Virus record (IMG/VR): IMGVR_UViG_3300037584_000249
Location: 1 to 28,815 of that record
DNA from: a virus
Direction: 5' to 3' (one strand)
DNA: 28,815 nucleotides
The notes below the pieces were generated by a model. That model ran no database searches, was not told the origin of the DNA, and worked only from the letters and a program-made list of their open reading frames with translations. Made by a program: the position numbers and the translations under genes. How positions within the stretch are numbered: the first letter of the stretch is position 1; every line of letters starts with the position of its first letter. Shown piece after piece: positions 1-28,815 of this stretch.

Positions 1-4
1 TTCA

Positions 5-385
5 ATGGTTATGAAAAACGACAAAAACAAGGCAACTGACACAATTAAGACAAAATCTATAGGACGACCTAAGAAAGAACTAGATAAAGATGTTATTGCA
101 AAACTTAGTCAGATAGGTTGCACACAAGAAGAAATAGGTTCTGTTGTAGGAATATCAGCTAGAACTTTGCAAAGACGATATGCCGATTTAGTAGCAGAAA
201 ACAAAAACATTGGTAAAGCTAGTCTTAGAAAGAAGCTATGGGAGAAAGCACTCAAAGGCGACCCTAAGTTATTAATCTGGTTATCTAAGAACGAACTCAA
301 TATGGTTGATAAAATACACACCACACAAACTGTTGAACCTCTACCATTAATTATTGATGCTAAAGCTGATGAGGTAAATGGCTAA
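5..385 (+). CDS. Small terminase-like helix-turn-helix protein
   Basis: A 126-residue protein with a helix-turn-helix around residues 28-60 (TQEEIGSVVGISARTLQRRY), followed by a charged helical segment with the KALKGDPKLLIWLSKNELNM pattern. Small terminase subunits often combine an N-terminal DNA-binding HTH with a segment of the type 'A..G....l.w.lkn'. Such proteins recognise the packaging site and load DNA onto the large terminase. The large terminase lies 1.9 kb downstream on the same strand, which supports the call. ATG codons at 5 and 11 are both possible starts, and the window edge hides any upstream signal. A generic phage HTH regulator is the main alternative. Confidence 0.7.
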   Translation: MVMKNDKNKATDTIKTKSIGRPKKELDKDVIAKLSQIGCTQEEIGSVVGISARTLQRRYADLVAENKNIGKASLRKKLWEKALKGDPKLLIWLSKNELNMVDKIHTTQTVEPLPLIIDAKADEVNG

Positions 386-515
386 ACAAAAATTCACGCA
401 CTTCATACCAAGAGATAAACCACCAAAACGAGGTGCTGGAAAACACAAGAAGAACAAAAACAAACAAGAAAAACGACAACAAAAACAAACTAGATACAAA
501 GGACAAGGAAGATAA
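378..515 (+). CDS. Tiny basic protein, 45 aa
   Basis: Starts with MAKQKFTHFIPRDKPPKR and ends YKGQGR. It is very rich in Lys, Arg, Asn and Gln and has no hydrophobic segment. The ATG lies inside the end of the preceding gene (8-nt overlap), which implies translational coupling. From memory, similar small basic proteins sit next to terminase genes in uncultured marine phages, but no function is known to me. Basic charge suggests nucleic-acid contact, which is inference only. Confidence 0.65.
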   Translation: MAKQKFTHFIPRDKPPKRGAGKHKKNKNKQEKRQQKQTRYKGQGR

Positions 516-516
516 T

Positions 517-696
517 ATGAGTGAACTAATCGGAGAGAATACATTTTTAAAATTAAGAGAAGAAAAATCACAGTTAAAATCTGAGTTAGACCAAGTAAAG
601 ATTCAAAGAGATATAGCTTTACGAAAATTAAACAAAGCATTAGCAATAGCAAAAGATTTAAGAAAGTTAGTGGAGAATGGAACAGAAACGAAGTAA
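517..696 (+). CDS. Small coiled-coil protein, 59 aa
   Basis: The chosen ATG (517) has AAGGAAG about seven bases upstream and follows the stop of the previous gene by one base. An in-frame start at 433 would overlap that gene fully and has no better signal. The protein (MSELIGENTFLKLREEKSQ...) is almost all charged heptad-like helix, suggesting a coiled coil. No family was recognised. It may be an oligomeric accessory factor of packaging, given the terminase context, but this is a guess. Confidence 0.7.
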   Translation: MSELIGENTFLKLREEKSQLKSELDQVKIQRDIALRKLNKALAIAKDLRKLVENGTETK

Positions 697-886
697 CTTT
701 TATTCTACTGGAGAGATAATAGATTATTCTCTACCTCAATCATTTACTAAAGCACTCAAAGGCAATAGCTGTGGAGATTGTGGATTGTACTCTAACAAGT
801 GGTCATTCTGTGGTCGCTGGGGTGCTAAAGGTGTAAAAGATACTTATGTTTGTCACGAATGGAGAAAAAGACACTTCAAGAGATAA
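677..886 (+). CDS. Cysteine-rich putative zinc-binding protein, 69 aa
   Basis: Four cysteines at residues 32, 35, 45 and 59 (CGDC, FCGRWGAKG, YVCHEW) with neighbouring histidines at 60 and 66 look like a small zinc-binding fold. The gene overlaps the preceding coiled-coil gene by 20 nt. Its C-terminus (EWRKRHFKR) is strongly basic. Small zinc-ribbon proteins are frequent in phages and usually contact nucleic acid or protein partners. No specific role can be assigned. A 38-nt gap follows before the next gene. Confidence 0.65.
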   Translation: MEQKRSNFYSTGEIIDYSLPQSFTKALKGNSCGDCGLYSNKWSFCGRWGAKGVKDTYVCHEWRKRHFKR

Positions 887-924
887 AACTTCAAATTTAC
901 ATTGTTGTGTGATATTTATGCCAT

Positions 925-1197
925 ATGGCTAAATACAAAAACAAAACTGTTAAACTTAACAAACCCATGCGTGGAGATGTTAAGAAGTTTAAAGTATTTG
1001 TAAAAGATAGATCATCTGGCAGAGTTAAAAAAGTAAATTTTGGCTCTAAGGAAATGTCTATTAAAAAACATATCCCAGCAAGAAAAAGATCATTCATGGC
1101 TCGTATGGGTGGAGTTCTTAAAAAGGTTAGAGGCCAAAAGACTCTATCTCCAGCATATTGGAGTATCAGAGCATGGCAAAAAGGGTTTAAAGTTTAA
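925..1197 (+). CDS. Small basic phage protein, 90 aa
   Basis: A Lys/Arg-rich protein beginning MAKYKNKTVKLNKPMRGDVK. From memory it resembles a small phage protein family whose C-terminus reads approximately FRARH-C...K..YWSC..W. Here the matching part is SFMARMGGVLKKVR...SPAYWSIRAW, so the cysteines of that pattern are absent. The KKFKVFVKD and KKVNFGSKEM segments look like paired beta strands. Function is unknown in the family as I know it. The stop overlaps the next start (TAATG). Confidence 0.7.
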   Translation: MAKYKNKTVKLNKPMRGDVKKFKVFVKDRSSGRVKKVNFGSKEMSIKKHIPARKRSFMARMGGVLKKVRGQKTLSPAYWSIRAWQKGFKV

Positions 1198-1286
1198 TGG
1201 ATAAGATTATTTATAAATTTTGTGGACTTATAGATAACTGTTTTGAATGGCTAGAAAGTAAATTTAAAAAGAAAAAAAAGAAATAA
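1197..1286 (+). CDS. Microprotein with lysine tail, 29 aa
   Basis: ATG overlaps the previous stop (TAATG). The product begins MDKIIYKFCGLIDNCFEWLE and ends in nine mostly lysine residues. The N-terminal part is an amphipathic aromatic helix, so a peripheral membrane association is plausible. Support is the coupled start and tight packing with its neighbours. No database family can be named. Confidence 0.5.
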   Translation: MDKIIYKFCGLIDNCFEWLESKFKKKKKK

Positions 1287-1288
1287 TT

Positions 1289-1372
1289 ATGGGTAGGACA
1301 ATGAACTATTACTTCACAGGAATGTTAATTTTAGGTTTTGTATTTCTTGCCTTTTGTGTGAGGCCAATGTGA
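1289..1372 (+). CDS. Single-span membrane microprotein, 27 aa
   Basis: The product (MGRTMNYYFTGMLILGFVFL...) has one hydrophobic helix from about residue 7 to 24. It begins two bases after the previous stop and ends in ATGTGA, where the next gene's GTG start overlaps. Tiny one-helix genes packed between other genes recur in this genome. No function is known; membrane insertion is inferred from hydrophobicity alone. An in-frame ATG at 1301 is an alternative start. Confidence 0.45.
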   Translation: MGRTMNYYFTGMLILGFVFLAFCVRPM

Positions 1373-1758
1373 AAAAAGATAATGATACAATCAGAGTAAG
1401 TTCAGAATCTAAATTACAACTACCTCTCGCTAATTTAATTGGCATAATTCTTGTTGTTAGTGGAGCAGTTATGGGATGGGCAAATCTTACAGGAAGAATA
1501 ACTAGCTTAGAAACTGCAAGACAAATTATGGAAACAGATTTAATTTCTAAGTCAGATCAAAAAATTACAGATCAGGAGCAATATCTTTTATTGGAGATGT
1601 TAAGTAAATCACAGGAGACTACTGATGCAGAAATGCACTCAATGAGAAACAATACTGTAGAACTTAATAGAGCCATGAAAGATATAGAAGAAATGAAAAA
1701 GATTATAGAAGAATTAAAAGATAAGGTAAGAGCAAATGGCAACGGGCAGAGTCACTAA
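1369..1758 (+). CDS. Membrane-anchored coiled-coil protein, 129 aa
   Basis: I chose the GTG at 1369 because GAGG (1360-1363) lies five bases upstream and the codon overlaps the previous stop. A TTG at 1354 is in frame but less likely. The protein has one transmembrane segment at about residues 17-39 (LPLANLIGIILVVSGAVMGW) and then a long coiled coil ending in a charged tail. This layout (anchor plus long helix) recurs in marine phages in my memory and has been guessed to be lysis- or envelope-related, but nothing in the sequence proves that. Confidence 0.7.
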   Translation: MKKDNDTIRVSSESKLQLPLANLIGIILVVSGAVMGWANLTGRITSLETARQIMETDLISKSDQKITDQEQYLLLEMLSKSQETTDAEMHSMRNNTVELNRAMKDIEEMKKIIEELKDKVRANGNGQSH

Positions 1759-1906
1759 AAAGGTTTTAGATTACATAGCAAACATAAACAAAGAAGCTAA
1801 ACAAATGAACTATGTAAAAGATTTAAAAAAAGAAGTTGAGATTGGAAAACATGGAACTCAAAAGTATGTTATTAAGAATGGAGAAAACAAAGGTAAGATA
1901 GTATGA
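1736..1906 (+). CDS. Small basic protein, 56 aa
   Basis: Begins MATGRVTKKVLDYIANINKE, has a KQMNYVKDLKKEVEIGKHG core and ends NGENKGKIV. It overlaps the upstream gene by 23 nt and its TGA overlaps the next ATG (ATGA). It is helical and basic, with no cysteines or membrane segment. No family recognised. The start/stop overlaps on both sides are the main support. Confidence 0.55.
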   Translation: MATGRVTKKVLDYIANINKEAKQMNYVKDLKKEVEIGKHGTQKYVIKNGENKGKIV

Positions 1907-2121
1907 CAGAGTTAGTGGTAGCCCTACTTATGATTATTAACGGAGAGATCAAGGAAGCAAGAATACAATCTTCACTTTCTGAATGTTTAAAAGGGTCTCG
2001 TATTGCTAAACGCCAGTTAAAACCTGACAGTAAAATTAAATACCAATGTATTCAAAGCATGGCAGAATTAGAGTTAAATATAGATGGCTCAAAATCAATT
2101 AAAAAACTTATACTAGAATGA
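1903..2121 (+). CDS. Two-cysteine putative exported protein, 72 aa
   Basis: A hydrophobic N-terminus (MTELVVALLMIINGE) is followed by a polar body with two cysteines (SLSECLKGSR and KYQCIQS) about 22 residues apart. This suggests export or membrane attachment with a disulphide in the periplasm. The next gene shows the same layout (SEC..G, then a second Cys), so the two may be divergent tandem paralogues. Starts are coupled: ATGA at 1903 and again at 2118. No function known to me. Confidence 0.6.
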   Translation: MTELVVALLMIINGEIKEARIQSSLSECLKGSRIAKRQLKPDSKIKYQCIQSMAELELNIDGSKSIKKLILE

Positions 2122-2342
2122 CTAAATTTATTTTAGCTTTCTCAATCTGTTCTGCAATTAGTGGATACTGTGATAATACAATGACAATAGATAAAAAATT
2201 TAACAATTGGTCAGAATGTGTTATAGGTGGTAGTCAATTAACTATTGCTTATGCAGAAAAAATGGAAGAAAAAGTAAATAAGGATAAATTGTATATTACT
2301 TATTTCTGTAATGAAGATCACTCTCACAAAACCCCAGCTTAA
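2118..2342 (+). CDS. Two-cysteine putative secreted protein, 74 aa
   Basis: The N-terminus MTKFILAFSICSAISGYC looks like a signal peptide or anchor. It is followed by NWSECVIGGSQ and ITYFCNED, which match the Cys spacing of the gene before it. Small proteins of this pattern are, from memory, common and uncharacterised in marine phages. The gene overlaps the large terminase start by 32 nt. Export is inferred. A role at the host envelope, such as exclusion of other phages or lysis, is possible but unproven. Confidence 0.6.
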   Translation: MTKFILAFSICSAISGYCDNTMTIDKKFNNWSECVIGGSQLTIAYAEKMEEKVNKDKLYITYFCNEDHSHKTPA

Positions 2343-3546
2343 AGTATCATCAAGCAAATCAAGGTTTAGAGTTTTAATATCAGGTCGTAGATTTGGTAAA
2401 ACTTATTTAGCTGTAACTGAAATGATGAAGTATGCGTGTCAGCCTAATAGAAGAATCTGGTATGTAGCACCAACATTTAAAATGGCCAAAGAGATCGTAT
2501 GGGGTACTCTTAAAGAAATGCTTAATCAGTTTAATTGGATTGAGGATATAAACGAAACAACAATGACTATTACGATAAGAAAATCTAATAGTACAATCTC
2601 ATTAAAAGGTGCTGATAATTATGATAGTCTTAGAGGAACAGGCTTAGACTTTCTAATTTTAGATGAGTTTGCAGATATTGATAAGCGTACTTGGTATGAA
2701 GTATTAAGAGCAAGTATATCTGATAGATTAGGCCATGTATTATTCTGTGGTACTCCAAAGGGATATGGTAATTGGTCTTATGAATTATATCTAAAAGGTA
2801 AGCAAGATAACGATTGGGAGTCTTTTCAATACACGACTATTGAGGGTGGTATGGTTACACCAGAGGAAATAGAACAAGCTAAACAGGATATAGATATTAG
2901 AACCTTTAGACAAGAGTTTGAGGGTACATTTGAGAACTATGCTGGAAGTGTTTATTATAACTTCCACCCTGTAGATAATGTTGTTAAACGACAGATAGAT
3001 TGGGAGAAACCTTTACATATTGGAATGGACTTTAACGTAGACCCAATGTCAGCTTGTGTTGGGCAGATAGAAAAAGATAAAGTTTATTTTGTAGATGAGG
3101 TTATCATTTATGGAAGTAATACTGATGAAATGGTGCAAGAACTTAGAGATCGTTATGGTACAAAGATTCCAATATTTATATATCCTGACCCAGCATCTAA
3201 ACAAAGAAAAACATCTGCTGGTGGGAGAACTGATTTATCTATTTTACAGAACGCTGGATTTAAAGTTAAGGTCAAACATAAACACCCAGCTATACGAGAT
3301 AGAGTCAATGCTGTGAACAGTAGGCTCAAAGATTCTAATGGCGAAAGACATATTTTTGTTTCACATTCTTGCAAAACGCTGATAAAAGGGTTACAAAGAC
3401 AAATATACAAGGAGAATACAAATATTCCTGATAAGGAAGATGGATTCGATCATATGAATGACGCACTTGGTTATATGATTGATTATTTAAAACCATTAAC
3501 TACTCAGGCAAGATTTAATGCTCCTACAAGATGGACAATGAAGTAA
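2311..3546 (+). CDS. terL: Terminase large subunit
   Basis: The DNA-packaging motor: an ATPase plus nuclease that pumps DNA into the prohead and cuts it. Walker A is visible as SGRRFGKT (residues 24-31), Walker B as LILDE (115-119), and the coupling motif as CGTPKGYGNW (146-155). The C-terminal RNase H-like nuclease shows GMDFNVDP (Asp240), YPDP (Asp293) and the HMNDALGYM end motif (Asp384). The 411-residue length fits the compact terminases of this class. The start at 2311 lies inside the preceding gene and has no clear Shine-Dalgarno site, so it probably depends on coupled translation; the KPQLKV N-terminus is typical. Portal follows directly. Confidence 0.96.
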   Translation: MKITLTKPQLKVSSSKSRFRVLISGRRFGKTYLAVTEMMKYACQPNRRIWYVAPTFKMAKEIVWGTLKEMLNQFNWIEDINETTMTITIRKSNSTISLKGADNYDSLRGTGLDFLILDEFADIDKRTWYEVLRASISDRLGHVLFCGTPKGYGNWSYELYLKGKQDNDWESFQYTTIEGGMVTPEEIEQAKQDIDIRTFRQEFEGTFENYAGSVYYNFHPVDNVVKRQIDWEKPLHIGMDFNVDPMSACVGQIEKDKVYFVDEVIIYGSNTDEMVQELRDRYGTKIPIFIYPDPASKQRKTSAGGRTDLSILQNAGFKVKVKHKHPAIRDRVNAVNSRLKDSNGERHIFVSHSCKTLIKGLQRQIYKENTNIPDKEDGFDHMNDALGYMIDYLKPLTTQARFNAPTRWTMK

Positions 3547-3549
3547 TTT

Positions 3550-4962
3550 ATGGCATACACTAGAGATCAAGCAATAGACACTCACAAAGACTACTCAGAA
3601 ACAATTAATAATTGGGAGTATTACATCAGATCATATAATGGTGGCTATGATTATATGGTTGGCCAATACCTAAACAGATATAATTTAGAATTAGACAACG
3701 AGTTCAATCAAAGACTTGCTAACACTCCATGCGATAACCATTGTAAAAATATTATTCAAATTTATTCTTCATTTTTATTTAGAGTTAGACCAAGTAGAGA
3801 TTTTGGTTCTATGCAAGATGAACCTAGTTTAGAATCATTCTTAAAAGATGCTGACCTTGAGGGTAACAATTTAAACTCTGTAATTAAACAAGCACAAAAC
3901 TATGCGTCTATTTATGGTCATTGTTTTATGATGTTAGATAAACCTAATGTAACTACAAACACTAGAGCAGAAGAATTAGATCAAGATATAAGACCATACT
4001 TATCAATCGTTACTCCAGAGAATGTTTTAGATTGGAATTTTGAAAGACAAGTTAATGGTAAGTATGAATTAAACTATTTAAAAGTTAGAGAAGAAGTAGA
4101 TAAGAACGGGGGAACTTACATGAGAATTTGGTATCCTGATCGAATAGATACTATTTACATGGAAGAAAGATCAGAGCCTAAATTGATAGATACTGTACCA
4201 AACATGATTAGCAAAATACCAGCAGTTATTTTATACAATTCTAAATCTCACAAAAGAGGAATTGGTCAATCAGATTTAACTGATATTGCTGATCTACAAA
4301 AAGCTATCTACAATGAATACTCTGAAATGGAACAACTAATCAGATTAACTAACCACCCATCATTAGTTAAAACTCCAAGTGTAAATGCAAGTGCTGGTGC
4401 TGGTGCAGTTATAGAAATGCCTGATGAGTTAGAGCCAAACTTAAAACCATATTTACTTCAACCATCTGGCCAAAACTTACAAGCTATTATGGAGTCTATA
4501 AATAACAAAGTAGATTCTATAAATAGAATTGCACATACCGGTGCTGTTAGAACTCAAAAAACAGGGATTACTTCCGGTGTTGCACTACAAACAGAATTTG
4601 AATTATTAAATGCTAGACTATCAGAGAAAGCTGACAACTTACAAATAGCAGAAGAACAACTATTTAGATTATATGCACTATTCCAAAATGCTACATTTGA
4701 TGGAGAAATAAATTATCCAGATTCATTTAACATTAGAGATTACGCAAGTGATCTAGTGTACTTCCAACAAGCTAAAGCGTTAAACATTGGCTCTCCAACT
4801 TTTGCTAAAGAAGTTGATAAAGAAATCGCTAGAGCAGTTGTTGATGATGATGCTAAACTAAATGATATATTTGATGAGATAGACCAAGCATCAGAAGTAG
4901 GTCAGTTCACACAAGACGAACCAGCACAAGAAGATCAAGAAGTAGAGCAAGAACAGATATAA
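3550..4962 (+). CDS. Portal protein
   Basis: A 470-residue protein between the large terminase and the MuF-like gene, which is the usual portal position. It forms the dodecameric ring at the capsid vertex through which DNA passes. Portal-like traits are a long mixed alpha/beta body, a helical segment QKAIYNEYSEMEQLIRLTNH followed by a region resembling the stem and crown of SPP1-type portals, and VKTPSVNASAGAGAVIEMPD. The last 25 or so residues are almost all Asp, Glu and Gln, an acidic tail that could face scaffold or DNA. It starts three bases after the terminase stop. Confidence 0.88.
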   Translation: MAYTRDQAIDTHKDYSETINNWEYYIRSYNGGYDYMVGQYLNRYNLELDNEFNQRLANTPCDNHCKNIIQIYSSFLFRVRPSRDFGSMQDEPSLESFLKDADLEGNNLNSVIKQAQNYASIYGHCFMMLDKPNVTTNTRAEELDQDIRPYLSIVTPENVLDWNFERQVNGKYELNYLKVREEVDKNGGTYMRIWYPDRIDTIYMEERSEPKLIDTVPNMISKIPAVILYNSKSHKRGIGQSDLTDIADLQKAIYNEYSEMEQLIRLTNHPSLVKTPSVNASAGAGAVIEMPDELEPNLKPYLLQPSGQNLQAIMESINNKVDSINRIAHTGAVRTQKTGITSGVALQTEFELLNARLSEKADNLQIAEEQLFRLYALFQNATFDGEINYPDSFNIRDYASDLVYFQQAKALNIGSPTFAKEVDKEIARAVVDDDAKLNDIFDEIDQASEVGQFTQDEPAQEDQEVEQEQI

Positions 4963-4965
4963 TGA

Positions 4966-5955
4966 ATGTCGGATATAGTCAAAGACGCAACCCTTTATCG
5001 TATTAAGCAAATAGAACTTGCAGAAGCTGAATATTACAAATCATTAATTAAAACCTTAGACAGAATAGAACGAGAAGTAGTTGCTACTGCATCAAGATTA
5101 CCTTTAACAGATGGTAAGTTAATTGAACTACAATCAGCTATAGCAATTAGGCCAAAGATAAAAGCTATCTTAGAAAAAGAATATCTTAAATGGTCAGATA
5201 CAGTTGTTAGAGAGGGTTTTAATAAACAAGCTAAACGAATAGAAAAAGCATTTAAAAGAATTGGTAATATTCCTGTAGAGTTTCAAGAACTAACTAAAGG
5301 CGATCTAGCATTAGTACAAAATCTAAAGCAACAATATTTTACACAATTCAAAGATGTATCAAATACATTCACAAGGCGATTATCAGAAAAGGTTTATCAG
5401 AATACATTAGTTGGTAGTGAGTTTGCAGTATTAGAAAAAGAACTTAGACAAACAATAAATGGTATCTATGCTAGTTCAGATGACCCAGAAATACAAAGAT
5501 TAATTAATTACATAAATGAAAATAAGTTTGATGAGTCTAAACAAGCACTAGTTGATAAGTCTATACAAACTCTACAATCTAAGTTTGCAAGAGATCGTGC
5601 TGGAGAAAACATGAAAAGATATGCTGGTCAGATACTGAATGATTCTTTGAGAGATTTTGATGCAACCTTAAACTTTAATAAATCACAAGACGCTGGTTTA
5701 ACTTTTGTTAAATATTATGGAGATGTAATTCCTACCACTAGAGATCATTGCAGAAATATAATTAATGGGGTATATGATAAGAGGAAAAGTGGACTTTTCA
5801 CAATTGATGAAGTCAATAAACTTTGGACAAGTAGAAGTTGGAAAGGTAAAAAATCTGGAAATCCTTTAGTTGTTCGTGGTGGTTATAATTGTCGGCATCA
5901 ATGGTCTTACGTCAATCCAGATTGGTATGACGAACAAGGCGAACTAATAATATAA
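4966..5955 (+). CDS. MuF-like minor capsid / head morphogenesis protein
   Basis: A 329-residue protein whose first two thirds are helical. Its C-terminus (about residues 250-325) carries TTRDHCRNIINGVY and GGYNCRHQWSYVNP, the paired Cys/His elements typical of the phage Mu F / SPP1 gp7 head morphogenesis domain. These minor head proteins bind the portal and assist head assembly or DNA ejection. Position directly after portal and before scaffold is standard. The ATG at 4966 is used; an overlapping ATG at 4962 reads into an early stop. Confidence 0.87.
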   Translation: MSDIVKDATLYRIKQIELAEAEYYKSLIKTLDRIEREVVATASRLPLTDGKLIELQSAIAIRPKIKAILEKEYLKWSDTVVREGFNKQAKRIEKAFKRIGNIPVEFQELTKGDLALVQNLKQQYFTQFKDVSNTFTRRLSEKVYQNTLVGSEFAVLEKELRQTINGIYASSDDPEIQRLINYINENKFDESKQALVDKSIQTLQSKFARDRAGENMKRYAGQILNDSLRDFDATLNFNKSQDAGLTFVKYYGDVIPTTRDHCRNIINGVYDKRKSGLFTIDEVNKLWTSRSWKGKKSGNPLVVRGGYNCRHQWSYVNPDWYDEQGELII

Positions 5956-5969
5956 CTATAGGAGAAACA

Positions 5970-6671
5970 ATGTCCGAAGAACAAAAAAATGTTGCACCAG
6001 AAGTACAAGCAACTGAAACACCAAAAGAAGAAGTAAAAGTAGAAGAAACAAAACAAAATACTTTTACTCAAGAACAATTAGACAACATAATCAAAACAAG
6101 ACTTGAAGCAGAAAAAAATAAGTTTGAAAAAAAACTTCAAGAAGAAGAAAAGCAAAAAGCTGAAATCTTAAAACAAAAACAATTAGAAGAAGCTAAGACA
6201 AAACAAGACTTGGAAAAGATAATGCAAGAAAGATTATCTGAAAAAGAACAAGAATTGTTAAAAATGAAAAACCAAATCAAAAAAGAAAAAGTAGATAATT
6301 CAATACTATCTGTTGCTAATAGAGAAAAGTCTATCAACGCACAACAAGTCGTATCTTTATTAAAAGATGAAGTGAAGTACACAGATGATGGTAGAATAGA
6401 AGTAGTTGATAATAATTCTAATGTACGATATAACGCAAAAGGAGAACTACTTACAATTGAAGATCGAGTTAAGGAGTTTTTAGATAGCAACCCACATTTC
6501 CGTCAAGGGTCGTTGTCTGGTTCAGGAAGCCAGAGTGCTATTGGTGGTAAAACTGTTAAACCTTTTAACCTACAGGACTTGGACTTAACAAAGCCAGAAG
6601 ATCGTAAAGCCTATGCAGAATATAGGAAGAAAAGAGATTCAGGTGCTGTTGAGATTAATTTAACAAAATAA
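5970..6671 (+). CDS. Capsid scaffolding protein
   Basis: 233 residues dominated by Glu, Lys and Gln, with a long predicted coiled coil from about residue 30 to 110 and a more polar C-terminus (SSGSGSQSAIGG, then LDLTKPEDRKAYAEYRK). This is the composition of GP20/DUF4355-type scaffolds, which guide coat protein assembly and then leave the prohead. It lies just before the major capsid gene. AGGAG (5960-5964) precedes the start. No protease gene is evident nearby, so if the scaffold is cleaved the enzyme is not encoded here. Confidence 0.88.
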   Translation: MSEEQKNVAPEVQATETPKEEVKVEETKQNTFTQEQLDNIIKTRLEAEKNKFEKKLQEEEKQKAEILKQKQLEEAKTKQDLEKIMQERLSEKEQELLKMKNQIKKEKVDNSILSVANREKSINAQQVVSLLKDEVKYTDDGRIEVVDNNSNVRYNAKGELLTIEDRVKEFLDSNPHFRQGSLSGSGSQSAIGGKTVKPFNLQDLDLTKPEDRKAYAEYRKKRDSGAVEINLTK

Positions 6672-6689
6672 CCTTAATAGGATAATAAA

Positions 6690-7535
6690 ATGGCAAACGA
6701 AAGCACAAGTTCTACGCTATCGGAACTATACACAGAGATAGTAGCTGAAGCACAATTCGTAGCTTCTGAAAAATCCATCATGAGAAACTTAGTTAAAAAC
6801 TATGCGATCACAGGTGGTGGTAAAGCAGTTGAAGTTCCTGTTTATGCAAATGTATCAGCATCAGCAGTAGCAGAAGCAACTGATTTATCTAACACAGCAA
6901 TCAACCCTAGTTCAGTAACTATTACTGCATCTGAGGTTGGTGTTATGACTACTCTAACTGACTTAGCAAGAAATTCAGCACCAAGAAATGTTGCTGGAGA
7001 TATTGGTAAATTGTTTGGAGAAGCACTTGCTAGAAAACAAGACGCAGATTTAACTGCATTGTTTGATGGCTTTAGTGTTGCAATTGGAGATGGTTCAGCC
7101 GCTATTTCATCTGCTGTAATCTTTCAAGCACTTTCAACTTTAAGAGAAAATGCTCTTAACATTGACGATTGTGCAGTTGTTCTACACCCTAAAATCGCTT
7201 ATGACTTAAAAGCTGGTTTGACTAATACTTTTGCAAACGCAAATGCAAATGACTTAGCAAACGAAGCATTAAGATCAGGTTTTGTTGGTAGATTAGCTGG
7301 TATGCCTGTCTTTGAAACTTCAAACATTGCTAATACAGGTAATGCTGGAGATTACAAAGGTGGTGCGTTCCACAGAGATGCACTTGCAATCGCTATGATG
7401 GAAGATGTTAAAATCGAAACTCAAAGAGATGCTTCTCTTAGAGCAGACGAGATTGTTGCTACTTCAGTATATGGTGTTGGAGAAATCCATGATTCATATG
7501 GTGTTGAGTTACATCACGATTCATCAATCCAATAA
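6690..7535 (+). CDS. Major capsid protein (HK97 fold)
   Basis: 281 residues; begins MANESTSSTLSELYTEIV and contains MRNLVKNYAITGGGKAVEVPVY, LTDLARNS, a long alanine-rich helix (LFGEALARKQDADLTALFDG) and DDCAVVLHPKIAYDL. The last is the P-domain strand-turn pattern seen in HK97-fold coat proteins. It follows the scaffold gene by 18 bases with TAGGATAATAAA before the ATG. No cleavable delta domain is visible, consistent with a separate scaffold. A hairpin follows the stop codon and could tune expression against downstream genes. Confidence 0.92.
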   Translation: MANESTSSTLSELYTEIVAEAQFVASEKSIMRNLVKNYAITGGGKAVEVPVYANVSASAVAEATDLSNTAINPSSVTITASEVGVMTTLTDLARNSAPRNVAGDIGKLFGEALARKQDADLTALFDGFSVAIGDGSAAISSAVIFQALSTLRENALNIDDCAVVLHPKIAYDLKAGLTNTFANANANDLANEALRSGFVGRLAGMPVFETSNIANTGNAGDYKGGAFHRDALAIAMMEDVKIETQRDASLRADEIVATSVYGVGEIHDSYGVELHHDSSIQ

Positions 7536-7547
7536 TAATTGGATACT

Positions 7548-7575
7548 TTGTGAGGGTGGGAAACTGCCCTCGCAA
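7548..7575 (+). promoter_or_regulatory. Hairpin after the major capsid gene
   Basis: Left arm ttgtgaggg (7548-7556) pairs with ccctcgcaa (7567-7575): nine pairs including one G-T wobble, with a ten-base loop. No T run follows; instead TAGGAG and the next ATG come about 18 bases later. It is therefore more likely an attenuator or 3'-end stabiliser for capsid mRNA than a complete rho-independent terminator. Confidence 0.6.
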
Positions 7576-7593
7576 CTAACATAGGAGAATAAA

Positions 7594-7836
7594 ATGGTTA
7601 AATTAGTATTATCAAATGAGAAGATGGTTACTCTTAAAAGAGGTAACAAAACAATTATTAGAAGTGAATTAGATTATCAAACTAATAAAGGTATGTATGA
7701 TTTTAGAGGTTTTAAACTAGAACAAGATGTTGTAAAAGAAGTTAAAGAAGTTGTTACAGAAAATGTAGTACCTTTAAAAAAGAAACGAAAAACAAGAAAG
7801 AAAAAAGATGAACGAATGGATTTGGAGACAGATTAG
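7594..7836 (+). CDS. Unknown protein with basic tail, 80 aa
   Basis: Begins MVKLVLSNEKMVTLKRGNKT, with a beta-rich N-terminal half (about 45 residues), a VVKEVKEVVTENVVP linker and a run of Lys/Arg (KKKRKTRKKKDER) at residues 62-75. The start has ATAGGAG upstream. Its position straight after the capsid gene suggests a head-associated protein or head-tail connector accessory. The basic tail could touch DNA or the acidic portal tail, which is speculation. The end overlaps the next tiny gene. Confidence 0.7.
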   Translation: MVKLVLSNEKMVTLKRGNKTIIRSELDYQTNKGMYDFRGFKLEQDVVKEVKEVVTENVVPLKKKRKTRKKKDERMDLETD

Positions 7837-7933
7837 AAAAAAAAGCAAATGGGTTTGGATTAAAGCTAAAAAAAACCCAATGTATTCTATTCCTTTAGTT
7901 TTAATTATTGCATATCTTATTTGGAGTAATTAA
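7808..7933 (+). CDS. Small single-span membrane protein, 41 aa
   Basis: Begins MNEWIWRQIRKKSKWVW, a tryptophan- and lysine-rich start, followed by one hydrophobic helix (YSIPLVLIIAYLIW) at residues 26-39. It overlaps the previous gene by 29 nt in another frame and its stop overlaps the next ATG (TAATG). This tight overlap on both ends and the clear positive-then-hydrophobic pattern support a real gene. Function unknown; a membrane protein among head genes is unusual. Confidence 0.55.
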   Translation: MNEWIWRQIRKKSKWVWIKAKKNPMYSIPLVLIIAYLIWSN

Positions 7934-8418
7934 TGGCTAATTATACAGGAGCAGATGTAATAACAACGTCAGATGTTTTGAAATATCAACCTGATGCTTT
8001 TGAATTTGGTATATCTACAACTGCTACAGAAACAACTAATTTTTTAGCACAAACTACAAATGATATTTTTAGAGCATTAAGAGTAGAGTGGTGGCCTGTA
8101 TATAAAACAAATATATTTACAGATATTACAGTTTTAAATACTGCTGAGATGGTTAATACAAAAGTTAATTTAGATCAGTTTGAACGTGCTGGTGTTTATT
8201 TATTTCTTGGAAGATTTTATTTACCAGCATTAACTAAGTTTAGACCAGAAACAGAAAAAGATAGATTTGAAAGAATGGCAGAATATTATATGAGCCAATA
8301 CAATATCGAATGGAGAATGATATTAGAAGATGGTGTAGAGTATGATGTAGATTCTGATGGAACTATCGTATCTAACGAGAGAGAACCTTTACATGGATTT
8401 AGAAGATTGACTAGATAA
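7933..8418 (+). CDS. Head-tail connector protein (adaptor)
   Basis: 161 residues (begins MANYTGADVITTSDVLKYQP) with several helices, including FLAQTTNDIFRALRVEWWP and EKDRFERMAEYYMSQYNIEW. Location right after the capsid block and before the gp10-like and terminator-like genes matches the first head-tail connector of lambda/HK97/SPP1-type phages, which docks under the portal. No specific motif proves this, so the call rests on gene order and length. Start and stop overlap the neighbours by one base each. Confidence 0.7.
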   Translation: MANYTGADVITTSDVLKYQPDAFEFGISTTATETTNFLAQTTNDIFRALRVEWWPVYKTNIFTDITVLNTAEMVNTKVNLDQFERAGVYLFLGRFYLPALTKFRPETEKDRFERMAEYYMSQYNIEWRMILEDGVEYDVDSDGTIVSNEREPLHGFRRLTR

Positions 8419-8900
8419 TGGCTTTAGATTTAAAGATCAAAACTAATGCTAAATTTGTTGAAAAAAGATTTAAAAGAATAGAAAAAAAGTTTAAAGGAAT
8501 AATCCAAAAAGGTATTTTACAAGCTGGGTTCCAATTATTAGATATTATTAGAACTAAGACACAAAAAGGAATAGATTTTAGAGATATACCTTTTGTTCCA
8601 TATTCTTCTGGTTATTTAAAAAAATTACAAAGAGAGGGTAAATCTACAAAAGTTGATTTATTTTATTCTGGTCGTATGTTAGGTGCATTAACTCCATCTG
8701 GTAGAACTTTAAAAAAAACAGGAACTAATAAAATTACTGTTAATTTTAGTAATTCACAGATGAGACAAAGAGCAGTATTTAATCAAGTATTAGGAAAAAA
8801 TAAGAGGGAATTTTTTGGATTTAATGATAGAACAGCAAATATAATAAGAAAACAATTTAACAGATTTGTTGCAAAGGAATTTAGGAGAGCAAGAATATGA
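8418..8900 (+). CDS. Tail completion / head-closure protein (gpG/HK97 gp10-like)
   Basis: 160 residues, strongly basic. The segment RTKTQKGIDFRDIPFVPYSS followed by a hinge and LFYSGRMLGALTPSG matches the 'R...G.d..g..f.plS..Y......L..sG.ml..l' pattern of virion morphogenesis proteins related to Mu gpG and HK97 gp10. These act at the head-tail joint or at tail completion. The order (adaptor, this gene, terminator-like gene) is as expected. The C-terminus is an Arg/Lys helix. Confidence 0.75.
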   Translation: MALDLKIKTNAKFVEKRFKRIEKKFKGIIQKGILQAGFQLLDIIRTKTQKGIDFRDIPFVPYSSGYLKKLQREGKSTKVDLFYSGRMLGALTPSGRTLKKTGTNKITVNFSNSQMRQRAVFNQVLGKNKREFFGFNDRTANIIRKQFNRFVAKEFRRARI

Positions 8901-9334
8901 GTATAAGAGAAAACATAGCAAGTAATTTATTGTCAGTTATATCTGCTATATCTAGCCCAGATATAAGAAAAGCGACTAGACAACCTTTTTTATTAGATGA
9001 GTTATCAGAGCAACAATATCCAGCAGTAATAGTTCAAACATCAGAAGAAAATAGAGATGACTCTGAGTTAGGTTCTGGTGCTAAAACTAGGCATGGTACG
9101 ATAGACTTTGTAATACTAGGATTTGTTAAAGGTGCAGAGGCCAATATAGATACTAAAAGAAATGAATTAATTACAGCTATTGAAACTGCATTAGAAACTG
9201 ATATTACTCGAAATGGTAATGCACTTGATTCAGAAGTTATACAAGTAGAAACTGACGAGGGTTCTTTATTTCCTGTTGGTGGAATAAGAATGACAATTAG
9301 GTGTATGTACGAATATCAAGCTGGAACACCATAG
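8897..9334 (+). CDS. Tail terminator-like protein
   Basis: 145 residues (begins MSIRENIASNLLSVISAISS). A first helix is followed by YPAVIVQTSEE, GTIDFVILGFVKG, a second helix (KRNELITAIETALETDI) and GGIRMTIRCMYEYQAGTP. This alternation is typical of tail terminator proteins (lambda gpU / DUF3168-like), which cap the tail tube and meet the head. The gene overlaps the one before it by four bases (ATGA). Assignment is by fold pattern and order, not by a signature motif. Confidence 0.72.
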   Translation: MSIRENIASNLLSVISAISSPDIRKATRQPFLLDELSEQQYPAVIVQTSEENRDDSELGSGAKTRHGTIDFVILGFVKGAEANIDTKRNELITAIETALETDITRNGNALDSEVIQVETDEGSLFPVGGIRMTIRCMYEYQAGTP

Positions 9335-9342
9335 GATAAAAT

Positions 9343-9576
9343 ATGAAAAACGAAAAACTACTAGATAAAATTTCTAAGAAAATGGATCAGATCGAAAAGT
9401 TACACGATAAAGAGTCTATGCTTTGCGAGGAAGTAAAAGACTTAGTAGAAGAAATTAGAGAAAACTCTTTAGAAGATGAAGATGGTACTTGGGAAGAAGA
9501 AGATGTATCAGATGACCTTGAAGAAGATTTTGAAGAAGATGAAGAAGATATTGACGAAGAAGATGATAAACTGTAA
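9343..9576 (+). CDS. Highly acidic coiled-coil protein, 77 aa
   Basis: The first half is a charged helix (KNEKLLDKISKKMDQIEKLH). The second half, from about residue 42, is almost entirely Glu and Asp (for example DDLEEDFEEDEEDIDEEDD). Such a polyacidic tail can mimic DNA or bind basic partners; either role is inference. It lies between the terminator-like gene and the tail tube gene, a place where small chaperones or decoration proteins occur. The start has AGGATAAAAT upstream. Confidence 0.65.
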   Translation: MKNEKLLDKISKKMDQIEKLHDKESMLCEEVKDLVEEIRENSLEDEDGTWEEEDVSDDLEEDFEEDEEDIDEEDDKL

Positions 9577-9584
9577 AAGGACTT

Positions 9585-9749
9585 ATGGCTAAGGATATTA
9601 AATTATATAAAGATAATTCAGAGATAGTTATTAATGAATCTAATCTTGAACATTTTTTAAGTTTAGGCTATAAGCAAGAAAAAGAAAACAAACAAACTAA
9701 ATCAAACAAGGATAAAAAATGGCAACACATCACGGAAAAGAAGGCGTAG
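9585..9749 (+). CDS. Small protein overlapping the tail tube gene, 54 aa
   Basis: ATG at 9585 follows AAAGG by four bases. The product begins MAKDIKLYKDNSEIVINESN and has LEHFLSLGYKQEKE, a compact beta-beta-helix pattern seen in small phage proteins of the form 'k.Y..ng...v.e..le.fl..Gy'. The C-terminal 11 codons overlap the tail tube gene in a different frame. Function is unknown. The good ribosome site and patterned sequence favour a real gene. Confidence 0.6.
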   Translation: MAKDIKLYKDNSEIVINESNLEHFLSLGYKQEKENKQTKSNKDKKWQHITEKKA

Positions 9750-10105
9750 TTACTGCTGGTGGAACTGCTGTTGGGGAACTAACATCATTCACACTTGAAA
9801 CTACAGGAGATGTTGTAGAAGATACAGCTTTAACAGATGCTACTAAATCATTTGTTGCTGGTCGAACTTCATTCTCTGGAACATTAGAAATGCACTTTGA
9901 TGAAACAGATTCACCTCAAACAAGTTTAATTGCTGGTGCTTCAATCTCATTTATATTACTCCCAGAGGGTAATGCAAGTGGCGACAGAAGTTTCTCAGGA
10001 ACAGGAATTGTTACAGGAATGTCAGTTAATAACTCAATGGACGCAATCGTTTCAAGAAGTGTAACTTTTCAAGGAACTGGTGCATTAACTATAGGAACTG
10101 TATAA
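9719..10105 (+). CDS. Major tail tube protein
   Basis: 128 residues (begins MATHHGKEGVVTAGGTAVGE), beta-rich with ELTSFTLETTGDVVEDTAL, GRTSFSGTLEMHFDE and SRSVTFQGTG. These are hallmarks of short tail tube proteins that stack as hexameric rings to form the tube. It sits directly before the tail assembly chaperone and tape measure genes. The absence of any sheath gene nearby argues for a non-contractile tail. Confidence 0.86.
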   Translation: MATHHGKEGVVTAGGTAVGELTSFTLETTGDVVEDTALTDATKSFVAGRTSFSGTLEMHFDETDSPQTSLIAGASISFILLPEGNASGDRSFSGTGIVTGMSVNNSMDAIVSRSVTFQGTGALTIGTV

Positions 10106-10114
10106 TCCTAATTT

Positions 10115-10468
10115 ATGTCAGTTATTGATAGAGTTAAATCTCATTTTGAAAGTCTAAAAACACTTACTATTGAAGTTGAGCAATGGAAAGACGAGCATGG
10201 AAATCCATCTGTTTTTTTTTCTGAGCCTTTAACACTTGAAGAAAAAAATATTATCTTCAAGAAATCTAGTAATTTTTCTGATCTAACAGTATTAGTTGAT
10301 TTAATCATTATGAAATTGATGATTAAAGATGAAAAAGGAGAACTTAAAAAAGCATTTAAACCAGAAGATAAATTTGCATTAAGAAAAAAAGCAGATTCAA
10401 ATATAGTTGCAGATATTTCAAATAAAATTCTTTTAGACACATCATACGAGGACGCAGAAAAAAAGTAG
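10115..10468 (+). CDS. Tail assembly chaperone, short (G-type) form
   Basis: 117 residues (begins MSVIDRVKSHFESLKTLTIE). EVEQWKDEHGNPSVFF and SEPLTLEEKN are typical of the chaperones that bind the tape measure during tail assembly. The gene ends with GAA AAA AAG TAG, placing a slippery heptamer right at the stop, and a second open frame continues in -1. It lies between tube and tape measure, as lambda gene G does. The short form is the one made by most ribosomes in known systems. Confidence 0.88.
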   Translation: MSVIDRVKSHFESLKTLTIEVEQWKDEHGNPSVFFSEPLTLEEKNIIFKKSSNFSDLTVLVDLIIMKLMIKDEKGELKKAFKPEDKFALRKKADSNIVADISNKILLDTSYEDAEKK

Positions 10469-10644
10469 ATAGCGACCCTGATGTTAGGTCGCTATTAGTT
10501 ATTGCAGAACGATTACATCTTACAATCCAACAAGTTCTTGATATGCCTGTTAGTCATTATAATCTTTGGTTAGCATACTTGAAAAAAGAACAAGATCAGT
10601 ATAAAACAGAACGATCACTAGCAGAAGCAAGAAAGTTTAAATAA
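10115..10644 (+). CDS. Tail assembly chaperone, frameshifted (GT-type) form
   Basis: A -1 shift at A AAA AAG (10459-10465) adds 59 residues read from 10465 to 10641 with the stop at 10642-10644, giving about 176 residues. The added part (VDSDPDVRSLLVIAERLHLT, then IQQVLDMPVSHYNLWLAYLK) matches the T-domain style 'lA.rl.ltv.e.l.m...e...W.Ay', which has no start of its own close by. In lambda-like phages the GT form links the chaperone to the tape measure and tube. The stop of GT overlaps the tape measure ATG. Shift efficiency cannot be read from sequence. Confidence 0.85.
10459..10465 (+). promoter_or_regulatory. Slippery heptamer A AAA AAG for -1 frameshift
   Basis: In the zero frame the codons are GAA AAA AAG TAG. 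The heptamer A AAA AAG is the same as the well-known dnaX slippery site of E. coli. After slipping, the next codon is GTA, which opens the 59-codon extension. The zero-frame stop follows immediately, as is common for recoding sites. Confidence 0.88.
10469..10495 (+). promoter_or_regulatory. Stem-loop stimulating the frameshift
   Basis: A perfect 8-bp inverted repeat, atagcgac (10469-10476) and gtcgctat (10488-10495), with an 11-base loop, starts three bases after the slippery heptamer. A stem this close behind a slippery run is the normal layout of a frameshift stimulator, although three bases is slightly shorter than the usual 5-9 base spacer. Confidence 0.82.
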
Positions 10645-12680
10645 TGACACAAAAACTTAATATAGATATTGTAGCAAAGGACAGGTCGAAACAGGCTTTA
10701 AATGGTGTACAAAAATCTTTAGGTAGATTAAAAAATTCTGTATTTAATTTAAGAAATGCTTTTTTAGGTTTAGGTGCTGGTCTTGTTGTTAGAAATTTAG
10801 TTAATACAGGAAAGCAATTAGAAAATTTAAGAACTAGATTAAAATTCTTACTTAAAGATACAAACGAGGGTGCAAAAGCTTTTGACAATATGGTCAAGTT
10901 TGCATCTAAAGTTCCTTTCTCACTTGAAGAAATACAAAAAGGTTCTGGAATATTAGCTACAGTTACAGATAATGCAGATGACTTGCAACAAATGTTGCAA
11001 ATAACGGGTAATGTTGCGGCAGTTACAGGATTAGATTTTAGAACAACAGCAGAACAAATTCAAAGATCATTTAGTGCTGGTATTGGTGCGGCAGATTTAT
11101 TTAGAGAAAAAGGTGTTAGAAATATGCTTGGCTTTAAAGCTGGAGCAACAGTTTCTATAGAAGAAACAATACAAGCATTTGAAAAAGTTTTTGGTGCAGA
11201 TGGTAGATTTGGAAAAGCTACAGATGAATTAGCACAAACATTTGAAGGTACACTTTCAATGATTGGAGATAAAGTATTCAACTTTAAAAAAGTTTTACTT
11301 GAAGCTGGATTCTTTGAAGAATTAAAAAGACAATTTGGAGATTTAGATAAATTTTTACAAAGAAATGCAAAAGATTTAGACAGAATAGCAACATCAGTTG
11401 GTAAGAATTTAGCACAAGGAATGGTTAGAGTTGTTAATGTAGGTAAAGAATTAATTCCAACCATTAATAAAATAGGTTCAGGCTTAAAAAGTATTTTTGA
11501 TGGATTTATGGCTATGCCAGAATTTGCAAGAGAAGTTGGAATTGTTGGTGCTTTTTTATTAGGTAAAAAAGGTGCTGTTGGTTTAGCTGGAATAAGTTTT
11601 GTAATAGATAAAGTAAAAGATTTATTAAAAGATGAAAGAATAAAAGATGGTTTAATTAATCCTGAAAGTATTGAAGAAGCACAATTAAGATTAATTGAAA
11701 TTAATAAACAATTAGAAGAAGGATTAAAAAAAGAACATCAATTTATAGATGTAAGAGGTAAAGGACAAATAATTTTAGAAGAATATAAACAACTAACAGC
11801 AGATCAATTAGCTAATTTAACTAAACAAAAAGAGGAATTAGAAAAATATATTGCACTTGAAAATTTAAAAAATACAAAAGCATTTGAATATACCAATGAA
11901 CTACACAAAGGTTTAAAAACACATAAAGAAATTACAGAAGAATTAGAGAAACAAGCAAAAAAATCAGAAGATATATTTGAGCATCAACATAAACTTCATC
12001 AAGGTTTTGAAAAACTTCCGAAAGATTTAGAGGGAATAGGTGGTGCAATAGATGGATTTGGTGAAGGATTTAAAAAAGAATTTAATACAACAACATTTGA
12101 TAGATTTAAAGAAGCTGGAACAAAATCAATGGACGCATTAAAAAATAGTTTAACAGATTTTGTAATGACAGGTAAATTAAGTTTTGAAACTTTAAAAAAT
12201 TCTATAATTAAATCTATTGTAGAAGCTATGGTTGGTTCTGTAGTTCAAGCGGCAATGAAAAAAGCAACAGGTTTATTTAAAATGTCAGCTATCAAAGAGG
12301 GTTTAATTTCTGCTTATAAAGCTGGTGCTAAAGCATTAGCTTCAGTTCCTTTTCCATTAAACATTGCGGCGGCTGGAGCAGTTGTCGGTGCTGGATTAAA
12401 ATTTGTAGATAAAATAAAAGGTTTTGAAAAAGGTGGTGCAGTATCAAAAGGTCAACCTGTTATGGTTGGAGAACGAGGGGCAGAATTATTTATTCCAAAT
12501 CAAACAGGACAAATAACTCAATCAGCTAGAGGAACAGGTGGTGGTGGTGCTACAGTTAATTTTAACATTAACACAGTAGATGCTTCTGGCTTTGAAGAAT
12601 TACTTGTAAGATCAAGAGGAACTATAACTCAATTAATAAATAATGCAGTTAATGAAAAAGGTAGAGAGGCTTTAATTTAA
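10644..12680 (+). CDS. Tape measure protein
   Basis: 678 residues that set tail length. At about 0.15 nm per residue this implies a tail near 100 nm (an estimate). The N-terminus KLNIDIVAKDRSKQALNGVQ is typical, with long helices through the middle. From residue 597 it reads GGAVSKGQPVMVGERGAELF, the C-terminal 'GG.v..G.p..VGE.G.ElfiP' motif of lambda-type tape measures. A hydrophobic stretch near 565-585 (FPLNIAAAGAVVGAGLKF) could insert into the host membrane during DNA ejection. Its start overlaps the stop of the frameshifted chaperone. Confidence 0.93.
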   Translation: MTQKLNIDIVAKDRSKQALNGVQKSLGRLKNSVFNLRNAFLGLGAGLVVRNLVNTGKQLENLRTRLKFLLKDTNEGAKAFDNMVKFASKVPFSLEEIQKGSGILATVTDNADDLQQMLQITGNVAAVTGLDFRTTAEQIQRSFSAGIGAADLFREKGVRNMLGFKAGATVSIEETIQAFEKVFGADGRFGKATDELAQTFEGTLSMIGDKVFNFKKVLLEAGFFEELKRQFGDLDKFLQRNAKDLDRIATSVGKNLAQGMVRVVNVGKELIPTINKIGSGLKSIFDGFMAMPEFAREVGIVGAFLLGKKGAVGLAGISFVIDKVKDLLKDERIKDGLINPESIEEAQLRLIEINKQLEEGLKKEHQFIDVRGKGQIILEEYKQLTADQLANLTKQKEELEKYIALENLKNTKAFEYTNELHKGLKTHKEITEELEKQAKKSEDIFEHQHKLHQGFEKLPKDLEGIGGAIDGFGEGFKKEFNTTTFDRFKEAGTKSMDALKNSLTDFVMTGKLSFETLKNSIIKSIVEAMVGSVVQAAMKKATGLFKMSAIKEGLISAYKAGAKALASVPFPLNIAAAGAVVGAGLKFVDKIKGFEKGGAVSKGQPVMVGERGAELFIPNQTGQITQSARGTGGGGATVNFNINTVDASGFEELLVRSRGTITQLINNAVNEKGREALI

Positions 12681-13300
12681 TGTCAGGTGCTTTTCCAATA
12701 TCTTCTGCTAAGTTTCAATCTTTAGGAATAACGTCTATTCAAAATACTATTATTTCAAAAAGTGTATCTGGTAAGAAACTTGCTAGACAAATAGATAATC
12801 AAAGATTTGCATTTACTATTAGAATTATTACAGGAACTAGATCAGATGTATATGGAGAGTTAATGGCTTTTATAATTAAACAAAGATCAGGTAAAGAAAA
12901 CTTTACGATTATCCCACCAGAAGTTAAAAATGCTAGAGGTAATGAAACAGGAACAATATTGGTTAATGGTTCTCACGCTGTAGGAGATACAACTATTGCA
13001 GTTGATGGCCATGCAAATAATAATCCAAATGCTTTTAAGTCAGGAGATTTTATTAAGTTTGCTAGTCATAATAAAGTTTATATGATTGTTGCAGATGTTC
13101 AAGCATCTGGTAATGCTTCTACACTTACTATTGAACCACCTTTACTTACAGCACTTTCAGATAACTCAGCAGTAATTTATGATAATGTTCCTTTTACAGT
13201 ACATCTTACTAATGATGTTCAAGAGTTTGGTGCTGTTGGTACTGCTAATGATGGTGCTTTCTTGTATCAGTTTGAATTTGATGTAGAAGAAACTCTATAG
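12680..13300 (+). CDS. Distal tail protein (DUF2460-like)
   Basis: 206 residues (begins MSGAFPISSAKFQSLGITSI). AFTIRIITGTRSDVYGELMA, the central insert GDTTIAVDGHANNNPNAFKSGD, FIKFASHNKVYMIV and the final VHLTNDVQEFG resemble distal tail proteins of the DUF2460 / GTA gp12-like group. These join the tube end to the tail tip. Gene order after the tape measure fits. The central domain looks like an inserted beta domain found in many such proteins. A one-base overlap links it to both neighbours. Confidence 0.78.
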   Translation: MSGAFPISSAKFQSLGITSIQNTIISKSVSGKKLARQIDNQRFAFTIRIITGTRSDVYGELMAFIIKQRSGKENFTIIPPEVKNARGNETGTILVNGSHAVGDTTIAVDGHANNNPNAFKSGDFIKFASHNKVYMIVADVQASGNASTLTIEPPLLTALSDNSAVIYDNVPFTVHLTNDVQEFGAVGTANDGAFLYQFEFDVEETL

Positions 13301-13527
13301 TGAAAAAATATAAAATAACACACAAGATAACTGCCGACTTTGTGGCTGAAATTATTGTTAATGAAGATCAAATAGATGCTAGTATTAACGATCTTAAAGA
13401 ATACAAGAAACCTAATAGCAAATTTGAATATACTATGTTAAAAGGTACAGAAAGTGTAACCCAAACTAATTACGAAGAATATGTCGAGAAGTCTAACAAC
13501 AGCGATAAAGAACGAACTAGCGACTAA
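13300..13527 (+). CDS. Small unknown protein, 75 aa, between tail tip genes
   Basis: GTG start overlaps the preceding TAG (TAGTG), and the coding end overlaps the next gene by 47 nt. The product (MKKYKITHKITADFVAEIIV...) has two or three beta strands, a helix and a polar C-terminus. No family recognised. It may be a minor tail component or chaperone for the tip proteins, by position only. The start/stop overlaps make it likely to be translated. Confidence 0.6.
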   Translation: MKKYKITHKITADFVAEIIVNEDQIDASINDLKEYKKPNSKFEYTMLKGTESVTQTNYEEYVEKSNNSDKERTSD

Positions 13528-14047
13528 TGATATTAGGCCAGTTCATCTTATATCTATTGGCTTTGGTACTCCTGTTAATATAACAGATTGCTCTTTTTCT
13601 TTAACTTCTTCTGTTTCAGGAAGTTCAGTAACTTATCTTGCAAGTGATTTTATTATGGATATATCTGACTTTTCTGAACAAACAGAATTAAGTAAATCAA
13701 GTCTAAGTTTATCTCTTTCTGGTGCAGATCAAACTTTTATATCAGTTGTTTTAAGTGAAAATATTACAAATGATAGTGTTGATATTTATAGAGGTTTTTT
13801 AGATAGTTCTAATTCTTTAATTTCCAATCCTTTTTTATTTTATAAAGGTCAAATTGATGGATTTACTATTGGAGAAACAGATACTGCAAGTACAGTAACA
13901 TTAAATATAGTATCACATTGGGCTGACTTTGAAAAAAAGAATGGTCGTAAAACTAATAACACATCACAACAAAGATTTTTTAGTACAGATGTAGGAATGG
14001 ATTTTAGTTCTGAAAATGTATTAGATATTAAATGGGGTAGAGAATAA
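13481..14047 (+). CDS. Tail hub-type protein (DUF2163-like)
   Basis: 188 residues (begins MSRSLTTAIKNELATNDIRP). PVHLISIGFGTPVNITDCSF, FLFYKGQIDGFTIGETD and the C-terminal SHWADFEKKNGRKTNNTSQQ with FFSTDVGMDF resemble proteins that follow DUF2460-type distal tail proteins in gene-transfer agents and siphoviruses. They form part of the tail hub. The family members I know are longer, so this is a compact version. The gene is followed directly by the J-like tip protein, with overlapping TAATG. Confidence 0.7.
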   Translation: MSRSLTTAIKNELATNDIRPVHLISIGFGTPVNITDCSFSLTSSVSGSSVTYLASDFIMDISDFSEQTELSKSSLSLSLSGADQTFISVVLSENITNDSVDIYRGFLDSSNSLISNPFLFYKGQIDGFTIGETDTASTVTLNIVSHWADFEKKNGRKTNNTSQQRFFSTDVGMDFSSENVLDIKWGRE

Positions 14048-16914
14048 TGCCATTAAAAAAAATAGCTAGAGAATTTAAAAGAGGTGTTAAAAAAGTACAA
14101 AAAGCACTTGGAAAAGTAATTTCATGGATAATGCCTCCTCCTGATAATCCAGATTATGGAGATGGAGATTTAGAAAATTTTGAATCAGGAGTTCTTTTAA
14201 ATAAACAAAGTAATGACGCAAATATTCCTGTAATTTATGGAGAAAGATTAGTTGGTGGTACTCGTGTATTTTTAGATTCTGGTGGTGGCAATACAAACCA
14301 ATATCTTTATATGGCTATCGTTATGGCAGAGGGAGAAATTAATTCAATAGAAGAAATAATAGTAGATGACAAACCTGTTACTTGGGCAAGTTCATTATCA
14401 GATGGCACAGAAGTAGAGGTAAATAGTTCAGATAGTAATTTTTATAAAGCTGACCCAACTGTTGAAAACTCAAGTGCAGTAAGTTTAATTAGAGTAGAAC
14501 CACATTTTGGAACAGATGGACAATCTACTTCTGGAATATTATCAGCATTATCTAATTGGGGAAGTAATCATAAGCTATCTGGTCTTTGTTATTTAGCATT
14601 AAGGTTTAAATGGAATCAAGACGCATTTACAGGAATACCAAAAGTACAAGCTAGAATAAAAGGTAAAAAAGTTAAAACTTATAATTCAAGTTTAGTAGAA
14701 CAATCTGCATCTTTTCAAACTAATCCAGCTTGGTGTTTATTAGATTATTTAACAAACGAAAGATATGGAAAAGGATTAGCAATATCAAGTATTGATTTAC
14801 AAAGTTTCTATGATGCTTCAGTTATTTGTGCTACACAAGTAGAGCCATATTCAGGTGCAAGTAATATTAATATTTTTGACACTAATGCAGTATTAGATAC
14901 TTCAAGAAAAATAATTGAAAATGTTAGAGAATTAGTAAAAGGTTGTAGAGGATATTTGCCTTACACATCTGGTAAATATAAATTGATAATTGAAACAACA
15001 GGAACAGCATCTATTACTTTAAATGAAGATGATATAATAGGTGGATATAGTTTATCTTCTCCTAACAAAAACGATAGATATAATCGTTGTATAGTAAGTT
15101 TTATAAATCCAGATCGTAATTATCAAGTTGATGAAATACAGTTTCCACCAATAGATGACAGTAGTTTGCCTAGTGCTGATCAACATACAACTATGAAAAA
15201 TGTTGATGGTGGATTTTTATTAGAGGGTAGATTTGAATTTAAAACTATAACATCTCCATATCAAGCAGAAGAAATGGCAGAAATTATTTTAAGAAGATCA
15301 AGAGAATCAATAACATTATCTTTAAATGTTTCATTTGATGCTTATGATTTAGCTGTTGGAGATATAGTGGCAATCACTCATAGTTCTCTCGGCTTCTCAT
15401 CTAAAAATTTTAGAGTGCTTGAAGTTACATTTAATGAAGATTTTACAATAGGATTAGGATTAGTAGAACACCAAGATAGCCATTATACTTGGGCAACTAA
15501 AACACAAGTAAGTTCTACACCAACAACTAATTTACCAAATCCACTTACTATCCAACCACCATCAAGTGTAACATTAGATGATACTTTAGTTGAATATAAT
15601 GATGGAACTGTAATTGTAGCATTAGATATATCTATTGGTGCTTCTCCAGATAAATTTGTTGATTATTATCAAGTAGAATACAAGTTAAGTACAGATTCAG
15701 ATTTTATTATTTATGCACAAGGTTCTGGATTAAATCATAGAGTTTTAAATGTTGTTGACCAAAAGGTGTATGATGTAAGAGTAAAAGCTGTAAATAGTTT
15801 AGGCGTATCATCAGCTTATGTTACAGCACAAAGAACAATCGTAGGTGCTATTGAGCCACCATCTGATATTAATGATTTTTCTTGTAACATTGTTGGAACA
15901 AACGCACATTTAAGCTGGACACAGATACCAGATTTAGATTTAGCTTTTTATCAAATTAGGTTTAGTGAAGAAACAAATGGAACTGCTGATTGGCAGAACT
16001 CAGTTAATTTAGTTACAAAAGTGTCAAGACCAGCAACTTCAATAACTGTACCAGCTAGGGCTGGAACTTATCTAATTAAGGCAGTTGATAAACTTGGTAA
16101 CTTTAGTTCCAATGCAACATCTATTATTTCTAATGTAACTGATGTTATTAATCATAATGCAGTTGCAACACAATCAGAACACCCTAGCTTTTCTGGAACT
16201 TTAACAAACACAGTAATTTCAGATGATGCTATTGAATTAGATTCATCAGAACTTTTTGATTCAGCTAGTGGAGATTTTGATGATGAAACAACTAGATTTT
16301 TTGATTCTGGTGTTTCTAATTCTGATTTTCAATCAAGTGGTAATTATCAATTTGCAAATGTTATTGATATAGGTGCAAAACATACTGCTAGAATTACTGC
16401 AACTCTTACACAAACTTCAAGAAACCCAGATGACTTATTTGATAATAGATCAGGATTATTTGATTCTGCATCTTCTAACTTTGACGGAGATACACCAGCA
16501 AACTGTGATGCACATTTAGAAATATCAACAAGTGATGATAATTCTACATACACAGCTTTTCAAGGTTTTGTAATAGGAAATTATACTGCTAGATACTTTA
16601 AATTTAGAGTTGTTTTAACTTCAACAGATGGTGCTTCTACTCCTGTTGTATCAGCAGTAACAGTTACAATTGATATGCCTGACAGAATATTTAGTGGAAA
16701 TGATATAGTATCTGGTGCTGGAACTAAAACAGTAACATTTACAAACCCATACAAATCTGTTAATTATGCAGTTGGTATTACAGGAGAAAATATGGCTACA
16801 GGAGATTTCTTCACAGTATCTAATAAAACAATTAATGGCTTTGATGTTTTATTTAAAAATTCAAGTGGAACAAATATATCAAGAACCTTTGATTTTATTG
16901 CAAAAGGATTTTAA
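14047..16914 (+). CDS. J-like tail tip / host-specificity protein
   Basis: 955 residues. The basic N-terminus is followed by NDANIPVIYGERLVGGTRVF, MAIVMAEGEINSIEEIIVDD and LSGLCYLALRFKWNQ, all typical of the lambda J/TipJ group. Residues about 504-600 and 602-692 look like two fibronectin type III domains (VKAVNSLGVSS and IKAVDKLGNFSS ends). Two related Asp/Phe/Ser-rich segments follow near residues 735 (LFDSASGDFDD) and 797 (LFDNRSGLFDSASSNFDGD), then a beta-rich end. The protein contacts the host receptor and opens the tail. It is preceded by the small hub gene and followed by fibres. Confidence 0.9.
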   Translation: MPLKKIAREFKRGVKKVQKALGKVISWIMPPPDNPDYGDGDLENFESGVLLNKQSNDANIPVIYGERLVGGTRVFLDSGGGNTNQYLYMAIVMAEGEINSIEEIIVDDKPVTWASSLSDGTEVEVNSSDSNFYKADPTVENSSAVSLIRVEPHFGTDGQSTSGILSALSNWGSNHKLSGLCYLALRFKWNQDAFTGIPKVQARIKGKKVKTYNSSLVEQSASFQTNPAWCLLDYLTNERYGKGLAISSIDLQSFYDASVICATQVEPYSGASNINIFDTNAVLDTSRKIIENVRELVKGCRGYLPYTSGKYKLIIETTGTASITLNEDDIIGGYSLSSPNKNDRYNRCIVSFINPDRNYQVDEIQFPPIDDSSLPSADQHTTMKNVDGGFLLEGRFEFKTITSPYQAEEMAEIILRRSRESITLSLNVSFDAYDLAVGDIVAITHSSLGFSSKNFRVLEVTFNEDFTIGLGLVEHQDSHYTWATKTQVSSTPTTNLPNPLTIQPPSSVTLDDTLVEYNDGTVIVALDISIGASPDKFVDYYQVEYKLSTDSDFIIYAQGSGLNHRVLNVVDQKVYDVRVKAVNSLGVSSAYVTAQRTIVGAIEPPSDINDFSCNIVGTNAHLSWTQIPDLDLAFYQIRFSEETNGTADWQNSVNLVTKVSRPATSITVPARAGTYLIKAVDKLGNFSSNATSIISNVTDVINHNAVATQSEHPSFSGTLTNTVISDDAIELDSSELFDSASGDFDDETTRFFDSGVSNSDFQSSGNYQFANVIDIGAKHTARITATLTQTSRNPDDLFDNRSGLFDSASSNFDGDTPANCDAHLEISTSDDNSTYTAFQGFVIGNYTARYFKFRVVLTSTDGASTPVVSAVTVTIDMPDRIFSGNDIVSGAGTKTVTFTNPYKSVNYAVGITGENMATGDFFTVSNKTINGFDVLFKNSSGTNISRTFDFIAKGF

Positions 16915-16931
16915 AAGGAGTATAAGAAATT

Positions 16932-17645
16932 ATGGCACAACATGACATGAATATTTCTAACCAATCTTTTCCTAGTTTTAGGAGTGATTTAAATGATTCA
17001 CTTTCAGCAATCAATTCTATGCACTCTGGAACATCAAGACCTAGTGGTGCTGTTTCTGGTACTCTATGGCTTGATACAACTAACTCTGGGTCAAACAGTT
17101 TAGAAATTAAATTTTTTGATGGTTCAGATGATATAACTTTTGCTACAGTTAATACATCATCAAATACTATTAACTTTTCAGATTCAGCAACTGATCTAGT
17201 TGGAGATACTACTCCACAATTAGGTGGAGATTTAGATGTTAATGGTAATGCTTTTATATCAGCATCAAATGGCGATATTAACTTTACACCAAATGGAACA
17301 GGAAAGATTAAGTTTAATGATCTAGCTTATTTTCCACAACAAGCATTAACTTCATCATCAAACGCTGTAGCTTGGGACGTACAAGCTAAACCAAACGCAT
17401 ATCATTTGACAACAGAAAACACTACTTTCTCTGCACCTACTAACTCAGTAGAGGGTGCTTTTATTTGTGTTGAGATTAATTATAATGGTTCACACACAAT
17501 AGCCTTTAATACAGTTTTTGAATTTGCTGGTTCAACTGCACCTACGTTCACTAGCACAGATGGTAAAACTGATATTTTAGTTTTTAAATACAATGGTGCT
17601 GTATGGCAAGAAGTTGGTAGAACATTAAACATGAGTGAAAGTTAA
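16932..17645 (+). CDS. Tail fibre-like protein
   Basis: 237 residues (begins MAQHDMNISNQSFPSFRSDL). The SGTSRPSGAVSGTLWLDTTN and TPQLGGDLDVNGNAF motifs are common at the start of marine phage tail fibre or fibre-attachment proteins. The beta-rich C-terminus (FICVEINYNGSHTIAFN, KYNGAVWQEVGRTLN) looks like a fibre tip. AAAAGGAG precedes the ATG. The protein probably bridges the tip and receptor-binding proteins; the exact receptor is unknown. Confidence 0.8.
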   Translation: MAQHDMNISNQSFPSFRSDLNDSLSAINSMHSGTSRPSGAVSGTLWLDTTNSGSNSLEIKFFDGSDDITFATVNTSSNTINFSDSATDLVGDTTPQLGGDLDVNGNAFISASNGDINFTPNGTGKIKFNDLAYFPQQALTSSSNAVAWDVQAKPNAYHLTTENTTFSAPTNSVEGAFICVEINYNGSHTIAFNTVFEFAGSTAPTFTSTDGKTDILVFKYNGAVWQEVGRTLNMSES

Positions 17646-17648
17646 AAT

Positions 17649-18263
17649 ATGTACGCATTAGTTGAAGATAATAATATTACACAATACATTAACAATCCAA
17701 AATCTATTATAGTTGGAGATGTAAGATACCCAGCTAAAATATTTGAAGTTTGGACACAATCTGAAAAAGAAGCAATAGGATTATATGAAGTTATAACTGA
17801 TTCAACTAATTACAAAGACCCAGCATATTATAATAACACAAACGAACAATATAACTTTGCAGATGGTCAAGTTACTAAATCTTGGGGAACTGCAACTGCT
17901 AAAAGATTAGAAGATGAAAACGCCGTAGATGAAGATGGTAATAATTTATTAGATGATGATGGCAACCAAGTAATTAATTATGGTTTAAAAACTGAAAAGA
18001 AAAAAATAGTTAAACAACAAGCAAGTGGATTACTTGCACCAACAGATTGGTATATTACAAAATCAACAGAGGTAGCTGATTATGATGTACCAGCAAATAT
18101 CTTATCCTTTAGAGCAGATGTTCGATCTAAATCTAATGAAATGGAAACTGCTATTGATAACTGTTCTAATGTTGATGAACTAAAAGCATTATACGAATAC
18201 ACAGAGCAAGAAGATGGTACTGTTACAAGACCATTAGTAGAATTTCCAACATTGGAGATTTAA
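17649..18263 (+). CDS. Tail fibre-associated protein (assembly or attachment)
   Basis: 204 residues (begins MYALVEDNNITQYINNPKSI). The first part has the YPAKIFEVWTQSEKEAIGLY style and the C-terminal part has LLAPTDWYITKSTEVADYDV followed by ILSFRADVRSKSNEME, a helix-rich end common in phage tail fibre assembly proteins and in DUF4376-like domains. It lies between two fibre genes, so a chaperone or a linker of fibres is likely. No enzymatic motif. Confidence 0.72.
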   Translation: MYALVEDNNITQYINNPKSIIVGDVRYPAKIFEVWTQSEKEAIGLYEVITDSTNYKDPAYYNNTNEQYNFADGQVTKSWGTATAKRLEDENAVDEDGNNLLDDDGNQVINYGLKTEKKKIVKQQASGLLAPTDWYITKSTEVADYDVPANILSFRADVRSKSNEMETAIDNCSNVDELKALYEYTEQEDGTVTRPLVEFPTLEI

Positions 18264-19693
18264 TGATTATTATACCAGCTAACACTATTTCTGGTGGTTA
18301 TGAAGTTGCTAACTCATTAAGGTTTAATAGAGGGAGTAGTGATTATTTATCAAGCACATTTGGAAGTACAGGAAATAGAAAAACATTTACATTATCTTTT
18401 TGGATTAAAAGAGCATCAATAGGTTCAGATGAAAGAATTATTGAAGCTGACACAGGAACAGATGGTAATAATGTTAGTGCTATTGAATTTGATACAGTTT
18501 CAGGAAGTAATAGAATAAGAGTTATTTTTTATAATTCTCCAACAGTAAATTTAAATTTAAAAACTAATGCTCTTTTTTCTGATTTAAGTGCTTGGTATCA
18601 TATAGTTCTTGCAATAGATACTACACAAGCCACAGCATCAAATAGAGCAAAATTTTATGTTAATGGAACACAAGTTACATCATTTGAAACAGCTACATAT
18701 CCATCACAAAATTTAGATACAGATTGGAATTTAAGTGGAAACAATATTAGAATAGGAAGAAGAATTGATAGTTCTCCAGAATATTATAGTGGCTATATGT
18801 CAGAAGTAATACTTGTTGACGGACAAGCACTTACCCCAACATCATTTGGAGAATTTGACGAAGACACAAACATCTGGAAACCCATTGATGTATCTGGTTT
18901 AACCTTTGGCACAAATGGATTCTATTTAGACTTTGAAAACTCTAGTAGTCTAGGTGCAGATGTATCTGGAAATGGAAATAACTTTACTGTAAATAACTTA
19001 ACTAGCATAGATCAATCTACTGATACTTGTACTAATAATTTTGCAACATTAAATCCTTTAGCATCTGTCAATGATGCACCAAATTTTTCTGATGGTAATT
19101 TAACAATAGATATATCTAATGCTGGTAAATTTGGAGCAGAATCTACTATAGGAGTTTCACAAGGTAAATGGTATGCAGAATTTAAACTTGTTGCTTCAAG
19201 TGATAATGATATGGCAGTTGGTGTAAATTCAGATAAAGATTCAGCAGTAAATGATACTCCTTGTGGTTTTGGTTCAAATAGTATTGGATACAGAGAAACA
19301 GGAACATTAGCAGTAAATGGTAGTGACGATATATCTTATGGAAATAGTTATACTGTTAATGACATAGTTGGAATAGCTTTAGATTTAGATAACAATAAAA
19401 TATATTTTTCTAAAAATGGAACATGGCAAAATAGTGGAGACCCTACAAGTGGTGCTACAGGAACAGGTGCAAAATCATTAACTGCTTCAAGTTCAACTGA
19501 ATTAGGTGCATATTTTTTTAATCCATCTTGTCATTCAGGTAGTCAAAATGGAGATTGGTCGGCAAACTTTGGCTCTCCACCTTATGCAATCTCATCAGGA
19601 AATAGTGATGGTAATGGCTATGGAAACTTTGAATATGCAGTACCTAGTGGATATTATGCACTTAATTCTAAAAACTTAGCGGAGTATGGATAA
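18263..19693 (+). CDS. Adhesin-like virion protein with LamG and SPRY domains
   Basis: 476 residues. Residues about 15-200 are a LamG/concanavalin-like jellyroll (NRKTFTLSFWIKRA, LSAWYHIVLAIDTTQA, RAKFYVNGTQVTS). Residues about 300-450 match the SPRY pattern (SQGKWYAEFKLVASSDNDM, NDIVGIALDLDNNKIYFSKN, GTWQNSGDP). Such lectin-like folds bind sugars or surface proteins. Context with three other fibre genes points to a receptor-binding adhesin. Two separate beta domains on one chain could allow two binding surfaces. Confidence 0.85.
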   Translation: MIIIPANTISGGYEVANSLRFNRGSSDYLSSTFGSTGNRKTFTLSFWIKRASIGSDERIIEADTGTDGNNVSAIEFDTVSGSNRIRVIFYNSPTVNLNLKTNALFSDLSAWYHIVLAIDTTQATASNRAKFYVNGTQVTSFETATYPSQNLDTDWNLSGNNIRIGRRIDSSPEYYSGYMSEVILVDGQALTPTSFGEFDEDTNIWKPIDVSGLTFGTNGFYLDFENSSSLGADVSGNGNNFTVNNLTSIDQSTDTCTNNFATLNPLASVNDAPNFSDGNLTIDISNAGKFGAESTIGVSQGKWYAEFKLVASSDNDMAVGVNSDKDSAVNDTPCGFGSNSIGYRETGTLAVNGSDDISYGNSYTVNDIVGIALDLDNNKIYFSKNGTWQNSGDPTSGATGTGAKSLTASSSTELGAYFFNPSCHSGSQNGDWSANFGSPPYAISSGNSDGNGYGNFEYAVPSGYYALNSKNLAEYG

Positions 19694-21102
19694 TGGCTTA
19701 TACAACAATAGATAAACCAACAGATTATTTTAATACTAAACTTTATACAGGTACAGGTGCAACTCAATCTATTACAGGAGTTGGGTTTCAACCAGATTGG
19801 GTTTGGTTAAAAAATAGAACAGGTGCTTATGACCATAAGTTATTTGATGTTATTAGACCAAGTAACAAATTCTTATCTTCAAATTTAACTAATGCAGAAG
19901 CAACTACAAGTAATTTTAGTAGTATAGATTCAGATGGTTTTACAGTTACTAATAATGATGGTGCTTATAATTTATCTGGTAATAATTACGCATCATGGAA
20001 TTGGTTAGCTGGTGGCACAGCACCAGCCATAACATACACAGTTAAAGTAGTTTCAGATGGTGGAAACAAATATAGATTTAATGACTTTGGAACAAGTGCT
20101 GTTACTTTAGATTTACAAGAGGGTGGTACATATACATTCGACCAATCAGATAGTTCTAACTCTGGACACCCATTAAGATTTTCTACAACATCAAACGGAA
20201 CTCATGGTGGTGGAAGCGAATATACAACAGGAGTTACAACAGTAGGAACACCAGGAAGTTCTGGTGCAAAAACTATAATTACAGTTGGAAGTGGTGTAGC
20301 AACTTTATATTATTATTGCACACAACACTCTGGCATGGGTGGACAAGCAAATACTAACTCATTATTTGGCTCATCTAATTTTTCAGGTAGTATTCAATCA
20401 ACTGTATCTGCTAACACTACTGCTGGATTTAGTATTGTTAAATATACAGGTAATGGTGCAAGTAATGATACAGCAACCATAGGTCATGGGTTAGGAGTTG
20501 CTTCAAATATGATTATGGTTAAATGTCTTAATGCAACAGGTGGTTGGCAAACATCTAGCACATCTTTAGGTTGGAATAATGTACTTCAATTAAATCAAAC
20601 TTATGCACAAGCTAGTGGAACTTATGCTTTTGGTCAAAGTGGTGTTACTCCTACCTCAACAGTATTTACAGTTTCAGCAACAAGTGGTGATAACCATACT
20701 AATACTAATAATAATAATTATATAGCCTACTGCTTCGCAGAGAAAAAAGGCTACTCTAAGTTTGGCTCATACACAGGGAATGGTAATAGTGATGGAACAT
20801 TTGTTTATACAGGTTTTAAACCAGCTTGGGTAATGGTTAAAAATACAACAGACGCTGGATATAATTGGGTTATATATGATAATAAAAGAGTTGGATTTAA
20901 CCCAGATAATGACACATTAAATGCAAATGAATCTAGAGCAGAACAAACAACAGGCTTTGGACACATAGATATAGTTTCAAATGGATTTAAAATTAGAGCA
21001 TCTACTAATGATACTAATAGAAGTGGAAATGTATTTATCTACATGGCGTTTGCCAAGAATCCATTTGTAACAAGCACAGGAATCCCAACAACAGCGAGGT
21101 AA
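19693..21102 (+). CDS. Tail fibre-like protein with inserted cupredoxin-like domain
   Basis: 469 residues. Flanking parts (residues 1-108 and 230-469) have YTGTGATQSITGVGFQPDWV, VWLKNRTGAYDH and FVYTGFKPAWVMVKNTT, a repeated 'GF.P.wv..Kn' beta unit that I recall from marine phage fibre proteins (DUF7483-like). Between them, residues about 112-218 form a beta domain with SGHPLRFST (His159) and LYYYCTQHSGMGG (Cys209, His212, Met215). The order H...C-x2-H-x2-M is that of type 1 copper sites in cupredoxins. Copper binding is inferred, not shown. The gene overlaps the LamG/SPRY gene by one base. Confidence 0.8.
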   Translation: MAYTTIDKPTDYFNTKLYTGTGATQSITGVGFQPDWVWLKNRTGAYDHKLFDVIRPSNKFLSSNLTNAEATTSNFSSIDSDGFTVTNNDGAYNLSGNNYASWNWLAGGTAPAITYTVKVVSDGGNKYRFNDFGTSAVTLDLQEGGTYTFDQSDSSNSGHPLRFSTTSNGTHGGGSEYTTGVTTVGTPGSSGAKTIITVGSGVATLYYYCTQHSGMGGQANTNSLFGSSNFSGSIQSTVSANTTAGFSIVKYTGNGASNDTATIGHGLGVASNMIMVKCLNATGGWQTSSTSLGWNNVLQLNQTYAQASGTYAFGQSGVTPTSTVFTVSATSGDNHTNTNNNNYIAYCFAEKKGYSKFGSYTGNGNSDGTFVYTGFKPAWVMVKNTTDAGYNWVIYDNKRVGFNPDNDTLNANESRAEQTTGFGHIDIVSNGFKIRASTNDTNRSGNVFIYMAFAKNPFVTSTGIPTTAR

Positions 21103-21104
21103 TT

Positions 21105-21587
21105 ATGAAACTTTCTAAAAATTTTTCTTTAGAGGAGATGGAAAAAAGTTCTACTGCTATTAGGCTTGGTATTAAAAACAAAGCTGGTGCTGGAGAAATT
21201 AAAAATCTAGGCGATATTTGTTATGAGATATTAGAGAAAGTGCGTACTAAATTTGATGATAAGCCTGTTACAATTACATCTGGTTTTAGATCAGAGGAAT
21301 TATGCGAAGCAATAGGAAGTAAAAAAACATCACAACACGCAAAAGGACAAGCAGTAGATTTTGAAATAGCTGGTGTATCTAATCTTGCTATTGCAATTTA
21401 CGTTTCTAATAACTGCGATTTTGACCAATTAATTTTAGAATACTATACAGGAGAACCATCATCAGGGTGGGTTCATGTATCATATTCAGATGGCTCTAAT
21501 AGAAAACAAGTATTAACATTTGATGGCAAATCATATACTAATGGATTACCAGATGCTAAATGGTCTGGTGGAAAACTACAAAACTAG
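21105..21587 (+). CDS. M15-type peptidase, probable endolysin
   Basis: 160 residues. The zinc-site pattern is clear: ITSGFRSEELCEAIGS, then SQHAKGQAVDFE (His78, Asp85) and GWVHVSY (His124), with a possible catalytic Glu112. The family cleaves D,D- or L,D-peptide bonds in peptidoglycan. There is no signal peptide, so release to the periplasm would need a holin; holin-like genes are at 22351 and 23616. Being directly behind the tail fibres, it might instead be a virion-associated hydrolase, but its size and isolated domain favour an endolysin. Confidence 0.88.
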   Translation: MKLSKNFSLEEMEKSSTAIRLGIKNKAGAGEIKNLGDICYEILEKVRTKFDDKPVTITSGFRSEELCEAIGSKKTSQHAKGQAVDFEIAGVSNLAIAIYVSNNCDFDQLILEYYTGEPSSGWVHVSYSDGSNRKQVLTFDGKSYTNGLPDAKWSGGKLQN

Positions 21588-21595
21588 GAGAAGTT

Positions 21596-21685
21596 ATGCT
21601 TACTAAAAAACAAAAGAAACTACCACCAGCTTTACAAAAAGCTATTATGAATAAAAAGAAAAAGAAAAAGAAAGCGAGGAAATAA
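21596..21685 (+). CDS. Lysine-rich microprotein, 29 aa
   Basis: AGGAG at 21587-21591 precedes the ATG, a strong ribosome site. The product MLTKKQKKLPPALQKAIMNK continues into a Lys/Arg run. The LPPALQKAIM core looks conserved from memory of marine phage genomes. First of a block of five small basic genes with overlapping starts. Function unknown. Confidence 0.6.
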   Translation: MLTKKQKKLPPALQKAIMNKKKKKKKARK

Positions 21686-21759
21686 TGCCTAGAGGAACAG
21701 GATATGGTTATTCAAAACCAATGAAAAAAAAGAAAAAGAAAAAAAAGAAGAAGAAGTAA
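21685..21759 (+). CDS. Poly-lysine microprotein, 24 aa
   Basis: Starts on the overlapping TAATG. The product is MPRGTGYGYSKPM followed by eleven lysines. The next gene starts immediately after its TAA and in the same frame, so any stop readthrough would fuse the two. Long AAA/AAG runs tend to slow ribosomes and allow slippage. Existence is supported by tight packing only. Confidence 0.45.
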   Translation: MPRGTGYGYSKPMKKKKKKKKKKK

Positions 21760-21942
21760 ATGGTAAAAGTAGCATCAATATCAGGAATTATAAAAGGTCT
21801 TAAACCTAGACAACAAAAGACTATGAAAGCACACGCAAGACACCATAGTCTAAAGCATATGCGATCTATGGCTAGAGCATTAAAAAAAGGTGCTACTTTT
21901 TCTTCTGCACATACTAAAGCTATGAGGAGTGTTGGAAAATGA
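21760..21942 (+). CDS. Small basic helical protein, 60 aa
   Basis: Begins MVKVASISGIIKGLKPRQQK, with HARHHSLKHMRSMARALKKG in the middle. A His/Lys/Arg-rich two-helix protein. From memory, similar small proteins with 'LKPRQ...M..H..HHs.KHM..M...m..G..F..AH..AM' occur in marine phages. Nucleic-acid binding is plausible by charge. It overlaps the next gene by four bases (ATGA). Confidence 0.7.
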   Translation: MVKVASISGIIKGLKPRQQKTMKAHARHHSLKHMRSMARALKKGATFSSAHTKAMRSVGK

Positions 21943-22112
21943 AAAGACGTAAAGTTCCAAAAGATAAAAAATCTAAAATACCTAAAAAATATTTATCAGG
22001 TCTTAAAGGTGGCAAAAGATCGGCTAGAGTTGAATTACTTAAATATATGTCAAAAGCATATAAATCTGGTGCTAGAATTCCAAGATCAATGTTTAAAGCG
22101 AGAGTAAAATAA
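21939..22112 (+). CDS. Small basic protein, DUF5872-like, 57 aa
   Basis: Begins MKRRKVPKDKKSKIPKKYLS, with GLKGGKRSARVELLKYM and YKSGARIPRSMFKARVK. The 'vPkKYLsGLkg..R..ri......YKsG..iP...fk' pattern resembles, from memory, a family shared by phages and some eukaryotic viruses (DUF5872). No experimental role known to me. The start overlaps the previous stop and its own stop overlaps the next ATG. Confidence 0.65.
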   Translation: MKRRKVPKDKKSKIPKKYLSGLKGGKRSARVELLKYMSKAYKSGARIPRSMFKARVK

Positions 22113-22354
22113 TGGCTGTTAGAAGAAAACCTTTATCTGCTAGAGTAATTTCTACACTTAGAGCAAAAGCTAAGAACAGAAAAAATATTACATTAGGTAC
22201 TTTAAAAAAAGTATATCGTAGAGGTCAGGGTGCTTGGTTATCTTCTGGTTCAAGACCTAAAATACCTATGTCTGGTTGGGCTATGGCCAGAGTTAATTCC
22301 TATCTTCGTGGCTCAAGAAAACATGATACAGATTTAAGAAAGAAAAAAAAATGA
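22112..22354 (+). CDS. Small basic protein, DUF5824-like, 80 aa
   Basis: Begins MAVRRKPLSARVISTLRAKA. The segment TLGTLKKVYRRGQGAWLSSG followed by RPKIPMSGWAMARVNSYLRG matches the 'lg.L..VYrrG.GAy..sg.RPg....WAmARV.sfl.g' pattern of phage DUF5824-type proteins. It is strongly basic. Function unknown. It closes the block of five basic genes, and its end overlaps the XhlA-like gene by four bases. Confidence 0.75.
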   Translation: MAVRRKPLSARVISTLRAKAKNRKNITLGTLKKVYRRGQGAWLSSGSRPKIPMSGWAMARVNSYLRGSRKHDTDLRKKKK

Positions 22355-22542
22355 CCAAGTCAGCTTTACAAAAAATAGAATCTCACGAAAAACTTTGTCG
22401 TATTATGCAGAAAGCAACACACGATAAAATTCATGACTTACAAAGTCAAATAAATAGAATTGAAAAAATTATGCTTATTTCTGCTGGTGCATTAATAAGT
22501 TCAATGGCATATGTAATTATGCTTTTGATAGATAAGGTGTAA
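22351..22542 (+). CDS. XhlA-like membrane protein, possible holin component
   Basis: 63 residues. A charged coiled-coil half (MQKATHDKIHDLQSQINRIE) precedes one C-terminal transmembrane helix (IMLISAGALISSMAYVIMLL). This order is that of XhlA/hemolysin-type phage proteins, which assist holins in lysis. The endolysin lies 0.8 kb upstream and a second holin candidate 1 kb downstream. The pattern is short, so an unrelated anchored coiled coil cannot be excluded. Confidence 0.6.
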   Translation: MTKSALQKIESHEKLCRIMQKATHDKIHDLQSQINRIEKIMLISAGALISSMAYVIMLLIDKV

Positions 22543-22582
22543 CCTTTACAAACACCTAAAAATAAGTACAAGTAATAATTGC

Positions 22583-23284
22583 ATGAGTCATAAGAGAATT
22601 TTAGTTATATCTGATATGCACATTCCATATCATCACAAAGACGCAATCAAATTTTTAAAAGAAATCAAAAAAGAATTTAAACCTGACACAGTTGTAAATA
22701 TTGGAGATAGCTTAGACTTTCATGCGATCTCTATGCACGATAGCAACCCTGATCTTTTTTCTGCTGGTCAAGAATTGGCAGAGGCTAGAAAATATATAAA
22801 AGAATTAGAGAATGTATTTCCAGAAGTTACAGAAGTAGATAGTAACCATTCTAGTCTAGTTTATCGTAGAGCATTAAAGCATGGAATGAGTAAAGAGTTC
22901 TTAAAAGATTATGGAGAGTTCTTAGGTACTAAAAAATGGAAATGGATAGATGATTTAACTTTAACTATGTCTAATGGCCAAAGATGTTTCTTTACACATG
23001 GTAGAAGTGCAGATGTATTAAAAACAAGTCAAACTATGGGAATGAGTTGCGTACAAGGTCATTATCATACGAAGTTTGTTATTAGTTGGTGGGCTAACCC
23101 AGATAACCTATTTTTTGGAATGAATGTAGGTTGTTTAATAAATCAAAAGAGCATGGCTTTTGCTTATGCTAAAAACTTTAAGACTAGGTTTATCATAGGT
23201 TGTGCAGTTATCTTAAATGGTATTCCAAGACTACTCCCAATGGTTTTGAATGAAAAAGGGGATTGGATTGGCAAAATCGTCTAA
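22583..23284 (+). CDS. Metallophosphoesterase (calcineurin-like)
   Basis: 233 residues with the complete metal-binding set: SDMHIPYH (Asp11, His13), NIGDSLDFH (Asp42, Asp45), DSNHSS (Asn88, His89), FTHGRS (His139) and GHYHTKF (His160, His162). These proteins hydrolyse phosphoesters such as nucleic acids or nucleotides; the substrate is not evident. The Gly of the usual GNH motif is Ser here. A 40-base gap without a clear ribosome site precedes it. Its location late in the structural arm, far from the other nucleic-acid genes, is slightly unusual but seen in other marine phages. Confidence 0.92.
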   Translation: MSHKRILVISDMHIPYHHKDAIKFLKEIKKEFKPDTVVNIGDSLDFHAISMHDSNPDLFSAGQELAEARKYIKELENVFPEVTEVDSNHSSLVYRRALKHGMSKEFLKDYGEFLGTKKWKWIDDLTLTMSNGQRCFFTHGRSADVLKTSQTMGMSCVQGHYHTKFVISWWANPDNLFFGMNVGCLINQKSMAFAYAKNFKTRFIIGCAVILNGIPRLLPMVLNEKGDWIGKIV

Positions 23285-23519
23285 GTTAAAGCCACAGAGA
23301 GCCACAGAGAGGGCTACTGACAAGCAAATAGGTGGGAAGCATTACAAATCATATACCATACAGCCTATAGAGTTTATAGTAGCCAATAAGCTAGATTTCA
23401 TACAAGGCAATATCATCAAATATTGTTTGAGAGAAAAGCAAGGCGAAAACCCAGATGAGAAGTGGAATAAGATAATTCATTACTGCGAACTAGCAAAAGA
23501 GTTGAAAAATAAAAAATAA
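23250..23519 (+). CDS. DUF3310 protein
   Basis: The motif KQIGGKHYKSYTIQPIEFIV, then LDFIQGNIIKYCLRE and WNKIIHYCELAKEL, is the complete DUF3310 pattern, a small phage family of unsettled function seen in T7-like and many other phages and sometimes described as a nucleotide kinase-like protein. The ATG at 23250 lies inside the phosphoesterase gene without a ribosome site. A TTG at 23268 has AGGGG (23257-23261) six bases upstream and may be the true start, giving 83 residues. Confidence 0.88.
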   Translation: MKKGIGLAKSSKLKPQRATERATDKQIGGKHYKSYTIQPIEFIVANKLDFIQGNIIKYCLREKQGENPDEKWNKIIHYCELAKELKNKK

Positions 23520-23535
23520 GGAATATTAGGAGTTA

Positions 23536-23619
23536 ATGAACTTCACTTATTTTATTTATTCTATTCTTGTGGTATATTGGACAACATTAATTTTTTTAAC
23601 AAGTAATACTTATTTATGA
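23536..23619 (+). CDS. Single-span membrane microprotein, 27 aa
   Basis: TTAGGAG lies just before the ATG. The product (MNFTYFIYSILVVYWTTLIF...) is one hydrophobic helix with aromatic ends. The TGA overlaps the ATG of the holin-like gene (ATGA), so the two are probably co-translated. It could be a holin partner or a small membrane regulator of lysis; there is no direct evidence. Confidence 0.55.
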   Translation: MNFTYFIYSILVVYWTTLIFLTSNTYL

Positions 23620-23981
23620 TTTTTAGCTTATTAAATAATCCTTTAACAAAATTAGCAGTTAGTAAAGTTACTGATCATCTAAAACACAAAGCAGAAAAAG
23701 TAAAAACTATTAGAGAAGCTGAGATACAGGCTTGTAAAGAAGTTGATGTTCAACGAATTAAATCACAAGATAAATCTTGGAAAGATGAAATATTAATGCT
23801 TTGGCTTGTTGGAATGTTAAGTACAGGCTGGTTTGATAGCACTAGAGATAACTTTGAAGAATGGGTTAGAATTATAAATGATTTACCAGATAGTGTTTGG
23901 TATTTAGTAATTATTGTATTTACTGCAACATTTTCAACTAAGATGACAGATAAGGTTTTAAACAGAAACAAAAAGAAGTAA
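23616..23981 (+). CDS. GTA-type holin (3TM holin family-like)
   Basis: 121 residues. The cytoplasmic-type N-terminal helix ends with IKSQDKSWKDEILMLWL, the recognisable signature before the first membrane segment in GTA-type holins. It is followed by hydrophobic segments at about 59-71 and 94-107 (VWYLVIIVFTATFS) and a basic end. Holins form pores that let the endolysin reach the cell wall. The M15 endolysin lies 2 kb upstream. Only two clear membrane segments are seen; a third may lie at the N-terminus (IFSLLNNPLTKLAV). Confidence 0.78.
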   Translation: MIFSLLNNPLTKLAVSKVTDHLKHKAEKVKTIREAEIQACKEVDVQRIKSQDKSWKDEILMLWLVGMLSTGWFDSTRDNFEEWVRIINDLPDSVWYLVIIVFTATFSTKMTDKVLNRNKKK

Positions 23982-23990
23982 TATGTCCTA

Positions 23991-24236
23991 ATGGACAATA
24001 TAAAAGTTGATGCAGTAATTACAGATTTAGAACTTCAATTAGAAACACATAACAATCCCTATGGTAGTTTCGTCAACTTTAGATTTATAGACACTTATCC
24101 ATACTTTACTAAAGTCAATGAGATGGTCGAAGAAATAAAAAGACGAAGTGATGTTGACTTAATTAATTATGAATATTCTTACACAGGGATTCACGAAGAT
24201 ACTGATATTAAGCATTTTGATATTACTAGAAACTAG
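23991..24236 (+). CDS. Unknown protein, 81 aa
   Basis: Begins MDNIKVDAVITDLELQLETH and contains FRFIDTYPYFTKVNEMVEEI and YEYSYTGIHEDTDIKHFDIT. Mixed alpha/beta, acidic, no membrane segment or cysteines. Last rightward gene before the convergent region. No family recognised. Codon pattern is like its neighbours, so it is likely real. Its stop codon lies inside the first inverted repeat of that region. Confidence 0.65.
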   Translation: MDNIKVDAVITDLELQLETHNNPYGSFVNFRFIDTYPYFTKVNEMVEEIKRRSDVDLINYEYSYTGIHEDTDIKHFDITRN

Positions 24237-24268
24237 GGTGGTAAAGAGAGAGATCAAATCCACCCTAG
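24233..24268. terminator. Candidate bidirectional terminator hairpin
   Basis: A perfect 9-bp inverted repeat, ctagggtgg (24233-24241) and ccaccctag (24260-24268), flanks an 18-base purine-rich loop. It covers the stop of the last rightward gene, at the meeting point of two convergent operons. T runs are weak on both sides (ctatttt to the right; tttct reading leftward), so termination strength is uncertain. Confidence 0.5.
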
Positions 24269-24419
24269 CTATTTTGGGGCAATCCAAAGCGATAGCCGTT
24301 TATTTAACTATCTTCATTCTTCCCAAAATTCTTTTAACAAGCCACCAACTCTCGCTGATGGCTCTATCTACTAAACTCATATATAGGGAGCAAATCTTTA
24401 TATCGTTAGTAGAATTCAT
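24237..24419. other. Convergent intergenic region with dense inverted repeats
   Basis: This 183-base gap separates the rightward and leftward gene sets. Besides the 9-bp hairpin at its left end it holds: gctat-tttgg / ccaaa-atagc (24268-24277 with 24284-24288 and 24292-24296, three-base bulge); agcca / tggct (24340-24344, 24359-24363); tctactaa / ttagtaga (24367-24374, 24406-24413); and a longer-range attttggg / cccaaaat (24271-24278, 24322-24329). The base mix is visibly richer in G and C than the neighbouring genes. No convincing gene was found on either strand. It may encode a structured RNA or a double terminator. Confidence 0.5.
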
Positions 24420-24746
24420 TTAAATTTTATTACTCAAAGCTAAATCTCGTTTTATTTCTGATTGTTTCATGCTCAGGTACTGAGATAAATTTGACCAATG
24501 GTATCTAGCTTTAATTAATTCTTCTTCTGCATTAGCATACTGCTCTACAATATTTTGATATTCTTTATCAGTTCTTGCTTTATGTTCAGCCTCTATAACT
24601 GTTTTAGTATCTAATTTATATTTAAGAAACAATTTACTAAACATAGCTTTTTTACCATCTTCAAGAATAATTGATTTTTTATGCCATTCAGCCCATCTTT
24701 CTGATGCTCTTTCTAGTTCTTCATAAGATTTAAAACTTAAACTCAT
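24420..24746 (-). CDS. Helical protein, 108 aa, last gene of the leftward operon
   Basis: The start at 24746 (MSLSFKSYEELERASERWAE) is preferred because it overlaps the stop of the small upstream gene (ATGA) and has AGGAG upstream; an in-frame ATG at 24791 would lie inside that gene. The protein is nearly all helix, with RTDKEYQNIVEQYANAEEEL and SMKQSEIKRDLALSNKI. It resembles in style the small helical accessory proteins found beside phage recombination genes, from memory. Function unknown. Confidence 0.72.
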   Translation of the reverse strand: MSLSFKSYEELERASERWAEWHKKSIILEDGKKAMFSKLFLKYKLDTKTVIEAEHKARTDKEYQNIVEQYANAEEELIKARYHWSNLSQYLSMKQSEIKRDLALSNKI

Positions 24747-24853
24747 ATCAATATCACTCCTAATACAAAGCCTACTACAAAACAAATCCATTCTCGTCTA
24801 TAATGTAGTTCTAACACTTTCCAATCACTTTTAGTTTTTCCAAATATCATCAT
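24743..24853 (-). CDS. Single-span membrane microprotein, 36 aa
   Basis: The product begins MMIFGKTKSDWKVLELHYRR and ends in a hydrophobic helix (WICFVVGFVLGVILI). It starts on the stop of the preceding coiled-coil gene and its TGA overlaps the next ATG. Coupling at both ends and the positive-then-hydrophobic pattern support translation. No function known. Confidence 0.55.
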   Translation of the reverse strand: MMIFGKTKSDWKVLELHYRREWICFVVGFVLGVILI

Positions 24854-25047
24854 GGGTATAATAACATCTCCTCTGCTTCTTGTTCTAACTGTTTTATTTG
24901 TTGTTTCAAGCTATGATTTTCTTTTTCTAAAGAATCTATAGTTTTGTTTAATCCTTTATTTTCTAAATACATAGCTTGTAATTCTTCTCTCTTAAAAGCG
25001 AGATCACGCTTTAATTTATCAATCTCGCTAATAAGTTTTTTTGTCAT
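24850..25047 (-). CDS. Small coiled-coil protein, 65 aa
   Basis: Begins MTKKLISEIDKLKRDLAFKR and continues as one long heptad helix (KENHSLKQQIKQLEQEAEEM). It starts two bases after the stop of the SSB-tail protein, with no good ribosome site, so it is probably translationally coupled to it. It may form a dimeric or trimeric coiled coil. No family recognised. Confidence 0.65.
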   Translation of the reverse strand: MTKKLISEIDKLKRDLAFKREELQAMYLENKGLNKTIDSLEKENHSLKQQIKQLEQEAEEMLLYP

Positions 25048-25049
25048 AA

Positions 25050-25514
25050 TTAAAATGGAATCTCATCGTCCATATCACTCATTTTCTCAACTGGCATAGC
25101 ATGATCTGGTGCAGAGGGTTGAGCCTGTGTCATTGGTTGCTCAGTATATCTAGGCATAGTTTGACCTACAGGCTTAAATCCATCTACATTGGGTTGAGGT
25201 TTGTATGGCTTAACCATTATCAAACAGAATATCTGTTCAAGATTACCCTTTGCATATTGTGGTGGGTTCTGCATTTCTTGAGTCTTTGTCATATACTTTA
25301 AAACATATCCAGCTTTAGTATATTCTTGAACCTCTGGTGTATTAAACCATTCATTAACTTGTGATAAACCATATTTTCTTTTGGTTAAGCTACAAGTAAA
25401 TTTAACCTTACTTGCCTCGCCAGAATACTCATACTTCGGACTCTGATTTCCTGTAGGGAACAATCTCATCTGTAACCCACAAAAAGGTTTATCGAATTTA
25501 GTTTTTTCGTACAT
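25050..25514 (-). CDS. Putative ssDNA-binding protein with SSB-type acidic tail
   Basis: 154 residues. A beta-rich globular part (about 1-100; begins MYEKTKFDKPFCGLQMRLFP) is followed by a Pro/Gln-rich linker (QTMPRYTEQPMTQAQPSAPD) and the end MSDMDDEIPF. Bacterial SSB proteins have just this layout, an OB domain, flexible Gln/Pro linker and a DDDIPF tip that recruits partner enzymes. I do not recognise the N-terminal part as a canonical SSB OB fold, so this may be a divergent SSB or another protein using the tail. It overlaps the nuclease gene by 17 nt and has AAAGGAAATAAAA before the ATG. Confidence 0.65.
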   Translation of the reverse strand: MYEKTKFDKPFCGLQMRLFPTGNQSPKYEYSGEASKVKFTCSLTKRKYGLSQVNEWFNTPEVQEYTKAGYVLKYMTKTQEMQNPPQYAKGNLEQIFCLIMVKPYKPQPNVDGFKPVGQTMPRYTEQPMTQAQPSAPDHAMPVEKMSDMDDEIPF

Positions 25515-26274
25515 TTTTATTTCCTTTTTTTAGTTGATTATATTTTCGTACTGACTCATTAAACATTAGTTCGGATTTATGACAACTGAGTAATCCTAAA
25601 AATGCTCGTAAGTGTTCCTTTTTATATAAGATATGTCTAGCCTCGAAATCGCCACTATCTTTAGGCAATCGAACTATATACATCTTATTGATCTTCTTTC
25701 CTGTTTGTTCTTCATAGGCCAACTTATATCCATGTAGTTGATGAACCATATTTAAAAACAAACCCTTAGAAGTTTTTATATCTATGAGCCAAAGATTATT
25801 GTCAGGGTCTTTAGCAATTAAATCTAAAGTTCCACAGAATCCTCGTTCAGAATATAAAACCTTTTCGGACTCAATAACTTTTAGCTTATGTTTTGTCCAA
25901 AACCTTTTAAACTTTTCAAAGCAACCTAATATTACAGGGTCGCTTGGGTCAGTAAATTTCTCGCCTTTAAGCCACATCTCGCAAAACTTATGAACCATAG
26001 AGCCTATATTTAAAATATTATCTCCTGACTTTTTTGCATTAGATTTAGCGTTAGTTACTATCTTCTGTATTTGGTCGATTGGAATACCCTCTCGTTCCAT
26101 TTCAGTTTTGATAGCATTTACTTGTTGGCTAATCTTCCAATTCTCTAACATTGGACTCGCTAACTTTCCAAGTAATGTACTCATTCCAACTACATATTCG
26201 TTGTTATGAATATAGACGTGCTTTTCTTCATTGAACTCAATCGTATGACCATGTTCTGTTTTATGAATTGCCAT
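25498..26274 (-). CDS. PD-(D/E)XK nuclease (Cas4/RecB-like exonuclease)
   Basis: 258 residues with the motif set of the Cas4/RecB nuclease group: MVHKFCE (His95), FCGTLDLIAKD (Asp151), LWLIDIKTSKG (Asp165-x-Lys167) and HQLHGYKLAY (Gln179-x3-Tyr183). Phage members act in DNA recombination, replication fork processing or host DNA breakdown. It is next to the SSB-tail protein, suggesting that both work on single-stranded DNA or recombination ends. No iron-sulphur Cys cluster is evident. Start has AAAGGAGAGAAT before the ATG. Confidence 0.92.
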   Translation of the reverse strand: MAIHKTEHGHTIEFNEEKHVYIHNNEYVVGMSTLLGKLASPMLENWKISQQVNAIKTEMEREGIPIDQIQKIVTNAKSNAKKSGDNILNIGSMVHKFCEMWLKGEKFTDPSDPVILGCFEKFKRFWTKHKLKVIESEKVLYSERGFCGTLDLIAKDPDNNLWLIDIKTSKGLFLNMVHQLHGYKLAYEEQTGKKINKMYIVRLPKDSGDFEARHILYKKEHLRAFLGLLSCHKSELMFNESVRKYNQLKKGNKNVRKN

Positions 26275-26575
26275 TATTCTCTCCTTTGTTGATTAATTCT
26301 TTTTTTAAACCTAAATGTTGATAACCTATTATGTCTTTATAATTTAATGCGTTTTTTAAATCTTCTAATATTTCACTATGTGTATTAGAATAAGGATTTA
26401 AAGTGTTAATTATTTTTTTAGCATAATCTGAGGAAATACAAAGATTACCTTGCCACAAATAAATATCACATCTATCATAACCCCAATCTTTCATATCCTT
26501 TTTATCTTCATCTCGCATCTCATCAAGTTCATCTACATTTATTTTAAGTTTGTATTTTTCATTTTGTTTTGGCAT
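26261..26575 (-). CDS. Unknown protein, 104 aa
   Basis: The start at 26575 (MPKQNEKYKLKINVDELDEM) is chosen because AAAGGAGAGAAT precedes it, the same ribosome site as the nuclease gene; an ATG at 26620 is in frame but has none. Contains WGYDRCDIYLWQGNLCISSD and LEDLKNALNYKDIIGYQHLG. Mixed alpha/beta, no motif recognised. It overlaps the nuclease gene by 14 nt and the upstream gene by 17 nt. Confidence 0.7.
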   Translation of the reverse strand: MPKQNEKYKLKINVDELDEMRDEDKKDMKDWGYDRCDIYLWQGNLCISSDYAKKIINTLNPYSNTHSEILEDLKNALNYKDIIGYQHLGLKKELINKGENNGNS

Positions 26576-26741
26576 TATTCTCTCCTTTATATTCTCTTTT
26601 GTTTTTAGCATTTGAAACACACACCCTATTATATTCTTCTATAAAGTGTTCTGTTTTAAATTTATTTTTACTTATTATTCTATTCATGGCGTTGATTCTT
26701 TTATCTTGCCATGTTGTAGTCTTGCCTAAACGGATATACAT
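26559..26741 (-). CDS. Small basic protein, 60 aa
   Basis: Begins MYIRLGKTTTWQDKRINAMN, with RIISKNKFKTEHFIEEYNRV. The strong site AAAGGAGAGAGA lies right before the ATG. It overlaps the repressor-like gene by 41 nt at its start and the next gene by 17 nt at its end. Basic and helical; possible DNA or RNA contact. No family recognised. Its ribosome site is the best complement of the leader loop at 28668-28677. Confidence 0.65.
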   Translation of the reverse strand: MYIRLGKTTTWQDKRINAMNRIISKNKFKTEHFIEEYNRVCVSNAKNKREYKGENNAKTK

Positions 26742-27075
26742 TCTCTCTCCTTTTTGTTAATAATGTAAGTTCTTTATTATGGATTGGTTTAATAAAATAG
26801 TCAAATGATACATTAAAGTATTCTGACAAAGCTAATAGGTTTATCGGATTACAAAGATTCTGGCCTTTTTCGTATTTTTGAATCTGTTGGAATGTAACTC
26901 TAATTGCTTTAGCAACTCTAGTTTGGGTCATCTTATTAACCAATCTTATCTTTCTTAACTGTAACCCTATAATCTGGGTAACAATCTTATCGTTATGCTC
27001 TCTACTGATATTCCATTCTTCTAATAGATTATTAATTGAGATATTGATTTCTTCTACTGTATTATTTTTGTTCAT
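26701..27075 (-). CDS. XRE/Cro-CI family transcription regulator
   Basis: 124 residues. The helix-turn-helix spans about residues 38-96: LRKIRLVNKMTQTRVAKAIR, VTFQQIQKYEKGQNLCN and LLALSEYFNVSFDYFI, the standard XRE pattern. The 37-residue N-terminal extension is helical, and there is no C-terminal peptidase domain, so it is a short repressor without LexA-type self-cleavage. It may control the leftward operon it lies in and the divergent region at 28400-28705. TAGGAGAAAAC precedes the start. No integrase is seen, so this does not prove lysogeny. Confidence 0.9.
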   Translation of the reverse strand: MNKNNTVEEINISINNLLEEWNISREHNDKIVTQIIGLQLRKIRLVNKMTQTRVAKAIRVTFQQIQKYEKGQNLCNPINLLALSEYFNVSFDYFIKPIHNKELTLLTKRRENVYPFRQDYNMAR

Positions 27076-27083
27076 GTTTTCTC

Positions 27084-27266
27084 CTATATGTATTTATATT
27101 TATTGTTAATTTTATCTAACCAATCAGAGTAAAAATCTAATCTATTATATATAGATATGAAACAATGATGCCCAATTTCATAATTATTATAATCTGATTG
27201 ATGAGCAGATATTTTTTCTTTTAAATACAAGTATTGGTATTTTTTATGTTTTTTAATTAAGCACAC
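27084..27266 (-). CDS. Small unknown protein, 60 aa
   Basis: GTG start overlapping the end of the lipoprotein gene by 14 nt, with AGAGAGG upstream. The product (MCLIKKHKKYQYLYLKEKIS...) is rich in Tyr, His, Lys and Asn. No recognisable domain. The start codon choice and low complexity make it less certain than its neighbours. Confidence 0.45.
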   Translation of the reverse strand: MCLIKKHKKYQYLYLKEKISAHQSDYNNYEIGHHCFISIYNRLDFYSDWLDKINNKYKYI

Positions 27267-27528
27267 TATGACCTCTCTTTGTTAAACATTTTCTAACTAT
27301 AGACCTATATTTTGTGTCCATAGTTGGGCTTAAAGACCAATACAAAATATTACTTACAAAGTTTGTATTATCTTTAGCAAGTGTTTTACAATGTAATTGA
27401 TCGTCAGTTATTAGATTTGCTCTATCACTATCGAATGTACCTGATCTTCCAGCAGTATCTATAATAGGTTTATAGGCACAGGCTTGTAATAGGGTCATAG
27501 ATAGCATGAGTAAAAGTATTGTTTTCAT
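27253..27528 (-). CDS. Putative phage lipoprotein, 91 aa
   Basis: The N-terminus MKTILLLMLSMTLLQACAYK is a good lipoprotein signal with a lipobox-like LLQAC, cleaved before Cys17. The mature part (KPIIDTAGRSGTFDSDRANL, then DDQLHCKTLAKDN and SIVRKCLTKRGHSV) has two further cysteines. Phage lipoproteins made early can block superinfection or act as outer-membrane spanins. Being in the early-type operon with a repressor rather than beside the lysis genes favours exclusion, but this is inference. Confidence 0.72.
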   Translation of the reverse strand: MKTILLLMLSMTLLQACAYKPIIDTAGRSGTFDSDRANLITDDQLHCKTLAKDNTNFVSNILYWSLSPTMDTKYRSIVRKCLTKRGHSVLN

Positions 27529-27584
27529 ATCTTGTTTTTTTTCCTCTCTATAAAATTGGCTGATGATACTTTAGAAAATGTAAT

Positions 27585-27875
27585 CTAAAAGCCAAATTCT
27601 TCTGCTGTTCTTTGTTCTTTAACAACCTTTGTAACAAATCTTTCTCCATTTGTTTTTTCTTGTCTAGCTGTTCTTGAACCTTGAACATTTGTTTTGGGTT
27701 CATTGTTTTTCTCCAAATGACTTACTTGCTTTTGCAAATAAGTATCTACAGGATTGATTAAATTAAGTTCGTCCTGTAAATCTTGTAATCCACCAAGAGT
27801 CATATCTCGGTGGAAAATCTGTTTAAATTTTTTAGCAATCTCTGTACTAAAGTTTGAGTTAGTTGGTATTCTCAT
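27585..27875 (-). CDS. Unknown protein, 96 aa
   Basis: The start at 27875 (MRIPTNSNFSTEIAKKFKQI) has TTGGAG six bases upstream and overlaps the stop of the small membrane gene (TAATG); an ATG at 27923 is in frame but lies inside that gene. Helical N-terminal half, then a polar, flexible region (NNEPKTNVQGSRTARQEKTN) and an acidic helix end. No family recognised; possibly a small virion or regulatory protein. Confidence 0.68.
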   Translation of the reverse strand: MRIPTNSNFSTEIAKKFKQIFHRDMTLGGLQDLQDELNLINPVDTYLQKQVSHLEKNNEPKTNVQGSRTARQEKTNGERFVTKVVKEQRTAEEFGF

Positions 27876-27973
27876 TATATACTCCAAACGTGTAAGCAAC
27901 CTAACATGATTGCAGTTAAACATAAACTCGAAAAAATAAAACCTAAAGTGTAGTATGTTATTTTTTTAAGCAT
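27875..27973 (-). CDS. Small membrane protein, 32 aa
   Basis: Strong site AAAGGAGAGAACAA before the ATG. The product (MLKKITYYTLGFIFSSLCLT...) is one hydrophobic helix with a short charged start, ending HVWSI. The stop overlaps the next ATG (TAATG), and its start overlaps the end of the 62-residue gene. Good signals on both sides; function unknown. Confidence 0.6.
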   Translation of the reverse strand: MLKKITYYTLGFIFSSLCLTAIMLGCLHVWSI

Positions 27974-28154
27974 TTGTTCTCTCCTTTTTTAGTTTTTTTA
28001 AAAGACTCATTATTCTTACTTCTTCATCAACAATTTCCTGTGCTTCTTCTATTGTATCTTCTTCAGAAATAAATCTCATATCTCCTGATGGCATTTTTAA
28101 AAATATAGAAACTCCAAATGGAGTTTCCTCTACATCATATCCTTTATATATCAT
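27966..28154 (-). CDS. Small acidic protein, 62 aa
   Basis: Begins MIYKGYDVEETPFGVSIFLK, then MPSGDMRFISEEDTIEEAQE and a basic end. Pattern 'YkGydve..pfGv.i......fi.e.dTieeA...vDe' looks like a small beta-sheet-plus-helix domain common in phage early regions. AAAGGAGAGAGC precedes the start. No function known to me. Confidence 0.68.
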   Translation of the reverse strand: MIYKGYDVEETPFGVSIFLKMPSGDMRFISEEDTIEEAQEIVDEEVRIMSLLKKLKKERTNA

Positions 28155-28399
28155 TATGCTCTCTCCTTTAAATCAGGTTTAATATATTCTAAAGTTCTTA
28201 AAGAAAAATAAATTGAATAAAGTAATGAACTATCATTATCTAATTTATCTTTAGCTTTTTTAATACCTAATTGGTCAAAACCAAGATTAGGATTATATCT
28301 TTTATATTTGTTATTTATTTTAGAATAGTATGTTGAAAACTTAGTTGTCAAAATATCATATTCTTCTTGTAGTCTTTGTTTTACTCCTACCATACTCAT
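28154..28399 (-). CDS. Small helical protein, 81 aa, first gene of the leftward operon
   Basis: The start at 28399 (MSMVGVKQRLQEEYDILTTK) follows AAAGGAGAGAAAAAC; an ATG at 28429 is in frame but has no ribosome site. Contains RYNPNLGFDQLGIKKAKDKL. Mostly helical. No family recognised. It is about 50 bases from the candidate leftward promoter at 28455-28482. Confidence 0.7.
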   Translation of the reverse strand: MSMVGVKQRLQEEYDILTTKFSTYYSKINNKYKRYNPNLGFDQLGIKKAKDKLDNDSSLLYSIYFSLRTLEYIKPDLKERA

Positions 28400-28405
28400 G
28401 TTTTT

Positions 28406-28411
28406 CTCTCC
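28406..28411 (-). promoter_or_regulatory. Recurrent ribosome binding site GGAGAG of the leftward operon
   Basis: AAAGGAGAGA occurs just before the starts at 28399, 28154, 27973, 26741, 26575 and 26274, with a close variant (TAGGAGAAAA) at 27075. The sites at 26575 and 26274 are identical over 16 bases, through the ATG. Only the first is listed here; the set decided several start choices. Confidence 0.75.
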
Positions 28412-28454
28412 TTTATTTAAATTAAACATACGATTAACTTACTAAATTGGTTGT

Positions 28455-28482
28455 ATTATGCAAATGTTATTTTTGGCGTAAA
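28455..28482 (-). promoter_or_regulatory. Candidate sigma-70-type promoter for the leftward operon
   Basis: Read on the minus strand: -35 TTTACG (28482-28477) and -10 CATAAT (28460-28455), spacer 16 bases. The -10 matches five of six consensus bases and the -35 four of six. The expected start of transcription near 28448 gives a leader of about 50 bases before the first gene. AT-rich DNA makes chance matches common. Confidence 0.4.
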
Positions 28483-28514
28483 ACCTAGCTTATTTAACCT
28501 TTTTTCAGTTATTT

Positions 28515-28549
28515 TTCTAATTTCGTTAGAATTTTGTTGAAATAACAAA
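28515..28549. promoter_or_regulatory. Two adjacent 17-bp palindromes, possible operators
   Basis: ttctaa-tttcg-ttagaa (28515-28531) and tttgtt-gaaat-aacaaa (28533-28549) each have six-base arms and a five-base spacer, with centres 18 bases apart. This geometry suits dimeric HTH repressors; the XRE protein encoded at 26701-27075 is a candidate binder. The two arms differ in sequence, which weakens the idea of one shared protein. Confidence 0.45.
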
Positions 28550-28625
28550 TCAGTAATATAAAAAACGAATCAATTAAAGATATGATTATAAATAAAAAAA
28601 TATATAACGAGAGAGTCGCAAGACA

Positions 28626-28699
28626 AGTATTTATTTTCATATCAAATACTAATCGTGTTGGGTTGGCTTCTCTCTCCAGCCCAACACCTACAAGAGAGA
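28626..28699 (+). promoter_or_regulatory. Structured leader before the rightward gene at 28706
   Basis: Two hairpins in series: agtattt / aaatact (28626-28632, 28644-28650) and a strong 12-bp stem gtgttgggttgg / ccagcccaacac (28655-28666, 28676-28687) with one G-T pair and a nine-base loop, cttctctct. Loop bases 28669-28675 are complementary to 28693-28699, the purine-rich ribosome site before the ATG. No T run follows, so it is not a standard terminator. Translation control of the gene at 28706 is a fair inference. Confidence 0.55.
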
Positions 28700-28705
28700 T
28701 AAAAA

Positions 28706-28815
28706 ATGAAAACAGATAAATACGGAATAGAAATAAAAGTTGGCGACTATGTACTTTTAGATTCTTACACAGGAATGGAGTATGGAACTTCTGCTGGTAA
28801 GATTGTTCAAATAAA
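28706..28815 (+). CDS. Unknown protein, 5' part only (runs off the window)
   Basis: Begins MKTDKYGIEIKVGDYVLLDS and continues YTGMEYGTSAGKIVQIK up to the window end, with no stop. The 'G.eIkvGDyVl..s....y......GkIv.i' pattern is that of a small SH3-like beta barrel seen in many short phage proteins. AGAGAGA upstream serves as ribosome site and may be masked by the leader hairpin. It is the first rightward gene of the divergent pair. Confidence 0.7.
   Translation, partial: MKTDKYGIEIKVGDYVLLDSYTGMEYGTSAGKIVQI

Follow-up and report, generated by a model that had tools for sequence, protein, structure and literature searches.

A 469-residue tail-fiber-like protein of the DUF7483 family (PF24299) contains an inserted domain that is almost certainly a cupredoxin in fold and that is, by our prediction, highly likely to carry a type 1-like copper site. 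The gene lies at 19693..21102 on the plus strand of the window, by which we mean the whole 28,815-nucleotide stretch of viral DNA that was analyzed, and the inserted domain covers residues ~109-226 (20017..20370, plus strand). As an explanation of the whole, we consider it probable that the insert is a true cupredoxin with a full set of type 1 ligands, which may act as a copper-dependent module on the fiber surface.

The fiber protein and its insertion site

In the 28.8-kb virus record, the fiber gene falls within the tail region. Since this virus shares 94-96% identity in its terminase with Pelagibacter phages HTVC202P and HTVC111P, and 77% in its J-like tail protein with HTVC202P, the host is probably Pelagibacter. 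The gene upstream of the fiber gene encodes LamG and SPRY domains, and the gene downstream encodes an M15 peptidase that is also present in HTVC202P, two genes downstream of the fiber gene there. Beyond the M15 peptidase in the window is an open reading frame of 60 residues (21760-21942) that is very basic and rich in His and Lys.

The 469-residue protein scores 386.4 bits against PF24299 in two stretches (gathering cut-off 27), is assigned to the tail fiber family phrog_24898, and was modeled by AlphaFold with a pLDDT of 86.7 and a pTM of 0.88. Self-comparison resolves its fiber portion into three repeats, with significant scores for repeats 1 and 3 (z 13.4) and repeats 2 and 3 (z 5.3), and a z of 3.6 for repeats 1 and 2. 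Repeat 1 comprises residues 1-108 (19693..20016, plus strand) and aligns to insert-free pelagiphage fibers, while repeats 2 and 3 comprise residues 227-469 (20371..21099, plus strand), and the PF24299 match in this part pairs residues 226-457 with profile positions 108-330. The same self-comparison found no resemblance of the insert to repeats 1 and 3, the two that were compared with it. A fold search of the PDB with the full fiber model gave the DUF7483 repeats no convincing counterpart, with no match reaching an E of 0.001.

The fibers of pelagiphages HTVC031P, HTVC202P, and HTVC204P are the same DUF7483 protein with the same flanks and lack the cupredoxin insert. Aligned against them, the window's fiber and related viral proteins have ~118 extra residues (109-226), and in the three pelagiphage proteins the sequence runs on without a break from NWKA-NGA into GSANTDGSI. 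The initial annotation had described a separate beta domain at residues 112-218, inserted between two halves of a repeated fiber fold. The separate beta domain stands, its bounds are better placed at ~109-226 from the insert-free relatives, and its position was nearly right, as the insert falls between the first and second of three repeats. A survey of the insertion site in other fibers, which the annotation had proposed, covered these three phages and 73 DUF7483 fibers found independently with the C-terminal part as seed. The site is empty in all of them; the insert occurs in 0 of the 73, and the gap there is always 3-8 residues. We looked for different cassettes at the same site and found none in the 73 fibers. 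Among the fibers seen, the site is therefore either empty or occupied by the cupredoxin domain, and computation shows the insert to be a cassette placed between repeats 1 and 2 of a DUF7483 fiber.

Predicted fold and proposed ligands of the inserted domain

When the insert alone was modeled with 28 viral homologs, AlphaFold gave a pLDDT of 82.8 and predicted 9 strands, in line with the 7-8 or more of a Greek-key beta-sandwich. The top 50 PDB matches to this model are all cupredoxin-fold copper proteins (probability 0.97-1.00, E from 7e-4); two-domain laccases lead, and AcoP, rusticyanin, and other multicopper oxidases are within the 50. The full-length model also matches rusticyanin and two-domain laccases (probability ~0.9-1) over 129-165 aligned columns, none of these matches reaching an E of 0.001. 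Foldseek TM-scores of the insert are moderate at ~0.5, perhaps in part because of the long loop that spans residues ~165-192. An identity as a DIPSY adhesin (E 0.006) was rejected, the score lying under its cut-off and the fold offering no support.

The four candidate ligands read as they had been annotated, His159 within GHPLRFST and Cys209, His212, and Met215 within YYYCTQHSGMGG. In the full-length AlphaFold model, predicted strands 161-164, 205-209, and 216-222 flank these residues in the way expected of a type 1 site. The proposed first copper ligand, His159 (20167..20169, plus strand), stands directly before strand 161-164; Cys209 (20317..20319, plus strand), the proposed thiolate ligand, ends the penultimate strand 205-209; and the proposed second His ligand, His212 (20326..20328, plus strand), and the proposed axial ligand, Met215 (20335..20337, plus strand), lie in the loop before the last strand, 216-222, with Met215 directly preceding it. 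The fold prediction and cupredoxin search that the annotation had called for thus gave a predicted cupredoxin with the ligand residues at the expected strand ends. A disulfide at Cys209 was considered and discarded, because the domain has only one Cys.

These residues do not vary freely among relatives. In 76 close viral domains, the two His and the Cys are each present in 76/76 and Met in 75/76, the one gap being a copy cut before Met, so that 75 keep the full set. All four are found in every one of 86 phage and genome-contig domains. In a broader set of 66 members with a mean column identity of 30%, the four ligand columns outrank all others in conservation; Met215 is present in all 66, and His159, Cys209, and His212 in 65 each, so that the complete combination occurs in 65/66. 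The sole exception is the domain of cyanophage PSS2, which has lost His, Cys, and His jointly. When all copies are counted, 183 of 192 keep the four ligands. A contig end truncates one of the remaining nine, and the other eight, namely that of PSS2 and defective second copies from T4-like cyanophages, score 0-1 ligand. The search seeds could have biased these counts toward the Cys-His-Met motif, though His159 is present in no seed, and six domains without the seed motif still show C-x2-H-x2-M.

The PSS2 carrier (L171:3007-3333) is a nearly single-domain protein of ~112 residues that retains the fold signature and Met. The second copies in structural proteins of T4-like cyanophages (L172, L175, L176, L177, L085) are split or degenerate with an incomplete ligand set; the one in S-CAM4 retains one His and one Cys, in separate pieces.

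A coincidental arrangement of these residues in a beta domain with no metal would be compatible with a site that is here only predicted, yet C-x2-H-x2-M occurs just once in 183,721 residues of other open reading frames of at least 150 residues at the fetched loci, the ligands are the most conserved columns, and the predicted fold is that of a cupredoxin. We regard such a coincidence as extremely improbable. Alternatively, copper or another soft metal might serve folding only, stiffening a spare Ig-like decoration domain. Other Ig-like modules are known to decorate phage proteins, and some cyanophage second copies persist despite ligand loss. In many lineages, however, packing could replace such a metal, and the four ligands are nonetheless kept in nearly all copies, so we consider a purely structural metal unlikely. 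We know of no reading other than a type 1-like copper site that joins the fold, the ligand order, the strand positions, and the joint loss, and judging from the sequences and the model, the insert very likely binds copper.

Searches with the single sequence of the window domain found no match to it in Pfam, NCBIfam, or the PDB, and we therefore turned to profile and fold searches. By itself, the domain gives no match to the plastocyanin/azurin family (PF00127, Copper-bind). Three relatives scanned singly score 19.3-20.4 bits against its gathering cut-off of 21.2, and weak PF00127 matches occur in 16 of the 66 profile members, the best at 2.7e-5. A search of the PDB with the 66-member profile (A2) ranks plastocyanins first with the ligands aligned, at an E of 0.026 that is not significant singly. 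HHalign of this profile against PF00127 proteins from marine genomes gives a probability of 97.5% (E 5e-12), with His, Cys, His, and Met in register. The annotated reading of His...Cys-x2-His-x2-Met as the ligand order of type 1 copper proteins is borne out by this register with plastocyanin and by the near invariance of the residues. Matches of the domain to antibodies reflect common YYC residues and were dismissed as homologs.

Three marine bacterial proteins (L265, L268, and L270) score above the PF00127 cut-off and carry HPF...YYYxC-x2-H, having the HPF...YYYxCSxH features in common with the insert family; they may bridge the insert family and the classical cupredoxins. The fiber of P-SSM2 (L168:27353-27670) is of the same HPF...YYYxC-x2-H type.

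Selection, distribution, and role

Across 23 insert-bearing fibers, the domain has a median amino acid identity of 84%, against 47% for either flank; selecting the loci by their similarity to the domain inflates the first figure, which should be read as an upper estimate. Differences at four-fold sites amount to 0.47 in the domain and to 0.54 and 0.53 in the flanks. Recent spread was rejected as the source of the conservation, since the four-fold sites of the domain differ nearly as much as those of the fiber, and from these sequence comparisons the domain appears to be kept constant by selection on the protein. Such conservation amid a changing fiber argues for a general task and against recognition of a strain-specific receptor.

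The domain is also found in tail-fiber and structural proteins of cyanophages and pelagiphages, and marine bacteria and archaea likewise have proteins with it. Synechococcus phage S-TIM5 and Pelagibacter phage EXVC032P Baldr are examples of cultured phages that carry it. Among carriers on genome contigs, 27 have a lipoprotein-like signal, and several cellular carriers have cadherin-like or collagen repeats. T7-type fibers (PF03906) on Pelagibacteraceae contigs carry it as well, and those contigs may be viral. In a tree of 93 domains, which is weakly resolved and has too few columns for rooting or for the direction between virus and cell, the architecture labels need at least 21 changes and the DUF7483 carriers only 3. 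By this measure the domain would be a mobile module with few entries into the DUF7483 fiber.

Several individual carriers deserve mention. The T4-like baseplate wedge protein gp7 of P-HM1 (L169:2947-3252) contains the domain with a loop one residue longer, C-x2-H-x3-M. An open reading frame of 2543 residues on a contig of Prochlorococcus MIT 9201 (L092:3998-4318) has a copy that falls within the viral DUF7483 clade, closest to that of L062, and is either a phage-derived gene or part of a viral contig. SAR86 encodes two large adjacent proteins with one copy each (L163:627-4357), and the one neighboring gene scanned there gave no hint of function. Fold matches include A0A481YVH3 and A0A481Z6J5, which are named 'Beta-sandwich proteins' and come from metagenomic giant viruses resembling marseilleviruses and pithoviruses.

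That surface lipoproteins share the domain speaks for binding or chemistry at the surface. We tentatively take generic copper-dependent surface binding to be the most likely role. The target would be generic rather than strain-specific for two reasons: the insert lacks the diversification of the fiber repeats, and the domain recurs both in lipoproteins of the cell surface and in numerous further proteins of virions. Given the very tight copper binding of type 1 sites, we suppose that the domain would be produced metal-free inside the host cell and loaded with one copper after release. Copper would then lock the loop and yield a redox-capable site on the fiber surface, and the copper-dependent module would dock on a conserved component that many marine cells have on their surface. 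A further reading, in which blue-copper domains serve marine phages as redox or copper-presenting virion modules that help recognize or breach the copper-handling surfaces of abundant ocean bacteria, and were taken from or are shared with host surface lipoproteins, seems to us rather doubtful.

A redox module, in which copper would transfer electrons or break down reactive oxygen, either on the cell surface or near the virion, would suit the nearest solved folds, those of electron carriers and multicopper oxidases. We saw no gene for a binding or redox partner, however, and no trinuclear site, and a lone cupredoxin has no turnover by itself, which makes this role improbable. The neighbors of three lipoprotein genes likewise show no copper theme. 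It is also conceivable that copper presented on the fiber makes the metal-uptake machinery of the host surface grip the virion. Metal-bearing fiber tips have a precedent, in that tail fibers of marine phages with HxH motifs bear iron, for which an iron Trojan horse hypothesis has been proposed (PMC11705849). The invariant ligands and a role that is apparently not strain-specific would fit a copper counterpart. Against it, type 1 copper is buried and tightly held, and the domain occurs in cell lipoproteins and a baseplate wedge protein, which have no need of such a lure; we think a copper Trojan horse quite unlikely. Generic surface binding remains our preferred role. Few viruses are as abundant as Pelagibacter phages and cyanophages, and little is known of what their fibers bind; the recurrence of an invariant predicted copper site in virion proteins and in marine cell-surface lipoproteins suggests that these have a chemistry or a target in common.

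Comparison with known metal proteins

The insert shares with the plastocyanin/azurin family (PF00127) the cupredoxin fold, the ligand order His...Cys..His..Met, and the profile match with ligands in register. It differs in its shorter ligand loop (C-x2-H-x2-M, versus C-x2-H-x4-M in plastocyanin), in having Pro where plastocyanin and azurin have Asn after the first His, and in its longer loop at 165-192. It is also part of a virion fiber, whereas the members of that family are soluble electron carriers. The best structural matches, which are the Acidithiobacillus cupredoxins rusticyanin and AcoP and the two-domain laccases, are only 10-21% identical to it. Laccases add a trinuclear copper site that the insert lacks; its only His are at 159, 171, and 212, and it has neither the HxH pairs nor the HCH motif of multicopper oxidases and laccases.

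We found no earlier description of a cupredoxin in a phage fiber in the full-text papers searched, which include few subscription papers, so this absence is no proof. The nearest counterparts among phages are T4 gp37 and the HxH fibers of marine phages, which resemble the insert in placing a metal site in a phage fiber (PMC11705849). Theirs is octahedral iron held in trimeric fibers, whereas the insert is a cupredoxin, and the 469-residue protein contains no HxH motif of the kind that marks iron-binding tail fibers. If the prediction is true, copper would join the iron-centered debate on viruses as metal ligands in the sea. The HxH iron fibers are a functional precedent for metal in a fiber, with a site of a different kind.
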